This document shows, one piece after another, positions 1 to 64,000 of a DNA stretch of 64,000 nt; the stretch's first letter is position 1; each line of letters begins with the position of its first letter. The notes under the pieces are model-generated. The model saw nothing but the letters and a program-made list of their open reading frames with translations, was not told where the DNA came from and searched no databases. Position numbers and translations under genes: made by a program. The DNA comes from Brockia lithotrophica (GTDB lineage Bacteria; Bacillota; Bacilli; Thermicanales; DSM-22653), in the NCBI GenBank assembly GCA_003050565.1, contig PEBW01000005.1:62001-126000 (forward strand), written 5' to 3'.

Positions 1-172
1 CGCGATACAGGCGCCGGCCCCCTCCCGGACAGCCGGAACCATATTAGACCGTCTAGTCTACTCCTGGCACAAGAGGACAAGAGGAATCGTAGGTCCGGCG
101 GCCCCGCGCGTCATGGACTTGAAACTCGCGTACAAATGGCGGAAGATGGGAACGAACGGGAGGGAAGGACCC

Positions 173-1111
173 GTGGGCGCGCGCCCTTTGCTCAAGCTGG
201 AGAGGCTCAGCGATCGACCGATCCTCGAACCGAGACCGCACATCCCATGGGAGCGGGCGGCGGTGTTCAACGCCGCGGCCGTCCTCCGCGGCGGGTACGT
301 GCACCTTTTGTACCGGGCAAGCGACAGGCCCTTTTCCCTCGAATCCCCGGAACCCGATCCGGCACGAAAGTTTACCTCCGTGATCGCCTACGCCGTGGGA
401 GACGGGCTTCGCTTCGAGCGGTTCGACAAACCGGTGCTCCTCCCCCGAGGAGAAGACGAAGCCTGGGGCGTAGAAGATCCCCGGGTGACGGAGATCGAGG
501 GCGCCTACGCGATGGTCTACACCGCCTTCGGCGGCAAGTCCTGGTTCGACTACCGCCCCAAGATCGCCTTTTCCCGCGACCTCCGCACCTGGGAGGGGCG
601 GCGGGTGCTCCTCGACGAGGTCAACAAAGACGTCGCCCTCTTCCCCGAGCGAATCCGGGGGCGCTACGCACTCCTCCACCGGCGGCTTCCGCACATCTGG
701 ATCGCCTTTTCCGCCGACCTCGTCTGCTGGGAGGACCACCGGATCCTCCTCCCCACCGTCCCCGGAACCTGGGAAGGCAAGAAGGTGGGCATCGGAGGGC
801 CACCGCACAAGACGCGGGAAGGTTGGGTGCTCTTTTACCACGCCGTGGACGAGGCAAACGTCTATCGGCTTGGGGTGGCCTTGCTCGACCGAGAAGACCC
901 TACGAAGGTCCTCGCGCGCTATCCCTACCCCATTCTCGAACCGGAGCTACCGTGGGAGCGGGAAGGACTCGTCCCCAACGTCGTCTTCAGCTCAGGCTCC
1001 GTGGAAAAGGACGGTATCTACTACGTCTACTACGGAGCGGCGGACACGGTCCTCGGCGTCGCCGCCCAGGCGAGGGACCGGATTGTAGATCAGCTCGCGA
1101 GATTCGCATAA
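173..1111 (+). CDS. GH130-type glycosidase / beta-mannosyl phosphorylase family protein
   Basis: Looks like a five-bladed beta-propeller enzyme of the GH130 (formerly DUF377) family, which phosphorolyses or hydrolyses beta-mannosides and related sugars in the cytoplasm. Seen: the repeated propeller texture 'NAAAVLRGGYVHLLYRAS', 'WGVEDPRVTEIEGAYAMVY', 'KDVALFPERIRGRYALLHR' and the late 'IYYVYYGAADTVLGVA', in the family's usual order. Length about 312 residues fits the shorter GH130 subfamilies. Start: the frame is open from an ATG at 113, but a strong GGGAGGGAAGG ribosome site at 158-168 points to the GTG at 173. ATG 146 is a second option. The gene stands alone and converges on the c-di-GMP gene. 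A palindrome TAGAC-C-GTCTA (45-55) lies upstream. Substrate cannot be told from sequence. Confidence 0.8.
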   Translation: MGARPLLKLERLSDRPILEPRPHIPWERAAVFNAAAVLRGGYVHLLYRASDRPFSLESPEPDPARKFTSVIAYAVGDGLRFERFDKPVLLPRGEDEAWGVEDPRVTEIEGAYAMVYTAFGGKSWFDYRPKIAFSRDLRTWEGRRVLLDEVNKDVALFPERIRGRYALLHRRLPHIWIAFSADLVCWEDHRILLPTVPGTWEGKKVGIGGPPHKTREGWVLFYHAVDEANVYRLGVALLDREDPTKVLARYPYPILEPELPWEREGLVPNVVFSSGSVEKDGIYYVYYGAADTVLGVAAQARDRIVDQLARFA

Positions 1112-1180
1112 CCGGGTGGGGCGCCGGGAGGACGGCGGGCATCGGGACCTTCGTCGCCCTGCCTCCCGCGGACCGGACAC

Positions 1181-3445
1181 CTACCTCTCTTCGGCCCGAC
1201 CTTCCGGAACCTGCGACGAAAAGATCTCCGAGGCCGTCGCCTCCAGGTACACGTCGGACGGACGTTCCTTGGCGCGTTTCTTCAAGAGGGCTGCGGCCTC
1301 CGAAAGCATGAGCGGGTCGCTGCGAAGGGGATCCAGGCAGTGGACGAGGACGACGGAGAGGGTGAGGAAGTCTTCGTCGAGCGTGCCCGCCTTGCGCCCC
1401 GCGATCCCCTGGAGGAAGAGCTTGCGTTCGGCGCGGAAGCGGGCAAAGACGAGTTCGACGAAGCGTTCGGCGAACTCCCGCGGAAGGAGGGCGACGAAGT
1501 CGTCCCCCCCGACGTGGCCTACGAACGCCTCGGGAATCACCGTCTCCACTTCACGCAGGACTTCGGCGAGGAAACGGATCACCTCGTCGCCGCGCTGAAA
1601 GCCGAAGCGGTCGTTAAAGCTCTTAAAGCGGTTCAGGTCGATGTAGGCAAAGGAAAACGGCTGTCCGCGGGCGAGGAAATCCGCAAGCGCCCGGTTGATC
1701 AGGTGGTTTCCCGGAAGACCGGTAAGCGGGTTCGTGAGCCGCAAAACCTCGGCCTTCACGTGGGCGAGGTAATCGAGGAGCGAAGCGAGGGAGACGACTC
1801 CCAGCGGTCTCCGGTCTTCGGCGACGACGATCGGATCGCACAGTCGACCTTCCCTCCCGGGTTCGAGGAGGAGGCGCGCCGCCGTATCTACGGGGACGCT
1901 GGGGGCGAGGACGAGGGCGTCGCGCGTGGCGATTTCCCCCGCCTGCTTGCGGATGTAGAGGGAGTATCCGTATTGCGTGGAGAGAAGCCCGTCCAGCCGC
2001 GCCCGCTGAACCACGCCCAAGTATTCCCCGCCCTCCACCACAAAGACGACGTCCTCGCCCAACAGATCGAAGTACTCCTTGAGCTGCGAGACGGGCATCT
2101 CCGGCGGTACCGCAGAGGCGGGCTGCATGATCTCCCGCACCGTCTTCGTCAAGCTCTTGACGTCGATGGCGCGACGGTTTCGGCGCAAAATTTCCTCCGC
2201 CTCCGCCGGGAGGCGCAGGGAAGGCGGGTTTTGCGGCCGCCCGAGGAAGAAGCCCTGGCCGTGCGCCACACCGAGGCGTACCAGCTGTTTGAACTCGTCT
2301 TCCGTCTCGATGCCCTCGGCGATGAGGTGGCTTCCGGCCTTCGTGGCAAACTGAACGATCCCCTCGAGGAGGCTTTGCTTCACGACGTCGCGATCCAAAT
2401 CCGCGACGAGGGGGCGGTCGATCTTGATGTAGTCCGGGCGGAGGTCGAGGATCCGCCGGAGGGAGTTGTACCCCGACCCCGCGTCGTCCAGGGCGATGCG
2501 GAAGCCCTGCTCGCGGTAGTAGCGGGTTACCTCCCGAAGGAGCTCCGGTGAGCCGACCTCCTGCCCCTCCGTGACCTCGAAGACGACCTCCTCCGGGGAG
2601 AGGCCGAAGCGGAGGAGGAACTCTCTGGTCGTGTAAGGGCGAAAGCTCGGGTCCAAGAGGACGGACGGGCTCACGTTGAGGAAAAGGCGCGCGCCGCCGC
2701 CCACGCGGCGGAGGTAGGGAACGATTTCTTCGATCGCCTTCTCCCGAACACGGCGTTCCAAGACGTGGAGGAGGCCTACCCGCGCCGCCTGAGCGAAGAG
2801 GACGAGGGGGCTTTCCCACGGGGAACCCGCCGGCCCGCGGGTGAGCGCCTCGAATCCGAGGAGCTCGCCCGTGTCGAGGCGGAAGATGGGTTGAAAGAGA
2901 ACGCGGAGCTTGCCTTCTTCCACGATTGCCGCAATCTCCGCGCGGAGATCTCGAGCTTCTTCTGAGCGCGGAACCTTGGCAAAGGTCAAGGCGCGTTTTA
3001 CGGCGCTGTACAAGAAACGGGCGGCGTTTTCCGGGGAAAAGTGGAGGAGCGGGACCACGCCCACGTGGAAGCGAAGTCCCGCCCCCACCTCCGGGTCGCT
3101 CCGGGTCACGGCGTTCACGAGCTCGTCCCGAACGAACTCGGCAATCACCCGGGCAGCGCGGACGATGTCTTCCGCTCCTTCGCCTTCGACCTGTACGAGG
3201 ACGAAGTAGTCGTCGCCGAAGGAGCGGAAGGCGGCGGTCACGAATTGACGGTGCTCCCAAAGGTCGATCAAGGCGGCGTCCAATAGGCCTAAAACCTCTT
3301 CCATCCGATTGACGCCGAAGCGCGCCTCGAGTTCGCCGAATTTCTCGATGTCGAAGTAGAGGAGGGCGTTGGCCCCCGTTTGGGCGAGGGCCTCGGGCGT
3401 CCAGACCTCCCCTTCTCCGCCCCGAAGGGGGACAAACCCGAGCAT
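1181..3445 (-). CDS. GGDEF-EAL-CBS-CBS-GGDEF cyclic-di-GMP protein
   Basis: Cytoplasmic cyclic-di-GMP turnover or sensing protein without membrane segments. Domains in order: a degenerate N-terminal GGDEF-like domain (about 20-180; signature reads SFGDDYF), an EAL phosphodiesterase domain (about 195-420), a pair of CBS domains (about 440-570) and a C-terminal GGDEF domain (about 580-740; GHVGGDDFVAL). The EAL domain keeps FEALTRG, LNVSP, EVTEG, the DDAGSGY loop, YIKIDRP and AEGIE, so activity is plausible. The last GGDEF reads GGDDF, which is acceptable for a cyclase. CBS pairs usually bind adenine nucleotides, which suggests coupling to energy state (inference). Start: the frame opens at GTG 3451, but that codon is only one base from the GAGGAGG ribosome site; ATG 3445 has normal spacing. 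Promoter predicted at 3560-3588. Confidence 0.88.
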   Translation of the reverse strand: MLGFVPLRGGEGEVWTPEALAQTGANALLYFDIEKFGELEARFGVNRMEEVLGLLDAALIDLWEHRQFVTAAFRSFGDDYFVLVQVEGEGAEDIVRAARVIAEFVRDELVNAVTRSDPEVGAGLRFHVGVVPLLHFSPENAARFLYSAVKRALTFAKVPRSEEARDLRAEIAAIVEEGKLRVLFQPIFRLDTGELLGFEALTRGPAGSPWESPLVLFAQAARVGLLHVLERRVREKAIEEIVPYLRRVGGGARLFLNVSPSVLLDPSFRPYTTREFLLRFGLSPEEVVFEVTEGQEVGSPELLREVTRYYREQGFRIALDDAGSGYNSLRRILDLRPDYIKIDRPLVADLDRDVVKQSLLEGIVQFATKAGSHLIAEGIETEDEFKQLVRLGVAHGQGFFLGRPQNPPSLRLPAEAEEILRRNRRAIDVKSLTKTVREIMQPASAVPPEMPVSQLKEYFDLLGEDVVFVVEGGEYLGVVQRARLDGLLSTQYGYSLYIRKQAGEIATRDALVLAPSVPVDTAARLLLEPGREGRLCDPIVVAEDRRPLGVVSLASLLDYLAHVKAEVLRLTNPLTGLPGNHLINRALADFLARGQPFSFAYIDLNRFKSFNDRFGFQRGDEVIRFLAEVLREVETVIPEAFVGHVGGDDFVALLPREFAERFVELVFARFRAERKLFLQGIAGRKAGTLDEDFLTLSVVLVHCLDPLRSDPLMLSEAAALLKKRAKERPSDVYLEATASEIFSSQVPEGRAEER

Positions 3446-3559
3446 GGGCACATCCTCCTCGAAAGTCGGGCGCTGAACAAAAAACGAGGAAACGTTGCGA
3501 TTCGGGCCTTACGTCGTAGGCCGCTCGCTTGCCGAGATTCCCCCACGTCCACAATCTTA

Positions 3560-3588
3560 CGTATACCCGACTTGTCGACAAAAGACAA
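3560..3588 (-). promoter_or_regulatory. SigA-type promoter of the GGDEF-EAL gene, with palindrome
   Basis: On the minus strand TTGTCT (3583-3588) and TATACG (3560-3565) are 17 bases apart. A perfect palindrome TTGTCGACAA (3572-3581) lies in the spacer and could be an operator. The rest of 3446-3836 holds only this promoter and the opposite one at 3764-3793; no gene is seen there. Confidence 0.5.
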
Positions 3589-3763
3589 CCACATTCATCG
3601 AAAATGTCCGCGGAGTGTCCCGGGCGGAAAAGCCCAAATCGACCGGACTTTCTCCAGGAAGTATCCCGAAAGGAGCGTTTGCGGAGCGCAGGCGGAAGGT
3701 TTTATGAATGCCGAAGCTCTGTGGGGTACACTTTTCGGCAAGGCGAGGTCCGCACGCCCGGCC

Positions 3764-3793
3764 TTGACATACCCGTACGGGAAAATGTACTAT
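3764..3793 (+). promoter_or_regulatory. Strong SigA promoter with palindromic operator in the spacer
   Basis: Perfect -35 TTGACA (3764-3769), 18-base spacer, -10 TACTAT (3788-3793). The spacer holds a perfect 10-bp palindrome CCCGTACGGG (3772-3781), a likely repressor site. It drives the 200-residue unknown protein at 3837. Confidence 0.75.
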
Positions 3794-3836
3794 ATGCATG
3801 GTGAGAATGAAAATAAATCGCTGAGGAGGGACTTCC

Positions 3837-4439
3837 ATGGCATCCCTAACCCTTGCGGAGCAGTTTACGCTCAGGGCGCTTACGGGACGCGTAGTCGGAG
3901 AAGCTATTGCCAACGCGATCGGCGTCAGGGGAACGCTCGGAATTCTCACGAACAAGACGTACATCTGCGCAAGCCTCACGGGCGCGATCGAAGCCGCCTA
4001 CGTCGCGCACTACGGCGGAACGCGCCGCGTCGTGACGACGATGGCGGAGTCGGAAGAGCAGGTGAAGTCGGCCCTGGAAGGACTCGCCGGGTCGAGTCTC
4101 GTGTTCACGGCCTTCGGCGGCGAGGCGGGCGCCGACGTGAACCTCCCCCTCACCCGGGCGTTCCTCCGGGCGCTCAAGGACTCCTCGTGCAAGGCGGACG
4201 TCTTCTTCCACGTGCGCATCTGGGCGCCGGGCTTCGTGAAAAAGGCCCTCGAAGAAGACCCCTCCCTCGCCGAAGGGCTCAAGAACCGCAACGTGTACAC
4301 GTTCACCTTTGACCTGGACAAGGGGGTCTTCTTCTTCAACCGCGTGGTGCTCGGGGCGGACAACTCCCTCACGCTGGAAAAGATCGCCGAGGTCCCGATC
4401 GGCGTGGAACACAAAGAACTCTTGCAAAAGAGCCTTTGA
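3837..4439 (+). CDS. Uncharacterised 200-residue cytoplasmic protein
   Basis: I do not recognise this protein. It is soluble-looking: no signal peptide or membrane segment, a helical N-terminal half (LAEQFTLRALTGRVVGEAIA), Gly-rich turns, two Cys residues (ICASL and SSCKAD) and alternating beta-like segments (DVFFHVRIWAPGF, VYTFTFDLDKGVFFFN). The coding evidence is strong: a GAGGAGGG ribosome site 6-7 bases before ATG, one of the best promoters in the window, and an intrinsic terminator about 100 bases after the stop. It is therefore a single-gene transcript likely to be well expressed, and probably controlled through the palindrome CCCGTACGGG in its promoter. Neighbours (c-di-GMP protein, NifX-like protein) are on the other strand and give no functional hint. 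Confidence 0.85.
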   Translation: MASLTLAEQFTLRALTGRVVGEAIANAIGVRGTLGILTNKTYICASLTGAIEAAYVAHYGGTRRVVTTMAESEEQVKSALEGLAGSSLVFTAFGGEAGADVNLPLTRAFLRALKDSSCKADVFFHVRIWAPGFVKKALEEDPSLAEGLKNRNVYTFTFDLDKGVFFFNRVVLGADNSLTLEKIAEVPIGVEHKELLQKSL

Positions 4440-4536
4440 GAAAAAGGCGGCGGCAAAAACTGACCCGGAAAATGCGCAGAGGCGGAGAAGCAGGACCGGG
4501 TTTCTTCTTGAGGAAACATCGGCTTCAAAAAGCCGA

Positions 4537-4566
4537 GCCCCCGGAGGTTGCCGGGGGCCCTTTTTT
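4537..4566 (+). terminator. Intrinsic terminator of the 200-residue protein gene
   Basis: Stem GCCCCCGG / CCGGGGGC (4537-4544 and 4551-4558) with a 6-base loop, followed by CC and a run of six T. Confidence 0.85.
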
Positions 4567-4716
4567 CTTTCGAGAGGAAGGCGAGTTCCGGGCGGTCGCG
4601 CACCCTAAGGCTTCCACCCTACCCAACTTCGAACCCTACGGGCCCGCCGCCGAACGCCCCAACGGAACGATCTCCCTCGGAGCGCCGACCGGGAAGAGGG
4701 GGCCCTCCGGGCACGA

Positions 4717-5172
4717 TCAGCCTCTGACCTCGCCGATCTCGCCGCGAGCAAAAGCCTCTACGATTTCCCGCGCCGTCCCCATTCGGGGGTTTGCGAGGAC
4801 GAGCCGCAGGCCCTCTTTCTGAGCCCGCCGCATGCCGTGGCCGATGTGGTCGAGAAGGACCACGTCCACGCGGTGGCGCTTTAAAAACTCGAACACGGCG
4901 TCGCGGTGCCGCCGAACCCCTTCGTCGTCTTCGTGTTCGTGGTCATGGTGGTGATCGTGGTCGTGTTCCTCGGCTTCCTCGTCGCCGTGAAGATGGGCAC
5001 GGGCGTGGTGCGGCCCGTGGTGATGGCCGGGATGGAGGTGGGCGAAGTCGCTCTCCACCTCTTCCCACTGGGTGATCGTCCCGCCCTCTACGGTGGCGAT
5101 GGCAATCGTCTTGGCACGACCGAAGTGCGGATTCATCCTTCCGCTTTGAAGCACGGCAATGGCGACGCGCAC
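4717..5172 (-). CDS. NifX/NifB-C-like (dinitrogenase Fe-Mo cofactor family) protein with His-rich insert
   Basis: Small protein of the NifX / NifB C-terminal / MTH1175-like fold that binds metal clusters or cofactors. The fold frame is visible: N-terminal MRVAIAV followed by MNPHFGRAKTIAIATVE, and C-terminal VDVVLLDHIGHGMRRAQKEG then AREIVEAFARGEI. Between them (about residues 44-84) is an insertion very rich in His, Asp and Glu, with runs such as HPGHHHGPHH and EEHDHDHHHDHEHED. Such stretches bind Ni, Co or Zn, so storage or delivery of a transition metal is a reasonable inference. No nitrogenase genes are in the window. Start GTG 5172 follows a GAGGAGGG site at proper spacing. A promoter and a 13-bp palindrome lie upstream (5297-5321). 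Confidence 0.8.
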   Translation of the reverse strand: MRVAIAVLQSGRMNPHFGRAKTIAIATVEGGTITQWEEVESDFAHLHPGHHHGPHHARAHLHGDEEAEEHDHDHHHDHEHEDDEGVRRHRDAVFEFLKRHRVDVVLLDHIGHGMRRAQKEGLRLVLANPRMGTAREIVEAFARGEIGEVRG

Positions 5173-5296
5173 GGCAAGCCCTCCTCAAACGAACAGAAGT
5201 TTGCATATTCGATTTTCTTCCGAGGACGGCATATCGCCCCTTCGGAATGCCCATCCCTTCGTCCGGCGGCGCGACGTGAGATGGAATCGGGCATCC

Positions 5297-5321
5297 GCCG
5301 ATTATCGGCTTCCCTATTGTA
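5297..5321 (-). promoter_or_regulatory. Extended -10 promoter with palindrome at the start site (NifX-like gene)
   Basis: Minus strand shows TGG-TACAAT, an extended -10 (hexamer at 5316-5321); no good -35 is seen. At the expected transcription start lies a perfect palindrome GCCGAT-T-ATCGGC (5297-5309), placed where a repressor would block initiation. The leader to the gene is about 135 bases. Confidence 0.5.
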
Positions 5322-5815
5322 CCACATGACGGAAGGCGGTTCGCACCTTAAAGGCGCCGGATGTCTAGAAGCCGCCACGGCGTGTCTTCAAGCGAGCGAA
5401 AAAGAATCTCCTCGGATCCGGCCCCCGACGCGAGGGGCACCCCCCAAGACGAACTACCAAAAGAGCACCCGGAAGAGAAGCGCGAGCGGCGTTAAGCCAA
5501 ACCCGACGCAATTCCTGAACATAGCCTTCTTCTCCCGAAAATCCCAGCTGCCCTTCGTATATCGACCCGTCTATTCATAAAACATTTCAAGGGAATGGAC
5601 AAACAATTAGTTCATTCCTAACGATCCGTTGCTCCGTCAACTGAACTATCATGTATTATCATTTTATCATAGATAAAAAGAATCGGAGCAATTCGCCCCA
5701 CTACGACTTGCTTCTGGCGAAAGTCTTCGCGTATTGGATTCCTGCCACCGCCACGATATCGATTTGTTACTATTTTCTTCAAATACACCCTTTTGAGAAA
5801 GAGATACATTGATCA
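5322..5815. other. AT-rich stretch with no confident gene
   Basis: Base composition changes from the GC-rich background to clearly AT-rich from about 5500 on. Two minus-strand frames (5618-5809 and 5667-5858) are open but lack a convincing ribosome site and protein-like composition, so I leave them uncalled. An inverted repeat GGAATGGAC-N9-GTTCATTCC (5592-5618, 8 of 9 pairs) is present. This is probably the edge of an acquired island. Confidence 0.5.
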
Positions 5816-5965
5816 TTACTTTGACTTCATGTACCGTCTGTAGATGCCGTACGCCCATACGATGCTAGCCAATCCCCAAAAGAAAGCCATAAAATTCCCT
5901 AAGTTACTGATCGTTAAATAGATAAATATAACCAGAACTGCAGCTCGATATATGAGCTTGCCCAT
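5816..5965 (-). CDS. 49-residue two-segment membrane peptide
   Basis: A very small gene. ATG at 5963-5965 is preceded by GGGGGAG at about 5 bases, and the frame reads through to TAA at 5816. The peptide begins MGKLIYRAAVLVIFIYLTI, continues NLGNFMAFFWGLASIVWAYG and ends IYRRYMKSK. It is thus two short hydrophobic segments joined by SNLGN, with a strongly basic tail. Codon use is AT-rich, unlike the surrounding chromosome. The shape resembles small membrane toxins of type I toxin-antitoxin systems, small regulators of membrane proteins, or an export-linked peptide. Sequence alone does not choose between these. Its start abuts the decayed IS256 transposase on the other strand. Confidence 0.55.
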   Translation of the reverse strand: MGKLIYRAAVLVIFIYLTISNLGNFMAFFWGLASIVWAYGIYRRYMKSK

Positions 5966-5975
5966 CTCTACTCCC

Positions 5976-6319
5976 CCGTTTCAGCGGTGCCTGACACACT
6001 TTGTGCGAAACATTCTCGACGCCACACCGAAAACGCTGCGGGAAGAGGTACATGGCCAGGTATGGACGATTCTCGTGACAAAAGATAGGGGGACGGCACG
6101 GCATCTCACGTCTTCTCCTGAAGCAACCGTTGAAAGTATACAGGATGAGGGCACCGAAAGCAACGGCGATCCTGGAAGCCGGCTTTGAAGATGCGACAGC
6201 GGTTGTGGCGTTGTTGGAGAAGTACCGGAGACGACAGCGCGCGACAAAACGCCGTCGAATGGCTCTATGGGAAGACTCGGCACTACGAACGAATAATTCG
6301 GATCCCGAAAAAACTATGA
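5976..6319 (+). pseudogene. Decayed C-terminal part of an IS256-family transposase
   Basis: Three reading frames in sequence give the typical end of IS256-family (Mutator-type) transposases. First frame: FQRCLTHFVRNILDATPKTL then REEVHGQVWTILVTKDRGTA. Second frame, after about 6115: RAPKATAILEAGFEDATAVV then ALLEKYRRRQRATKR. Third frame, after about 6250: VEWLYGKTRHYERIIRIPKK ending in TGA at 6319. Family members normally read these as one protein (QRC.THF.RN..D..PK, GFEDATAVL.LPEKYRRRLRTTN.VERLNEEIRRRERVIRIFPN). The catalytic N-terminal two thirds and one end of the element are missing, so this is a dead fragment. Confidence 0.8.
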
Positions 6320-6326
6320 GTCCCTC

Positions 6327-6354
6327 TTGCGATTTGGTCGTTTTGTATTATAAT
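6327..6354 (+). promoter_or_regulatory. SigA promoter of the ABC transporter pair
   Basis: TTGCGA (6327-6332), 16-base spacer, perfect TATAAT (6349-6354), immediately downstream of the transposase fragment and 58 bases before the ATPase start. Confidence 0.65.
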
Positions 6355-6412
6355 GAAGCTGGGCAGGGGCAGAAAAGCATAGAGAGCGAGAAATGGGAAG
6401 GAGGTGGACTAA

Positions 6413-7222
6413 ATGATGTGCAAGAAAACTTGCGAGAGGGGGCCATGCATGTTCTCCGGTAAATCGAGGGCGATTCATCCTACCTCTGTTCTTAGAGTTA
6501 TCTGCGTAACAAAAAAGTACGGGAGCAAGAGGGCGGTTCACGACCTCTCGTTTGAAGTGGGAGCCGGCGAAATGGTGGGCCTCTTGGGACCGAACGGCGC
6601 CGGGAAGACAACCGTGATGAACATGATTGCCGGCCTGGTGCGACCCACCGCCGGGACGATCGAAATCGAAGGGCTCGACGTGTTCCGCGATCCTCTCAGG
6701 GCCAAACGGGCACGCTTTTTTGTTCCGGATACCCCGGCGCCCCTTTCGGGCATGACCGGGGCCGAGTACCTCGACTTTGTCGCTTCAGCTTACGGAATCC
6801 CCGTCGGGGAACGTAAAGAACGACTGGCACCGTATCTCCACGGATTTCACTTGGAGGATCATCTCGACAAGAAGGTGTCCTCTTACTCCCATGGCACGAA
6901 GCAGAAGCTGGTGCTCGCCGCTGCGTTCCTCGTGCGCCCGCATCTCTTGATGCTTGACGAGCCGCTTATCGGGTTGGATCCCCTTGCCGCGGTTTTTCTG
7001 AAAGACGCCTTGAAAGCCCATGCGGCAAAGGGCGGCAGCGTCCTGTTGTCCACGCATTTGCTCTTCCTGGCCGAAGAGCTGTGCAACCGGGTGGTGATGC
7101 TGTCCCACGGCAAGAAGGTTGCCGAGGGCACCCTGGCGTCGCTCCGAGCACGGGCAGGCGATGAGCAGGCCACCCTGGAAAAATTGTTTTTGGAGTTGAC
7201 ACGAGATGGCACCGAGGTCTAA
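6413..7222 (+). CDS. ABC transporter ATP-binding protein
   Basis: ATPase of an ABC transporter of the CcmA/YhaQ-like exporter type. Walker A GPNGAGKTT at about residues 61-69, signature region SSYSHGTKQKL (the usual LSGGQ is reduced to YSHGT, common in this subgroup), Walker B HLLMLDEPLIGLDP, and the H-loop STHLL. ATG 6413 lies 5-6 bases after GGAAGGAGGTGG, an ideal ribosome site. The first about 25 residues (with three Cys) precede the usual domain start and could be an extension. The gene overlaps the permease frame by 17 bases. With its permease broken, the transporter may no longer work. Confidence 0.88.
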   Translation: MMCKKTCERGPCMFSGKSRAIHPTSVLRVICVTKKYGSKRAVHDLSFEVGAGEMVGLLGPNGAGKTTVMNMIAGLVRPTAGTIEIEGLDVFRDPLRAKRARFFVPDTPAPLSGMTGAEYLDFVASAYGIPVGERKERLAPYLHGFHLEDHLDKKVSSYSHGTKQKLVLAAAFLVRPHLLMLDEPLIGLDPLAAVFLKDALKAHAAKGGSVLLSTHLLFLAEELCNRVVMLSHGKKVAEGTLASLRARAGDEQATLEKLFLELTRDGTEV

Positions 7223-8350
7223 CGACCGTCTCCTGTGGAGATTGTTTCGATATTCCTTTTCCACCTTCTTCCCACTCAGGGGGAGGAAGGCAGGACAGCT
7301 GCTGGCCCTGTCCGTGTTGGGTGCAGTGGGGATGAAATACCTCTACGATCTGTATGGTTCGGTATTCCAGGCGCTGGACGACCCGAATCTAGCGCTCACC
7401 TACGTCCTCGCGCTCCTCGTGGGGCTGCAGGGGCTGCTCTTCTACCTGGGCTTCCTCCGGTTGATGGGAGTTCTGTATTCGCACAACGAGCTGGCGTCTC
7501 TGCTCATCCTTCCCCTTTCCGAACACCTGGTGATGGCCGCATTCTTCCTTCCGGTGCTCATGCGCGCATACCTGCTGGAGGGGATCTCGGCGGGACCGGC
7601 CTTGGCCGCCCTGTTTCAGATGGGTACCTTTTCCATTGGGCAAGGTTTACGGCTGGTCGGCCTTCTTCTGTTGGGTCCTCCCCTCGCCCTCGGACTTGCC
7701 CTGCTTCTGCTCCTCTTTCTGTTTGCGCATGTTTCCGGTCACAGGCGTGTTTGGGCGGCGACCATCGCCGGCGTCCTCCTCTTGCTGGCGGGAGCGTTCA
7801 TTCGGAATCGGAACTCCGCCGGCCTTGTCCTGTACCTGGTGTGGGAGTCGGCGGAGAGTCCGCTCTTCTGGGTTGCCGGCGTGGGGATCCTGGCGCTCGA
7901 AATCGGGCTGATCGGCCAGGCGATTTCGCACTGGTGGGCACGGGGGAGAGAAGGCCACGTGGAAGACCATCACATCCCTGCCCTTCGCCGGCGCCGCAGT
8001 GGATCTCGGCCGTTGTCATTTCCTTGTGTCTTGAGACGGGGGTAAAGGTGGCCCTGGACGCGCTCTCTCCGCATTTTGGATGGACCGAGCCGCTCCAGCC
8101 CATGCGAAGCCTCAAGCGCTACGTGTCGTATCTTGTAAACGCAGCAGTCATCGGCGGGTGCGCTGCTTTAGCTATGTTCCTTCAGCGGCTGTCCGGGGCT
8201 TCCGCTGCATCCTTCCTGCTCTTCTTGAGCGCGATCGAACTCGTAGGGCTTTCGCTCCTGATAGCGCTTTTGGTCTGGCAGGCCGGGAAGGCGGAAGCGG
8301 GACGCAGCGGCATGTGGTGGCGGTTGATGGACAGAAGCGCCATGCAATAG
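7206..8350 (+). pseudogene. ABC transporter permease, interrupted by a frameshift
   Basis: Multi-spanning membrane protein paired with the upstream ATPase. The first frame (7206-8045) gives about six hydrophobic segments (such as LTYVLALLVGLQGLLFYLGF and LGLALLLLLFLFAHVSG) and then turns into Arg-rich nonsense, ALRRRRSGSRPL. From about 7985 the next frame supplies WISAVVISLCLETGVKVALD and two or more further membrane segments (YLVNAAVIGGCAALAMFLQR, FLLFLSAIELVGLSLLIALL) to the stop at 8350. One base gained or lost near 7980-8000 explains both. Together they would make about 380 residues. Real mutation, assembly error and programmed shifting are not distinguished here; no slippery heptamer was obvious. 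Confidence 0.75.
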
Positions 8351-8407
8351 CAAAGGCAAGCCTTCCTCTTTTGGGGACAAAAAACGGGGGGCACAAGGCG
8401 TGCACGG

Positions 8408-8429
8408 GTGTCCCCAAAGTGTCCCCAAA
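8408..8429. repeat. Exact tandem 11-bp repeat
   Basis: GTGTCCCCAAA occurs twice back to back (8408-8418, 8419-8429) between the broken permease and the tRNA cluster. It marks the tRNA-side end of the island; no integrase is seen. Confidence 0.7.
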
Positions 8430-8450
8430 ACCCATACAGCCGGCCAAAGG

Positions 8451-8479
8451 AAAAAGAAAAACGCGGCCTTCAGGCCGCG
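8451..8479 (-). terminator. Terminator of the tRNA operon
   Basis: Minus strand: CGCGGCC / GGCCGCG stem (8462-8468, 8473-8479) with a 4-base loop, followed by TTTTTCTTTTT. Confidence 0.85.
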
Positions 8480-8497
8480 CCGTTGTTTGCTTTCGTA

Positions 8498-8574
<77 letters not shown>

Positions 8575-8578
8575 ACCT

Positions 8579-8663
8579 TGGTGCGGTGGGCGAGACTCGA
8601 ACTCGCACGCCTTGCGGCACTACCCCCTCAAGATAGCGTGTCTACCAATTCCACCACCACCGC
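8579..8663 (-). tRNA. tRNA-Leu (GAG)
   Basis: Acceptor GCGGTGG / CCACCGC, anticodon stem CTATC / GGTAG with loop TTGAGGG (anticodon GAG), a long variable arm typical of tRNA-Leu, T-loop AGTTCGAGTCT, encoded CCA. Confidence 0.93.
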
Positions 8664-8726
8664 ACGTGACGGTACCAGAGCCTCGCGGTTCCGGCACCCG
8701 AACCTGCCGTGGGCAGGATGTAGACC

Positions 8727-8802
8727 TGGTCGGAACGGCGGGACTTGAACCCGCGACCTTACCCACCCCAAGGGTACGCGCTACCACCTGCGCCACGTCC
8801 CG
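8727..8802 (-). tRNA. tRNA-Pro (GGG)
   Basis: Acceptor CGGGACG / CGTTCCG, anticodon stem TACCC / GGGTA with loop TTGGGGT (anticodon GGG), T-loop GGTTCAAGTCC, encoded CCA. First gene of the tRNA transcript. Confidence 0.93.
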
Positions 8803-8836
8803 ACGTTCGGCTCCCTTTCGCGAACCGGCAAGAAGT

Positions 8837-8865
8837 ATCATACCGAATCCGTCGATGGACGTCAA
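8837..8865 (-). promoter_or_regulatory. Promoter of the tRNA-Pro/Leu/Val operon
   Basis: Minus strand TTGACG (8860-8865), 17-base spacer, TATGAT (8837-8842), about 34 bases before tRNA-Pro. Confidence 0.8.
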
Positions 8866-8945
8866 GAGGGTACCCGAAGTTTTTCGTGGAAGGCGGCCGT
8901 TCTCAGGCCGGGGATCCGCCCGCCGGCCGGAAAACGAAGCCTTTC

Positions 8946-9380
8946 TCACGGAGCGGCGCCCGGAAGAAAGCGCACGGCGTTGCGCGTCCCCGCCTCCAGG
9001 CGGTCCCCGAGGAACTTCCCGAGAGAGGCGAGAAACCCTTCTTCTACTCCGAGGGGATCGGAAGGCGCGGAGCGCGAAACCTCGCGCGTCTCCTCGGTAG
9101 TCTCCGGCCGAGGGGCCTTGCCGGTCGCACCGATCTGCGCATCTCCTCGTCCTGCATCGTCCGCCGTCGAACGGTCCCGTGCGCGGTGGTCGGGGGAGCC
9201 GGTGCCGGGTGCGCCGTGTAGGGTGGGGGACGTCGTTTCGGACGGCACAACGTTCCTTTCCCTCCCCTGCTCCGCTACCGAACGATCGTGCACGAGTTCG
9301 CCGAAGCTGAGTCCCAAGACGAAGCCGAAGAAAAACGCCAGGGAGAGGACGAGGCTCACCGTGAGAAAGGAGGTCTTCAC
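8946..9380 (-). CDS. yqxA: YqxA-like membrane-anchored protein downstream of spoIIP
   Basis: 144 residues with one N-terminal membrane segment (LTVSLVLSLAFFFGFVLGLS), then a hydrophilic low-complexity middle and a short helical end (EEGFLASLGKFLGDRLEAGT). In Bacillus the gene after spoIIP is yqxA (DUF3679), with the same layout; I assign it by position and shape, since direct similarity is slight. GTG 9380 overlaps the spoIIP stop (GTGA), which indicates translational coupling, with GGAGGCGAA just before. Function is unknown in the family. Confidence 0.6.
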   Translation of the reverse strand: MKTSFLTVSLVLSLAFFFGFVLGLSFGELVHDRSVAEQGRERNVVPSETTSPTLHGAPGTGSPDHRARDRSTADDAGRGDAQIGATGKAPRPETTEETREVSRSAPSDPLGVEEGFLASLGKFLGDRLEAGTRNAVRFLPGAAP

Positions 9381-10435
9381 TTCGCCTCCCCCCCGTCCGC
9401 GCCGACGATTTGGCGGACGACGGGTACGGCGTCCGCGTAATACTCAAAGAACACCCGGGCGAGAAGGCGGGCGGTCCGCTCGCTCTCCTCGCGCGTATTT
9501 TCGATGCCGCCGATTTCCACGGTCAGGGCGTGCGGAGAAAGGGACTGGTTGTACTCTCCGTTCCGTCCTTCCGTCCGCTCGTGGTACACCGTGGGACGCG
9601 TAATTCCGGGGTAGCGCGCTTCGAGACGGCGGACGAGCTCCTGGGCGAGGGCGGCATTTGTCTGCCAGTTCGGGTTCCCCTTTCCGATCACAAACATGAC
9701 TTTAGCGTAGGGACGTCCGTCGATTTGGGCGGTCGACTGCTCCCGAGGTACGCCGTCGCGGTGGATGTCGAAGATGTACGTGATGCGGGGGTCCCCGGCG
9801 AGATAGGTCTCTACGACCTCGCGCGACTTGGCGTACGAATGCCCGTAGGCGAGTCCGTCGCGAAGGAGGAGGGCGTAGATGTCCGTCGTGTCGTGAAGGG
9901 TCGGAACTCCCAGGCGGTCGAGCTCGTCGACGAAGGCCTTCCCCACGAGGGTGATGTTCACGTCGGGGTCGAGACCGTAGCTTTCCTTCCGTCCACGGGT
10001 GACCTCGATCCACGACTCGCGGTCGTGGGTATGGTAGACCAGCACCGCGGGAAGGGTGGCCTTGACCTGGGCGAGATCCGGCTTGGGGGCGTGCACCGGG
10101 AGTTCTTGCTCCGGAGTCGTCGCCTTCCCTTCCGGCCCCGCCGTCGACGGAGGTACCTTCGAAAGGTTCCCGAAAAGGGGAGCGTCGCTTCCCGCCCCGC
10201 TCGTGTACGGATCGGGGAGTTCTCCGAGAAGAGGCAGCCTTGAGACGACGGCGTGCGCAAGCGTCTCGCGGTCGACCGTCTCTCCGTACGGAGGCAAGAG
10301 AATGGTGAGGTGGGCCCGAGGCGGCAAGGAGGCGAGGGTCTTCCCGAGTGCCATCCCGAGGACGGCAATGCCTCCGACGACGAAGACGAGGTCTACGAGG
10401 AAGGAGAAGGGCGAGAACTTCATCTTCCGCCGCAC
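9377..10435 (-). CDS. spoIIP: Stage II sporulation protein P (SpoIIP)
   Basis: Cell-wall amidase/endopeptidase of the DMP (SpoIID-SpoIIM-SpoIIP) engulfment machine, anchored in the mother-cell membrane. One N-terminal membrane segment (FLVDLVFVVGGIAVLGMALG), a linker to about residue 125, then the catalytic domain with AVLVYHTHDRESW, TDIYALLLRDGLAYGHSYAK, IFDIHRDGVPRE, KVMFVIGKGNPNW and a C-terminal LTVEIGGIENTREE. The HTHDRESW, DIHRD and VEIGG blocks are the family's metal-site motifs. Length 352 is usual. GTG 10435 is preceded by AAGGGGGG. It follows gpr, as in Bacillus. Confidence 0.95.
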   Translation of the reverse strand: MRRKMKFSPFSFLVDLVFVVGGIAVLGMALGKTLASLPPRAHLTILLPPYGETVDRETLAHAVVSRLPLLGELPDPYTSGAGSDAPLFGNLSKVPPSTAGPEGKATTPEQELPVHAPKPDLAQVKATLPAVLVYHTHDRESWIEVTRGRKESYGLDPDVNITLVGKAFVDELDRLGVPTLHDTTDIYALLLRDGLAYGHSYAKSREVVETYLAGDPRITYIFDIHRDGVPREQSTAQIDGRPYAKVMFVIGKGNPNWQTNAALAQELVRRLEARYPGITRPTVYHERTEGRNGEYNQSLSPHALTVEIGGIENTREESERTARLLARVFFEYYADAVPVVRQIVGADGGEAK

Positions 10436-10527
10436 GCCGCATCCCCCCTTGCTTGTCCGAATCGGATCTCCTGTTCATCTCGGTAGGACACCGTATGCAA
10501 GGAGGGACGGATGTATACCCGGACGCC

Positions 10528-11622
10528 TCAAAACACGCCGTAGTTGCCCTCCGTGACGTCGGGGTGAAGGGCGCGGTTCAGCGCCGAAGCCAGAACGGTG
10601 GCGGCGCGGTCGACGAAGGCGTCGATGTCTTTGGGGGTGACGATGAAGTTGTACTCCACGGGTCCAAGGACCTCGACAAAGAGGGAGTGCCGCTCGTCGT
10701 CCGAAAGCTCGCCTAGAAAGCCGAGGATCGCCTGACGCACCTCGGACACGGGTTCGGACTCGCGCACGGACGAGGGGGCGATTCCGGAAAACGCGTCGGA
10801 AGGAACGAGCCTCCCCCTTGGCGGAGGATCGGTCTCCCACGCCAAACGCCGCCCAATCGAACGCTCGAGGACGTGGAGCGTGTCGGCCACGATCGTCGCG
10901 GCATCCACGACCGTGGGAATCCCGACGGCAAGGACGGGAACGCCGAGCTCCACTCGCGTGAGCGGACGGCGCTTCATCCCTAGACCCGATCCCGGTACGA
11001 TCCCCGTGTCCGAGAGTTGTACCGTCGTGTGCAGGCGCTCGAGGCGGTGGGCGCGCAAGGCGTCGACGGCGACGATGGCGCGGGGGGCGACGGCGCGCGC
11101 CAGCGCGGCGACGATTTCTCCCGTTTCAATCCCCGTCGTGCCCAAAACCCCCGGAGCAACGGCGGCTACGGGACGGAAACCAGAAAGATCGACGCCTTCC
11201 GCAGCGAAGAGGTGGTTGGTGACGTGGACGCGGGCGACGACCTCGGGACCAAGGGCGTCCGGCGTGACGTCGCGGTTTCCGAGGCCGACGACGAGTACGA
11301 GGTCGTCCGGCCCGATCCCGAAATCCTCGAAGTACCGATGCAACTCGGAGGCCAGGCGGTCTACGACGCGCGGGAGAAACGTACGGTCCTCTTCGCGCAG
11401 GCGAGGGGCTTCGAGGGTCGTGTACTTCCCCTTTGCCTTTCCGAGGCGATTCGCTGCGGCATCCGTGCGAATTTCCATGCGCGTGATCCGAATGTCGTCG
11501 TCCTCTTCGACGTCCACGTCTACCCCGTCCACTTCCTCCCCATCCCGGGCACGCACGGCCTCCCGCGCTTCTAGGGCCAAGTCCGTGCGCATGAGGTCGG
11601 GGAAGGCCATGGGCCGTTCCAT
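10528..11622 (-). CDS. gpr: Germination protease GPR
   Basis: Spore protease that degrades small acid-soluble proteins at germination; made as a zymogen in the forespore. The chosen start ATG 11622 (MERPMAFPDLMRTDLALEAR) has a GGAGGGA ribosome site 6 bases away; the longer frame from 11670 has none. The segment MRTDLALE resembles the family's own SASP-like processing site. Further on are VVGLGNRDVTPDALGPEVVA, VAPGVLGTTGIETGE, IVAVDALRAHRLERLHTTVQ and SDTGIVPGSGLG, all hallmark GPR blocks. It lies between divergent rpsT and spoIIP, as in Bacillus. Confidence 0.95.
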   Translation of the reverse strand: MERPMAFPDLMRTDLALEAREAVRARDGEEVDGVDVDVEEDDDIRITRMEIRTDAAANRLGKAKGKYTTLEAPRLREEDRTFLPRVVDRLASELHRYFEDFGIGPDDLVLVVGLGNRDVTPDALGPEVVARVHVTNHLFAAEGVDLSGFRPVAAVAPGVLGTTGIETGEIVAALARAVAPRAIVAVDALRAHRLERLHTTVQLSDTGIVPGSGLGMKRRPLTRVELGVPVLAVGIPTVVDAATIVADTLHVLERSIGRRLAWETDPPPRGRLVPSDAFSGIAPSSVRESEPVSEVRQAILGFLGELSDDERHSLFVEVLGPVEYNFIVTPKDIDAFVDRAATVLASALNRALHPDVTEGNYGVF

Positions 11623-11675
11623 GCTCGTCCCTCCTCGCGGAGTTGCCCTGCCCATTTTTCTCGTCTGCACTGAGG

Positions 11676-11703
11676 TAGTCTGCCCCGGAAGAGCGGATGT
11701 TCA
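11676..11703 (-). promoter_or_regulatory. Possible forespore (SigG/SigF-like) promoter of gpr
   Basis: Minus strand TGAACA (11698-11703) and CAGACTA (11676-11682) resemble the SigG pattern TGAATA / CATACTA (5 of 6 and 6 of 7), but the 15-base gap is short. Timing of gpr in Bacillus (SigF and SigG) makes this worth noting. The remaining bases between gpr and rpsT hold only the rpsT promoter and leader. Confidence 0.3.
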
Positions 11704-11862
11704 ACCTCCGCCTCGTGCGGTTTTCGACAGTTTTCAATAGCAAGGGGACGTTGGGCGACTGAGCAACCCTCCTCTACGTATCGAGCGAATCCTCTTCCCG
11801 CAGCCGCTTCCCCGTCGTCCCCGTGGCGAAGAGGACCACCCCCGCTCAGACGCGAATCTCCC

Positions 11863-11891
11863 TTGCGCCTTCTTCCCGTACATGGTAGACT
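11863..11891 (+). promoter_or_regulatory. Probable rpsT promoter
   Basis: TTGCGC (11863-11868), 17-base spacer, TAGACT (11886-11891). It leaves a leader of about 150 bases before rpsT. A weaker alternative is TTGCAC at about 11956. Confidence 0.45.
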
Positions 11892-12046
11892 GTTTTTCGT
11901 GACTCTCGACGAGATGCGGTTCATGCGGAGCGCCGCACGGTACGTTCGCCTCACATTGCACGTTAAAGAAGCGGCCTACACGCACGCGCATTCCCATACG
12001 GAAGACGCGAAACCGCAGCGATTCGGCAAAGCGGGGAGGGACTTCC

Positions 12047-12352
12047 ATGCCCAACAAGCGGTCGGCGGAAAAGCGCCTGCGCCAGAGCTTGAAGCGGCGA
12101 CAGCGCAACCTGCTCATCAAGGCGGACCTGCGCATTCGCGTAAAGCAGCTCGAACGCGCAATCAAAAACGGCGAGCCCTTGGAGAAGGTGCACGAGTTGT
12201 ACAACCTCGCCGCCAAGCGCCTCGAAATGGCCGCCTCCAAGGGCGTCATCCACCGGAACAAGGCGGCGCGCAAGAAGTCGCGCCTTATGGCCAAAGTGAA
12301 CGCGTACGCCGCAAGCCTCGCGCAGGCGGGCGGATCTGCGGAAGAAGCCTAA
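12047..12352 (+). CDS. rpsT: 30S ribosomal protein S20
   Basis: Small basic protein that binds 16S rRNA in early 30S assembly. 101 residues, MPNKRSAEKRLRQSLKRRQR at the start, IKNGEPLEKVHELYNLAAKR in the middle and GVIHRNKAARKKSRLMAKVN near the end, all typical of S20. A GGGGAGGG site precedes ATG. Divergent from gpr and convergent with holA, the Bacillus arrangement. Confidence 0.97.
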   Translation: MPNKRSAEKRLRQSLKRRQRNLLIKADLRIRVKQLERAIKNGEPLEKVHELYNLAAKRLEMAASKGVIHRNKAARKKSRLMAKVNAYAASLAQAGGSAEEA

Positions 12353-12355
12353 ACG

Positions 12356-12381
12356 CCGGCCCCGGTGGGGCCGGTTTTTTT
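12356..12381 (+). terminator. rpsT terminator
   Basis: CCGGCCCC / GGGGCCGG (12356-12363, 12367-12374) with a 3-base loop, then a run of seven T. Confidence 0.9.
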
Positions 12382-12395
12382 ATCGAGAGAAAGCC

Positions 12396-13649
12396 TTAAT
12401 CCGCCGAGGTGTGTGCGACCTTCGTCGCGATCCTCAGGAGGAACAGCCACAGAGCCTCGCGTCGCTCTTCTTCGCGGTAGATGCTCTTAAATCGTCCGTC
12501 CAACTCCGCGGCTTCAAGGTAGTAGCGGACGAGCTCTTCCTCGGAATAGCGGGCGCTTTCGCGCAGGGCCATGCGGACGGCGTAAGGATGCATGCCGGAG
12601 GCGCGGGCGAGGTCCTCCTCCGTGCGGTGCCCTTGGCCCTTTAGATGGCGGAGGACGAGGAAACGCTCGATGCGCTGAGCGACGAGGGCGAGAAGCCGTA
12701 TCGCTTCGTTCGGGCCGCCGGGGAGTGCCGACCAGTGCATTTCCATCTCCCGCACGTCTCCGCGCCATACGGCGGAAAGGAGGGGAAAGGCATCCCCTTC
12801 CTCCGGCGGCGGGATGAGGAGGCGTACTTCTTCTCCCCCGAGCACCTCTCCCTTCCGGGTTTGGGCGTAGAGGGCGAGTTTGTCTACGGCAAGGCGCAGG
12901 GCTGAGTACTCCGCGGGAAGCGCGTATTCGAGGTAGGCCAACGCCTCTTCCGTAAACCTTATGCCGCTCGCGCGGGCGACCTCTTGCACGAAGGCGATGC
13001 GTCCTCGGGCGGCGGGCAATCCAAGGGAAAGTACGCCCGCGGCGTGTCGTTCCACCCAGGCGACTGCGCGTTTGCGCCGATCGAGGCGTGCCTGCGGCAC
13101 GAAGATGAGGAGCGCGGTTTCCTGCGGCCAGTTGCGCTCCGCCTCCTCCGCCCACACCTCGAACTCCCGAAGGGGCTTACCGCCTTCGGCCGTCCCCAGG
13201 AACGTCGCCCCTTTCGCCCAAAGGAGCTTCCCCCGAGAGAAAAACGAGCCCGATGCCCATTCCCGAACCACGGCCTCCCATCCGTCGGCTTCCACGTCGA
13301 GGACGATGGTTTCGAAACCTTCCACTGCCCAATCCCCTGCGGCCGCAGGGGTGGGCGCGTCTGCCTCGGCCTTCGCCGCAGCGAACGCGGCGAGGTCCAA
13401 CCGCCGGCTCAGCGGCGGGAAGAGAGCGGAGACGGCAGCGCAAAAACGGGTGCCGAGTTCTCCCCCGGGACACGAATTCCCTTCCTCGCCGTCTTTCTCC
13501 CGGAGGGAGGCAACCAGGGAGCGGGCGACCGCCTCGAGGAGCGAGGCATCTTCCCCGACGAGGACGGCGAGCGGAAGTTTGCCCTTCGGTTCGCTTGCCC
13601 GGGCGGGCGAACCCCTCCCTCTGGGCTTGTCCGACGAAGAAGCGGTCAC
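12396..13649 (-). CDS. holA: DNA polymerase III delta subunit
   Basis: Clamp-loader subunit that opens the beta clamp. Divergent in sequence, but the C-terminal collar domain is clear: DAFPLLSAVWRGDVREMEMH, LLALVAQRIERFLVLRHLKG, LARASGMHPYAVRMALRESA and ELDGRFKS follow the HolA pattern (helix, 'G.HPY.V', 'LD..IK'). The N-terminal AAA-like half has GFETIVLDVEADGWEAVVRE and TALLIFVPQARLDRRKRA. Start GTG 13649 has GGAGGGAACGAC in front; the open frame extends to 13778 without support. 417 residues is longer than the usual about 340 because of an acidic, low-complexity N-terminal region. Its place next to rpsT supports the call. Confidence 0.82.
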   Translation of the reverse strand: MTASSSDKPRGRGSPARASEPKGKLPLAVLVGEDASLLEAVARSLVASLREKDGEEGNSCPGGELGTRFCAAVSALFPPLSRRLDLAAFAAAKAEADAPTPAAAGDWAVEGFETIVLDVEADGWEAVVREWASGSFFSRGKLLWAKGATFLGTAEGGKPLREFEVWAEEAERNWPQETALLIFVPQARLDRRKRAVAWVERHAAGVLSLGLPAARGRIAFVQEVARASGIRFTEEALAYLEYALPAEYSALRLAVDKLALYAQTRKGEVLGGEEVRLLIPPPEEGDAFPLLSAVWRGDVREMEMHWSALPGGPNEAIRLLALVAQRIERFLVLRHLKGQGHRTEEDLARASGMHPYAVRMALRESARYSEEELVRYYLEAAELDGRFKSIYREEERREALWLFLLRIATKVAHTSAD

Positions 13650-13674
13650 GTCGTTCCCTCCCTCGAAAGGCAAA

Positions 13675-13690
13675 GGGGCCTTGCGGCCCC
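13675..13690 (-). terminator. Weak terminator-like hairpin between dinG and holA
   Basis: GGGGCC / GGCCCC with a 4-base loop, then TTTGCCTTT on the minus strand, just before the holA ribosome site. Could thin out read-through from the helicase gene. The rest of 13650-13862 shows nothing. Confidence 0.35.
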
Positions 13691-13862
13691 GACGCCACCT
13701 TTCCCCTCTATGGAAACGCCGAGCAGACGTCCGCGGACCGACTGCTCGGGCGGGAAGCGTGGCGTTTTTAGTGTGCACCGACCGCTCACGTCCGTACGCA
13801 CCGAACTGGGGGAGAGACTCTCCAAATTGTACCGGTTCGATGTCCTCGAACGGCGTGCGGAA

Positions 13863-16112
13863 CTAGACCGGCGAGGAAGCCGCATCGCCGGCCTCGCTTC
13901 CCCTCTCCCCGCTTGCCGCGGCAAAAAAGGCCGGGACGTCGCCGACCTCTCCCCACGCTCCCCGGGGAAGGGATTGGAGGATCAGACGTCCGTAAGAACG
14001 ACGGAACAGGCGCGGGTCGAGGAAGACGACGACGCCGCGGTCCGTCTCGTGGCGGATGAGCCGGCCTAGGCCTTGGCGGAGCTTTACGATGGCCTTGGGA
14101 AGCATGTAGGAGCGAAATTCATCCCCCCGGCCGCCGGAGTGGCGCGCGGCCAAGGCTGCCACCAAAGGGTCGCGCGGGTTGGGAAAGGGGATCTTGGTGA
14201 TCACCACCGCGCGCAGGGATTCGCCGCGGAGGTCGATCCCCTCCCAAAAGGTGTCGTTTCCGAGCAAAAGGGCGCGCGACGCCCGACGAAAGCGTTCGAG
14301 GAGATCGTCGCGGGAACTCTCCGGCGAGTGGGCGAGAAGTTCCACGCCCTCCGCCTCGGCCCAGGAGGATAAGGTGGCGGCGACTTCTTCGATCGCCCGG
14401 AAGTTCGTAAAGAGGACGAGAACCTTACCGCCGAGGTACGGATAGAACTCCTTGAGCTTTTCCGTCACGAAGGGGGTGTGGAGGTCGGGAGCCCGGAAGC
14501 CCGCGGGAGGAAAGGGACCCTCGCGCACCCCGATGTAGAGGAGCTGCCCGAAGGTCCCCGGCGGGGGCTCCGCGAGGAACGTCGAGTACGAGCGGAGTCC
14601 CATTTCCCGGGCAAAGAGGTCCACTTCCCCGGCGACGGCGAGCGTGGCGCTCAAGAACAGGGGAGTGACCTTTTCCCAGTGGTCGCCGAGCACCTCTCCC
14701 GCATCGAGGGGCCGGGCAAAAAACGTCACGCCTTCCGAGGCAGGGGAAACGTTACGGTCCTGGGATTCCGCAGATGAGGTGACGCGAGCTCCTTTGTCCA
14801 AAGATGAGGTGTGGAAGGCGTCCGCTTCCGTCGGCGCCGCCCGGCGGCCTTCTGAACCCGAAGCCGACCAACCGTACACCCAGGCGTCGCCGCCTTCGCC
14901 GCCGAGGAAAAACTCGAGGTCCTGTACGAGGGCATCGAGACGGCGGAGAAAGCCGCGAATTCCCGCGGCCCCCGGGTCGGAGGCGTCGAATTCCTCGCGC
15001 TTGCGCGTGAGAAAATTTCGGAGGAGCTCGTACGCCTCGCGCTCGTGCCGGGGGACGTCGAACGGAGGGGTGAGGCGACCGGCGCGCTCCCCTTCCTCGA
15101 TACCCCCCGAAGGTAGGTCCGACCCGCTCCCCTCGAGCGCCGACGAGGGTAAGACCCGCCGGGCGATCTCTCCAAACGTCGCGCGGAAGCCGACGAAGAA
15201 GTTCTCCAAGAGGTAGAGAAGGTGCGCACGCTCGCCCTCAGCAGGGAAGGCGTGATTTACCCAAGCCCGGCGCCGTCGGCGCACCTCGTCGTACAGCGCA
15301 TAGGCTCGGCCAAGGGTGATTTCGCGGCCGAAAAATGCTGGGAATACGTCCGCCAGTCGGTGCGCTTCGTCAAAGAGGACGCGCCCGTGCGGCGGCAAAA
15401 CCCCCGCCTCTCCGGCGCGGGTGCGGGCGACGTCCGTGAGGTAGAGGGCGTGGTTCGTGACGACAACCTCTGCCTCCGCCAAGCGGCGGCGCGCCCGCTG
15501 GACGTAGCAGCGGTCGTAGTAGGGAGAGGCGTGGTACAGGCAGTCTTCGGGATCCGCACGGATCTCCTCCCAAACCTCCGCCGGGATCTTCCCCGCGAAT
15601 TCCTCCCGCAACCCTTCCTTGAGGTCCGGGGCTTGCCCGACGAGCTCGACGGCAAGAGGAACGTAGGGAGTCCCCGCGCCCCGGGCGTGGCCGGTGAGGA
15701 TGGGCTCCGCCCAGGCAAACAAACGCCGCAGGCATACGTAGTTTCCCCGCCCACGGGCGATTTCGAGGCGGGGAACGGGAAGGCCCAACTGCCTCAGGGC
15801 TTCGCGGGCTACGGGCCACTCCCGGTTGACGATCTGCTCTTGCAGGGGGAGCGTGTGCGTCGCGACGACCACCTTGTCCTCCGCAAGGACGGCGTACAGG
15901 GAAGCGGCCAAGAGGTAGGCTAAGGTCTTCCCCGTTCCCGTCGTCGCCTCGGCGAGAAGAGGGCGACCGGAAAGGAGGGACCCGATGAGCGCGTGGAAGA
16001 GCTCGCGCTGAACGGAACGCGGCCGGTATCCAGGGAGGATCCGGGAGAGGATCCCGCCTTCGGCAAACAGGGAATCCGCGTATCCTTCGAGCTGTGTCCG
16101 AAGCTCGTCCAC
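13863..16112 (-). CDS. DinG/YoaA-type ATP-dependent helicase
   Basis: Superfamily 2 (XPD-like) helicase for DNA repair. Motif I EATTGTGKTLAYLLA at about 54-68, motif Ia VVATHTLPLQEQI, DEAH box VLFDEAHRL, LFLSATL, motif V/VI region FWEGIDLRGESLRAVVITKI and KLRQGLGRLIRHETDRGVVV. The Fe-S region carries only three clear Cys (NYVC, EDC, YDRC) where XPD-type enzymes use four. The fourth may be replaced or the cluster lost, as in some Bacillus DinG proteins. No N-terminal exonuclease domain is present, unlike B. subtilis DinG. GTG 16112 follows GGGAGGTGGGG. It has displaced the com genes usually found near holA. Confidence 0.85.
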   Translation of the reverse strand: MDELRTQLEGYADSLFAEGGILSRILPGYRPRSVQRELFHALIGSLLSGRPLLAEATTGTGKTLAYLLAASLYAVLAEDKVVVATHTLPLQEQIVNREWPVAREALRQLGLPVPRLEIARGRGNYVCLRRLFAWAEPILTGHARGAGTPYVPLAVELVGQAPDLKEGLREEFAGKIPAEVWEEIRADPEDCLYHASPYYDRCYVQRARRRLAEAEVVVTNHALYLTDVARTRAGEAGVLPPHGRVLFDEAHRLADVFPAFFGREITLGRAYALYDEVRRRRRAWVNHAFPAEGERAHLLYLLENFFVGFRATFGEIARRVLPSSALEGSGSDLPSGGIEEGERAGRLTPPFDVPRHEREAYELLRNFLTRKREEFDASDPGAAGIRGFLRRLDALVQDLEFFLGGEGGDAWVYGWSASGSEGRRAAPTEADAFHTSSLDKGARVTSSAESQDRNVSPASEGVTFFARPLDAGEVLGDHWEKVTPLFLSATLAVAGEVDLFAREMGLRSYSTFLAEPPPGTFGQLLYIGVREGPFPPAGFRAPDLHTPFVTEKLKEFYPYLGGKVLVLFTNFRAIEEVAATLSSWAEAEGVELLAHSPESSRDDLLERFRRASRALLLGNDTFWEGIDLRGESLRAVVITKIPFPNPRDPLVAALAARHSGGRGDEFRSYMLPKAIVKLRQGLGRLIRHETDRGVVVFLDPRLFRRSYGRLILQSLPRGAWGEVGDVPAFFAAASGERGSEAGDAASSPV

Positions 16113-16158
16113 CGTACCCCACCTCCCCGCCGCCTCCGCCTACCGGGGTATCCCTCTC

Positions 16159-16719
16159 CTACGGCGTCCTACGGCCGTTGAGCTCCGCCGCGCGTTCGCG
16201 CAGTTCGCGCGTGAGCGATTCGATGTCCCTCTGGGCGATTTCGAGGAAGCGGCGGTAGTCCTCTCGCCCTTCTTCCGCACCTTCCAGTCCGCGACGGATC
16301 TCGTTGTAGATGTCGAGCAGGCGGTCGATTTCCGCCCGAAGGGCGTCTACGCGTTCTTGCGGCGTCTCTTGGGCAGCGTCCTCGAGGACCGCGTCGAGCC
16401 AGCCGTCCTCCCGCTCTTCCGGGTCGACTTCGAGGAGGACGTCGATCGTCTCGTCGCTCGTCGCCAGAGCCGCGATGAAGAGGAAGGGGTCGGGTACCTC
16501 GACCCCGTGGACGCGGGCGAAAAAGGGGACATTCGGCCAAAGGGCGCGCTTGCGCGTAGAAATGCGCACCCCTACCGGAGAGGATTCGATGTCGGAGACG
16601 AAACGCACGCGCTCGATCCGCCCGGCGAGGAAGGCCACGGCGGCAAGGCGGGGAGGATCCAGGGGACCGGTTTGGAGAAAACGCTTGAGCGCCTCCCACT
16701 TCTTCGTCCGATCGACCAC
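16159..16719 (-). CDS. Uncharacterised protein with C-terminal coiled coil
   Basis: 186 residues, not recognised. The first half is beta-rich and Val/Phe-rich (RIERVRFVSDIESSPVGVRI, NVPFFARVHGVEVPDPFLFI). The second half is acidic and heptad-like (QERVDALRAEIDRLLDIYNE, EIAQRDIESLTRELRERAAE), likely a coiled coil. GTG 16719 has GAGGAGGGGG at good distance, and a TATAAT sits at 16746-16751, so it is a real gene with its own -10. It is cytoplasmic (no membrane segment). It lies between leuS and the DinG-like helicase, with a strong hairpin separating it from leuS. Confidence 0.75.
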   Translation of the reverse strand: MVDRTKKWEALKRFLQTGPLDPPRLAAVAFLAGRIERVRFVSDIESSPVGVRISTRKRALWPNVPFFARVHGVEVPDPFLFIAALATSDETIDVLLEVDPEEREDGWLDAVLEDAAQETPQERVDALRAEIDRLLDIYNEIRRGLEGAEEGREDYRRFLEIAQRDIESLTRELRERAAELNGRRTP

Positions 16720-16764
16720 GACGGCCCCCTCCTCTCGTCGAGACTATTATACGGCATGCACGGG

Positions 16765-16793
16765 CAAGGCGCCGCCCTGATGGCGGCGCCTTG
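16765..16793 (-). terminator. Strong hairpin after leuS
   Basis: A perfect 12-bp stem CAAGGCGCCGCC / GGCGGCGCCTTG with a 5-base loop lies 58 bases past the leuS stop. There is no T run, so it may act as an mRNA 3' end or a weak terminator. Confidence 0.5.
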
Positions 16794-16850
16794 TGTTGCG
16801 CTCGGATCTCTTTCGTCCTCCCGTCCCGTGCGGCGCTCATCCCGGAGACT

Positions 16851-19322
16851 TTACTCCACGACGAGGTTGACGAGGCGATCGGGGACGACGACGATCTTGC
16901 GCACCGTCCGTCCCTCGATGTGCCGGCGCACGCCCTCGTGCGCGAGGGCGAGCTCGCGAAGCTGTCCCTCCGAAAGCCCCTTGGGAACGCGCTGGCGGCC
17001 GCGGAGCTTCCCGTTCACCTGGATGACGAGCTCCACCTCTTCGACCTCGAGCCAGCGGTCCTCGTACGCGGGCCAGGGCTCGTACGCGATCGTCTCGTCG
17101 TGCCCAAGCCGCCACCAGAGCTCCTCGCCGAGGTGCGGCGTGATCGGGTAGAGGAGCTTCACGAAGCCCTCCGCGTAGCTCCGGGGAAGAACCCCCACGT
17201 CGTACGCGTGGTTCATGAAGGTCATGAGCTGGGCGATGGCCGTGTTGAAGCGCAGGTTTTCGTAGTCCTCGCTCACCTTTTTGACCGTCCGGTGGTACAT
17301 CCGTGCCGTCTGCCGCTTCTCGGGGTCCTCTTCCCACCCCGGCGCGAAGAAGGCATCGTCTTCGACGATGCGCGCGGAAAGCGTCCGCCGCTCGGGGTCT
17401 ACCTCTTCCTCTCCCACGAAGTACCGCCACACGCGCTCGAGGAAACGGCGCGCGCCGTCGAGCCCCGACGTCGACCAAGCCTTCGTCGCCTCCAGAGGCC
17501 CCATGAACATCTCGTAGAGGCGCAAAGCGTCCGCGCCGTGGCTCTCGAGGATCTCGTCGGGGTTTACGACGTTCCCCCGCGACTTGGACATCTTTTGGTG
17601 GTCTTCCCCGAGGATGATTCCTTGGTTAAAGAGCTTCTGGAACGGCTCGGGAGTAGGGACGACCCCGAGATCGTACAGGAACTTGTGCCAGAAGCGGGCG
17701 TACAGGAGGTGGAGAACGGCGTGTTCGGCGCCGCCCACGTACAGATCCACGGGGAGCCAGTACTTGAGCTTTTCGTAGTCTGCCAGTGCCTCGTCGTTGT
17801 GCGGATCGACGAAGCGCAGGTAGTACCAAGAGCTCCCCGCCCACTGAGGCATCGTGTTCGTCTCGCGCCGCGCCGGCCGCCCCGTCTCCGGGTCGACGGT
17901 CTCCACCCATTCCTTCACGTTGGCCAGGGGCGACTCTCCCGTGCCCGTGGGACGGATCTGATCCGTATCGGGGAGGGTGACGGGAAGCTGGTCGTAAGGC
18001 ACGGGCTTCACCTGCCCGTCCTCCGTGTGGATCACGGGAATCGGTTCTCCCCAGAAGCGCTGCCGGCTGAACACCCAGTCCCGAAGGCGGTACATCTTCT
18101 TCCGACGTCCGCGGCCGTGCTCCTCGAGCCAGGCGATCATCCGCTCCTTGGCCTCGGCGACGCCCAGGCCGTCGAGGAACTGGGAGTTCACGTGTTCGCC
18201 GTCGCCCGTGTACGCCTCGCGCGTGACGTCGCCGCCCTTTACGACCTCGACGATGGGGAGACCGAACTTGCGGGCGAACTCGTGGTCGCGTTCGTCGTGG
18301 GCCGGTACGGCCATGATCGCACCCGTCCCGTAGTGACCGAGGACGTAGTCGGCGATCCACACGGGAAGGGGTTCGCCGGTCACGGGGTGCAGGGCGTACC
18401 CCCCGGTAAACACCCCGGTCTTTTCCTTGGCGAGGTCCGTGCGCTCGAGGTCCGACTTCCGCGCGGTCGCCTCGCGGTACGCCTCGACCTCCGCGCGCCT
18501 CTCGGGCGTCGTGAGTCGGTCCACGAGCGGGTGTTCCGGCGCGAGGACGAGGTACGTCGCGCCGAAGAGCGTGTCGGGCCGCGTCGTAAAGACCGTGATC
18601 ACCCCGTCGCCGCTCGCGAGGGGAAACTCGATTTCCGCACCTTCCGATGGGCCGATCCAATTTTGCTGCATCTCGCGGATGTGCTCCGGCCAGTCGAGAA
18701 GGTCGAGGTCGGCGTAGAGGCGGTCGGCGTACGCGGTGATCTTGAGGAGCCACTGGCGCATGGGAATCCGGTAGACGGGGTGTCCCCCGCGTTCGCTCTT
18801 CCCGTCGACGACCTCCTCGTCTGCCAGTACCGTACCGAGGGCCGGACACCAGTTCACCGGCACTTCCGCCATGTACGCGAGTCCGTGCTCGAAAAACTTG
18901 AGAAAGATCCACTGCGTCCACTTGTAGTACTTCGGGTCGGTCGTCGCGAACTCCCGCGTCCAGTCGTAGGAAAACCCGAGCGCCTTGAGCTGGCGGCGGA
19001 AGTTCGCGATGTTCTTTTCCGTGAAGGGACCGGGGTGGTTGCCCGTGTCCAGGGCGTACTGCTCCGCCGGGAGGCCGAAGGCATCCCACCCCATGGGGTG
19101 GAGGACGTTGTACCCCTGCATGCGCTTCATGCGCGCGACGATGTCCGTCGCCGTGTACCCTTCTACGTGGCCCACGTGCAGACCCGATCCCGACGGGTAG
19201 GGAAACATGTCCAAGACGTAAAATTTCGGCTTCGAAGTGTCTACCGGTTCTTTGAGGACGAACGTCTCGTGGGTTTCCCAGTACTCCTGCCAGCGCTTCT
19301 CGATGGCGCGGTGCGGGTACAT
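16851..19322 (-). CDS. leuS: Leucyl-tRNA synthetase
   Basis: Class I synthetase charging tRNA-Leu. HIGH-type motif in [17 protein letters not shown] near residue 40, editing-domain blocks such as [20 protein letters not shown] and [20 protein letters not shown], zinc-free insertion, KMSKS in [17 protein letters not shown], and the C-terminal [16 protein letters not shown]. 823 residues is normal. ATG 19322 has GGAGGG about 11 bases away, a little long. No T-box was found in the leader, unlike many Firmicute leuS genes. Promoter predicted at 19499-19528. Confidence 0.97.
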
Positions 19323-19498
19323 CGCCAGCCGGTCCCTCCTACACGATGCCTACGGTGCACGGCCACGCGCCGGACGCGGCGCGCGGCTTCAGACGTTCCT
19401 CCGTCTTGGGGCGGGCGAGTCGTTCGACGCGCAAACCCCGGAAAAGGGGCCGAGAAAAGGGCACCGCCCCGGACGAGCGGACGTAGGGATTGGAACCT

Positions 19499-19528
19499 AT
19501 TGTAGCACGCCCAACACCCGGGGGCCAA
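19499..19528 (-). promoter_or_regulatory. Possible leuS promoter
   Basis: Minus strand TTGGCC (19523-19528), 18-base spacer, TACAAT (19499-19504). The leader of about 170 bases holds GC hairpins but no T-box core. Confidence 0.4.
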
Positions 19529-19568
19529 GGACTTTTCCGGGCACCGTGGCCCCGAATCTGCGCCTTCC

Positions 19569-20330
19569 TCAGCGCATGACGAGGCCGCCGTCGACGACGA
19601 GTTCCTGCCCCGTGATCGCCCGCGCCCACGGCGAGGCGAAGAAGAGCACCGCATCGGCCACCTCTTCGGGCGTGACGACACGTCGGAGGGCGCTCGCTTC
19701 GGCCACCTGGCGGAAGACCTCTTCGGAGGTGTGCCGGCTCGCATCGGTGACGCGGATGAGCCCCGGGGAGACCACGTTTGCCGTAATCCCGTCGGGGCCG
19801 AGGTCCTTGGCGAGGCTTCGCACGAAGGCGAGAAGAGCTCCCTTGGCCGCGATGTAGTCGTGGTAAGGCACGACCGGATCGTGCACGAGGTTCGTACCGA
19901 CGGCGACGATCCGGCCGAATCCCGCCTCCCGCATGTCGGGGAGGACGGCGCGCACGAGGAGGTACGTCTGGAGCACGGTGAGGCTAAACTGGCGCACGAG
20001 GCCGGGCCACTCCAGCGTCTCCACCGTAGGACGCTTCTCGGGGTCAAACGCGTAATCCACGGCGTTGATCACGAGGGTGGTGACGGGCATTCCGAAGCGC
20101 TCACGTGCCGCGCGCACGAGCTCTTCAACGTCCTTGGTCTTGATGACGTCCGCCTGTACGGCTACGGCGCGATCTCCCAGCCGCCTTACGAGCGCCTCCG
20201 CCGCTTCGCGGTTGCGCACGTAGTTCACCACGACGCGGGCCCCTTCACGGACGAACGCCTCGGCGATCGCCGCCCCGAGTCCACGGGACGAACCGGTGAC
20301 GAGTACGAGTTGGTCGGAAAGGGCGCGCAA
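19569..20330 (-). CDS. Short-chain dehydrogenase/reductase (FabG-like)
   Basis: NAD(P)-dependent oxidoreductase with a Rossmann fold. TGSSRGLG cofactor motif at about 12-19, NYVRNREAAEAL (Arg-rich loop suggesting NADP), ADV, the structural INAVDYAF in place of NNAG, YHDYIAAKGALL (YxxxK catalytic pair), and the C-terminal ITGQELVVDGGLVMR of FabG-like enzymes. The residue 13 before the catalytic Tyr, usually Ser, reads Thr (VGTNLV), so activity may be altered. Start TTG 20330 follows GGAGGAGCGACC. In the position of yqeM/com genes after rsfS; substrate unknown. Confidence 0.85.
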   Translation of the reverse strand: MRALSDQLVLVTGSSRGLGAAIAEAFVREGARVVVNYVRNREAAEALVRRLGDRAVAVQADVIKTKDVEELVRAARERFGMPVTTLVINAVDYAFDPEKRPTVETLEWPGLVRQFSLTVLQTYLLVRAVLPDMREAGFGRIVAVGTNLVHDPVVPYHDYIAAKGALLAFVRSLAKDLGPDGITANVVSPGLIRVTDASRHTSEEVFRQVAEASALRRVVTPEEVADAVLFFASPWARAITGQELVVDGGLVMR

Positions 20331-20396
20331 GGTCGCTCCTCCTCCTTAGGGGATCGAATCGCGGAAGCGTTCCACTTCCCAAACCCGGATTTGCCG

Positions 20397-20894
20397 CTAC
20401 GGATGAACCGACTCCTCTTGGGGATCTACCTCCCCGCCCCCCAAGAGCTCGCGGGGGGCATCGCCCCACAGCCGTTCGAGCTGGTAGTACGCGCGTTCTT
20501 CCTCCGTGAAGAGATGGACGATCACGTCGCCGTAGTCGAGGAGGACCCAGCGTCCCTCGTCAAGTCCTTCCGTCCGCCGCGCACGCCTCCCCACCTTGCG
20601 CGCCTCTTCTTCCACGGCGTCGCTCAGGGCGCGGACGTGTACGCGGTTTTTTCCCGTCACGAGGAGAAAGTAGTCGGCGATGAGCGTGAGCCCGCGAACG
20701 TCGAGGAGGAGTACGTCCTCCCCCTTCTTGGCGAGGGCGGCGTTCCCCAAGCTCACCGCCACCGCGCGTGCGTCCCCTTCCGTCGCGCCTCGGACCGTGT
20801 TCCGAATCCCCGCTCCCTGGGCCGACCCGACGGCTTCGGCCTCCGGGGACTCGGAACGGACGAGATCGTGGCGTTCTTCGTCGTACAAGCCCAC
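20397..20894 (-). CDS. rsfS: Ribosomal silencing factor RsfS
   Basis: Binds ribosomal protein L14 and keeps the subunits apart when nutrients are scarce. The conserved domain is LGNAALAKKGEDVLLLDVRG, LIADYFLLVTGKNRVHVRAL, EGLDEGRWVLLDYGDVIVHL and FTEEERAYYQLERLWGDAP. The usual protein has about 110 residues; here about 40 extra precede it. Start is uncertain: GGAGG right after the yqeK stop favours GTG 20894 (11-base gap), while a GTG just before the conserved domain would give the standard length. In the order nadD-yqeK-rsfS, as in Bacillus. Confidence 0.9.
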   Translation of the reverse strand: MGLYDEERHDLVRSESPEAEAVGSAQGAGIRNTVRGATEGDARAVAVSLGNAALAKKGEDVLLLDVRGLTLIADYFLLVTGKNRVHVRALSDAVEEEARKVGRRARRTEGLDEGRWVLLDYGDVIVHLFTEEERAYYQLERLWGDAPRELLGGGEVDPQEESVHP

Positions 20895-20910
20895 CGCCCC
20901 GACCACCTCC

Positions 20911-21501
20911 TCATTCGTCTTCGATCGATCCTGTCTGACGCCACCTCCGGCGCACGCACGCGTTGTACGCGTCAAGGGCGAGGGGGAAAATCCTCTCTTC
21001 CTCCCACGCGAGCTCGAGGATCGTCTCGCGCACGCCGTGGCAGAACGCCGCGTAGAGATCCACCTCGGCCAACGCGCGGACGGCCTCGACGCCCGGAAAG
21101 TCGCGGGAAGGTTCTACGTAATCGGCCACCCACAGGACGAGGTCGAGGGGCGACATGGCCGCACGTCCCGTCGTGTGGTAGTATACCGCTTCCAAAACGA
21201 AGGGATCTTCCACGCCGAAGCGCTCGCGGGCGACGTAGCTCGCGCAGGGAGCGTGCCAGAGGTGGGCGTCGTAGTCGAGCCACAGGGTATCGCGATGGCG
21301 GCGGAGGACTTCCGCCTGCCGCTCCTTCGGCCACTCCTTGCACATGTCGTGGAGGAGGGCCGCAAGCTCCGCCTTTGAGCGGTCTACGCCCAGGCGTTCC
21401 GCAAAGCGCAGCGACGTCGCCACGACCCCTTCCACGTGTCGCCTGCGTCCGGGAGAAAGGTCGGCGAATACCTCGTTTCGGATCCGATCGAGATCGACCA
21501 C
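20911..21501 (-). CDS. yqeK: YqeK family HD-domain Ap4A hydrolase
   Basis: HD-domain phosphohydrolase of the symmetrical Ap4A hydrolase family described for Firmicute YqeK. Metal ligands: HVEGVVATSLRFAERLG, AALLHDMCKEWP (HD), WHAPCASYVARERFG and VLWVADYVEPSRDFPG. 196 residues, typical. GTG 21501 is preceded by GGAGGTGGGG. Between nadD and rsfS. Confidence 0.93.
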   Translation of the reverse strand: MVDLDRIRNEVFADLSPGRRRHVEGVVATSLRFAERLGVDRSKAELAALLHDMCKEWPKERQAEVLRRHRDTLWLDYDAHLWHAPCASYVARERFGVEDPFVLEAVYYHTTGRAAMSPLDLVLWVADYVEPSRDFPGVEAVRALAEVDLYAAFCHGVRETILELAWEEERIFPLALDAYNACVRRRWRQTGSIEDE

Positions 21502-21543
21502 GGGGCCCCACCTCCTTCGAAAATTTGCTGCACGTCGCGGGAC

Positions 21544-22221
21544 CTACCCGTTCTCCGAAACCTCGGCACCGCACGCCGGAAGGAGGTACAGCGCCCGCTC
21601 CAGGATGTACGCGAGGACGGCGTCAGGAACGAGAGAGCGAACCGACCGCCCCTCGCACAGCCTCCTCCGGACGAGGCTCGAAGAAATCCCCAAGGGCGGA
21701 ACGTCTACGGCAACGAACCGGGACGGAGAAACCCCCGCGGCGGCGGCGACTTCTTCAATCGTGCGCGAAACGTCGTCGGGCGTGTGGGGCGGGCGAACGA
21801 AGACGGCAAAGTGCGCCAGGTCGAGGACCCCGGGAAAGCCGTGCCAAAGGGGCAGACCCGCCAAGGCGTCGCTCCCCAAAAGAAAGACAAAGGTTACCCC
21901 GGGATAGCGGCGCCGAAGGCTCGCCAGCGTATCCGCCGTGTAGGAAGGGCCCGGCCGCTCGTATTCGACGGTCTGCACGGCGAGGTAGGGCCTTCCGGAG
22001 ACCGCGAGGCGGAGCATGGCAAGACGCTCGGCAGGCGACGCGACGACGCGGGCGCGCTTCCACGGAGGAACGTGGGCGGGAACAAACCACACCTCGTCGA
22101 GCGCGAGCGCGTCCCGCGCCCACTCGGCGACGACGAGGTGGGCCGTATGCGGCGGATCGAAGGTCCCTCCGAGGAGGCCGACGCGGTACCCTTCTTTCCG
22201 AGCATCCGGTTCCCTCAGCAT
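21544..22221 (-). CDS. nadD: Nicotinate-nucleotide adenylyltransferase
   Basis: Joins nicotinate mononucleotide with ATP in NAD synthesis. GLLGGTFDPPHTAHLVVAEW carries the GGTFDPxHxxH nucleotidyl-transferase motif; VWFVPAHVPPWK, PSYTADTLASLRRRYPG, FLLGSDALAGLPLWHGF and the late LGISSSLVRRRL (ISSTxIR) complete the set. ATG 22221 overlaps the aroE stop by 7 bases, so the two are coupled. Confidence 0.96.
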   Translation of the reverse strand: MLREPDARKEGYRVGLLGGTFDPPHTAHLVVAEWARDALALDEVWFVPAHVPPWKRARVVASPAERLAMLRLAVSGRPYLAVQTVEYERPGPSYTADTLASLRRRYPGVTFVFLLGSDALAGLPLWHGFPGVLDLAHFAVFVRPPHTPDDVSRTIEEVAAAAGVSPSRFVAVDVPPLGISSSLVRRRLCEGRSVRSLVPDAVLAYILERALYLLPACGAEVSENG

Positions 22222-23102
22222 CCTTCCGCCCGCCCTCCGGCACCCAAGGCGCGGTTCACCACGTCGCGCATCACCGGCACGGGGGCGGGGCGCCCCGTCC
22301 AGCGCTCAAGGGCCGCCGCTCCTTGGTGGACGAACATCCCCACCCCCGGTACGACCCGCGCGCCGCGTGCGGCCGCCTCGCGAAGGAGGCGCGTACACAG
22401 CGGGTTGTACACGAGGTCGGCGACGACGAGCCCCGGGTGAAGGGCCGACGGGGAAAGCGGAAGGGCGTCTACGTTGGGGTGCATGCCCACGGGCGTCCCG
22501 TTGACGACGAGCGTCCCCGGTTCCGCAGCGCGGACGACGTCGTCGCGCCGCTCCCAGGAGAACACCCGGACCTCCGCCCCCGCGCGCCGCAGGCGTTCCG
22601 CAAGGCGGTGAGCACGCTCCTCCCCACGGCTCGTGAGGAGGAAGCGGCGCATGCCCCGCCACAAAAGGCCGAACGCCACGGCCTGCGCCGCACCTCCAGC
22701 CCCGAGGAGGACCGCCTGCCTCTCCGCGTAGGGGAAGTTCCCCACCGCCTCCTCGAGCGAGCGAACGAACCCTTCGGCGTCCGTGTTGTCACCCACGAGC
22801 TTTTCTCCGTCCCAATAGAGGGTGTTCACGGCGCCGATCGCCGCGGCCTGGGGCGTGTGGGCGTCGAGAAGGGCAAAGACCGCTTCCTTGTGCGGCAGGG
22901 TCACGTTGGCTCCGGGGAATCGGAGCGCACGCATCGCCCGCACCGCGTCGGGCAGGCGCTCCCGCGCCACTTCAAAGGCGAGGTACACGGCATCCACGCC
23001 CAGGGCTCTGAAGGCCGCCGTCTGCATCGCTGGCGAGAGGCTGTGCGCCACCGGTGCACCAAAGAGCGCGTAGAGGCGCGTTTCCGCTCCTACTTCGACC
23101 AT
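22215..23102 (-). CDS. aroE: Shikimate dehydrogenase
   Basis: NADPH-dependent reduction of 3-dehydroshikimate in aromatic amino acid synthesis. Substrate motif AHSLSPAMQ, FPGANVTLPHKEAV with the catalytic Lys, AAIGAVNTLYWDGEKLVGDN, DNTDAEGF, the nucleotide loop LLGAGGAAQAVAFGL, and VADLVYNPLCTRLLREAAARG. Start ATG 23102 (MVEVGAETRLYALFG) with AGGA at 8-9 bases; the frame is open to 23192 but those residues look random. First gene of the aroE-nadD-yqeK-rsfS run; yqeI, normally between aroE and nadD, is missing. Confidence 0.95.
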   Translation of the reverse strand: MVEVGAETRLYALFGAPVAHSLSPAMQTAAFRALGVDAVYLAFEVARERLPDAVRAMRALRFPGANVTLPHKEAVFALLDAHTPQAAAIGAVNTLYWDGEKLVGDNTDAEGFVRSLEEAVGNFPYAERQAVLLGAGGAAQAVAFGLLWRGMRRFLLTSRGEERAHRLAERLRRAGAEVRVFSWERRDDVVRAAEPGTLVVNGTPVGMHPNVDALPLSPSALHPGLVVADLVYNPLCTRLLREAAARGARVVPGVGMFVHQGAAALERWTGRPAPVPVMRDVVNRALGAGGRAEGC

Positions 23103-23226
23103 GACGGCCGTCCTGCCCCCTGTACAACGCCGAATCCTCGATGCGGGAAGTCCCGCCGTTTCCCCTACCCGAATCGAAAAAAGGCGGCGCAACTATGGCG
23201 AAAGTTTGAAAACATCCGCGATCTTC

Positions 23227-23255
23227 TTGCCGCTTCCCTCCCATTATGCCATACT
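23227..23255 (+). promoter_or_regulatory. Promoter of the mod operon
   Basis: TTGCCG (23227-23232), 17-base spacer, CATACT (23250-23255). A hairpin GTGGC-GAAA-GCCAC (23257-23270) begins at the expected 5' end. Confidence 0.45.
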
Positions 23256-23283
23256 TGTGGCGAAAGCCACAATCCAAGCGGAG

Positions 23284-23400
23284 GACGCACGCCCCTCCGA
23301 GCCGGTGGTCCTACGGGAGGAAATTCCTCCTACGGCAGCCGGCCTGGGCTTCGGCCCACGGGGTATGTCCGGAAACGGATATGCCTTACCCTCGGTGTAG
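23284..23400 (+). promoter_or_regulatory. Moco-riboswitch-like leader
   Basis: A highly structured leader ahead of the molybdate transporter. Visible helices: GGAGGA / TCCTCC (about 23316-23330), GGGC-TTCG-GCCC (23347-23358), and a 10-pair stem capped by GAAA formed by GGTATGTCCG and CGGATATGCC (about 23361-23385). Conserved-looking single-stranded blocks CTCCGAGCC, CCTACGG and AGCCGGCCTG recall the molybdenum/tungsten-cofactor RNA motif, which uses a GNRA loop and its receptor. A Rho-independent terminator follows at 23466, so cofactor binding would be expected to stop transcription. Assignment is from memory of the motif plus context; a covariance search would decide. Confidence 0.65.
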
Positions 23401-23465
23401 AAGGAGGCGGCGGGTTCCGGCGGTCCCTCTCTGCGCAGACGGGACGTGCGCTCGGGATCCCGATA

Positions 23466-23491
23466 CCCTGCCGGTTCCGGCAGGGTTTTTT
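23466..23491 (+). terminator. Leader terminator (expression platform) before modB
   Basis: CCCTGCCG / CGGCAGGG stem with a 4-base loop, then six T, lying between the structured leader and modB. Confidence 0.85.
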
Positions 23492-23566
23492 CGTTGCCGC
23501 TCCGAAGCCCCGTGGGGTAGGGAGGGAAGACGGTACGCGAACCACCAGCGAAAGGAGGCGCCGGCG

Positions 23567-24253
23567 GTGCGCCCGGAAATCCTCGAACCCCTCCTCCTTT
23601 CCATGAAGGTCTCCTTCCTCGCCACAGGCATCGACATCCTCGTCGCGGTTCCCCTCGCCCGCCTTCTCGCCCGCCGGACGTTCCCCGGCGCCTCGCTCCT
23701 GCACACGCTCTTCCTCCTCCCCATGGTGCTCCCTCCGACCGTCCTCGGCTACCTCCTCCTCCTCCTCGTCTCGAAAAAGGGACCCGTGGGCGCACTCCTG
23801 TACCACGCGTTCGGCGTGGAACTCGTCTTCCAGTGGACAGGGGCGCTTTTGGCCGCCTCCGTCGTCGCCTTCCCCCTTCTCTACCAAGGAGCGCTGGCCG
23901 CCTTTCGAAGCGTCGACCCGCGTTACGAAGCGGTAGCCCGCACCCTAGGCCGCGGCCCTCTATACGTCTTTTTCACGATCACGCTGCCTCTGGCGTGGCC
24001 GCAGCTCCTCGCGGGAATCGCCCTCGCCTTCGCCCGCGCCCTGGGAGATTTCGGCACGACCCTCATGCTCGCCGGCTACATCCCCGGGCGCACGGTCACC
24101 CTCCCCCTGGGGATCTATTTTGCCGTGGCGAACGGGGAAAACGACGTCGCCGCGGTGATGACCGGCCTCCTCTTCACCTTTAGCATCGCCACCCTCCTCG
24201 GCATCCAGTGGCTCACGCGGCGACAGGGAACGCCCTTCCTCTCTACGGGATGA
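23567..24253 (+). CDS. modB: Molybdate ABC transporter permease
   Basis: Membrane channel of the ModABC importer. 228 residues with about five to six hydrophobic segments; FLLPMVLPPTVLGYLLLLLV and the coupling loop EAVARTLGRGPLYVFFTITL, RALGDFGTTLMLAGYIPG are textbook ModB. The ribosome site AAAGGAGGCG selects GTG 23567; the open frame begins much earlier only because the leader lacks stops. First gene after the riboswitch-like leader. Confidence 0.95.
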   Translation: MRPEILEPLLLSMKVSFLATGIDILVAVPLARLLARRTFPGASLLHTLFLLPMVLPPTVLGYLLLLLVSKKGPVGALLYHAFGVELVFQWTGALLAASVVAFPLLYQGALAAFRSVDPRYEAVARTLGRGPLYVFFTITLPLAWPQLLAGIALAFARALGDFGTTLMLAGYIPGRTVTLPLGIYFAVANGENDVAAVMTGLLFTFSIATLLGIQWLTRRQGTPFLSTG

Positions 24254-24288
24254 CCACGTGCTGAACGGCCCTTCCGAGGTGGTGAACC

Positions 24289-25047
24289 GTGCTCTACGTG
24301 GACGTGGAAAAGCGTCTCGCGGAGTTTTCCCTCACCGTACGCCACGCGTTTCCGCCGGGGATCACGGCCGTCTTTGGCCCCTCCGGCTCGGGGAAGTCCA
24401 CACTCCTCCACCTGATCGCCGGGCTCCTCCTCCCCGACCGGGGAACGATCCGCCTCGGCGAGCGGGTGTTCGTGGGAGAGGGCACGAAGCCCCTGCCCCC
24501 CGAAATGCGGCGCGTCGGCTACGTGCTTCAGGCCGGATTCCTCTTTCCCCACATGACCGTGTGGCAAAACATCGCGTACGGGATCCGCCGGCGCATCCGG
24601 CCCGACGACCCGGAGATCCGCCCCCTCCTCGAAGTCACGCGCCTTTCGCCCCTCCTGGGGCGAAAGCCGCACACCCTTTCCGGAGGCGAGCGTCAGCGCG
24701 TCGCCTTGGTGCGCGCCCTCGCCACCCAACCGGACGTCCTCCTCCTCGACGAACCTTTTGCCAACCTGGACCAAACGCTCAAGGAGGACCTCTACGCCAC
24801 GCTCCTCGAACTCGTGGCCATGAGGCCCATCCCCGTCCTCCTCGTCACCCACGACGCCGAAGAGCGCGACCGCCTCGCCGAAGACGTCCTCTTCCTCGAG
24901 CGCGGACGCGCCCGCAGAGATCCTCATTGGAAATCCGGGAGGGATCCCCTATGGAAAACGCACGTCTCCGCGGACGCACGTCCCGCATCTTCCGCCTCCA
25001 GAGCACCCTCTCCCTCGCCGTCGCCCTTTTCCCTGTATTCGCCCTGA
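24289..25047 (+). CDS. modC: Molybdate ABC transporter ATP-binding protein
   Basis: ATPase driving ModB. Walker [18 protein letters not shown] (about 31-47), Q-loop VGYVLQAGFLFPHMT, signature LSGGERQRVALVRAL, Walker B VLLLDEPFANLDQTLKEDLY, H-loop LLVTHDAEERDRLAED. The accessory molybdate-binding domain (TOBE/MopI) of long ModC proteins is absent. The last about 45 residues (rich in Ser, Pro, Arg) do not look conserved and overlap the start of modA by 97 bases, so the gene may have lost an earlier stop. GTG 24289 follows GAGGTGG. Confidence 0.93.
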   Translation: MLYVDVEKRLAEFSLTVRHAFPPGITAVFGPSGSGKSTLLHLIAGLLLPDRGTIRLGERVFVGEGTKPLPPEMRRVGYVLQAGFLFPHMTVWQNIAYGIRRRIRPDDPEIRPLLEVTRLSPLLGRKPHTLSGGERQRVALVRALATQPDVLLLDEPFANLDQTLKEDLYATLLELVAMRPIPVLLVTHDAEERDRLAEDVLFLERGRARRDPHWKSGRDPLWKTHVSADARPASSASRAPSPSPSPFSLYSP

Positions 25048-25817
25048 GCCTCGGCGGCTGCGGCGGGAAGGCGGCGCTGGAAGACTCCCCGTCCCCAGAA
25101 GCGAAAGCCCCGACGACGCTCACCGTCTCCGCGGCCATCTCCCTCAAGGACGCCCTCACCGAACTCAAAGGAATTTACGAAAAGGATCACCCGAACGCGA
25201 AGATCGACTACAACTTCGGCGCCTCGGGGAACCTCAAGGAGCAAATCCTGAGCGGGGCGAGTGTCGACGTCTTTTTGAGCGTGGGGAAGAAGGAGATCGA
25301 CGAGCTCAAGGACAAAAACTACGTGGACCAAGGGCGCGTCGACTCCGTCGCGACGAACCGGCTCGTCCTCGTCGCCCCCAGAGACGGTGGGAAACCCACC
25401 ACCTTTCGGAACCTGCCCGAAGCCCTGGGCGCAAGCGGCAAGATCGCCTTGGGCGAACCCAAGAGTGTCCCCGCCGGACGCTACGCCGAACAGGCCCTCA
25501 AGGCCGCGGGCGTCTGGGACGCCGTGAAGGACCGCATCGTCTACGCCCAGACCGTGCGCCAGGTCCTCGCCTACGTGGAGAGCGGCGAGGCGAACTACGG
25601 CGTCGTCTACGCCACGGATGCCAAGATTTCCGACAAGGTCACGGTGATGGACACGGCCGATTCCTCCTGGCACGATCCCATCCACTACCTCGGCGTCGTC
25701 CTCGCCAACTCGCAGCACAAAGCCGAAGCGACGAAGTTCCTCGACTTCCTCCTCTCCCCGGAAGCGCAAGAGGTCTTTGCGAAGTACGGATTCTCGCCCG
25801 GCGCCGGGCGCATGTAG
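24951..25817 (+). CDS. modA: Molybdate-binding lipoprotein
   Basis: Extracellular substrate-binding protein of the importer. Signal peptide ending in a lipobox (LSLGGC, Cys about 34), then LTVSAAISLKDALTELKGIY, NFGASGNLKEQILSGASVDV, FLSVGKKEIDELKDKNYVD and VVYATDAKISDKV, all typical ModA. 288 residues. ATG 24951 has GGGAGGG seven bases upstream and lies inside the tail of modC. Order B-C-A is unusual; most operons have A first. Confidence 0.95.
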   Translation: MENARLRGRTSRIFRLQSTLSLAVALFPVFALSLGGCGGKAALEDSPSPEAKAPTTLTVSAAISLKDALTELKGIYEKDHPNAKIDYNFGASGNLKEQILSGASVDVFLSVGKKEIDELKDKNYVDQGRVDSVATNRLVLVAPRDGGKPTTFRNLPEALGASGKIALGEPKSVPAGRYAEQALKAAGVWDAVKDRIVYAQTVRQVLAYVESGEANYGVVYATDAKISDKVTVMDTADSSWHDPIHYLGVVLANSQHKAEATKFLDFLLSPEAQEVFAKYGFSPGAGRM

Positions 25818-25829
25818 GGGATATACGCC

Positions 25830-26654
25830 TTGGAGCGAAACCCTTCTTCCCCGCCCCTCGCAAAAAAGGACCCGAGTTCCTGGCCGCCCCTGGGTTGGCG
25901 CTGGGAATACTACCACGCCCTTCTCGAGCTCGTTCCGGACGACCTCGTCGTCGACGAGGTGCTCGTAGGCCTTCACTGGACGCTCGTGCGCAGCGGCGAC
26001 CGCGTGGGCATGTCCATGACGTACCGCGAAGGAGAAGTTTCCGTACCGCAGGCGGGGGACTTTGCCGGTAAGCCCTTGCGCGAGGTGGCACGGCTCGTTC
26101 TGTCCTGGAACTTCGTCGAAGCGGCCATCGGCGTGGCGGCCATCGGCGCCGGGGTAAACACGCGCGAGCGCGTCGAATCCCTCCTCGGACACTCTCTGGA
26201 AGCCTACGACCCGAAGAGCGCCTTCGACGCCTTGCGCGAGAAGCTCCGCGGGAAAAAGGTGGCCGTCGTCGGGCACTTCCCGGGCATCGAAGAACTGCGG
26301 GAAGACGTGGAGCTCACGATCTTCGAACGCGTACCCCTCCCGGGAGACACCCCCGATCCGGCGGCAGAGTACCTCATGGCCGAGCAGGATGCCGTGTTCC
26401 TTACCGCCTCGACCCTGGTGAACAAAACCTTCCCCCGGATGCTCGAGCTCGCCCGCGAGAAGTTCCTCGTCCTCGTCGGGCCGAGCACGCCCATGCACCC
26501 GCTCCTCTACACGTGGGGCGTGGACGTCCTCGCGGGGCTCGTCGTCCTCGACCCCGATCGCGTCTGGCGTATCGCCCAAGAAGGCGGCCACCGCAGGCTC
26601 TTCCGAGAAGGCGCCTTCCGCGTCAACGTCCCGCGCCACGGCGGAGGTCTGTAG
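25830..26654 (+). CDS. DUF4213/DUF364 family protein linked to molybdate uptake
   Basis: Family related to a putative heavy-metal-binding enolase-N-like plus Rossmann-like arrangement (DUF4213 followed by DUF364). Seen: VVDEVLVGLHWTLVRSGDRV, VEAAIGVAAIGAGVNT, KKVAVVGHFPGIEELRED, FLTASTLVNKTFPRML and LVLVGPSTPMHPLLYTWGVD. Soluble, 274 residues. TTG 25830 lies 13 bases after the modA stop, with AGGGGATA upstream, so it is co-transcribed. Family members often sit with molybdate, tungstate or iron ABC genes, and a chelating or cofactor role is suspected but unproven. Confidence 0.8.
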   Translation: MERNPSSPPLAKKDPSSWPPLGWRWEYYHALLELVPDDLVVDEVLVGLHWTLVRSGDRVGMSMTYREGEVSVPQAGDFAGKPLREVARLVLSWNFVEAAIGVAAIGAGVNTRERVESLLGHSLEAYDPKSAFDALREKLRGKKVAVVGHFPGIEELREDVELTIFERVPLPGDTPDPAAEYLMAEQDAVFLTASTLVNKTFPRMLELAREKFLVLVGPSTPMHPLLYTWGVDVLAGLVVLDPDRVWRIAQEGGHRRLFREGAFRVNVPRHGGGL

Positions 26655-26757
26655 CTGCCGCACGCTACGATAGAATACGCCTCTTCCGGCGTAGACGGGC
26701 TCGTAACCTCGTGGATGTTTACCCGGCCCCCTCTCGACTTTTCCGTAGAAATGGAGC

Positions 26758-26802
26758 GGGCGTGAGTTCGATCCGGAAGCTCACCGGATTCGCCTCACGC
26801 CC
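26758..26802. other. Two-tier hairpin in a convergent gap
   Basis: Outer stem GGGCGTGAG / CTCACGCCC (9 of 9) encloses a second stem ATCCGG / CCGGAT. No T run follows on either strand. Nearby is a palindrome ACCCTT-TC-AAGGGT (26893-26906). The gap 26655-26915 contains no gene. Confidence 0.6.
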
Positions 26803-26915
26803 GAGCGGAAAAGCGAAGTTCATTTCGGAAGCGCGTTTGCCCCTTCCCCCAGGGATGATCAAGAGGCTTACGCGGGGCCGCCGGGAAAGCCCACCCTTTC
26901 AAGGGTAGGAGGAAA

Positions 26916-28106
26916 TCACAGCTGCCGCACCGTATACCCTTTCTTCCGAAAGATCTCCACCAGCCCGTCCGGCCCTACGACGTGCGCGGCACCTACGGCG
27001 ACGAAGAGAGGTCTTCCGCCCGTTTGGAGGAGCTTCTCGATGCTCTGGGCCATTGCTTGGTTGCGTTCCACGATGACCTTTTGGTAGTACGTTTCGAGCG
27101 CCTGACTCTTCCCTCGGTAGCCGTCTACGGCCGACCGCGCCAGCGCGGCGGCGTCACCGGTGCGCAAAAATTCGTGCAAATATTCCATCTCTTGGCGGTA
27201 GACAGAGTCGTCTCGCGAGAGCTCCTTTCGAAAGATCTCCGCGTAGACGTCGTCGGGCAGAGTCGAAAGGAGCTCCATCTGCGCCGAAGCGCCTTCGAGA
27301 GAACGAACGGGCTTTTCGCGTCTCTTGGCTTCTTGGATGAGGACGACGTCGACCCCGTAGGCGGCACTGAAGTCCTTCAGCGAAGAGAGCCGCGCTTGGG
27401 AGATGGCCATGTAGAGGTACCATGGTTTAAAAGAATCTTGGACGAGCACGGTGCTCCCCCGATTGCGGGACTTGAACTCCTCGATCTTTTGCACGACATC
27501 CTCGGGCAACACGTCGCGGTACGTACGCCCATCCGTGTACATCCCGTCCAGGGTATACCTCACCGCCGTGAGCTGTTCGCCGAGAGAGCTCACGTCCGCC
27601 TCCACGGCGAGGGCGTACGACTCTTCAAATGCCTTCCTCACATCTGCCGAAAGAGGGTACATCTCGCGTTTGGCGACGTGAATTGTGCCCATGAGGTAGA
27701 CGGTCCGCCCATCCTTCTTCGCTTCAAAGACGAGACCTCGGTTGCCCTGCGCGTTCCCCTCGACAAAGGGGCGCACCGCTTCGCGCTTCGTACCGCCGCC
27801 GAGAAGTCCGTCCTGAAGATCGGAAAAGCCACCAGAGTCGGATTCTTCGCCGCCGAGAAGTCCGCTCAAAAGATCGGAAAGCCCGCCGGTAGGGTCCTCA
27901 CTCGCGGACGAACGGCCTTCCTTCTTCGGGCTACCCGAATCCTTCGTCCGATCGGAAGGGCTCGCGTCCTTCGCCTGCGAGCGCAATTCTTCCAGGAGTG
28001 CCTGCGAAGTGGCCTTACCGTCCTGAGGAGGTGCGGGAGAATTTGCGCAACCGACGACAGACAAAAGCACGAGAAGGGCCAAAGCCGCCGCGAGCAGGCG
28101 GCGCAC
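26916..28106 (-). CDS. TraB/PrgY/GumN-family lipoprotein
   Basis: Exported lipoprotein of the TraB family (Tiki/GumN-like metalloprotease fold, function in bacteria poorly known). Signal peptide LLAAALALLVLLSVVGC with lipobox VVGC, then a hydrophilic linker containing two copies of a short motif (GGLSDLLSGLLGG and GGFSDLQDGLLGG). The TraB domain follows: VYLMGTIHVAKREMYPLSAD (GxxH), FEESYALAVEADVSS, DVVLIQEAKRREKPVRSLEG and RPLFVAVGAAHVVGPDGLVE (GxxH near the end). GTG 28106 is chosen for GGAGGGGAAGGT in front; the frame is open to 28148. It separates yqeH from the mod island. Confidence 0.85.
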   Translation of the reverse strand: MRRLLAAALALLVLLSVVGCANSPAPPQDGKATSQALLEELRSQAKDASPSDRTKDSGSPKKEGRSSASEDPTGGLSDLLSGLLGGEESDSGGFSDLQDGLLGGGTKREAVRPFVEGNAQGNRGLVFEAKKDGRTVYLMGTIHVAKREMYPLSADVRKAFEESYALAVEADVSSLGEQLTAVRYTLDGMYTDGRTYRDVLPEDVVQKIEEFKSRNRGSTVLVQDSFKPWYLYMAISQARLSSLKDFSAAYGVDVVLIQEAKRREKPVRSLEGASAQMELLSTLPDDVYAEIFRKELSRDDSVYRQEMEYLHEFLRTGDAAALARSAVDGYRGKSQALETYYQKVIVERNQAMAQSIEKLLQTGGRPLFVAVGAAHVVGPDGLVEIFRKKGYTVRQL

Positions 28107-28265
28107 ACCTTCCCCTCCGACGATCATCCCTCCGCCCCCTTGGAGCACTTTCTACCACTTCTTCGTATCGAACATTGTACATCACCCGGGGGTAGAGGAA
28201 TGTGAAGTTTTGATTAAAGCCAGAAATACCGACTTCTTGTTTTTGCAATCTCTTCCTCCACATCG

Positions 28266-29402
28266 TCACACGATCGCCTCGCGGACGTACACGCGGACGC
28301 CTTCCGGGACGTGGACGACGAATTCTCCGGGCTGTCCGTGTTGCACGACCCAACCTACGCTTCCCACGGCGATGTCGCGCTTTGCCGTTGACGGCGACAA
28401 GGTGAGGAGGGTGCGTTCGCGCAGGGCGAAGCGTTCTGCGCGGTCGCGCGCAGGAGGGAAGAGGAGCTCTCCCACGTGGCGGGCGTACAGTTCGTCGGCG
28501 CGGGCGAGCTTCGTCCGGTGTACCCGAATACGCGACGAGGCGTAGACGACGAGGGGCTGCGGCGGGCCCGACACGAAGTCCACGCGCACGAGCCCGCCGA
28601 GGAAGATCGTCTGCCCCGGGTCGCGGAGCTGGTACACCCGCGGACGAATTTCTTCCTGCGGGACGAGGAGCTTCAGCTCCTCCGGCAACAGGCGAGGAGC
28701 GATCGTACTTTGGGGAAGCGCACCCGGCGTATCGTAGAGGACGATGCCACCGCGAAGGTCCATGCGAACGACGCTGAGCGTCGTCCCGGGAAACGGGGAA
28801 ACCGTGAGAGGAATGGGCGGGGAACTCGGGTCGGAAGTGCTCGGCGCGAGTACCTCCCGCAGGGCGTTGAGGAGGGTGGACTTTCCGGCGTTGGCCACAC
28901 CTACGGCGGCAAAGGTCCGGAACTTCCCCGCAAACCGTTCCACAGCGGCGACGAGCGACTCGATGTTTCTTCGGCGCTTGGCCGAAAGGAGGATGACGTC
29001 TACGGGGTCGAGGCCGAACTCCCGCGCCCGGCGCTCGAGCCACCGCGCGACGCGCTCCCGCCGGACCGACCGGGGAAGGAGGTCCTCCTTGTTCCCCACG
29101 AGGAGGACGGGGTGGTGCGGCCCGCGGGGGAGGGAAAGCCCAAGACCTGCTTCCACGTCCAGGAGGTCGACGACGAGGAGGAGGACGACCTTTTGCTTGG
29201 CCAAGGAGGCGGCGGCTTCCGCGAAGTCCTCGGAACTCAGGCGGATGGCCGTCGGATCTCCGTAGTGGAGCATGCGAAAACAGCGCATGCACAGAGCCCG
29301 TGGGTCGTCCCACTTTTCCGGAGGAAGGTACCCGCGGGCGTGGGGGTCGGTCGTCTGCAGCGGTGCCCCGCAACCGGGGCAGAGGCGGACTTCGGCAGAC
29401 AC
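28266..29402 (-). CDS. yqeH: Ribosome-biogenesis GTPase YqeH
   Basis: Circularly permuted GTPase needed for 30S subunit assembly. N-terminal zinc finger CPGCG ... CMRC, then G4 LLVGNKEDLLP, G5 ILLSAKRRR, G1 VGVANAGKSTLLNAL, the switch FPGTTLSVV and G3 YDTPGAL, in the permuted order that defines the family. C-terminal domain about 100 residues. GTG 29402 follows GAGGAGG that overlaps the yqeG stop; the open frame to 29804 runs antisense-like through yqeG and is rejected. Order yqeG-yqeH as in Bacillus. Confidence 0.95.
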   Translation of the reverse strand: MSAEVRLCPGCGAPLQTTDPHARGYLPPEKWDDPRALCMRCFRMLHYGDPTAIRLSSEDFAEAAASLAKQKVVLLLVVDLLDVEAGLGLSLPRGPHHPVLLVGNKEDLLPRSVRRERVARWLERRAREFGLDPVDVILLSAKRRRNIESLVAAVERFAGKFRTFAAVGVANAGKSTLLNALREVLAPSTSDPSSPPIPLTVSPFPGTTLSVVRMDLRGGIVLYDTPGALPQSTIAPRLLPEELKLLVPQEEIRPRVYQLRDPGQTIFLGGLVRVDFVSGPPQPLVVYASSRIRVHRTKLARADELYARHVGELLFPPARDRAERFALRERTLLTLSPSTAKRDIAVGSVGWVVQHGQPGEFVVHVPEGVRVYVREAIV

Positions 29403-29407
29403 GACGC

Positions 29408-30079
29408 TCACTCCTCCTCGGGCCACAAACCGAGCCGTTCGAGCAGGCGGCGAATTCGGCGTTCGAAAAAGCGGTTTGCGCGCGTGTGCGGGCCGTCCGT
29501 CGGCACGACGGGGCGGACGAGAAAAGCGCGCATTCCCACGCGGTGTGCGCCCCAGACGTCCGTGAGGAGCTGATCGCCGACGACGACGCACGCTTCGGGA
29601 GGAAGGCCGATCCGGCGCAAGGCGCGCACAAATCCGGCACGCAAGGGCTTGCGCGCCGAAGAAACGTAAGGAATGCCGAGCTCCCGCAGCGCGTTTTCCA
29701 CGCGCATCGTGTGGTTGTTGGAGATCACGCACACGGAAAGTCCCCGCGCGCGGGCCGCCTCGAGCCAAGCACGGTGGGCGTCCGGGATGTCCGAAGAGTT
29801 CCACGGGAGGAGGGTGTTGTCCAAATCCACGAGTACCCCGCGCACGCCCTCCCGCACGAGCTCTTCGAGGTCGACGTTTGCGAGAGAATCGGCGATGCGG
29901 TCGGGAACGAAGTTCCCGAACAACTTCCGCACGAGGACGCGTCCTTCCCGGGCAGGCGGGAGGGAGTCCCGTTCCGAGAGACGTCGGACGGTCCGTGCCG
30001 CGCCGCGCCGTGCGAAATCGTGTTCCCCTTCCCCTCGCCCGATCCGAACTGCACCCCTTTCCGGCACCTCACGCTCCAT
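29408..30079 (-). CDS. yqeG: YqeG family HAD-type phosphatase
   Basis: HAD-superfamily IIIA phosphatase. Motif I GVLVDLDNTLLPW (DxDNT), motif II VISNN, Lys in ARKPLRAGFVRAL and motif III VVGDQLLTDVWGAHRVGM. Typical length is about 170 residues; ATG 30079, with a near ideal GGAGG 6 bases away, adds about 50 Arg/Glu-rich residues before VRKLFGNFVPDRIADSLANV. The extension is supported by the ribosome site but looks unstructured. Just upstream of yqeH. Confidence 0.92.
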   Translation of the reverse strand: MEREVPERGAVRIGRGEGEHDFARRGAARTVRRLSERDSLPPAREGRVLVRKLFGNFVPDRIADSLANVDLEELVREGVRGVLVDLDNTLLPWNSSDIPDAHRAWLEAARARGLSVCVISNNHTMRVENALRELGIPYVSSARKPLRAGFVRALRRIGLPPEACVVVGDQLLTDVWGAHRVGMRAFLVRPVVPTDGPHTRANRFFERRIRRLLERLGLWPEEE

Positions 30080-30209
30080 AGAAGACCTCCGTTTCTTCCC
30101 CGAAGTGTCCGGGCGACGCGCGCTCACGGGCCGAGAAAACAAAGAAATTCCCGGGAATCGGCGAAAAACGAAACCGTCTCCGGCAAACAAAAAGAAAAAG
30201 ACAAAGACA

Positions 30210-31559
30210 TTACCGGGACTCGGGAGGGAAAAACACCCGAGGGGAAAAGGACTCTCGGCACGAAGGATCATCTCCTCCTTCTCCCCCTCGACCGTCCAAG
30301 ATCGGAAAAACGTCCCCCGACCTTTCGGCTGCGGAAAAGCCCTCCTCCTCCCACAGGTCGTCGAGCTCCAGATCGAGAAGAGGAGCCTCCCCCGAGCCGT
30401 AGAGGACGTGCTCTTCGGCATATGGCCAGACGATCCGGACCGCCTCAAGGGCCGCACGCAGGCGGCGCGGATCGGGGACACCGCGGTACGGGCGGGCGGC
30501 AAACTCCGCGATCTGGTGCAGGAGGTCTTCGGACGTGCGGGCGAGGCGCGCCACGCCGGCCGCATCGAGAAGTCTCGCGTTTTCCTCTTCGTGTCCCGCC
30601 AGCGGGCGGTAGAGAAAGATGGGCAAGCCCAACGCCCACGCTTCGGCGACCGAGAGACCGCCGGCCTTGGTGACGAGGAGGTCGGCCTCCTGCATGAGGC
30701 GGTGTACTTCCTCTACGAACCCGTACACCAGGAGGGGACTCCTCAGCCGCTCTCGAAACTCCGAAAGCGCGCGGTAGAGCTCGTCGTTTCGTCCCGCAAC
30801 GACGTGAACCTCCTTGGCAAAGGGCAAGCGGTCGAGGGAGAGGAGGAGTTCGGGGAGGGAATCGAGCATCCCCAACCCGCCACCCATGAAGAGAAGGCGC
30901 AACGGTCGCTCGGCGCTCCCCGGGGAAAGGGAGAGCCGAAGAGGCGCAGCCGCATCCGCGTTCCAGAATTGCGCGCGAAGGGGAAGTCCGGTGGCAAACG
31001 CGCGGGAAGCCGGGAAGCCGAAGGTCTTCAGGACTTCTATTCCCTCGCGGGAGCCGACGAGGTAGAGGTCGTTGGCCGGGTGTACCCAAAACGGGTGCAC
31101 GGCGTAGTCCGTGACGACGGTGACGAGGGGGGCGAGGAGCTCCCCCCGCGCCCGAAGCTCGGCGAGTTCCTGGGTGGCGAGAAAGTGCGTAGAGATCACG
31201 AGGTCCGGAGAAAGGTCGCGCAGGCGGGCCAGGAGGGGGCTCCGACCCGCAAGGCGCACGAAGGCGAGCATTTCGCGAAAGAGAAGTTTTTGCGGGGCGC
31301 CCACGGCGTATACGGTTCGGTACGCGGAAGGCACGTACCTGAGGGCGAAGTAAAAGATCCTTTGGAGGAGCCGGTGAAAGCGCGGATGTACGCGCTCCAT
31401 GAAATCCTCCACGACGACGTCTGCTTCGGGATGGAGCGCGCGGACGGCTTCCGCCATGGCTTCGGCGGCGCTCCGATGCCCGTAGCCGTAGGCCGCGTAG
31501 ACGATCCAGACGCGCCGGATGAGCGGCGACCGCGCGCGGGCGACGCTCTCTCCCTTCAT
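30210..31559 (-). CDS. MGDG-synthase / UgtP-like glycosyltransferase (GT28)
   Basis: Membrane-associated glycosyltransferase of the MurG/UgtP type, likely acting on diacylglycerol or a related lipid. N-terminal domain VWIVYAAYGYGHRSAAEAMA (the galactolipid-synthase pattern GxGH) and DVVVEDFMERVHPRFHRLLQ; C-terminal domain with LLFMGGGLGML, DLLVTKAGGLSVAEAWALGL (donor-binding) and GHEEENARLL. An acidic tail of about 60 residues follows. ATG overlaps the upstream deacetylase stop (ATGA). The pairing with a deacetylase/YkoP-like protein recalls the Bacillus ykoN-ykoP locus. Confidence 0.9.
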   Translation of the reverse strand: MKGESVARARSPLIRRVWIVYAAYGYGHRSAAEAMAEAVRALHPEADVVVEDFMERVHPRFHRLLQRIFYFALRYVPSAYRTVYAVGAPQKLLFREMLAFVRLAGRSPLLARLRDLSPDLVISTHFLATQELAELRARGELLAPLVTVVTDYAVHPFWVHPANDLYLVGSREGIEVLKTFGFPASRAFATGLPLRAQFWNADAAAPLRLSLSPGSAERPLRLLFMGGGLGMLDSLPELLLSLDRLPFAKEVHVVAGRNDELYRALSEFRERLRSPLLVYGFVEEVHRLMQEADLLVTKAGGLSVAEAWALGLPIFLYRPLAGHEEENARLLDAAGVARLARTSEDLLHQIAEFAARPYRGVPDPRRLRAALEAVRIVWPYAEEHVLYGSGEAPLLDLELDDLWEEEGFSAAERSGDVFPILDGRGGEGGDDPSCRESFSPRVFFPPESR

Positions 31560-32977
31560 CCCCGTGTCCCCCCTTTCTCCGAAAGCTCCCCCGCTCTCGC
31601 CTCCCCCGTGTGCGGCCTCTCTCCCCCTTCCCTCTCCCCTTCCGGCTCTCCTTCCCGCTTTGGCTTCGCAGAAGTACGAACGCCGTAGCGGGCGTCGAGC
31701 TCTCGGCGGGAGAGGACGACCCAGCGGGGGCTCACGTCCCCCCCCTCGCGCAGACGCCTCATGCCGTCGGGGTGCAAAAGCCCGAGGAGCCCGAGCATGT
31801 AGGCTCCGGATACGCGCTCCCAGAGCGTGTCCTGCGAGGGTAAGACGTGAAAGCCGAAGGCGCGGATCCCCCGGTGCAATGCGGAGAGGCCGTACACTCC
31901 TCGCACGTCGGGGGCGTTTTCCGCGATGTAGTGCGCGAGGAGCGCGAGAGATTGATCGCCGAGGCGTTTGAGCTGGACCACGGACCGCAAGGTAGAACCT
32001 TCGTTTCGGAGGGCGGAAAAGAGGAGCTCGTTGTTGAAGTGCAGGTTAAACGCCGGATCCCCGGGGGAAAGCAGGGTTTCCCCACGAACGACGAGCGGCG
32101 GACCGGAGTACGGTCTCCGTTCGAGGTACAAAAGCCCGTCCGTTCCGAGAAGCGGCGTGTAGCGAAACACGGCGTGGTGGAGGCGTTCGAAGGCGAAGTA
32201 CAGGTGGTGGCGAAAAAGGCGAGGGGGGTCGAGGATCCGTTCCCCGCGCGCCGCCGCCGCGAGGCCTTCGCCGAGCGTGGAAAAGCGAAACGAAACGCCG
32301 GCCTCCCGGAGAAGGGTCAGCGCGGCGTCGAGGGCGGCCAAGGTCCGACCCGGAGCATCGGGGTCGGCGCCGAACGTCCGCCCAGAGTCGTGCAAAAGGA
32401 CGATCTCACCGGCGGAAACGCGCGAAAGGAAGCGCCACTTGAGCCAGCGAACGGTCCGCGAAGCCTGCCAATCGTACATCGTGAGCGACCAAAAGACGAC
32501 CGTGAACCTCTTCCGCAGAAGGAAGTAGTCCAGAAGACCGAGAGCACCCCAGGGGGGACGGTAGAGCGTAGGGCGCTTGCCGGTGATTTCTTCCACGACG
32601 CGCGCCGCTTCTTCTACGCCGCGTGCGGTTCTCCATGGTAGGGAGAAAAAATTCAGCGTGTGCCGAAAGTTGTGGATTCCGATTTCGTGCCCCGCGTCGG
32701 CAATCTGCCGCAGGACTTCCGGGTAGCGCGCCGCGCGCTCGCCCACGACGAAAAAAGTTGCCCGCGCTCCGTGGCGCGCGAGGACTTCCAAAAGCCGGGG
32801 AGTGAACTCGGGATCCGGCCCGTCGTCGAACGTGAGGAAGACGGCTCCCGGGACCCGGAGGCGGTGTAGCCCGCCGCGCCGGAGGAGGCGAAACCAGACG
32901 AGCGAGAGAAGGACGTACAGCGCATAGAGGAGGAGGAAATACGCAATACCCTTTCCGAAAGCCGGGATCCACGACAA
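31556..32977 (-). CDS. Membrane-anchored polysaccharide deacetylase with YkoP-like C-terminal domain
   Basis: Carbohydrate esterase family 4 enzyme facing the cell surface. One N-terminal anchor (AYFLLLYALYVLLSLVWFRL), then CE4 motifs: FLTFDDGPDPEFTPRL, HEIGIHNFRHT, TLYRPPWGALG and IVLLHDSGR. After about residue 270 is a second domain (HLYFAFERLHHAVFRYTPLL, SALHRGIRAFGFHVLP) of the kind seen in YkoP. Start: TTG 32977 follows GGGGGGAGCGGAC and gives a clean anchor; TTG 33007 right after the MFS stop has no ribosome site. Middle gene of an MFS-deacetylase-glycosyltransferase operon. Confidence 0.87.
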   Translation of the reverse strand: MSWIPAFGKGIAYFLLLYALYVLLSLVWFRLLRRGGLHRLRVPGAVFLTFDDGPDPEFTPRLLEVLARHGARATFFVVGERAARYPEVLRQIADAGHEIGIHNFRHTLNFFSLPWRTARGVEEAARVVEEITGKRPTLYRPPWGALGLLDYFLLRKRFTVVFWSLTMYDWQASRTVRWLKWRFLSRVSAGEIVLLHDSGRTFGADPDAPGRTLAALDAALTLLREAGVSFRFSTLGEGLAAAARGERILDPPRLFRHHLYFAFERLHHAVFRYTPLLGTDGLLYLERRPYSGPPLVVRGETLLSPGDPAFNLHFNNELLFSALRNEGSTLRSVVQLKRLGDQSLALLAHYIAENAPDVRGVYGLSALHRGIRAFGFHVLPSQDTLWERVSGAYMLGLLGLLHPDGMRRLREGGDVSPRWVVLSRRELDARYGVRTSAKPKREGEPEGEREGGERPHTGEARAGELSEKGGTRG

Positions 32978-33009
32978 GTCCGCTCCCCCCAATCGCCCCG
33001 TCTCCAAGC

Positions 33010-34263
33010 TCAGCGCACGCGATCCGAAGAGCTATCCCAAAAGGCAGGAGGGTGAAGTGGGGCAAATAGGTAGAAAAAGACGAGGCTCAAGAGCATCATA
33101 CCACTGATGAGGACGACGTTGGGCGTGGTGAGGCGATCGGCGAGGAAACCCCCGAGCCCGGAACCGAGCATGAGGCCGAGCCCTTCCAGAGTGGAAAAGA
33201 GTCCCCAACCCACGCCCTTGTGGTTGGGGGGGACGTATTGGGCGAGGAGCGCATTCCATGCCGGCAAAAGCGCGGCGTAGCCGATCCCGAGAACCGCCGC
33301 CCAGAAAAGAAGCCTTTCGAGGGGTTGCGGCGTCGCCATGAAGAGGAGAGCGACGCCCATGAGGAAAAACCCGACGAGGAGAAATCCCCGCCGCCCCAGA
33401 CGGTCGGCGGCAATCCCCATGGGGATGAGCCCTCCGAGGGCCAAACCCCCGCCGACGAGGAGGAGGTACGAGTACGCATCGTACGGGAGCTTCTGGTATA
33501 CAGCAAGAAAGTTGGGAATTATGGGGATGAGCATGCCCGCAGCCACCGTCTGGAAGAGCATCCCCGGAAGTAAGGCGCGGATGCGACCAAACTGGTGGAC
33601 GAGGACGCGGAACTGTTCCCGGAGGAGGGGAGGACGATACGCCGGGTGGCGAAAATCCCGAAGGAAGGCTACACTGAGAAGCGAAACCCCCCAAACTCCG
33701 AGGGCGACGTACAGGGGGGTTACGGACCCCCGCCCGATGAGGAAGTTGCTCAGGATCACCCCGCTTCCCGTGCCCAGAAGCCAAAAGGCGTACAGGATTC
33801 CCATTTGGGCACTCCGGCGTTCTTCCTCTACGGATCCCATCGCAAGCAACCACACGGGAGAAATCCCGAAGCCAAAGAGGGTCGCCGATAGGATAAAGAG
33901 CCAAGCGTCGCGGGCAAAGGGAAGCAAGACCAGCCCGAGGAAGGAGATGCCCATGAGCACCCCGAGGACGACGCGCGCCGGGAAGCGGTCGAGAAAAAAA
34001 CCCGCCGAAGATTTGGAGACGAGGTCCGCAAGGGAATGGGCGGTGACGGCGAGCCCCACCCACGTGAGGGACATTCCGAGGACGTTTTCCCCGTATATGA
34101 CGAGAAATGAAAGGACGATGAGCCCGCGGACAAATTCCGTGGCAAAGAGGAGAAAGGCGAGGTGAAAAAAATCCGAAGGATATCGTTTCGGCAAGGGCTT
34201 TCGCTCCCTCGTGCTCCGCAGTAACCGTGGGCCTCGGACTTTCCCGGGTCCTTTGGAGCTCAC
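33010..34263 (-). CDS. MFS transporter
   Basis: Major facilitator with about 12 membrane segments in two six-helix halves (first half FHLAFLLFATEFVRGLIVLS onward; second half ALLPGMLFQTVAAGMLIPII onward). The loop between helices 2 and 3 reads DLVSKSSAGFFLDRFPARVV and the equivalent in the second half GIAADRLGRRGFLLVG, the usual MFS Asp-Arg motifs. 417 residues. GTG 34263 follows GAGGAAAG. Substrate unknown; its operon suggests export of a lipid or glycan (inference only). Confidence 0.9.
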   Translation of the reverse strand: MSSKGPGKVRGPRLLRSTRERKPLPKRYPSDFFHLAFLLFATEFVRGLIVLSFLVIYGENVLGMSLTWVGLAVTAHSLADLVSKSSAGFFLDRFPARVVLGVLMGISFLGLVLLPFARDAWLFILSATLFGFGISPVWLLAMGSVEEERRSAQMGILYAFWLLGTGSGVILSNFLIGRGSVTPLYVALGVWGVSLLSVAFLRDFRHPAYRPPLLREQFRVLVHQFGRIRALLPGMLFQTVAAGMLIPIIPNFLAVYQKLPYDAYSYLLLVGGGLALGGLIPMGIAADRLGRRGFLLVGFFLMGVALLFMATPQPLERLLFWAAVLGIGYAALLPAWNALLAQYVPPNHKGVGWGLFSTLEGLGLMLGSGLGGFLADRLTTPNVVLISGMMLLSLVFFYLFAPLHPPAFWDSSSDRVR

Positions 34264-34286
34264 CTTTCCTCTGCCGTACCTCTCCG

Positions 34287-34315
34287 ATTATACCGGGTTT
34301 TCCCCCGAAGCGAAA
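34287..34315 (-). promoter_or_regulatory. Promoter of the MFS-deacetylase-glycosyltransferase operon
   Basis: Minus strand TATAAT (34287-34292) with TTTCGC (34310-34315) 17 bases upstream, 24 bases before the MFS start. Confidence 0.5.
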
Positions 34316-34327
34316 AGGAGGATCCGA

Positions 34328-35443
34328 TTGACGTCCGATCGGACCTTGCCCCCACGCACGGAGGATCTCGCAACCCGAGACTTCCCTTCTGCGGAAAAGG
34401 TTTCCGCCCACGCGGGGACCGAGGAAGATGAGCTCCCCGCATCCGAACCTTCGGGCTTACGCAAGGTCGTCTTTCACGACGTCCTCCCCGGAATCATCGT
34501 CGTCCTCGCCTCGCTGCTCATGGCGTTTTCCTACAACGCCTTCCTCATTCCGCACAAGATCTTGAGCGGGGGCGTTGCAGGGGTGGCGATGATCCTCTCC
34601 CTCTTTACTCCCGTCTCCGCCGGGACGTACCTTTTCCTCCTCAACGTCCCCCTCTTCGTCTTCGGCTATTTTACGCTTGGTCGGCGGTTTATCCGCGAAA
34701 GCGCCCTTTCCGTGGCCACGCTCGCCGTGGCGATGAACTTCATCCCCGTTCGTCCTCTGAGCAACGACCCCGTGATTTCCTCCGTCTTCGGCGGTGCGCT
34801 CGTCGGCCTGGGGATGGGGGTTATCTATCGGATGGCCGGGTCCTCCGGCGGCATCGACATCGTCGCCTTTTACCTCGCCCGGCGGCGCGACTTCCCCATG
34901 GGGACTTTGCTCTTCTCCTTCAATGCCGCGGTCGTCGCCCTGGCAGGCGTCCTCCTTTCTCCGGAACGCGCCTTGTACACGATGCTCGGGATGTACGTCT
35001 CGAGCCGCGTGGTGGACGGCGTCTTCACGCGGCATCTCAAGCTCACCTTGTTTATTGTGACCCAAAAGGGGGAGGCCGTGCGCAGGGCCCTCCTCGAGCT
35101 CAACCGCGGCGTGACGATTCTCGAAGGCATCGGCGCGTACAGCGGGAAAAAACGCTCCGTGCTCATGACGGTCGTGACGCGCTACGAGCTCCCCCTCTTG
35201 AAGCGGAAACTCCTGCGCATCGACCCCTACGCCTTCGTGGACGCCGTGCAGTCCGTAGACGTGGTAGGCGGTTTCCAGCACCGGGAGCCTCTGGAAGAAG
35301 AGGAACCCATCTACCTCCTTCTCTCCCCTCCGGAGGAGGAGCGCTCCGCCGCGAAATCCCTCGTTCGAACCTCGAACGGGACCACACGCAGGTTGTTCGT
35401 GAAAAAAAAGGGGGTGAGTCCCCCTCCCCCTCAAAAGACCTGA
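34328..35443 (+). CDS. YitT family membrane protein
   Basis: Integral membrane protein with DUF161-type segments and a C-terminal DUF2179 cytoplasmic domain. About five hydrophobic segments (LPGIIVVLASLLMAFSYNAF, YLFLLNVPLFVFGYFTLG, VFGGALVGLGMGVIYRMAGS), with the typical SSGGIDIVAFYLARR, then the soluble end KLTLFIVTQKGEAVRRALLE and SVLMTVVTRYELPLLKRKLL, DPYAFV. Start TTG 34328 follows AAAAGGAGG; about 55 residues precede the first membrane segment. Function of the family is unclear. Divergent from the MFS operon. Confidence 0.93.
   Translation: MTSDRTLPPRTEDLATRDFPSAEKVSAHAGTEEDELPASEPSGLRKVVFHDVLPGIIVVLASLLMAFSYNAFLIPHKILSGGVAGVAMILSLFTPVSAGTYLFLLNVPLFVFGYFTLGRRFIRESALSVATLAVAMNFIPVRPLSNDPVISSVFGGALVGLGMGVIYRMAGSSGGIDIVAFYLARRRDFPMGTLLFSFNAAVVALAGVLLSPERALYTMLGMYVSSRVVDGVFTRHLKLTLFIVTQKGEAVRRALLELNRGVTILEGIGAYSGKKRSVLMTVVTRYELPLLKRKLLRIDPYAFVDAVQSVDVVGGFQHREPLEEEEPIYLLLSPPEEERSAAKSLVRTSNGTTRRLFVKKKGVSPPPPQKT
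35402..35424 (-). terminator. Terminator serving moaA, inside the YitT gene end
   Basis: Minus strand GGGGG-ACTCA-CCCCC then eight T. It lies 170 bases past moaA within the last YitT codons. Confidence 0.6.
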
Positions 35444-35597
35444 CTTCGCCTCGTCTTTGGGCTTCGAGTGCACAAAACGGGCGAGTCCCGCGACCGGCAA
35501 CCGAGGAGCCCGTTTCGCCCGCGTCCCAAAGAAGGTGAAGGATTCGCCTCAGGATTCCGGCCGCGCCCCGGGAAGGAAATTTTCCCCCCCGCTCCCT

Positions 35598-36626
35598 TTA
35601 GCCGCCGACGTAAAACATCTCGACCTTTGCGCGGTCTTTTTTCGTGTTGGCGAGACGGATCTCGGAGTAGTGGTCGGCACGGCGTTCCCACACTTCGCGG
35701 ATCTTCGCCACGAGTTCCTCCTCCGAAGCGCCGCTTCGCAAAAGCGCGCGAACGTCCTCTCCGGTTTCCGCAAAGAGGCAGGTGACGAGCTTTCCGTCGG
35801 CCGTGAGTCGGATCCGCGTACACGATGAGCAAAAGGCCTGCGTGACGCTCGTCACGAAGCCGATCTCTACGTCGGAACCCACGTAGCGGTAGCGCTTGGC
35901 AACTTCGCCGAAGTACTCGGGGTGAATGGGTTCGAGGGGCATCTCCCGGGAAATGCGCTCGAGGATTTCCCGGGCGGGGACGACGCGCTCGAGATTCCAA
36001 TCGTTGGCCGTGCCGACGTCCATGAACTCGATGAAGCGGAGGGTCACCCCCTTTTCGCGAAAGAAGCGGGCCATAGGGAGGATGTCCGCGTCGTTCTCCC
36101 CCCGGATCACCACCATGTTCACCTTGACCTCGAACCCCACCTCCCGGGCGGCGTCGATGCCGCGCACGATGAGGTCGGGGAGAAGGTTCGTCCCCGAGAG
36201 CCGGCGAAACGTGCGGGGGTCCAGGCTGTCCAAGCTCACGGTGACGCGGTCGAGCCCCGCCTCCCGCAAGGCCCGGGCTTTCTTGGCCAGGAGGAAGCCG
36301 TTGGTCGTCATCGCGAGGTCTACCCCGGGAGCGACGCGGCGAATGCGGGCTACGAGTTCTTCGATCCGTGGGCGCAGGAGGGGCTCACCGCCGGTGATTC
36401 GCACCTTGCGGATCCCCAGGGAGACGAAAACGCGCACCAGGCGCTCGATCTCGTCGAATGTGAGGAGCGAGGCGGGAGGAAGAAAAGAAAAGTGCGTTCC
36501 GAACTTTTCCTTGGGCATGCAGTACACGCACCTGAAGTTGCACCGGTCGGTGACGGAGAGGCGGAGGTCGCGCATGGGGCGACCGAACGTATCGCGAAAG
36601 GGAATCTCCGTTGCCGTTTCGGGCAT
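35598..36626 (-). CDS. moaA: GTP 3',8-cyclase MoaA
   Basis: Radical SAM enzyme that starts molybdenum cofactor synthesis. N-terminal cluster SVTDRCNFRCVYCMPKE (CxxxCxxC), ITGGEPLLRP for SAM, MTTNGFLL, VSLDSLDPRTFRRLSG, and the C-terminal cluster FCSSCTRIRLTADGKLVTCL (third Cys in LVTC). The protein ends in Gly-Gly, required for catalysis in this family. ATG 36626 has AAGGGGTGAGG; the frame opens earlier at 36677 without support. Fits with the mod operon: a molybdenum economy is present. Confidence 0.96.
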   Translation of the reverse strand: MPETATEIPFRDTFGRPMRDLRLSVTDRCNFRCVYCMPKEKFGTHFSFLPPASLLTFDEIERLVRVFVSLGIRKVRITGGEPLLRPRIEELVARIRRVAPGVDLAMTTNGFLLAKKARALREAGLDRVTVSLDSLDPRTFRRLSGTNLLPDLIVRGIDAAREVGFEVKVNMVVIRGENDADILPMARFFREKGVTLRFIEFMDVGTANDWNLERVVPAREILERISREMPLEPIHPEYFGEVAKRYRYVGSDVEIGFVTSVTQAFCSSCTRIRLTADGKLVTCLFAETGEDVRALLRSGASEEELVAKIREVWERRADHYSEIRLANTKKDRAKVEMFYVGG

Positions 36627-36698
36627 ACCCCTCACCCCTTTGTTTCTTATAATCCTATACAGGGTCTCTTCTTGCAAGCCCTTTCATAAAAGCGAGGT

Positions 36699-37838
36699 GT
36701 GACCTCTTTGGGAAATTTCGACACGCCCGGGACCCATCGGGGCCGAGACGCCGAGGAAGCCGTTCCGCGCCACCTCTCCCCGCGTTACCTCCGGCAGCGG
36801 GAGTTCCCCGCGCTCGGTGCGGAGGGACAACGCCGTCTGAGCCGGGCGCGCGTCGCCGTAGTCGGAGCCGGAGCCTTAGGGACGCACGTCCTCGACCTCC
36901 TCGCCCGCGCGGGTGTGGGCTTTATCCGCGTGATCGACGGTGACGTCGTGGAGGAACACAACCTCCCGCGCACAACGCTCTTCGACCTCGCGGACGCCCG
37001 CCGCTTCCGCCCCAAAGCGGAAGCCGTGCGCGCACACCTCGCCCGAATCGACCCGGACGTCCGCGTCGATGCCCACGTCGCTGAGCTCTACCCGGAAAAC
37101 GCGGAGGCGTTTCTCGCGGACGTCGACCTCATCGTAGACGGCACGGACCGGCCGGAGGTGCGCTACCTCCTGGACGACGCGAGCCGCAAGTTTCAGATTC
37201 CCTGGGTCCACGGGGCAGTTCGCCGGTCCTCGGGAACGGTAGTGGCGTTTGATCCGGCGGCCGGAATGTGCTACCGCCGCCTCTTTCCCCACCCCCCCAA
37301 GGAGGCGAGGAACTCGGGAGTGATCGGACCGGCTCCCACGGTCGTCGGCGCCCTGCAAGCGGCCCTAGCCCTTCGGATCTTGAGCGGCCAGCGCGCGGAA
37401 GCCGTGGGAAGGCTCCTCCACATCGACACGTGGACGCTCGCCGTAACTTCGTTCGAAATGCCCGCGCTGCGGCCTTCCGCGTCGGGACCGGAAGACCCGT
37501 GCAGAAACCCCGAGTTCCCCGCCCTCGAGGCGTCGACCCCGGACGTGCTCGTGCGCTCGTCCCCGGGAAGCGGGCACCCGGAAGTCGTCCTGCACCCGCT
37601 CGGCGGAAAACCTGTGGAACTCGGAGAGGCTGCCGGCCGCCTCGCGCCATACGGCGAAGTAACCCTTACGCCTTCCGTCCTGCGGGCGGAATTCCCTCGG
37701 CCGCTCCGCGGAGATGCCTCGTCCCCCCTGCCTTCTCCGAGAACGCTGCTCCTCTTCCCCGACGGGCGGTGTGTGATCGCGGGCACAGACGACGTCGAAG
37801 AAGCCCTCTTCGTGTCCCGCCTGGCCTTCGGAACGTGA
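36699..37838 (+). CDS. E1-like ThiF/MoeB/HesA-family protein without zinc cysteines
   Basis: Adenylyltransferase that activates the C-terminus of a ubiquitin-like sulfur carrier (MoaD or ThiS). E1 fold: RYLRQREFPALGAEGQRRLS, VAVVGAGALGTHVLDLLARA (ATP loop), IDGDVVEEHNLPRTTLFDLA, KAEAVRAHLARIDPDVRVDA and LIVDGTDRPEVRYLLDDASR. The zinc CxxC pairs of MoeB/ThiF are not kept: the first reads CYRR and no second pair is seen. About 100 poorly conserved C-terminal residues take the place of a rhodanese domain. GTG 36699 sits one base after GAGGT; TTG 36708 has better spacing. Divergent from moaA. Confidence 0.88.
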   Translation: MTSLGNFDTPGTHRGRDAEEAVPRHLSPRYLRQREFPALGAEGQRRLSRARVAVVGAGALGTHVLDLLARAGVGFIRVIDGDVVEEHNLPRTTLFDLADARRFRPKAEAVRAHLARIDPDVRVDAHVAELYPENAEAFLADVDLIVDGTDRPEVRYLLDDASRKFQIPWVHGAVRRSSGTVVAFDPAAGMCYRRLFPHPPKEARNSGVIGPAPTVVGALQAALALRILSGQRAEAVGRLLHIDTWTLAVTSFEMPALRPSASGPEDPCRNPEFPALEASTPDVLVRSSPGSGHPEVVLHPLGGKPVELGEAAGRLAPYGEVTLTPSVLRAEFPRPLRGDASSPLPSPRTLLLFPDGRCVIAGTDDVEEALFVSRLAFGT

Positions 37839-37849
37839 AACGCCCGTCG

Positions 37850-38629
37850 CTACTCGTCCTTTTCGTCCTCTCCGTCGGCGGAGAGGAAATGCTCTTCCCG
37901 CCCCTCTTCGCCGGAGCCGGAGCGCTCCGAAGGCGGCTGGCGAAACATCGCGTGGTAGAGCTTCATGAGCGCGCGCTTTTCGATCCGCGACACGTATGAG
38001 CGGGAGATCCCCAACGCGCGGGCGACCTCCTTTTGCGTCTCTTCCTCGCCTCCTGTAAGGCCGAAGCGGCGGACGATCACCTCGCGTTCTCGCTCGTCGA
38101 GGATGTGGAGGTATGCCTCGAGACGATCGCGTTCGATGCGGACTGCGATTCGTTCTTCAAAGTCCTCGTCCCCTTCGCGAGGCAAAACGTCCATGAGCGT
38201 GAGGGCGTTTCCTTCCTTGTCCGTGCCGATGGGTTCGAAGAGGGAGATGTCGCGACGCATCTTTTTGGTCGCGCGTAAGTGCATGAGGATCTCGTTTTCC
38301 ACGCACTTGGCCGCATAGGTGGCCAGCTTCGTCCCTCTATCCGGCGAGTAAGTCTCCACCGCCTTGATGAGGCCGATCGTGCCGATGGAAATGAGGTCGT
38401 CGGGGTCTTCCCCGCTCGTTTCGAACTTCTTGGCGATGTGGGCCACAAGCCGCAGGTTGTGCTCGATGAGGCGATTGCGCGCCTCTGCGTCGCCGGCGAG
38501 CATTCGCCGGACATATTCTTCTTCCTCTTCTTCCGGAAGAGGGTGGGGAAAGGAACCTTGCCGGATTTGACCGATCAGGTACTTGAGTTCGCGGACGACC
38601 CACAGAAACCAGCTCAGGAGGGGGTCCAC
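37850..38629 (-). CDS. sigK: RNA polymerase sigma factor SigK
   Basis: Late mother-cell sporulation sigma factor. N-terminal hydrophobic pro-region ([20 protein letters not shown]) is typical of pro-SigK, followed by region 2 [60 protein letters not shown] and region 4 [20 protein letters not shown] with [20 protein letters not shown]. The reading frame is intact, with no skin-like insertion. A 25-residue acidic tail ([19 protein letters not shown]) is unusual. GTG 38629 follows GGAGGT; the open frame to 39553 is not the gene. Confidence 0.94.
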
Positions 38630-38781
38630 GGATTCCACCTCCGGCGCGCGTCTTCGGTTATCTCTATGTTCCTGCCGCCCGGAGGAAGAAGTCCGAGAAA
38701 CCTCTCGTAGCGAAGGAAGCATTCGGCGGCCCAGGCTTCTCCGAACCGGCACCGGGACGAAGGTCAATCCCTCGCCTCGCG

Positions 38782-38815
38782 CAAAAAGAAACCGCCGCGG
38801 CCGTACGCGGCGGTT
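38782..38815 (-). terminator. Terminator between the small Cys protein and sigK
   Basis: AACCGCCGCG / CGCGGCGGTT, 6-base loop, then TCTTTTTG on the minus strand. It ends the transcript of the 83-residue gene upstream and separates sigK. Confidence 0.85.
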
Positions 38816-38898
38816 GCTTCCGGGCACCTCGCCCCTCCGGAAACGACGTACTCCAAGGCCGTGCGGCGTCCGCCGCCAGCGTCTTCGGACCGACCGGC

Positions 38899-39150
38899 TC
38901 AAGGCTTCCCGTAAGAGGTGGGAGATTCCGGCGGGTTTCCCCCCGCCGACGGAAGGGAGAATTCGAAGCGGGGCGCGAACGGCGAGCAACCTCCCTCCGC
39001 CCGGGGACAGCTTTGGCGCAGGGGGCAAGTGGCACACGGGTCGCCGCCGCGTAGGGCGTCGGCCCAGCCTTTCGCCGTTCGCCAGAGGGTGCGCGCCGAA
39101 AAGGCGAGGGCCGAGACGGCGATGGCGATGCCGAGAACGCTGCCGAGCAT
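38899..39150 (-). CDS. Small membrane protein with a Cys cluster
   Basis: 83 residues: one N-terminal membrane segment ([20 protein letters not shown]), a short basic/amphipathic stretch, then [20 protein letters not shown] with four Cys counting the next CSPF. The layout resembles the small Cys-rich FeoB-associated proteins and may bind a metal or Fe-S cluster, but I do not claim membership; no feo genes are near. ATG 39150 has AAGGGGGAA about 8 bases before it. Its own terminator at 38782 supports a real gene. Confidence 0.6.
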
Positions 39151-39339
39151 CGTGGGGATTCCCCCTTGGCCCGATTCTCTCGGGTGAGGTAGAACCAGCC
39201 GCAACGGACCCACGGACAAAGCACAGGGGCCGCACGGTGAAAATGCATTTCATGTTCAGTATACCACGGATCGATCTTCCGGGCGTAAGCATTCCGTTCC
39301 CGGCGGCAAGTACCTCGCAGAAGGAGCCCACTCCCCACC

Positions 39340-39368
39340 TTGCCAAATGGTGCCATCCGTGATATTTT
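39340..39368 (+). promoter_or_regulatory. Promoter of hsp20
   Basis: TTGCCA (39340-39345), 17-base spacer, TATTTT (39363-39368); a short leader of about 35 bases follows. No CIRCE or CtsR-type repeat was seen. Confidence 0.6.
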
Positions 39369-39410
39369 ATAAATTGCGGGACAAACTTACGGCTGAAGGG
39401 GGGGTGGGCC

Positions 39411-39857
39411 ATGTTTGGGATTGTGCCTTTCCGCGAACGGAAACGCCGGGACGTGCGGAGCGTCTTTGACGACTTCGGCTCCCTCATGGACCGTCTTCTG
39501 GACGAAGAGTTCTTCCTCGTGCCGTTTGTCCCCCGCAGCTTCCGCACGGACATCCGCGAAACGGATGGCGCCTACATCGTAGAGGCGGAACTCCCGGGTG
39601 TCCCGAAGGAAGCCATCCGCGTGACCTACGACGACGGAGTTCTGAGCATCGTCGTCGAAGAGGACAAGGACATCACGGAAGAAAAGGGCGAGTTCATCCG
39701 CCGCGAACGCTACCGCGGACGCAACGAGCGCCACTTCACGTTGGAAAACGTAGACGAGGAAAAGATCTCCGCATCGTTCCAAAACGGCGTGCTTCGGATC
39801 ACGCTCCCCAAGCTCAAGCGCACGCCGCCCAAGGGCCGGGAGATCGCCATCGAGTGA
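39411..39857 (+). CDS. Hsp20 / alpha-crystallin family small heat shock protein
   Basis: ATP-independent holdase that binds unfolding proteins. 148 residues: N-terminal arm [20 protein letters not shown], alpha-crystallin domain [20 protein letters not shown] then [12 protein letters not shown], and [20 protein letters not shown] with the GVLRITLPK signature, ending in the IAI-like motif EIAIE. ATG 39411 is preceded by GAAGGGGGGG. Single-gene transcript with its own promoter and terminator. Confidence 0.95.
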
Positions 39858-39895
39858 AGCGTTCCGGGCAATCCGCCCGCGATTCCGCACACGTA

Positions 39896-39933
39896 CATGC
39901 CCCTCGGCGCCCGTCCGAGGGGCATGCTCTCTT
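39896..39933 (+). terminator. hsp20 terminator
   Basis: Perfect 12-bp stem CATGCCCCTCGG / CCGAGGGGCATG, 7-base loop, then CTCTTTTT. Confidence 0.9.
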
Positions 39934-39944
39934 TTTCGACTTCT

Positions 39945-40147
39945 TCAGCCGACGGCCGTCGCGTCCCCCACTTCTCTGCGGCAGCGGGGGCACAACCCGT
40001 AGCGTCCGAACTCGTGGTCGACGATGAGCACGTCGGGATCGAGGCCGTCCAACGCGAGGACGTCCGGTGGGCACCCGGGAGCCACCATGCCTTGTGGCCT
40101 TCTTCTTCTAAGCGCCGAAGCGCCTCCTCTCCGCGCACGGCCCTCAC
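39945..40147 (-). pseudogene. Small zinc-ribbon protein gene, apparently frameshifted
   Basis: GTG 40147 overlaps the stop of the ZnuC-like gene (GTGA). It reads VRAVRGEEALRRLEEEGHKA then WWLPG, and then loses sense. The next frame continues well: PPDVLALDGLDPDVLIVDHE then FGRYGLCPRCRREVGDATAV to a stop at 39945. The joined product would be about 65 residues with a CPRC knuckle. A one-base change near 40070-40090 explains this. If instead translation starts inside the second frame (ATG in GGCATGGTGGC) a 47-residue protein results. Co-transcribed with the zinc ATPase, hence possibly part of the zinc response. Confidence 0.5.
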
Positions 40148-41013
40148 TCTCCCTTCCCGTCTCCGGCTTCTCCGTTCGAAGCTTCGAGGGGCGAAAGGCG
40201 CACGAGCCCCCGCGAAGCGTCGAGGTGTGCAACGGGGACCACGAGCTCCCCGTACGCCTCGCGGAGCACGCTTTCCCAGCGGGCGCGAAAATCCGCCGCA
40301 CTCCCGGCGAAGAACACGCGGCGGTTCAAGACGACGACCGTGTGCATCCGCTCCGAAACCGCCCCGAGGTCGTGGGAGACGAGGAGAATGGAGAGTTTTC
40401 GCTCGCCGTTGAGCTTTTCCAAAAGGGCGTAAAACTCCGCCTCCGAACGCGCGTCCACCCCTACCGTCGGTTCGTCGAGGATGAGGACTTCGGGATCGGA
40501 TACGAGGGCACGGGCGATGAAGACGCGTTGCTGCTGCCCGCCCGAAAGGCGACCGACCGGGCGGTCGGCGAAGGCACCCATCCCCACCGTCTCCAAAGCC
40601 TCGCGCACCTTCTCCCGCTCGCGTCGCCCCGGGAAGCGGAAAAGACCGAGCTTTCCCGTGAGGCCCATGGTGACGACTTCCTCCACGGAGGCGGGAAACC
40701 CGAGGTTGAAGCTCGCCGCCTTCTGGGAGACGTACCCTACCCGCGACCACGCGCGAAATTTCTCCAGGGGCGTTCCGAACCACACCACGCTTCCGGCGTC
40801 CGGACGGAGAAGTCCGAGGGCGATGCGCACGAGCGTGGACTTTCCGGAACCGTTTGGCCCTACGAGGCCCATGAGTTCGCCGCGGTGCAGGGTGAGGGAA
40901 ACGTCTTCGAGCACGGGCAGGCCGTCGTAGGCAAAGGTGATCCCGCGAAGCTCGAGAACCGGTTCGGCCTTTCCGGCCGACGCAGGAGCGGTGCGCAACT
41001 CCGAACGAGACAT
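40144..41013 (-). CDS. znuC: Zinc ABC transporter ATPase (ZnuC/AdcC-like)
   Basis: ATPase of a metal ABC importer. Domain begins VLELRGITFAYDGLPVLEDV; Walker A LVGPNGSGKSTLVRIALGLL, Q-loop YVSQKAASFNLGFPASVEEV (the FP.TV.EVV pattern of zinc/manganese ATPases), signature [20 protein letters not shown], Walker B LILDEPTVGVDARSEAEFYA, H-loop LLVSHDLGAV. ATG 41013 follows GGGGGAG; the frame to 41115 has no support. The Zur box at its promoter argues for zinc rather than manganese. The permease and binding protein are not adjacent, so this is an orphan. Confidence 0.9.
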   Translation of the reverse strand: MSRSELRTAPASAGKAEPVLELRGITFAYDGLPVLEDVSLTLHRGELMGLVGPNGSGKSTLVRIALGLLRPDAGSVVWFGTPLEKFRAWSRVGYVSQKAASFNLGFPASVEEVVTMGLTGKLGLFRFPGRREREKVREALETVGMGAFADRPVGRLSGGQQQRVFIARALVSDPEVLILDEPTVGVDARSEAEFYALLEKLNGERKLSILLVSHDLGAVSERMHTVVVLNRRVFFAGSAADFRARWESVLREAYGELVVPVAHLDASRGLVRLSPLEASNGEAGDGKGE

Positions 41014-41085
41014 CCGACTCCCCCTTCCCGCGCGTCGTGCGATCGAATGCCGCCCGCGAACCTCCCCGGCGAGGCGGAGAAATCC

Positions 41086-41106
41086 AAATCGTAACGGATA
41101 CGATTC
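41086..41106. promoter_or_regulatory. Zur box
   Basis: AATCGTA-N5-TACGATT (arms 41087-41093 and 41099-41105, perfect), the same geometry as the Bacillus Zur operator core TCGTAATnATTACGA. It overlaps the predicted transcription start of the zinc ATPase gene, so Zur with zinc would block it. Confidence 0.8.
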
Positions 41107-41113
41107 AAAGGTC

Positions 41114-41142
41114 ATTGTACAACGTCCGCAGAAGGACGTAAA
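41114..41142 (-). promoter_or_regulatory. Promoter of the zinc ATPase gene
   Basis: Minus strand TTTACG (41137-41142), 17-base spacer, TACAAT (41114-41119); the Zur box follows directly. Confidence 0.65.
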
Positions 41143-41164
41143 GCGCGGGCTCCCGTCTCACGCA

Positions 41165-42253
41165 TCACGGGGCCGAGGAAAGGCGGCGGGCGTTTTCCTC
41201 GCTCCGGCGGATGTTTGCCAGGTGCTCCTCGTAGGTCGGTGCGAAGTAGTGTTCGCCGCTGCCGTCCTTTTTGGTCACGTAGTAGAGGTAGGTGTGGCTT
41301 TCCGGAAACACGGCGGCCTCAAGGGCATCCCGCCCCGGGTTGGCGATGGGGCCCGGGGGAAGTCCAGAGACGCGGTAGGTGTTGTACGGGTGATCCACCT
41401 CGAGGTCTCCGTAGCTGATCTGTTGCCGGTGGGGATCGCCGAGGGCGTAGGCCACGGTTGCGTCGATCTGGAGGGGCATCTTGCGGGCGAGGCGGTTGTA
41501 GATCACGCCGGCGATCTTCGGGCGTTCCTCGGGGACGACGGCCTCGCGTTCCACGAGGGAGGCGACGATCACGGCTTCGTCGAGGGAAATCCCCCGCCGC
41601 TGCAGCTCTTCTCGCCACGCGGGATCGAAGACCTCGACAAAACGCCGGATCATGCGCTCCGCGATCTCGTGGGCGCCCGCATCCTTCGGAACCGTGTACG
41701 TGTCCGGAAAGAGGTAGCCTTCCCACCGGTACTTGCGTCCCGGCCGTTCCTCGGGGGAAGGCACGTCGTCCAGGAGCGGCAGCGCAAAGGAACCTTGCGA
41801 CACCTCGGACAAGAACTCCTCGCGCGTGCACAGACCTTTTTCTTCGAGGAGGGAGGCGATTTCTTCCGCCGTAAACCCTTCGGGTACGGTGAACGTGACC
41901 GTTTCCACGTACGTTCGTCCTTCCCGGAGCATCCGCACGACTTCCGGTACGGAAAGCGGCGTTTCAAAGCGATAGCGCCCCGCAAGGAGCACGCCGGAAG
42001 GCTCCTCTAAACGGAGGTAGAGGATAAAGGCCGTGGCGCTGCGGATCACGCCCGCGCGCGCAAGAAGGTCGGCGATGTCGCGGGAGCTCATCCCGGGAGA
42101 AATCTCGACCACGATCGGATACGGTGTCCCTCCGCCCGAAGGGGGCGCCAGGGAAGTGCGGTACCAGGCGTACGATCCCCCCAAGCCCGCAAGGACGAGT
42201 ACAAGAAAAAAGAGGGCCGCCCCGATCACCCACCGGCGTCCCTTCCGTACCAA
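41165..42253 (-). CDS. mltG: Endolytic murein transglycosylase MltG
   Basis: Membrane-anchored enzyme that cuts nascent glycan strands. One N-terminal membrane segment (WVIGAALFFLVLVLAGLGGS), LysM-like part VVEISPGMSSRDIADLLARA, then the YceG domain: KYRWEGYLFPDTYTVP, VIVASLVEREAVVPEERPKI (catalytic Glu in VERE), PLQIDATVAYALG and NTYRVSGLPPGPIANPGRDA. TTG 42253 follows GGGGAGGACG. End of the yrzB-ruvX-ireB side, as in Bacillus yrrL. Confidence 0.95.
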   Translation of the reverse strand: MVRKGRRWVIGAALFFLVLVLAGLGGSYAWYRTSLAPPSGGGTPYPIVVEISPGMSSRDIADLLARAGVIRSATAFILYLRLEEPSGVLLAGRYRFETPLSVPEVVRMLREGRTYVETVTFTVPEGFTAEEIASLLEEKGLCTREEFLSEVSQGSFALPLLDDVPSPEERPGRKYRWEGYLFPDTYTVPKDAGAHEIAERMIRRFVEVFDPAWREELQRRGISLDEAVIVASLVEREAVVPEERPKIAGVIYNRLARKMPLQIDATVAYALGDPHRQQISYGDLEVDHPYNTYRVSGLPPGPIANPGRDALEAAVFPESHTYLYYVTKKDGSGEHYFAPTYEEHLANIRRSEENARRLSSAP

Positions 42254-42289
42254 GATCGTCCTCCCCTCTCCCGTACGATGCTCTCCGCC

Positions 42290-42305
42290 CCTCGGTGCAC
42301 CGAGG
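42290..42305. repeat. Perfect 16-bp palindrome upstream of mltG
   Basis: CCTCGGTGCACCGAGG lies about 37 bases before the mltG start, in the 195-base gap after yrzB. Possible operator or mRNA hairpin. Confidence 0.5.
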
Positions 42306-42448
42306 ATCGTCTGCGCTGTCTGCGCGTATCGCCGGGGAGGCTTCCCGACTCCCTTCCCCGCACAGCGCAGCGCTCACGACGGTCGCCGACACCGCCGTAA
42401 CCGGGCGGCCCTGTTCTCCGCACGGCGGTGCGCGCCGGCGCCCCGAAA

Positions 42449-42790
42449 TCACTCCTCTTCTAAGGACATGAGCGTATCGAACGCCTCTTCGACGAGCGCC
42501 CATTCGGCTTCGTCCTCGATGGGATAGAGAACGAGGCCGTCCTCGTGCTCTTCGTAGCGAAAGGCGAGGACCTCCTGCTCGTCCTCGTCCTCCGCCTCTT
42601 CCGCATCCTGGGGAACGAGGAGGATGTAGTCCTTCCCCGTCTCGTCGACGTGGAACTGAGAGATGACCTCGTACTGCCGTTCATTTCCTTCCTCGTCGAC
42701 AAGGGTGAGGACTTCCTCGAAGTCGTCGGCGTCAAGGCCAGAGGTAAACGTCAGGTCGTGGGGGGATTTCCGTTCCCGTTCCTCGCTCAT
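42449..42790 (-). CDS. yrzB: YrzB family (DUF1292) protein
   Basis: Small acidic protein of unknown function. 113 residues; DDFEEVLTLVDEEGNERQYE, ISQFHVDETGKDYILLVPQD and VLAFRYEEHEDGLVLYPIED are the DUF1292 blocks. ATG 42790 overlaps the ruvX stop (ATGA) and has GGGAGGAA. In its usual place after ruvX. Confidence 0.93.
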   Translation of the reverse strand: MSEERERKSPHDLTFTSGLDADDFEEVLTLVDEEGNERQYEVISQFHVDETGKDYILLVPQDAEEAEDEDEQEVLAFRYEEHEDGLVLYPIEDEAEWALVEEAFDTLMSLEEE

Positions 42791-43209
42791 GGTGTTCCTC
42801 CCTTTCGCCTCCGAAGGTAACTGTCGAGAAGGAGCTGCGCCGCAAGTACGTCCTTGCGCTCCTTCTTGCGGGCGGCAGAAGCTCCGCCTTCCCGGAGGGC
42901 GCGAAGCGCCTCCCGCGTCGTGAGCCGCTCGTCCCAAAAGACGACCTCCACGTCGGTCCGCCTGGCCAAAAAGCGGGCGATGTCTTCCGCTTGCCGCGCC
43001 GTTTCTCCGGGTCGACCGTCCAGATGCCGCGGGTACCCGATGACTACCGTGGTGACCTCGTACGCCTCGAGAAGTTCGAGGAGGCGTGCGTACTCGTTTC
43101 CGCCGCGACGAAAGATGGTTTCCAACCCCTGGGCCGTGATCCCGAGGGGATCGCTTACCGCGACGCCGATCGTCCGCGTCCCCACGTCGAGGGCGAGGAC
43201 CCTCCCCAC
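42787..43209 (-). CDS. ruvX: YqgF/RuvX family Holliday-junction resolvase-like nuclease
   Basis: RNase H-fold nuclease linked to 16S rRNA processing and to DNA recombination. VLALDVGTRTIGVAVSDPLG at the start (DxGxxRxGxA), VVIGYPRHLDGRPGETARQA and VEVVFWDERLTTREALRALR, KDVLAAQLLLDSYL. 140 residues. GTG 43209 follows GGGAGGGTAC; only one base separates it from ireB. Confidence 0.94.
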   Translation of the reverse strand: MGRVLALDVGTRTIGVAVSDPLGITAQGLETIFRRGGNEYARLLELLEAYEVTTVVIGYPRHLDGRPGETARQAEDIARFLARRTDVEVVFWDERLTTREALRALREGGASAARKKERKDVLAAQLLLDSYLRRRKGGTP

Positions 43210-43210
43210 G

Positions 43211-43549
43211 TCACGTACCCTCCCCGGGAACGGAAGGCTCCCTTCCTTCGTCCGGAGAAGCCTTGCCGGCCGGAGGAGCGAGCCTCGGATACACCTCGCG
43301 TGCGAGGTAGTCGCGGACGAGGAACTCGAGCAGCCGGTCGCGCGGAATCTTCCGGATCAAGTTCCGCGCCTGGCGGTGCCTGGGGATGTACGCGGGCTCG
43401 CCCGTAAGGAGGTACCCGACGAGTTGCCCTACGGGATCGTACCCCTTTTCCTCTAGGGCGGCGTAGACATCCGTTAAGATGTCCCGGACGAGGCCCGCCT
43501 CTCCTCCGTCGCCCCAGGAAAAAGTTCGGGTCTCATCCGTAGGCTCCAT
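43211..43549 (-). CDS. ireB: IreB family regulatory phosphoprotein
   Basis: Substrate of Ser/Thr kinases of the PASTA type in Firmicutes. [40 protein letters not shown] and [20 protein letters not shown] are nearly invariant in the family. ATG 43549 with GGGGGAG; 112 residues including an acidic N-terminus and a Pro-rich tail. Between alaS and ruvX, as in Bacillus yrzL. Confidence 0.94.
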
Positions 43550-43646
43550 CGAGTCTCCCCCCTTCGGCACCGGGCGGTCGATTCCATCATAGACCTTTTC
43601 ACCCGGTAAGTAAAGATTTCTATTCCTTTCCGAAAACCCCGCGCCA

Positions 43647-46307
43647 TTAGGCAAACCAAGTGCGCACGAAGCGGAGCGCCTCTGCGAGCCCGGAAGGGTC
43701 GCGTCCGCCGGCCTGGCCGAGGTCGGGACGCCCTCCGCCGCCGCCGCCGACAAACCTCGCCATCTCGCGTACGCGCTTTCCCGCATCGAAGCCCCGGGCG
43801 ACGAGCTCCGGAGAGAAGGAGAGGAGGAGGTTCACGCGATTCGGGCCCGGCGTCGCCCCCAGAGCGATCGCGTAGGGCCGCCCACGCCCGGAGACGCCTT
43901 CCTTTACTACGTCGAGGACGATCCGCAGGGCATCCGCGTCGGAGACGTCTACAACGCCCGTGACGAGCTCCACGCGCTCGCCGTCCAGCGCCGGCGAGAT
44001 GAGGGTCTCCGCGCGTTCGAGAAGCCCCAAGGCGACGAGGCGTGCCCAGCGACCCAGAAGCGCTTCGCGCTCGCGCTCCCAGGATTTCCGCTCTTCCGCA
44101 AGGGTTTCGAGGCGCGGCAAGATTTCCTCAACGCCGACTTCCAGGCGCGCGGCCACGGCGTCCAAAAGCGCAAGGCGCTCGGTCGTAAAGCGGTACGCGT
44201 GCGGTCCGGCGACGGCTTCGATGCGTCGCACACCGGAGCCGATGCCCGTCTCGGAGACGATCTTGAAGAGGAGGATTTCCTGCGTGTTGGCGACGTGCGT
44301 CCCCCCGCAAAGTTCGAGGCTCGCCGTGGGGATTTCCACGACGCGGACGATCTCTCCGTATTTCTCGCCGAAGAGGGCCATGGCCCCCATGGCGCGCGCT
44401 TCGTCGAGCGGCTTCAGGAAGGTGTTCACCGGCAACGCCCGCCAGATCTGCTCGTTCACCCAATCTTCCACCGCCTGCCGCTCTTCGCGCGAAAGGGGGC
44501 GCGGGTGCGTGAAGTCGAAGCGGAGGTAGGCGTCCCCCACAAACGAACCCGCCTGAACGACGTGCGTCCCGAGGACGCGGCGGAGGGCGGCGTGGAGGAG
44601 GTGCGTAGCCGTGTGGTGGCGCATGATATCGCTCCGCGAGTTTTCGTCCACCTTGGCCCGTACGACGTCGCCCACGCGCAGGCGCCCGAGGCGCACGGTT
44701 ACGCGGTGCAGGTGTTGCCCGCGCGGCGCCTTGCGCACGTCGGTCACGATGGCGAAGCCGAAATCCCCTTCGAGCACGCCGCGGTCGCCGATCTGCCCCC
44801 CGCTTTCCGCGTAGAAGGGGGTCTCGTGGAGGACGACTTCCCCCTCTTCCCCAGCCTCGAGCACGCGCACGCGCCGCCCTTCGCGGTCGAAGATGGCCTC
44901 CACGCGCGCCCGGGAGACTTCGAGCGTCTCGTAGCCGACGAAGCGACTCTCCGCTTCCAAGGCGAGGAGATCTCCCCCTTGGACCTGCATGGAATCCACT
45001 TCCCCGCGGGCGCGCCGAGCCCGTTCTCGTTGCTCTTCCAGGCGCTCCTCAAACCCCGCGCGATCGACGGCGAGACCGGCTTCCTGTGCGTAGTCGAGCG
45101 TGAGGTCAAAGGGGAAGCCGTAGGTGTCGTACAGGGTAAACGCCTCGTCTCCCGTGAGCTCGCTCCGCCCTTCCGCCCGCGCGCGGGTGACGTACTTCTC
45201 GAGCAACTTCATTCCCGCGTCGAGGCGCGAGAGGAAGCGCTCCTCCTCTTCGCGCACGACCTCCTGGATGAAGCGGGCCTTCTCCCGCACCTCCGGATAC
45301 ACATCCCCCATGATCTCGCCGACGATCGGCGCGAGCTCGTAGAGGAACGGCCGGTCGAGGCCGAGGTTGCGCCCGTAGCGCATCGCTCGCCTGAGGAGTC
45401 GGCGAAGCACGTACCCGCGCCCTTCGTTCGACGGCAAGGCGCCGTCCCCGATGGCGAAGGCGAGGGTGCGCACGTGGTCGGCGATCACGCGAAAGGCGAC
45501 GTCTGTGTCGGGCGAACTTCCGTAGCGGCGACCGCTCAAATCTTCGGTCCCCCGGATGATCGGGAGGAAGAGGTCGGTGTCGAAGTTCGTCCGCCCCCCC
45601 TGAAGGATCGACGCCATACGCTCTAGCCCCATTCCCGTATCGATGTTTTTCGAAGGAAGGGGGGTATACGTCCCGTCGGGATTGTGGTTGAACTGAGAGA
45701 AGACGAGGTTCCAGATCTCGATGTAGCGCTCGTTTTCCCCGCCCGGGTAGAGTTCCGGATCGTCCGGATCGTCGCCGAAGGCCGGGCCGCGGTCAAAAAA
45801 GATCTCGCTGTTCGGACCCGAGGGCCCTTCGCCGATGTCCCAGAAGTTCCCCTCGAGGCGGACGATCCGCTCATCCGGCAGGCCGATCTCCTCGTGCCAG
45901 ACGGCGTAGGCTTCCTCGTCTTCCGGATGGATCGTCACCGAAAGGCGTTCCGGCGGAAAGCCGATCCAACGGGGATCCGTGAGGAATTCCCACGCCCAGC
46001 GGATCGCCTCGCGCTTGAAGTAGTCGCCGACGGAAAAGTTTCCGAGCATCTCGAAAAACGTGTGGTGGCGCGACGTCTTCCCCACTTGCTCGATGTCGTT
46101 CGTGCGGATGGACTTCTGCGCACTGGCCAATCGGCGGCTCGGCGGTGCCTCGCGCCCGTCGAAGTACTTCTTGAGCGTCGCCACCCCGGAGTTGATGAAG
46201 AGGAGAGACGGGTCGTCCTGAGGGATCAAGGAGGCGCTGGGGAGAATCAGGTGGTCCTTCTCCCGAAAGAACTCGAGGAATTTGGCGCGAATTTCCGAAG
46301 AACGCAC
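43647..46307 (-). CDS. alaS: Alanyl-tRNA synthetase
   Basis: Class II synthetase charging tRNA-Ala. [20 protein letters not shown] start, [40 protein letters not shown] (motif 1/2 area), [18 protein letters not shown] (motif 3), editing domain [19 protein letters not shown] (HxxxH) and [16 protein letters not shown] (CxxxH), and the C-terminal Gly-rich [16 protein letters not shown]. 886 residues. GTG 46307 follows GGGAGGG; the longer frame to 46511 is T-box leader. Controlled by a T-box. Confidence 0.97.
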
Positions 46308-46378
46308 GGAACTTCCCTCCCTCGACACGCGGAAAATCCGAAGCCCTCCTACGCCCGGCGCAAAGAGGATGAGGACGC

Positions 46379-46644
46379 AAAAAAGCCCCTCTTCCCCGCA
46401 GGGACGAGGGGCGACCTCGCGGTACCACCCTGCTTTCGGCCGTCCGTTCCACGCGCTCGCACGGACGACCGGCTCTTTCCGCGCTGTATCGGGCGCACCC
46501 GTCGGACTCATCGCCCGCCGCTCCCGACTGGCCCCGCCGCAGGCGCTTTAGGTCCCTTCCAGCCGCGGAGACCCTCTCTGGAAAAGCGCCCTGGTGCGGC
46601 GTTCGGTCGTTCATCGCGTGTGCCGCCTATCCTCCTTGAACCTT
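46379..46644 (-). promoter_or_regulatory. T-box leader of alaS
   Basis: The antiterminator core AGGGTGGTACCGCG is at 46418-46431 (minus strand). It is followed by a terminator with GCCCCTC / GAGGGGC arms (46385-46412) and six T (46379-46384). Upstream, stem I features are present: AGAGAGG, GCTGGAAGG and an A-rich turn. A GCC codon followed by A in the stem I region is a possible Ala specifier. Uncharged tRNA-Ala would stabilise the antiterminator and allow alaS transcription. Confidence 0.92.
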
Positions 46645-46650
46645 GCGGAC

Positions 46651-46679
46651 ATTGTAGCCGGTTTTCGCCCGGCCGTCAA
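46651..46679 (-). promoter_or_regulatory. Promoter of the alaS T-box transcript
   Basis: Minus strand TTGACG (46674-46679), 17-base spacer, TACAAT (46651-46656), just past the yrrI stop. Confidence 0.8.
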
Positions 46680-46710
46680 CGGCCGAACGACACGGGCGCT
46701 CCCGTTCACC

Positions 46711-47793
46711 CTACGGGGACGGACGCCCCCCTTCCGGCACGCGGAGGTAATCCCGTACGGAAACGACCTCGCGCACGACAAGGGATACGGGGACGGCGAG
46801 GACCATGCCCAAAAAGCCCAAAAGTTCCCCGCCGACGAGGACGGCCGTGAGGATGGCGAGCGGATGGAGGTCGGTGACTTTCCCGGAGATGAGGGGAGAC
46901 AAGAGGTTGTTCTCCACGAGTTGGGCGACGAGGACGACGGCGAACACCGAGAGCACTTTCGACCAACCAAGGGGCACGGCGTAGAGAAGGGGAAGGGCCG
47001 CCGCGAGTACGGGCCCTACAAAGGGGACGAACTCGAAAACCGCGGTGAGGACGGCGAAGACGAGGGCGAAAGGCAGTCCCACGAGGCGGTACCCTACGTA
47101 GACGATGAGACCTTCCAAAACGGCGACGTAGGCGAGTCCGCGCACGTAGCGCGCGAGACGTCCGTCGATGCGAAACAGGAGGTGGGCAAACGTCGCACGC
47201 CACGCCGGCGGCACGCCCAAGGCGAAGAAACGAAAGAAGGCTTCGGCGTCGACCAGGTAGAAATACGCGATGAACGGGGACAGGGTGAAGACGAAGACGA
47301 AGTTCCAGAGGCTGTCGAGCTTTTCCACCTGAGCGACGGTGAGCTCGGGAAGACGGGCGTAGAGGTGGCTTCCCCAGCGAAGGACCTCCGCGCGAAGCGA
47401 GGGGGGCAAGGCCGCCAAAGGGCCGTTTGTCCCGTCGCCCAGTTCCTCGAAGGACGCGGCAAGGCGGTGCAGGAAAGACTGCGCGCCCGTAGCCAGGGCG
47501 TCCAGGCGGAAAACCGCGGCGGCGAGCGCGAGACCGGCGAGGAGGAAGAAGAACGCGTACACGATCTGGGCCGCGCGCCGCCTTTCGAGACCCCTTCGTT
47601 CCAAAGCACGAACGCCGGGCTCGAGGAGGTACGCCACGAAGAGCGCGAGCAGAAACGGAAGGCTCACCTTGAGGACAAAGAAGAGCAAGGCCGTCAGGAC
47701 GGGAAGCGCCCCCCGAAGGAGAAGGGCCGACAGGAGGGCCGCGAAAATCCAGAACACCGCTCGCTCGGAAAAGGAACCTCGGGAGGGCTGCAA
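46711..47793 (-). CDS. yrrI: AI-2E family transporter / permease (YrrI)
   Basis: Membrane protein of the AI-2 exporter-like (UPF0118) superfamily, which includes sodium/proton antiporters and permeases. About seven to eight hydrophobic segments (LFFVLKVSLPFLLALFVAYL, FVFVFTLSPFIAYFYLVDAE, LVFAVLTAVFEFVPFVGPVL), the soluble part between, and the conserved ending LISGKVTDLHPLAILTAVLV, GGELLGFLGMVLAVP. TTG 47793 has AGGTGAAAG upstream. Precedes alaS as in Bacillus. Confidence 0.93.
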   Translation of the reverse strand: MQPSRGSFSERAVFWIFAALLSALLLRGALPVLTALLFFVLKVSLPFLLALFVAYLLEPGVRALERRGLERRRAAQIVYAFFFLLAGLALAAAVFRLDALATGAQSFLHRLAASFEELGDGTNGPLAALPPSLRAEVLRWGSHLYARLPELTVAQVEKLDSLWNFVFVFTLSPFIAYFYLVDAEAFFRFFALGVPPAWRATFAHLLFRIDGRLARYVRGLAYVAVLEGLIVYVGYRLVGLPFALVFAVLTAVFEFVPFVGPVLAAALPLLYAVPLGWSKVLSVFAVVLVAQLVENNLLSPLISGKVTDLHPLAILTAVLVGGELLGFLGMVLAVPVSLVVREVVSVRDYLRVPEGGRPSP

Positions 47794-48036
47794 CGACTTT
47801 CACCTGCCCTCAACCCTTCGTCGGACGTTCGCCCCCGTGGGCGAAGACGTCTCCTCTTCCGGAAGCTGTTTGGGAATCCCGCCGATCGGAAGCTCGGAAA
47901 CAAAACGGAGGAGCAAAAGAAGCGGGAAACAAAAAACGGGACGGGAATCCCCGTCCCTAGTGTGCGCCTCGGCGGCGGAGAAAACTCCGGTACGCGGAAG
48001 GCGAGTCGCTTTCCCGAGCACGCCTTGTACGTTCGT

Positions 48037-48231
48037 CTACCCGAAAACCCGCAGGCGCCTCGCCCCGGAAAGGGTGCGGGCAAGTCCGCCCCCCACCTGA
48101 AGCGCTCTCCCCAAGAAATTCCGGACGCGCTCGCCAAACGTGGGCGGACGGACAACGGAACGCCCGGAGATGTACACGCCAAGGGCGACGAGCGCGCTCC
48201 CCAGCGTGAAGACCGCGGCGAGGTTGCGCAT
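48037..48231 (-). CDS. Small membrane protein, YrzQ-like (DUF3918)
   Basis: 64 residues: MRNLAAVFTLGSALVALGVY gives one membrane segment, then ISGRSVVRPPTFGERVRNFL and a basic tail GRALQVGGGLARTLSGARRL. The short 'membrane segment then SGR' layout and location next to yrrI match B. subtilis YrzQ; sequence similarity is modest. ATG 48231 with GGGAGGTGGG. Role unknown. Confidence 0.65.
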   Translation of the reverse strand: MRNLAAVFTLGSALVALGVYISGRSVVRPPTFGERVRNFLGRALQVGGGLARTLSGARRLRVFG

Positions 48232-48254
48232 GTGCCCACCTCCCGCCCGTTCGG

Positions 48255-48458
48255 CTACATCGCCTCCGCTTCGACTTCTTCGCCTTCCTCGAAGAGGAGG
48301 TCGTTCAGGGACGTGAGCGTACCGTCCTCTTCGATTTCGTAGACCGTGAGGCGATCTCCTTTTACGGTGAATTCGATGAAGCAGTTCCAGCAGTAGTACT
48401 GGTGTGTCCCGATCTTCCCCACGTTCTTTCCCTTGCACACCGGGCACCGAATCTCCAT
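48255..48458 (-). CDS. Small zinc-ribbon protein
   Basis: 67 residues with two CxxC knuckles (IRCPVCKGKN and YYCWNCFIEF), then VKGDRLTVYEIEEDGTLTSL and an acidic tail. Likely one zinc ribbon; may be the counterpart of YrzR, which lies in this place in Bacillus (position-based inference). ATG 48458 has GGGAAGG 4-5 bases before. Two dozen bases separate it from the next gene, so they form an operon. Confidence 0.75.
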   Translation of the reverse strand: MEIRCPVCKGKNVGKIGTHQYYCWNCFIEFTVKGDRLTVYEIEEDGTLTSLNDLLFEEGEEVEAEAM

Positions 48459-48709
48459 TGGCCTTCCCTGCCTTACCCTGGATTTACCCCGCTTCCGCTC
48501 CCAAGATGCCCTACTTTACCCCCGGGCATACGCTCGGAGGAGAAGCGTACACCTTTCGAAAAGGACAAACGCCGTGCCGCGCACGCACCCGTCGTACCCG
48601 TGTATGCCGGTACAGCGCCCGGTGTGCGGAGAGGAGGATCTCACGCCCTCCCTTATCCTCTCCCGGTGGTATACCTCCATACACGGACAGACAAAGCGCC
48701 CTGCAGACA
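48459..48709. other. Gap between the zinc-ribbon gene and the 6S RNA candidate
   Basis: No gene is seen. It presumably holds the promoter and leader of the small-gene/yrrI operon; candidate -10 boxes are weak. The open frames across it and the next 300 bases (for example 48511-48984 minus) have biased composition and no ribosome site. Confidence 0.4.
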
Positions 48710-48949
48710 AAATAAAACAAAGCGAGCAGCGGATGCTGCCCGACTTCGTTCCCAGAGGAAGGGCCCAGATCGCCGTAGGTCCCCGTCCGTCGACCCGCGG
48801 TCCCCATGCAGGTGGGTGCCCGCACTCCGGCCCTTCGCCTTCCGCACGCGGCGGCTTCGCTCCGCGCCGGAGATGTAAGGCTCCCTCGGCAGTCAACGCG
48901 TTCGAGTTCGCGACAGGCACGACCCACGCACGATCCAGGTTCTCCTTGC
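48710..48949 (-). ncRNA. ssrS: 6S RNA candidate
   Basis: A non-coding transcript with its own promoter and terminator between aspS and the small genes, where Bacillus carries ssrSA. By eye the two ends form a long interrupted rod: CCTGGATCGT pairs with GCGATCTGGG (10 pairs with wobbles), then TGGGT / ACCTA and CC-GTCG / CGACGG after bulges. A large asymmetric bubble of about 30-40 bases per side follows, then an apical hairpin with CTCCGGC / GCCGGAG. Rod plus central bubble is the 6S RNA plan, the decoy for the sigma-A holoenzyme. Terminator GGGCAGC / GCTGCTC (48724-48741) plus TTTGTTTTATTTT. Signatures of RNase P RNA, tmRNA and SRP RNA were not found. Confidence 0.6.
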
Positions 48950-48955
48950 ATGCTT

Positions 48956-48984
48956 ACCTTACCACACCGCGCGCGCGTGCACAA
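48956..48984 (-). promoter_or_regulatory. Promoter of the 6S RNA candidate
   Basis: Minus strand TTGTGC (48979-48984), 17-base spacer, TAAGGT (48956-48961). The bases just upstream (about 49000-49030) are A/T-rich, like an UP element. Confidence 0.55.
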
Positions 48985-49079
48985 GAGGGAGGCACAAAGT
49001 CGAAATTATTTTTGTAAAGGAATCTTTTCTAATTGATACAGAAAAAGGTATTCTCGAGGCCGGCCCGGCGGGAGGAACC

Positions 49080-50918
49080 TCAGGTTTCCTGCGGCTCTTC
49101 CTCGGAAACGGTGACGAGGCCGAGTTCTTCGAGCTGGCGAGGTGTGACCGTGCTCGGAGCCCCCATGAGGAGGTCCGTCCCGCTCTGCGTCTTGGGAAAG
49201 GCGATCACATCGCGAATGGAAGGTCGCCCCAGGAGGAGAGCGACGAGGCGATCGAGGCCGAGGGCAATGCCCCCGTGGGGCGGCGCTCCGTACTCGAGTG
49301 CCTCCAAAAAGAAGCCGAATTTTTCCCGAACTTCCTCTTCGGAAAGGCCTACGGCGCGGAAGACGGCCTCTTGCACGTCGCGGCGGTAAATCCGAAGGCT
49401 CCCCCCGCCCAGCTCTACGCCGTTTAAGACGACGTCGTAGGCCTCGGCTCGGACGCGCAGGGGATCCGTCGCGAGCAAAGGGAGGTCTTCCTCCCGCGGA
49501 CGGGTAAAGGGGTGGTGCTTGGCGACGAGGCGACCTTCCGTCTCGTCCACCTCCAAGAGGGGGAAGTCCACGACCCACAAAAAGGCGAGCTCCCCTTCGG
49601 GGACGAGGCCGAGGTCGTACCCCAAGCGTTCCCGCAAGGCCGCCAGGGAGGCGTGCACGACATCCGCCCGCCCCGCGCCGAAGAAGAGGAGGTCGCCGGG
49701 ACGGGCTTCGGTCGCCCCGAGGAGACGTTCCGCGTGCCCTCGTGCGAAGAACCTCGCCAGTGGTCCCGTAAGTCCGCCCTCCTCCACGCGAAGCCAGGCA
49801 AGCCCCCCTGCCCCGTACCCGCGGACGAGGTCCTCGTACGCGGAGATTTCCTTCCGGCTGATCCTCTCCCCACCGCCCGGCACGCGAATCGCCCGCACGA
49901 TTCCTCCGGTGGCGAGCGCTTCCTGAAAGACGCGACTCGGGACCTCGCGGACGACCTCTTCTACGTCCACGAGTTCAATCCCGAATCGGATGTCCGGCCG
50001 GTCGGTTCCGTACCGGCGCATCGCCTCGTCGTACGTGAGGCGCGGAAAGGGGCGCGGGACTTCGCGTCCGAGCACTTCCCGTACCACGGCGGCGAGCATT
50101 TCCTCGACGATCCCGAGAAACATTTCCCGGGACATGAAGCTCACTTCGATGTCGATCTGTGTAAACTCCGGTTGGCGATCGGCGCGCAAGTCCTCGTCGC
50201 GAAAGCAGCGGGCGATCTGAAAGTAGCGCTCGAAGCCCGCGATCATGAGGAGCTGCTTGTAGAGCTGGGGAGACTGGGGGAGCGCGTAAAAGGTGCCGCG
50301 GCGGAGGCGGCTCGGGACGAGGAAGTCGCGTGCACCCTCCGGGGTGCTCTTGGAGAGCATGGGGGTCTCGATCTCTACGAAGCCGCGGTCTGTGAGGAAG
50401 CGGCGGACGACGTCCACGATGCGGGCGCGGGCGAGGATCGCGTCGCGCAGGGACTCGCGCCGCAGGTCGAGGTAGCGGTAGCGGAGGCGGACGCGCTCGT
50501 CCACCTCCCGTTCGTCGGCGATGGGAAAGGGCAGCGCGCGCGACGTGTTCCAGATCGCGATCTCCTCGGCGCGCACCTCCACGTCGCCCGTCGGGATCTT
50601 GGGGTTGCGGGTCTCGGGCGGACGCGCGACGACGCGGCCGCGCACGGAGACGACGTATTCGGCGCGCAGGCGATCCGCCGTACGGAACGCCTCCTCCTCC
50701 TCGGGCGGAACGACCACCTGGACGATTCCCGAGCGGTCGCGCAAGTCGAAGAAGATGAGTCCTCCCAAATCCCGCCGGCGGTGCACCCACCCTCCGAGGA
50801 CCACCTGCCGGCCTACGTCGGACAAGGTGAGCGTCCCTGCGTCGTGGGTCTTCTGTACGAGCGCCGACGGGCGTTCTCCCGGTCCGAGGTACACCTGTTC
50901 TTCGTGCTCCTCCGGCAT
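49080..50918 (-). CDS. aspS: Aspartyl-tRNA synthetase (bacterial type)
   Basis: Class II synthetase with N-terminal OB-fold ([20 protein letters not shown]), motif 1 [20 protein letters not shown], motif 2 [20 protein letters not shown], bacterial GAD insertion (about 290-410) and motif 3 [20 protein letters not shown]. 612 residues is a little longer than usual because of an N-terminal extension and a short C-terminal tail. ATG 50918 follows GAAAGGAG. Co-directional with hisS, 120 bases apart. Confidence 0.97.
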
Positions 50919-51038
50919 CGCCGTTCTCCTTTCTCCGCGTCGCGTTCGCGCTTCGCCTGCGAACGAAGCTCCGTTCTTGTCCGGAAAGACGAGGTACGGT
51001 TCCCGCCGCTACGGACGGGCACACGGCGCAAAACCTGC

Positions 51039-52298
51039 CTACGAGAGGCGGTGGCGGAGCCAAGCGACCAGCTCTTCCTCGCGCACCGTCTCCTGCTCCC
51101 CGCTCGCGAGATCCTTCACGGCTACTTCCCCCCGGGAGACTTCCTCGTCGCCCACGAGGACGACGACCCGGGCGCCCACGCGGTCGGCGCGTCGAAGGAG
51201 CGTACGCACCTTGTCGGTACCCGCGTCACCCAGGGCCACAAAGCCCGCGCGGCGCAGGCGGATGAGGAGGGGGAGGCGGCGTGCGGCCCCGCCCCCGAAG
51301 GCGGCCACGTACACGTCGACGTGCCGCGGAGGTGCGAGGCGGATTCCTCGGTTCTTGAGGCCGAGGACGAGGCGCTCGACCCCCAGGGCGAACCCGATAC
51401 CGCCGTGTGGGGGACCGCCCAGTTCCGCGACGAGCCCGTCGTAGCGCCCGCCGCCGCCCACGGCGTCCTGCGCGCCCAGCGACGTGTCGATCCACTCAAA
51501 GGCCGTCCGCACGTAGTAGTCCAACCCGCGGACGAGGTGGGGATTCACGACGTAGGGGATCCCCAGCGACTCGAGGTGCGCCGCCACGTCTTCGTGGTAC
51601 CGCCGGCACTCGTCGCACAGGAAATCGAAGAGTTTGGGCGCTTCCCGCACGAAGGCCTTGTCGCGATCGACCTTGCAGTCCAGAATGCGGAGCGGGTTCC
51701 GCTCGAGCCGCCGCTGACAGTCGGGGCACAGTTCGTCCCGATGCGGGAGGAAGTACGCGCGCAAGCGCTCGAGGTACCGCGGTCGGCAAACCGGGCAGCC
51801 GACGCTCGAAAGCTCGAGCCGAACGTCGCCGAGCCCGAGCGACTCGAGGAAGAGGTGGCCCAAGGCGATCACCTCGGCGTCGAGTTCCGGCCCTTCTCCT
51901 CCCAAAACTTCCACGCCGAGTTGATGGAACTGCCGCTGCCGTCCCGCCTGCGGGCGTTCGTAGCGGAACATGGGACCTGCGTACGCGAGGCGGACGGGGA
52001 GCTGCTCGGCGTAGAGCTTATGGTTCACGTAGGCGCGCACAACCGGCGCCGTCCCCTCCGGGCGCAAGGCGAGGACGCGCCCGCCGCGATCGGGAAAGGT
52101 GAACATTTCCTTCTCTACGATGTCCGTCGTCGGCCCGACGGAGCGGACGAAGAGTTCGGCGTGCTCCAAGATCGGCGTGCGGATTTCTCGAAACCCAAAG
52201 CGTCGGGCGTGCTCGCGGAAGCGCTCTTCTAGAGCGACGACGAGCTCGAGGTCTTCGCCGAAGAGGTCCTCCGTTCCCCGGGGTGCGCGAATCTCCAC
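51039..52298 (-). CDS. hisS: Histidyl-tRNA synthetase
   Basis: Class II synthetase. MEIRAPRGTEDLFGEDLELV start, motif 1 FGFREIRTPILEHAELFVRS, motif 2 MFRYERPQAGRQRQFHQLGV, HisA motif VRGLDYYVRTAFEW, and GGGGRYDGLVAELGGPP, then the anticodon domain. The insertion domain has Cys pairs (CPVC, CPDC, LDC, CDEC) as in Bacillus HisRS, likely a zinc site. GTG 52298 follows GGAGGTACGG. No T-box in its short leader. Confidence 0.97.
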   Translation of the reverse strand: MEIRAPRGTEDLFGEDLELVVALEERFREHARRFGFREIRTPILEHAELFVRSVGPTTDIVEKEMFTFPDRGGRVLALRPEGTAPVVRAYVNHKLYAEQLPVRLAYAGPMFRYERPQAGRQRQFHQLGVEVLGGEGPELDAEVIALGHLFLESLGLGDVRLELSSVGCPVCRPRYLERLRAYFLPHRDELCPDCQRRLERNPLRILDCKVDRDKAFVREAPKLFDFLCDECRRYHEDVAAHLESLGIPYVVNPHLVRGLDYYVRTAFEWIDTSLGAQDAVGGGGRYDGLVAELGGPPHGGIGFALGVERLVLGLKNRGIRLAPPRHVDVYVAAFGGGAARRLPLLIRLRRAGFVALGDAGTDKVRTLLRRADRVGARVVVLVGDEEVSRGEVAVKDLASGEQETVREEELVAWLRHRLS

Positions 52299-52339
52299 CG
52301 CCGTACCTCCCGTGGCCGTAACGTGTGGGTCTATGCCCT

Positions 52340-52368
52340 ATCATACACGCCCGAGCCGCGAGGCACAA
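52340..52368 (-). promoter_or_regulatory. Promoter of hisS-aspS
   Basis: Minus strand TTGTGC (52363-52368), 17-base spacer, TATGAT (52340-52345), about 40 bases before hisS. Back to back with the opposite promoter at 52372. Confidence 0.65.
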
Positions 52369-52371
52369 AAG

Positions 52372-52401
52372 CCGACAGAAAGGGGACACCTGTGGTACAG
52401 T
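52372..52401 (+). promoter_or_regulatory. Promoter of the BFN gene with CTGT-N3-ACAG palindrome
   Basis: CCGACA (52372-52377), 18-base spacer, TACAGT (52396-52401). CCTGTGGTACAGTAA (52389-52403) includes the palindromic CTGT-GGT-ACAG covering the -10, and recurs with one change at 53077-53091. Confidence 0.6.
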
Positions 52402-52423
52402 AATGTGTGAAGAGGTGAGACGG

Positions 52424-52978
52424 ATGCTTGTCCCCGTAAAAATCAAAGGGATCGAAGTGGACGCCGCCATGCAGCCGGTCCTCGTCCTTACGGACGTGGC
52501 GGAGACCCGTTTCCTCCCCATCTGGATCGGCCCGTTTGAAGCCTTTGCCATCGGCGTCGCCCTCAAGGCGGAACGGCCGGAACGTCCCCTCGCCTACGAC
52601 CTCTTCCTCGCAATTCTCTCGAGCTTCGAGGCATCCGTCCGCCAGGTCGTCGTGGAACACCTGAAGAACGGGGTCTTCTACGCCTCCCTGCACGTCGAGC
52701 AAAACGGGCGGAATTTCGTCTTCGACGCGCGCCCGAGCGACGCCGTGGCGATGGCCGTGCGCACGGGAGCTCCGATTTACGTGCACCGCCGGGTGTGGGA
52801 GACGGCGCTCACCGGAGACCAGCTCTACGGGACGAAGGCGGGAGAGCCGTCCGACGCCGCCGCCACGGATGCCCCGAAAGAGGGAGGCAAAGCCGGCCTC
52901 CGAGCCCCCGAAAAGGACGCAAAACAGGGAAAGATCATCGACCTGACTTCCCTGAGGCGAAACAAGGACCTCTCGTAG
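52424..52978 (+). CDS. Bifunctional nuclease (BFN/DUF151) family protein
   Basis: BFN domain protein, related to plant and archaeal/bacterial DUF151 nucleases. PVKIKGIEVDAAMQPVLVLT, ETRFLPIWIGPFEAFAIGVA, RPLAYDLFLAILSSFEASVR and FVFDARPSDAVAMAVRTGAP are the family blocks; a low-complexity Lys/Ala/Pro tail follows residue 130. ATG 52424 follows AGAGGTGAG. Divergent from hisS. The shared promoter element links it to the macrodomain gene downstream. Confidence 0.92.
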   Translation: MLVPVKIKGIEVDAAMQPVLVLTDVAETRFLPIWIGPFEAFAIGVALKAERPERPLAYDLFLAILSSFEASVRQVVVEHLKNGVFYASLHVEQNGRNFVFDARPSDAVAMAVRTGAPIYVHRRVWETALTGDQLYGTKAGEPSDAAATDAPKEGGKAGLRAPEKDAKQGKIIDLTSLRRNKDLS

Positions 52979-53058
52979 CTCCGGCTTCCGCGGGCGCGCA
53001 CTCCGCCGGAAACCGCTTTCCCGAAGCGAGGAGAGGTCGACTTCAGAGCTTTTGGGAA

Positions 53059-53089
53059 TTGTCGCGCGCGCGTACCCCTGTGATACAGT
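53059..53089 (+). promoter_or_regulatory. Promoter of the macrodomain gene with the same palindrome
   Basis: TACAGT (53084-53089) in CCTGTGATACAGTAA (53077-53091), with TTGTCG (53059-53064) 19 bases upstream. CTGT-GAT-ACAG overlaps the -10 exactly as in the BFN promoter. Confidence 0.55.
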
Positions 53090-53122
53090 AACGGTAAAAG
53101 AAAAGGACAGGGGGCACACGCC

Positions 53123-53707
53123 ATGCTCACCTACCCGTACCGTCTCGGACGCGTGGAACTCCTCCTCGTGGAGGGCGACATCACGAAGATCTCCGCGGAC
53201 GCCATCGTGAACGCCGCCAATCCGGAAGTGGAACACGGAGGCGGCGTCGCCTTTGCCATCGGCAAGGCGGCGGCCGGATGCGCCAAGGAATACACGAAGA
53301 TCTCGCAAGAAGAGCTCCGGCGGCGCTACGGCGAAGGGCGGCTTGCTCCGGGCAAGGTGCTCGTCACGCCGCCCATGCGCCTCGCAGAACACGGAGTGCG
53401 CGCGGTGATCCACACGGTTGGTCCGGTCTGCCGGGGAGCGTGGAACGAAGGTCACGCCCGAGCGCTATACGCTGCCTTTGCCGCGCCCCTCGAGGAGGCG
53501 GAGCGGCAGGGGTTTACGTCGATCGCCTATCCTGCCGTGAGCGCGGGGATCTACGGGTGCCCCTTGGAACGCGTCGTGGAAACCTTTGCCGCCGTCGTTC
53601 GCGATGCGGCGCACCGCCTTGTGTCCGTGGGCAGCGTGTCCCTCGTCTTGCGCGAACGCGACAAGGTCGAACTGGCGCGGGAGATCCTCGACCGTCAGAG
53701 GGCGTGA
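53123..53707 (+). CDS. Macrodomain (ADP-ribose-binding/hydrolase) protein
   Basis: Single macrodomain that binds or removes ADP-ribose adducts. VELLLVEGDITKISADAIVN, AIVNAANPEVEHGGGVAFAI (NAAN...GGGVA), LVTPPMRLAEHGVRAVIHTV and FTSIAYPAVSAGIYGCPLER are the signature loops. 194 residues. ATG 53123 has GGGGG about 8-10 bases before. Followed closely by the NAD(P)HX repair gene, a reasonable partner in nicotinamide nucleotide metabolism. Confidence 0.93.
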   Translation: MLTYPYRLGRVELLLVEGDITKISADAIVNAANPEVEHGGGVAFAIGKAAAGCAKEYTKISQEELRRRYGEGRLAPGKVLVTPPMRLAEHGVRAVIHTVGPVCRGAWNEGHARALYAAFAAPLEEAERQGFTSIAYPAVSAGIYGCPLERVVETFAAVVRDAAHRLVSVGSVSLVLRERDKVELAREILDRQRA

Positions 53708-53716
53708 GACTTTCGC

Positions 53717-55429
53717 GTGCCGGGGATGATGCGGGCGATGGCTTCCGAAAAGCAGGTGACTCCTTCGGACCGTTCCGGCGGAGCCTGGCGCAAGGGCGAG
53801 AAAGAACCTCCCTGCGACGTGTGCGCGGCATTTCGCCGCCCGCGCTCCGTCTCCGAGGTCGCCGAGTGGGACCTGAACGCGAAGTGGTTTGGCGTCTCCC
53901 CCCTCGTCCTCATGGAGAACGCGGGGGCGGCGGTGGCGCGGGCCGTCCGCGAGCGAAGACCGGAAGCCCGGCGCATCGCCGTGTTTGCGGGGAGCGGAGG
54001 CAACGGCGGCGACGGCCTCGTCGCCGCCCGCCACCTGAGTGCCTGGGCGGGGGTGGACGTCTACCTGTGCGCCGCTCCCGACCGCCTGCGCCCCGAAGAC
54101 GCGCGCGTGAACTGGGAACTCGTCCGGAACTCCCCCTTCATCCGGACGCGCACCTGTCCCCGGGCGGAAGACGTGCACGAGCTCGCCCGACTCCTCGACG
54201 AAAGAGAAGCGTACGACGTCGTGATCGACGCCCTCCTCGGCGCAGGTTCCCGAGGCGTGCCGCGGGAACCCATCCGTTCGGCGATCGAGGTCATCCGCGC
54301 CCAGAGGCGGCGGGGCGCTTTCGTGGTGAGCGTCGACCTCCCGAGCGGCCATCCCGAAACCGGGCGTGTGGAGGCGGACCTCGCCGTCACCTTTGCCTGG
54401 GATAAGGACGAGTACCAGAAGGAACCGTTCCCCCGCGTCGTAGTACCCATCGGTTACCCCGTCGACGTCGCCTTCCGCGCGGGTCCCGCGGACGTCCAGG
54501 CGCTCGTCGCCCATTCGTGGACGCGAAAGGGCGAGCGGGGGAGCGTGTTCGTCCTGGGAGGAAGTGCTCGCTACCCCGGCGCCCCCCTGCTCGCGGCGCG
54601 CGCCGCCCACCTCTTGACCGACCTCGTAACCGTGAGCGTCTTCGCCGAGGCGCCGCACTCCGCCGTCCCTCACGAACTCATCCCCCTTCGCCTTCCGGGG
54701 AAGATGTTCACGCGCGAACACCTCCCCCTTCTCGAAGAAGCCCTCCGACGCGCGCACGCCGTGGTTGTCGGACCCGGCCTCGGACGGCATCCCGAGACGA
54801 TTTGCGCCCTGCGCCGCCTCTGGCCGCTTCTCGCGGCGCGCGGGATTCCCGTCGTCGTGGACGCCGACGCACTCGTCGCCTGGAGCCATCCCCGGTTGCG
54901 CAGGGAGGCGCTCCCGGACGCGCACCTTCGACCCTTTCCCGCCGTCCTCACGCCCCACGCGGGCGAATTCCGCCGCCTCGCCGCCTTCCTGGGCCTCGTC
55001 CTTCCGGAAAGCAAAGCCGAAGGAGAAGTTGGAAGCACGCCCGACGCTCCTCCCCTCGTCGCCGAAGCGTGTGCCGTCCTCGAACTGGCCCGCAAGGCCC
55101 GCGCCGTCGTCCTCCGGAAGGGTCCGGTGGACGTCCTCGCCTCTTCCGACCGCTGGGCGTACAACACGACCGGCGACCCCGGGCTGACCACGGCGGGGAC
55201 GGGAGACGTCCTCGCGGGGCTCGTGGGAGGGTTCCTCGCCCGCGGCGCCGCGCAGGGTCTCCTGCCCTCGGGAGAAGGCCTCGCCTTCCGCGCCGCAAAG
55301 GCGGCGGCTTTCGTGAACGGCCTTGCCGGGGAAATCGCCGCCGGTGAACGGGGCGGACCGTGGTACACCGCAGAAGACGTGCTCCGCTCCCTTCCCGCGG
55401 CGCTCCGCCGCGCGGCCGAGTTCGCGTGA
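53717..55429 (+). CDS. nnrD: Bifunctional NAD(P)H-hydrate epimerase / ADP- or ATP-dependent dehydratase
   Basis: Repairs damaged NADHX and NADPHX. N-terminal epimerase domain (YjeF_N): NAKWFGVSPLVLMENAGAAV, VFAGSGGNGGDGLVAARHLS and VVSVDLPSGHPETG. C-terminal kinase-like dehydratase domain: SVFVLGGSARYPGAPLLAAR, AVLTPHAGEFRRLA and GDPGLTTAGTGDVLAGLVGG with the catalytic GTGD. 570 residues. The N-terminus carries about 40 extra residues with CDVC. Start at GTG 53717 is not well supported; any of the nearby ATG codons could serve. Confidence 0.93.
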   Translation: MPGMMRAMASEKQVTPSDRSGGAWRKGEKEPPCDVCAAFRRPRSVSEVAEWDLNAKWFGVSPLVLMENAGAAVARAVRERRPEARRIAVFAGSGGNGGDGLVAARHLSAWAGVDVYLCAAPDRLRPEDARVNWELVRNSPFIRTRTCPRAEDVHELARLLDEREAYDVVIDALLGAGSRGVPREPIRSAIEVIRAQRRRGAFVVSVDLPSGHPETGRVEADLAVTFAWDKDEYQKEPFPRVVVPIGYPVDVAFRAGPADVQALVAHSWTRKGERGSVFVLGGSARYPGAPLLAARAAHLLTDLVTVSVFAEAPHSAVPHELIPLRLPGKMFTREHLPLLEEALRRAHAVVVGPGLGRHPETICALRRLWPLLAARGIPVVVDADALVAWSHPRLRREALPDAHLRPFPAVLTPHAGEFRRLAAFLGLVLPESKAEGEVGSTPDAPPLVAEACAVLELARKARAVVLRKGPVDVLASSDRWAYNTTGDPGLTTAGTGDVLAGLVGGFLARGAAQGLLPSGEGLAFRAAKAAAFVNGLAGEIAAGERGGPWYTAEDVLRSLPAALRRAAEFA

Positions 55430-55519
55430 GCGAAAGCGGGTGATCCCGCAGGCCCGGACGGGGCGACGAAGGGCGGCCGGTTTCGGGGATGCTCGAACGA
55501 CCGGCGGGAGGGATTTGCC

Positions 55520-56221
55520 TTGGACGACCGGTGGAAACCGCTCGAGGAAGACTTCTGGAACCTGCCCACGCTCGAGGCGGCGCGCCACCTCCTCGGCCGC
55601 TACCTCGTCCACGAAACGGCGGCGGGGAAGCTTGTCGGGCGCATCGTGGAAACCGAGGCCTACCTCGGCCCGGACGACCGCGCCGCCCACTCCTACGGCG
55701 GCAAGGTGACCCGGCGCAACCGCGTGATGTTCGGCCCGCCCGGGTACGCCTACGTGTACTTCATCTACGGAATGCACGAGTGCCTGAACGTCGTCACCGC
55801 GGAGGCGGAGGTTCCGCACGCCGTCCTCATTCGCGCCCTCGAACCCGTCGCCGGCGCAGCGGAAATGGCCCGGCGCCGCGGGCTTCCGGTGGAGGACGTC
55901 GAGCGACGCCTTGCGCGGGGGCTACCCGAACCGCGGCTCACGAGCGGACCGGGGCGGCTCACGCAGGCGCTCGGGATCACGCGCGCGCACTACGGCCACG
56001 ACCTGCGCCGCCCGCCCCTCTACCTCACACGGGGCGAGCCGGTGCCCGATCGACTCGTGGGCCAAAGTCCGCGCATCGGAATCGAGTACGCGGGGGAGGC
56101 GCGGGACTACCCGTGGCGCTTTTTCCTCCTGGACAACCCGTACGTCACGCGCGCCCCCCGAAGGAAGACCGGACGAGAGGGCGGGGGGGACGCGGACCTC
56201 ATCCTTCGCGCAAAAAGGTAA
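55520..56221 (+). CDS. 3-methyladenine DNA glycosylase (AAG/MPG type)
   Basis: Base-excision enzyme removing alkylated and deaminated purines. FWNLPTLEAARHLLGRYLVH, LVGRIVETEAYLGPDDRAAH (catalytic Glu in ETEAY), NRVMFGPPGYAYVYFIYGMH (intercalating Tyr region), CLNVVTAE and the SGPGRLTQALGI motif. 233 residues. TTG 55520 follows GGGAGGG. Its 3' end overlaps the converging yjbQ gene by 23 bases. Confidence 0.95.
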   Translation: MDDRWKPLEEDFWNLPTLEAARHLLGRYLVHETAAGKLVGRIVETEAYLGPDDRAAHSYGGKVTRRNRVMFGPPGYAYVYFIYGMHECLNVVTAEAEVPHAVLIRALEPVAGAAEMARRRGLPVEDVERRLARGLPEPRLTSGPGRLTQALGITRAHYGHDLRRPPLYLTRGEPVPDRLVGQSPRIGIEYAGEARDYPWRFFLLDNPYVTRAPRRKTGREGGGDADLILRAKR

Positions 56222-56597
56222 GCCACACTTCGCGTCGGCGGGGACCGTCCCACTCCGCGAAAAAGATCCCCTGCCAGCGCCCGAGCTGAAGCGCTCCGCC
56301 TGCGACGGGGACGAGGACGTGGGTACCCGTGAGGACCGCCTTGATGTGCGCGTCGCTGTTTCCCTCCGCGTGGCGAAAGGAAGGATCGCGCGGCACGACG
56401 CGGCGGAGGTGGGCGACGATGTCGCGGGCGACATCCCGATCGGCGTGTTCGTTCAGCAGGACGCCCGCGGTCGTGTGGGGCACGTACACGAGGACCGCGC
56501 CGTTTTCCCACCCCGCGGCCCGCACCTCCTCGGCGACGGCGGCGGTGATGTCCACGAGCTCCTCGCGTTCGCGGGTGACGACGGAAACCTTGCGCAT
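56199..56597 (-). CDS. YjbQ (UPF0047) family protein
   Basis: Small trimeric protein of the secondary thiamine-phosphate synthase / YjbQ family. ELVDITAAVAEEVRAAGWEN, GAVLVYVPHTTAGVLLNEHA, FRHAEGNSDAHIKAVLTGTH and LGRWQGIFFAEWDGPRRREV are family hallmarks, with conserved His and Glu residues. 132 residues. ATG 56597 follows AAAGGAGG. The long frame up to 57359 is an antisense shadow of the response regulator. Only 30 bases separate it from the divergent regulator gene. Confidence 0.95.
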   Translation of the reverse strand: MRKVSVVTREREELVDITAAVAEEVRAAGWENGAVLVYVPHTTAGVLLNEHADRDVARDIVAHLRRVVPRDPSFRHAEGNSDAHIKAVLTGTHVLVPVAGGALQLGRWQGIFFAEWDGPRRREVWLTFLREG

Positions 56598-56627
56598 CGA
56601 CCACTCCTCCTTTCGAGGTGAACCGCG

Positions 56628-57335
56628 GTGGCTTCCCTGAAAATCCTCCTCCTCGAAGACGATCCCCCACTCCGACAGGCGGTGGCCGGGCTCCTCGAAG
56701 AGGCGGGATACCGGGTCACGTGCGCCGAGGACGCCTACGAGGCGGAGGCCTACGCCCTGGGCGAGCTCTACGACCTCTACCTCGTCGACGTCGTCCTCCC
56801 GGACGTCGACGGGTTTACCTTTCTCCGGCGGCTGCGCGAGCGGGGGGACCAAACGCCGGCGATCTTCCTCACGGCCCGCGACCAGGTGGAAGACCGCGTG
56901 CGCGGCTTGAGCGTCGCCGGAGGCGACGACTACGTCGTAAAACCGTTTTCCGGCGAAGAACTCCTCGCGCGCATCGCCGCCGTCCTCCGGCGCAGCGGGA
57001 AGGTCGACCTCCACGGGACGCTCGGCGTGGGGCCAATCCGCTTCGACTCCGCCCGGCGCCGGGTCGTCGTCCGCGGCACGCCCGTAGAGCTCACGCCGAC
57101 AGAGGAGCGCCTCCTCCTCACCTTTCTTCGCCATCCCGGGGAAGTCCTCCCGCGCGAGCGGCTCATCGCGAGCGTCTGGGGAGTCGAAGGAGAGGCCGAC
57201 GAACGCTCGCTCGAACTGTACATCCACTACCTGAGGAAAAAACTCAAGCCCTTCGGGTTGGAAGGGGCCATCGAAACCGTTCGGGGACGCGGCTACCGCC
57301 TCGTCCGCTGGGATGAGGAGGGGCAATCTTCGTGA
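56628..57335 (+). CDS. OmpR/PhoB-type response regulator
   Basis: Receiver domain (ILLLEDDPPLRQAVAGLLEE, phospho-Asp in YLVDVVLPDVDGFTF, Thr in IFLTARD, Lys in YVVKPFSG) followed by a winged-helix DNA-binding domain (VELTPTEERLLLTFLRHPGE, LELYIHYLRKKLKPFG, VRGRGYRLV). 235 residues. GTG 56628 follows GAGGTG. Overlaps the sensor kinase gene by 4 bases (GTGA). Confidence 0.96.
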   Translation: MASLKILLLEDDPPLRQAVAGLLEEAGYRVTCAEDAYEAEAYALGELYDLYLVDVVLPDVDGFTFLRRLRERGDQTPAIFLTARDQVEDRVRGLSVAGGDDYVVKPFSGEELLARIAAVLRRSGKVDLHGTLGVGPIRFDSARRRVVVRGTPVELTPTEERLLLTFLRHPGEVLPRERLIASVWGVEGEADERSLELYIHYLRKKLKPFGLEGAIETVRGRGYRLVRWDEEGQSS

Positions 57336-58747
57336 ACATACGGAATCGCTTCCGCGCAAAGGAAGAGGCGGTGCTGAACCCGGAAGCCGCGCGCATGTTC
57401 GCCCGGACGTACCGCCACCTCGCCCTTGGTTTGGCGGCGTCCGTGCTCATCCTCACCGCGGCACTTCTCGTCCTCCTCGTGCGGACGACGGAAGACGCGC
57501 TCTACCGCAGGATCGACAACCTCCTCCGCAGCCGGGCAATGGCCCTCGCCGCCGGACACGGAGGGGAATTCGAGCGGCGCCCCGCCTTTGCTCCCGAGGC
57601 GGGGCGCCTCTTCCTCGTGTACTTCGGTGATCCTCCCCAAATCCCCCTCGCCGTCCGGCCGTACGACCCCCTCTCGGACGCCGCCCGAACCGCTCTCTTG
57701 CGGCTCGCGGGAGAAAAAAAGGTCGACCTGGGGGGATCCTCTCCCGCCACGGCGCCCGCCCGCGTCGAGCTGGACGGGGAGGCGTTTCGCTACGTGCTCG
57801 TCCGCCTCCCCGAAGGGACTTTCGCCGCACCGGGCGCGCGGAACGGCCAGATCTACCCACGGGGAACGGGACCGCCGTCTCCCTCCCCCCCTGCCGACGC
57901 CCGCTACGCCCTCCTCCTCTATCCCCTGGCCCGCGAAGAAGAGTTCCTCGCAAACCTGCGCCGGCAGGCGTTCCTCGCCGGCGGACTCTTTGCGGCGGTG
58001 TCCGCCCTTTTGGGCCTTGTCTTCGCCGACCGCGCCCTGCGCCCCGTTCGCGAGGCGTGGGCCGCCCAGAGGCGCTTCGTCGCCGACGCCTCCCACGAAC
58101 TCCGAACGCCTCTGCAGGTCCTCCGGCTCAACCTCGAACGCCTGGGCCGCCACGGCGAACGCACGGTGGCGGAAGAGCGGCGCACCCTCGAGGTCCTCCT
58201 CGGCGAACTCGCTCGCCTCGAGCACCTCGTAGGCGACCTCCTCACGCTCGCGAAGGCGGACGCCGCCACGCTCGCCGTGGAAAAACGCCCCGTCGACTTT
58301 GCCGACATCGTCCGCCGCGAGAGCGAAGCCTTCCGTCCGGCCTTCGAAGAAAAGGGGCTTTTTCTGGAAGTACGCACGGAACCGGCTCCCGTCTGGGGCG
58401 ATCCCGAACGGCTCGCCCAAATCGTCGCCGTCCTCTTGGACAACGCCGTGAGCTACACGGATCGCGGCGGCGCCGCCGTCGTCCTAACGAGCGACAAAAC
58501 GCGGAGGCAGGCGATTCTCAAGGTCGAAGACAGCGGCATAGGGATCGGCCCCGAAGAACGCGAGCGCGCCTTCGACCGCTTTTACCGCGGCCGAGAGGCG
58601 CGCCGAAGGAAGCGGGAGGGAAGCGGCCTCGGACTCGCCGTGGCGCGCATCATCGTCCAGGCGCACGGGGGGACGCTCCACCTCTTCCCCCGAGCCGAGG
58701 GAGGGACGCGCGCCGAAGTCCGCCTCCCCCTCGAATCTCACTCGTAG
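57332..58747 (+). CDS. Sensor histidine kinase
   Basis: Membrane sensor partner of the preceding regulator. Two membrane segments (ALGLAASVLILTAALLVLLV near 35, AGGLFAAVSALLGLVFADRA near 225) frame an extracellular domain of about 165 residues. A HAMP-less juxtamembrane part leads to the H-box FVADASHELRTPLQVLRLNL, N-box LDNAVSYTD, and ATP-binding G-boxes VEDSGIGIGPEE, GSGLGLAVARIIVQAHGG. 471 residues. Its stop overlaps the converging MacB-like permease end by 10 bases, so the exporter is a likely target (inference). Confidence 0.95.
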   Translation: MNIRNRFRAKEEAVLNPEAARMFARTYRHLALGLAASVLILTAALLVLLVRTTEDALYRRIDNLLRSRAMALAAGHGGEFERRPAFAPEAGRLFLVYFGDPPQIPLAVRPYDPLSDAARTALLRLAGEKKVDLGGSSPATAPARVELDGEAFRYVLVRLPEGTFAAPGARNGQIYPRGTGPPSPSPPADARYALLLYPLAREEEFLANLRRQAFLAGGLFAAVSALLGLVFADRALRPVREAWAAQRRFVADASHELRTPLQVLRLNLERLGRHGERTVAEERRTLEVLLGELARLEHLVGDLLTLAKADAATLAVEKRPVDFADIVRRESEAFRPAFEEKGLFLEVRTEPAPVWGDPERLAQIVAVLLDNAVSYTDRGGAAVVLTSDKTRRQAILKVEDSGIGIGPEERERAFDRFYRGREARRRKREGSGLGLAVARIIVQAHGGTLHLFPRAEGGTRAEVRLPLESHS

Positions 58748-59910
58748 CGGAGGGCGACGATCGGGTCGAGGTTGGCCGCGCGGACCGCGGGAAGAATGCC
58801 GAAGACGAGACCTACGGCCAGAGAAAAGAGGGTCGCCACGCCGATCACCGACCAGTTGATGAGGACGGGGATGTGGAGGACGCGCTCGAGAAGCGCGCCG
58901 ATGCCGAACCCCACCAGCACGCCGAAGACCCCGCCGAGCAGGCTCAGGACGAGGGATTCCAAGAGAAACTGGAGCAGGATCTGACTCCGGCGCGCGCCGA
59001 TCGCCTTCCGCAGGCCGATCTCTTTCGTCCGCTCGCTCACGGAGACGAGCATGATGTTCATGATCCCGATCCCTCCCACGAGGAGGGAAATCCCTGCGAT
59101 CCCCCCGAGCATGAGGCTCAGCGTGTTGGAGACGGAGCCGATCGTGCGGAGGACGTCCTCCTGCGTGAAGATGCTGAAGCTGTTTTCGTCGCCGCGAAAG
59201 GTGCGCATGAGCTCACGCCGAAGGGAGTCGACGGCCACGCGTACCTCGTCGGAAGAAGCGGCCTGGACGTATACCGTGCGTACACCGCGGCTCTGGAGGA
59301 ACCTCTCCGCCGTCGTGAGGGGAACGAGGACCCGGTCGTCGTTGGAAGCCCCGAGCGTAGTCCCCATCGGGGCGAGGACGCCCACGACGGTAAACGTAGT
59401 GCCGTTGAGCGTAACCTCCTGCCCCACCGGGTCGAAGGACCCAAACAGTTGCACCGCCGTGTTCGCCCCGAGGAGGACGACGCGGCTGCGGGCGAGGAGG
59501 TCGAGGTCGGAGATGAACCGTCCTTCCGCCACCGCCAAATTGCGCACCCGGGCAAACTCAGGTGTAACCCCCTCCAGAGGGACGCTCACGCTGCTTGTGC
59601 CCGCCTTTACCGTCGCCGAACCCACCACCTCGGGGGCGACGGCGCCTACCCCGGGGAGGTTCACCCACTCTTCCACGTCTTGGCTTCTCAGGGCCGTCTG
59701 CGACCCCCGCCCGACGATGTTCACGGAGATCAAGTTGGATCCGAGCCCCTGAATCTGCTCCGTCACGCGGGCCGTCGCTCCCTGGCCTACGGCTACGAGG
59801 GCGATCACAGACGCCACGCCGATGATCACCCCAAGCATCGTGAGGAACGTGCGGAACGGGTTCCCCGAGAGGTTGCGGAAGGCCATCCGCAGGATCTCCA
59901 GGACGAGCAA
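58738..59910 (-). CDS. MacB-type ABC transporter permease
   Basis: Four-segment permease with a large extracellular MacB-type periplasmic core domain. N-terminal [20 protein letters not shown] and the first membrane helix, core domain (about 55-265), then [40 protein letters not shown] and two final helices ending [19 protein letters not shown] 59910 uses GAGGGG overlapping the ATPase stop; ATG 59931 has no ribosome site. Third gene of an exporter operon. Confidence 0.94.
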
Positions 59911-59911
59911 G

Positions 59912-60604
59912 CTACTCCCCTCTTTCCTCATCGGCGACGATGCGCCCGTCGCGAATGGCGATGCGCCGCCGCGCCCGGCGGGCGACTTCCATGTCGTGCG
60001 TGATCAGGACGATCGTGCGCCCCTCCTCGTGGAGGGCGGCGAAGATTTCGAGGATCTCCTTACCGGTGCGGCTGTCCAACGCCCCCGTCGGCTCGTCCGC
60101 GAGCACGAGCTCCGGATCGCCCACGAGGGCGCGGGCGATCGCGACCCGCTGCTGCTGCCCGCCGGAAAGCTGATTGGGAAAGTGGTAGAGGCGCCCTTCG
60201 AGGCCCAGGCTGACGAGCACCTCCTTCGCCCGTTCGCGGCGCTGTCTGGGAGGCCATCCTCGGTACACGAGGGGGAGTTCGACGTTCTCGACGGCCGTAA
60301 GGCGGGGGAGGAGGTAGAACTGCTGAAAGACGAAGCCGATTTTCTCGTTCCGGATCCTGGCGAGCTCTGCCTCCGAAAGGTGACCCACCTCTCGGCCGTC
60401 GAGTTCGTAGCGCCCGGACGTCGGACGATCGAGGCACCCGAGGATGTGCATGAGCGTGGACTTCCCGGAGCCGGAAGGACCGACGACGGCCACGAAGTCC
60501 CCCCGGTCGACCTCCAGATTCACCTCGTCCAGGGCGCGCACGCGTTCTTCGCCCATGGAGTACTCCTTGGAAACCCGTTCGAGCCGGATGAGAGGGGGGG
60601 TCAT
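59912..60604 (-). CDS. MacB-type ABC transporter ATPase (LolD-like)
   Basis: Walker [22 protein letters not shown]-loop [20 protein letters not shown], signature [20 protein letters not shown], Walker [22 protein letters not shown]-loop [15 protein letters not shown]. 230 residues, standard for the LolD/MacB ATPase group. ATG overlaps the stop of the adaptor gene (ATGA). It energises the MacB-like permease. Confidence 0.96.
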
Positions 60605-62460
60605 CGACTTCCCCCTCCCCCCGGCTGTGCGGGAGTCGGGAAGGCATCCCCGCCGGAACGGCTTCCCGAATTAGAGGGTGCTGGAGCTCCGCTCCGAGAA
60701 CCTCCCCAAGAGCCCCCGGGTGTGCTTGAACCGGGGGCTTGGCCTCCCCGCGGCATCATCCCCGGGACGGCCATCTCCCGACTCGGGGAAGGTTGGAATC
60801 CCCCCGTTCCCTGAGCGGAAACCGGGCGCGGAACGAGGACGACGTCGCCTTCGGCGAGTCCCGAGACGATTTCCGCCTGCCGAATTCCGATGAGTCCCAC
60901 TTCAACGGGCCGAAGCGCCACACCGGGCGGAAGAGGGGGAGGTGCCGAGGGCTGCCCGTTGGCCTTTGCCGAATCTTCCCCTCCGCCTTCCGGGGACTTC
61001 GACCCGGACGTGCTCTCCTGGCCTCTTTCTGCGGAGGAAACGGGTACATAGACGAACGCCGCGTTTCCACGGCGGACCACCGCCTCTACGGGCACGAGCA
61101 AGGCGTCGTCTTTTTCGGCGACGAGGATTTGCGCCTCCGCCGTCATCCCGATCTTGAGACCGGATACCGCGGGGACGTGGATGGTCACCGGAAAGGTGGC
61201 GACTCCGTTTTGCACTTCGCCTTCGTCGCCGATCGCGAGGACGTCCCCCTTGAGGGGGGTTTGCGATACGGCCTGCACCGTAACCTCTGCCGTCTGCCCG
61301 ACTTTGATCTTGTTCACGTCGAGCTCGTCGACGTGGATGACCACTTGAAGGCTTTGATCGTCGATGATGTGAAGGAGGTCCTGCCCGGGGACGACCGCCT
61401 GCCCGGCGACGACAAAGACTTGGGAAATCTTTCCGTCGATGGGAGCCTTGACGGGATCCGGCGCCTCGCCCTGGGCCTGGTACTGGGCAATGCGCTGCCG
61501 CGACTGCGCGATGCGGTCGTCGAGCTGGGATAGCTGCGACGCCAGATTTGCATCCTGCGCAGAAACGGGGCGCACTGCGGCGACCGCTTGTCCCCGAGAG
61601 ACGACCTGACCCGGCTTTCCGTCCACGCGGACGACACGACCTTCCGTCTGCGCGCGGAGGGAAATCCGCTCGGGAGAGAGGAAAACGCCCTCTTGCAAGG
61701 CGGATACGACGGAGCCGTCGGCAAGGCGAAAAACGACCTGCGCCTTTACCCCTTCCTGCACCGTTCCGACGACCTGTACCGTCACCTTTCGCGCCGACAC
61801 GCCCTCCACGACGTCGAGAAAGGGATCTACGGAGACGACGCGACCTTGCAGGGTTTCCTTAGATTCCCCGCCGAGGGAAACCTCTGCCGCCGTTCCCGGT
61901 TGCAGCTTCGCCGCGTCTCCTTCCGCGACGTACACCGCGAGGCGCGATTCCCCCGTAAGCGTGAGCGTGGCGATCTGCATCCCCGGAGACACCGGATCTC
62001 CCGGGTGGACGACGACGTCGGCGAGGAGACCGTCTGCCGGAGCGACGATCGTCTCCTCCTTTGCGGCCGCCTGCTCTTGGGCCTGCATGCGCGCCACGAG
62101 CTGCTCGCGCTGGGTGAGGAGCTCGGCAAGAGTGGCCTCTTCCTGCGAAATCTGCGCGCTCATGTCCTTCCCGGCAAAGCGGACGAGCTCGTCGCCTGCG
62201 CTGACGCGGTCCCCCGCCTTGACGAGAACTTCCGAAACCGTGGCCGCCGTTTCCGCCTTGAGCGATACCGTCTGCGCGGACTCCACGGATCCCGATCCGT
62301 TCACTCCCACGGTGATCTTGCCGCGGACGACGCGGGCCTCCGAAAAGGAATCGAGAAAATTGGTAACTTTCTGGGCTTGTGCCCGAGACCACAAAAGGTA
62401 TCCGCCGCTCCCGAGGAGAAGGATGAGGACGAGAAGGGAAATCCAGATTTTCTTGGGCAC
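60601..62460 (-). CDS. Periplasmic-adaptor-like (HlyD/MacA) subunit of the exporter
   Basis: Membrane-anchored adaptor of a MacAB-like efflux system. Anchor KKIWISLLVLILLLGSGGYL, beta-barrel and two lipoyl-like segments (TAATVSEVLVKAGDRVSAGD, and APIDGKISQVFVVAGQAVVP), helical hairpin QISQEEATLAELLTQREQLV, a second hairpin near NLASQLSQLDDRIAQSRQRI and barrel parts up to about 560. The last about 70 residues are Gly/Ser/Pro-rich. GTG 62460 follows GGGAGG; the frame to 62526 is extra. First gene of the three-gene operon. Two lipoyl/hairpin sets in one protein is uncommon. Confidence 0.92.
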   Translation of the reverse strand: MPKKIWISLLVLILLLGSGGYLLWSRAQAQKVTNFLDSFSEARVVRGKITVGVNGSGSVESAQTVSLKAETAATVSEVLVKAGDRVSAGDELVRFAGKDMSAQISQEEATLAELLTQREQLVARMQAQEQAAAKEETIVAPADGLLADVVVHPGDPVSPGMQIATLTLTGESRLAVYVAEGDAAKLQPGTAAEVSLGGESKETLQGRVVSVDPFLDVVEGVSARKVTVQVVGTVQEGVKAQVVFRLADGSVVSALQEGVFLSPERISLRAQTEGRVVRVDGKPGQVVSRGQAVAAVRPVSAQDANLASQLSQLDDRIAQSRQRIAQYQAQGEAPDPVKAPIDGKISQVFVVAGQAVVPGQDLLHIIDDQSLQVVIHVDELDVNKIKVGQTAEVTVQAVSQTPLKGDVLAIGDEGEVQNGVATFPVTIHVPAVSGLKIGMTAEAQILVAEKDDALLVPVEAVVRRGNAAFVYVPVSSAERGQESTSGSKSPEGGGEDSAKANGQPSAPPPLPPGVALRPVEVGLIGIRQAEIVSGLAEGDVVLVPRPVSAQGTGGFQPSPSREMAVPGMMPRGGQAPGSSTPGGSWGGSRSGAPAPSNSGSRSGGDAFPTPAQPGGGGSR

Positions 62461-62617
62461 CGTCGTGGCCTCCCTCGCAATCCGGTCCGAACCGGCCAGA
62501 ACTCTGACGTCTACCTTACGGCGCAAATCTTAGAATTCCCTTAGAACTCCGTGGAGCTTTACCCGTGCCAGGGAGAAGCCCCGCCGCCATCTCCTCCCCG
62601 CTTCCCGCACGGCCGCG

Positions 62618-63658
62618 TCACTTCCCCGGAAAAAAGGCCACATCGCCCACGATGGGGATCCTCTGCCCGCAATACGGACAGCGCCAGGCGCCGTCTTCGT
62701 CCCGTTCGAGGTTCACCTCGCGCAGGACGAACCCTTCGCGCACGAGGAGCGGGCTCCCGCACGCGGGACAGTAGGTCGTCTCTCCGTCCACCTGCCGCAA
62801 ATTTCCCACGTACACGTAGCGGAGGTGGCGGCGGGCGATCGCATAGGCGCGAAGGAGGAAATCCGGCGGCGTGGGAGGCTCCGCGTAGCGGTAAGCGGGG
62901 AAGTAGCGGGACAGGTGCAGGAGGATCTCGGGATTCACGGAGGCGAGAAAGCGGGCGATTTCTTCGACCTCCTCGAGGTCGTCGTTCATCCCCGTGACGA
63001 GGAGCGTGGTGACTTCCACGTGGACGCGTTTGGCAGCGAGGGCGATCGTCCGCAGCACGGGATCGAGGCGGCCGCGGAGGGCGCGCCGATACGTCTCCGC
63101 TCGGAAAGATTTGAGGTCGACGTTCAGGGCGTCCACGTAGGGGAGGAGTTCCGCAAGGGGCGCTTCCTCGATGAACCCGTTCGTGACGAGGACGACGCGC
63201 CCTCCTCGCGCGCGGACGAGGCGGGCGGTGTCGCGCACGTATTCGTACCACACCGTAGGTTCGGAGTACGTGAAGGCCACGCCCACGCACCCCGGGCAGC
63301 GGCCGAGAAGGGTGAGGACGTCGTCCGGCGAGAGAAAGCGGACGGGAGGCGTTCCGTGGGCGATCTCCCAGTTCTGGCAGAAGGGACAGTGGAGGTTGCA
63401 CCCCCACGTCCCCAGGGAGAGGAGGAAATGCCCCGGATAGAAGTGGAAGAGAGGCTTCTTCTCCACCGGGTCGATGGCGAGGCTCGACACCGCCCCGTAG
63501 TTCAGCGTGACGAGTCGGCCGCCAACGCTACGCCGCACGCGGCAGAGCCCGGTCTGCCCCTCGCGCAGCGTGCACCGGTGGGGGCAGAGAAGGCAGCGCA
63601 CGCGCCCGTCGGGAAGCTTCTCGTACGCGGCGGCCTCGCGGACGAATTCCTCGTTCAC
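62618..63658 (-). CDS. AmmeMemoRadiSam-system radical SAM protein
   Basis: PflA-like radical SAM enzyme of the AmmeMemoRadiSam system. N-terminal Cys cluster VRCLLCPHRCTLREGQTGLC, SAM cluster LSLGTWGCNLHCPFCQNWEI (CxxxCxxC), SEPTVWYEYVRDT, LVTNGFIEEAPLAELLPYVD, and a C-terminal zinc-ribbon (YCPACGSPLLV ... WRCPYCGQRIP). 346 residues. GTG 63658 follows GGAGGG. The AMMECR1 gene that ends just upstream confirms the system. Confidence 0.93.
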   Translation of the reverse strand: MNEEFVREAAAYEKLPDGRVRCLLCPHRCTLREGQTGLCRVRRSVGGRLVTLNYGAVSSLAIDPVEKKPLFHFYPGHFLLSLGTWGCNLHCPFCQNWEIAHGTPPVRFLSPDDVLTLLGRCPGCVGVAFTYSEPTVWYEYVRDTARLVRARGGRVVLVTNGFIEEAPLAELLPYVDALNVDLKSFRAETYRRALRGRLDPVLRTIALAAKRVHVEVTTLLVTGMNDDLEEVEEIARFLASVNPEILLHLSRYFPAYRYAEPPTPPDFLLRAYAIARRHLRYVYVGNLRQVDGETTYCPACGSPLLVREGFVLREVNLERDEDGAWRCPYCGQRIPIVGDVAFFPGK

Positions 63659-63840
63659 ACCGCGTCCCTCCTTGCGGCCGGAGCGCCGGCACCCGCGTCC
63701 GGATCCCTTCCCCCGAAGCGGGCCGGCCCCACCCCGCAGACCCTGAAACCCCCGTAAGCAGCCGGATGCATTCGCTTGCCCCGAATCGAGGGAACGAACC
63801 CCGGGGGACCGGCCCCCGCACCCGTCCTCTTCCTTCGTCT

Positions 63841-64000
63841 CTAAGGCCGCTCGAGAAAGCGGCGGACGCGAAAGCGGTACAGCCGGTACGGCGTCCCGGG
63901 TGGAATCCCGGCCTTGCGCAAGGCGATGCGCACCTGCTCCTCGGGCGTGTCGATCCCCGGCAGGTCGGGGAGGAGGAGCCCCCGCCGGCGTCCCGCCTCC
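63841..64000 (-). CDS. AMMECR1-domain protein (AmmeMemoRadiSam protein A), partial
   Basis: Only the last about 53 codons are inside the window; the gene continues past 64000. The end reads [20 protein letters not shown] then [20 protein letters not shown] then VRRFLERP and TAG at 63841. The block LLLP...GID.PEEQ...A..KAG.P is the AMMECR1 C-terminus. Upstream of the radical SAM gene with 182 bases between them, which hold no visible gene. Confidence 0.85.

Follow-up and report, generated by a model that had tools for sequence, protein, structure and literature searches.

Organization of the znuC locus

We analyzed a 64,000-nucleotide stretch of Brockia lithotrophica contig PEBW01000005.1, here referred to as the window. 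Positions 39945 to 41142 had originally been predicted, from the letters and their open reading frames, to hold a lone Zur-controlled zinc ATPase overlapped by a frameshifted zinc-ribbon gene. On the minus strand of this region we find a promoter-like site, a putative Zur box, a znuC gene, and the ends of znuB and zur, with two deletion junctions between them (Table 1).

Table 1. Features of the znuC locus, in window coordinates
Feature	Position	Strand	Basis or remark
Sigma-A type promoter-like site, TTTACG-17 bases-TACAAT	41114..41142	(-)	Sole such site in 39800-41250; hexamers and spacing same in congener
Putative Zur box (operator), AATCGTATCCGTTACGATT	41087..41105	(-)	8/9 arm pairs kept versus 9/9 in congener; probably a relic
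znuC, zinc ABC importer ATP-binding protein, 263 codons, ATG at 41013	40225..41013	(-)	PF00005, congener identity, dN/dS
Junction of deletion 1 (1007 bp net loss versus congener)	40219..40224	(-)	Comparison with congener locus L119
znuB last 24 codons and stop, in frame with znuC	40144..40218	(-)	Matches congener znuB tail ASRGLVRLSPL..SNGEA.DGKG
zur 5' end, from the GTG start to the second base of codon 17	40089..40138	(-)	Within blastn piece 40089-40223, 87%
Junction of deletion 2 (253 bp net loss, frame broken)	40088..40089	(-)	Comparison with congener
zur 3' end, 47 codons and stop, out of frame versus 5' end	39945..40088	(-)	80% identity to end of congener gene
Second CxxC (CPRC) of zur 3' end	39981-39992	(-)	Alignment

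The ATPase frame, including its tail, matches PF00005 with an E value of 2.1e-34. The ABC ATPase domain of ZnuC is complete: the alignment contains GPNGSGKST, LSGGQQQ, VLILDEP, and SHD, which we take to be the Walker A, signature, Walker B, and H-loop motifs. Over residues 1 to 265, ZnuC is 92% identical to ZnuC of a congeneric genome (G001, here called the congener), and its start codon aligns with that of the congener gene. Orthology to znuB-linked ZnuC follows from two observations: the best match in the congener is the znuB-linked gene, and znuB adjoins znuC, within 3.5 kb and on the same strand, in all 80 loci kept from a ZnuC scan (the best 80 of at least 560 confirmed named loci, a set biased toward close relatives). 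No NCBIfam equivalog cut-off for zinc ATPases is reached (AztA, 173.6 of 220 bits; ZnuC, PRK09544, 138.6 of 306 bits), so the name ZnuC rests on orthology and linkage. As had been predicted, no permease or binding-protein gene adjoins this complete ATPase in the window.

The end of the ATPase frame (40218-40144, with the stop codon at 40146-40144) is the tail of znuB. The GTGA letters through which the next frame was thought to overlap this stop are indeed there, but they do not mark a gene start: the orthologous start of zur is the GTG at 40138, 5 bases past the ATPase-frame stop. On the plus strand, a terminator-like hairpin with a T run (39896-39926) lies behind hsp20 and near the end of the zur remnant on the opposite strand; it is likely the hsp20 terminator.

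Comparison with the intact operon of the congener

At the congener locus (L119), mltG, znuC, znuB, and zur lie on one strand and are followed by hsp20 on the other, and the window has the same flanks. The congener znuB (336 aa) and zur (148 aa; L119 positions 5502 to 5948) are both intact. DNA alignment of the window with L119 omits L119 positions 6034 to 7033 and 5637 to 5898, and the net losses counted between anchors are 1007 bp for deletion 1 and 253 bp for deletion 2. These junctions rest on blastn pieces, anchor counts, and the alignment of zur with its congener counterpart, not on a global DNA alignment. Deletion 1 took nearly all of znuB together with the extreme end of znuC; codon 263 of znuC is now followed by six bases and then, in the same frame, by the final 24 codons of znuB. 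Deletion 2 brings the final 47 codons of zur up against codon 17, out of frame, because 253 is 1 mod 3.

The single frame change predicted ahead of a CPRC motif is thus present, at 40088/40089, with CPRC at 39981-39992. The gene around it is not a zinc-ribbon gene, since CPRC forms part of a Fur-family repressor, at its end. A query of 46 residues taken from the small frame matched, at 80% identity, the end of the 148-residue Fur-family protein encoded directly behind znuC and znuB in the congener, and alignment with L119 shows that the supposed frameshifted gene consists of both ends of zur. On the same ground we dropped the idea of a separate zinc-ribbon protein, and a base-call error at 40070-40090 was dropped because the frame change sits at a deletion junction. 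The proposal of a decayed small zinc protein was correct as to decay; what decayed is the regulator gene zur, cut by the net 253-bp deletion.

By alignment, deletion 2 took from zur its first CxxC as well as the DNA-binding region and the HHHH stretch; these parts, and the CxxC pairs, presumably have the roles usual in the Fur family. What is left amounts to about 16 start and 47 end codons with one CxxC, without the DNA-binding domain, the HHHH site, and the two CxxC motifs of the family, and the frame at 39945-40301 has no Pfam match. The Fur-family structural four-Cys site is described in PMC8000910. The intact congener zur matches PF01475 (Pfam FUR) with 97.4 bits but misses the NCBIfam Zur cut-off (29.9 of 167 bits); among named models it scores highest with Fur (88.4 of 220 bits), and the best PDB matches of its product are Fur and PerR. 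It lies in a znu operon behind a Zur box, and we call it Zur on account of its operon place and this box, its sequence identifying it only as a member of the Fur family.

In G002 to G005, zur is a single open frame of 147 to 153 residues, and znuC, znuB, and zur are adjacent in all five relatives (G001 to G005). Comparison of the small gene in close relatives had been proposed as a check, with an intact frame and a directly linked znuB counting against the original prediction; both are found there, and they show what was lost.

In the congener, the ends of deletion 1, deletion 2, and a third deletion, in znuA, share 5, 8, and 4 bases, respectively. Flanking repeats were rejected as the cause of deletion 1, as 59% of 1995 or 92% of 1988 random pairs shared at least 5 bases. 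For deletion 2, 1.9% of 1995 or 7.4% of 1988 random pairs shared at least 8 bases, which is suggestive at most of flanking repeats.

Putative Zur box and promoter

The near-perfect box that had been predicted, AATCGTA-N5-TACGATT, is present at 41087-41105 with 0 mismatches. In a pattern scan of the whole 1.69-Mb B. lithotrophica genome, the runner-up matches had 2 mismatches each; the chance expectation at up to 3 mismatches is 0.67 in the window alone. Against the 16-base pattern AATCGTAANNNTTACGATT the box has 1 mismatch and is the sole match in this genome at up to 2 mismatches, and the reversed control of that pattern gave 0 matches in the same genome. One promoter-like site is observed in 39800-41250, against a mean of 0.0 (SD 0.2) in shuffles.

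The box begins 8 bases downstream of the -10 hexamer TACAAT (41119-41114) and ends 73 bases ahead of the znuC ATG at 41013. Its proposed overlap with the predicted start site therefore fails for the translation start and stands for the predicted transcription start, near which its position suggests that it served as an operator. At the matching place the congener has a perfect Zur box and the same promoter hexamers and spacing, and the congener genome as a whole holds two boxes and no more when up to 2 mismatches are allowed: one each at the znuC and znuA operons.

High-affinity binding by Bacillus subtilis Zur needs a 9-1-9 inverted repeat, according to PMC4324032. The predicted box is an inverted repeat of this type, with 8/9 arm pairs, and as in the B. 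subtilis-type Zur regulon described there it lies close to a zinc ABC importer promoter. It differs from that regulon, as far as the same source describes it, in that the box does not cover the promoter hexamers but follows shortly after the -10 hexamer, and in that no intact Zur was found here. As the draft genome yielded no intact Zur, the predicted box is probably now a relic operator.

Zinc uptake and Fur-family genes in the rest of the genome

The B. lithotrophica genome is a draft of 1,687,502 bases in 12 contigs, 97.07% complete, so that a second importer or regulator could sit in a gap. It has two Fur-family genes, against three in the congener. One is a Fur that passes the NCBIfam cut-off (236.9 versus 220), and the second is nearest to PerR, under the cut-off (142.8 versus 180). 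With one Fur, one PerR-like gene, and no third Fur-family match found in the draft, the description of the ATPase as Zur-controlled is probably no longer true.

A search for znuA and znuB with Zur boxes elsewhere in the genome, also suggested with the original prediction, was partly successful: znuA is present in truncated form with its box gone, and an ABC-3 zinc permease was not found in the draft. The one ZnuA frame (on contig C3, 279,530 bases) lies beside a patatin-like gene, named by eye, as it does in the congener. Relative to the congener, this znuA lacks a net 322 bp, comprising the upstream region, the start, and 69 residues that include the likely lipoprotein signal. The congener znuA is intact (338 aa) and has a perfect Zur box upstream (G001:C6:81016-81034). 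Because the two boxes of the congener sit at its znuC and znuA operons, both of its Zur-box operons are broken here, along with zur.

PF00950 gives one weak match in the draft genome (4.1e-5), which, judged from the open reading frames, is a FecD-like permease of a fecBCD-type operon. A complete ZnuABC was accordingly not found in the draft: it has no ABC-3 permease other than this FecD-like protein, and its lone ZnuA is without N terminus and signal. In a PF00950 survey of 61 genomes, B. lithotrophica included, 56 have a strong ABC-3 match (best E < 1e-30). The genomes without one are B. lithotrophica itself, G009, G019, G046, and G050, and the absence is unusual, not unique.

A ZIP importer (PF02535) was considered as a substitute and dropped, as no match at an E value of 0.001 or lower was obtained in B. 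lithotrophica or in G001 to G004; G005 matches. One NRAMP-type gene per genome is found in B. lithotrophica (contig C1, 351202-352245) and in the five relatives, and an NRAMP carrier is a possible but unproven remaining route for Mn(II) or Zn(II). The congener also has a second metal ABC operon (L120, 3832-7590) with a binding protein, an ATPase, and two permeases, the first of them split over two frames; searches with PF00950 and PF01297 gave no counterpart in B. lithotrophica.

Selection on the remnants

The dN/dS values between B. lithotrophica and the congener are 0.097 (znuC), 0.136 (znuA remnant, with 0 stops in 263 codons), and 0.262 (zur tail, 46 codons). The comparison genes give 0.043 (perR), 0.064 (nramp), 0.086 (fur), 0.100 (patatin), and 0.135 (mltG). 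At codon positions 1 and 2, the changed sites number 24/526 in znuC, 38/526 in the znuA remnant, and 13/92 in the zur tail, compared with 10/308 in perR, 33/770 in nramp, 21/342 in fur, 32/522 in patatin, and 45/722 in mltG. Taking Fisher P values as a guide only, because sites within a gene are not independent, the zur tail lies above all five comparison genes (P = 0.0003 to 0.016), and the znuA remnant lies above nramp (0.025) and perR (0.020) but not above fur, mltG, or patatin. The zur tail comprises only 46 codons and may be naturally variable. znuC lies above none of the five, and no relaxed constraint was seen in it; the znuA remnant, too, is under constraint still.

Residue changes assigned to the B. 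lithotrophica and congener branches, respectively, are 4 and 3 for znuC (13 not assignable), 9 and 6 for the znuA remnant, and 4 and 0 for the zur tail; the counts are 8 and 3 for nramp, 4 and 0 for perR, and 3 and 1 for fur, with many changes unassigned. mltG and patatin, analyzed without outgroups, have no branch counts. In the ZnuC alignment, 17/22 differing columns cannot be assigned to a branch. These counts do not single out the znuC, znuA, and zur remnants. An unrelaxed znuC implies either a young loss or continued use of ZnuC: the gene may be idle and not yet decayed, or it may be kept for another use, and the data do not separate the two. The losses appear to be young relative to the split from the congener.

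A probable remnant of a Zur-autoregulated operon

On the comparisons above, we consider it very probable that the stretch is the deletion remnant of a Zur-autoregulated znuC-znuB-zur operon and that high-affinity zinc import and Zur have been lost. If the congener state is taken as ancestral, deletion 1 would have removed nearly all of znuB and the extreme end of znuC, leaving ZnuC fused in frame to a 24-residue ZnuB tail. The frame-breaking deletion 2 would have removed the core of zur, and a third deletion elsewhere would have cost znuA its start and lipoprotein signal together with the upstream region that carried the Zur box. The outcome would be a lineage without ZnuABC high-affinity zinc import and its sensor. 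In such a lineage any znuC transcription would start at a promoter with an operator but no repressor to match it, ZnuC would be idle, and Zn(II) might enter by another route, such as the NRAMP carrier; the loss would be recent. Decay of this sort is ordinary, and nothing new in kind is needed.

Three deletions in one small regulon, and an orphan ATPase that is still conserved with a borrowed tail, make the case mildly interesting. When an operon has been deleted, its two ends can pass for a lone "Zur-controlled" ATPase and a "frameshifted" small gene; recognizing this helps to avoid the annotation of a new zinc protein or of a programmed frameshift. Should other strains show the same loss, the bacterium would offer a natural experiment in living without ZnuABC and Zur, one that addresses how Zn(II) enters and how long a conserved ATPase and operator outlast their partners.

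A stronger version, in which three independent deletions in both Zur-box operons amount to a concerted dismantling, with loss of Zn(II) uptake favored by the habitat and ZnuC with its ZnuB tail selected for a new partner or role, seems unlikely. We judge it improbable, too, that ZnuC and the ZnuB tail are simply kept for another transporter or role under relaxed or altered control. The ATPase motifs, the lack of acceleration, and the retained promoter hexamers would agree with such a role, but no ABC-3 permease for ZnuC was found in the draft genome, and a young deletion explains the conservation equally well, the signal-less znuA remnant being nearly as conserved.

It is very improbable that the deletions are assembly artifacts and that the living strain has the whole operon, even though the genome is a 12-contig draft. 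There are three separate breaks on two contigs, and they fall in both of the operons that carry Zur boxes in the congener; the few bases shared by the deletion ends also seem too short to mislead an assembler. B. lithotrophica AL31 is described in PMC5928048 as a bin from the metagenome of a burning coal seam (1,689,796 bases in 12 contigs, N50 of 279 kb, completeness 90.64) with 435-fold coverage and 0% strain heterogeneity, and its figures are near those of the present genome, though not exact. The frameshift that had been offered as part of the expression of a small zinc protein, by programmed -1 slippage, can be dismissed almost entirely: a CCCGGGT heptamer (40079-40073, minus strand) does lie in -1 slip register 9 bases past the frame change, but it is probably there by chance. 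Against slippage, the corresponding 60 bases of the congener were scanned and contain no such heptamer, the shift coincides with the net 253-bp loss, zur is one open frame in the congener and in G002 to G005, and the shifted product would be without the DNA-binding region and the HHHH stretch.

Comparison with other zinc-uptake loci

The remnant reading places the locus among the znuC-znuB-zur operons of Bacillales, to which ZnuC is also alike in sequence (92% to the congener, 68% to Hydrogenibacillus schlegelii, and 62% to Aneurinibacillus thermoaerophilus). With the congener operon the window also shares its gene neighbors, promoter hexamers, and Zur box. Unlike an intact Bacillales operon, it has only the tail of znuB, a zur without its core, and a box with one arm mismatch. 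A literature search of titles and abstract openings found no description of this loss of zinc uptake, and the word zinc was not found in the main text of the AL31 paper (PMC5928048). Lineage-specific decay of Zur-regulated zinc genes has a likeness in Francisella tularensis Schu S4, where, according to PMC5786701, zupT is a pseudogene and znuA is kept; here, ZnuABC and Zur are broken.

Among the same best 80 of at least 560 ZnuC loci, 75 have a Zur-like gene on the znuC strand no more than 3.5 kb away, 25 have a ZnuA-like gene, and 21 have znuB together with both a Zur-like and a ZnuA-like gene. The znuC homolog of G002 (G002:C3:97669-98451) contains one internal TGA and may be broken or reflect a sequencing error.
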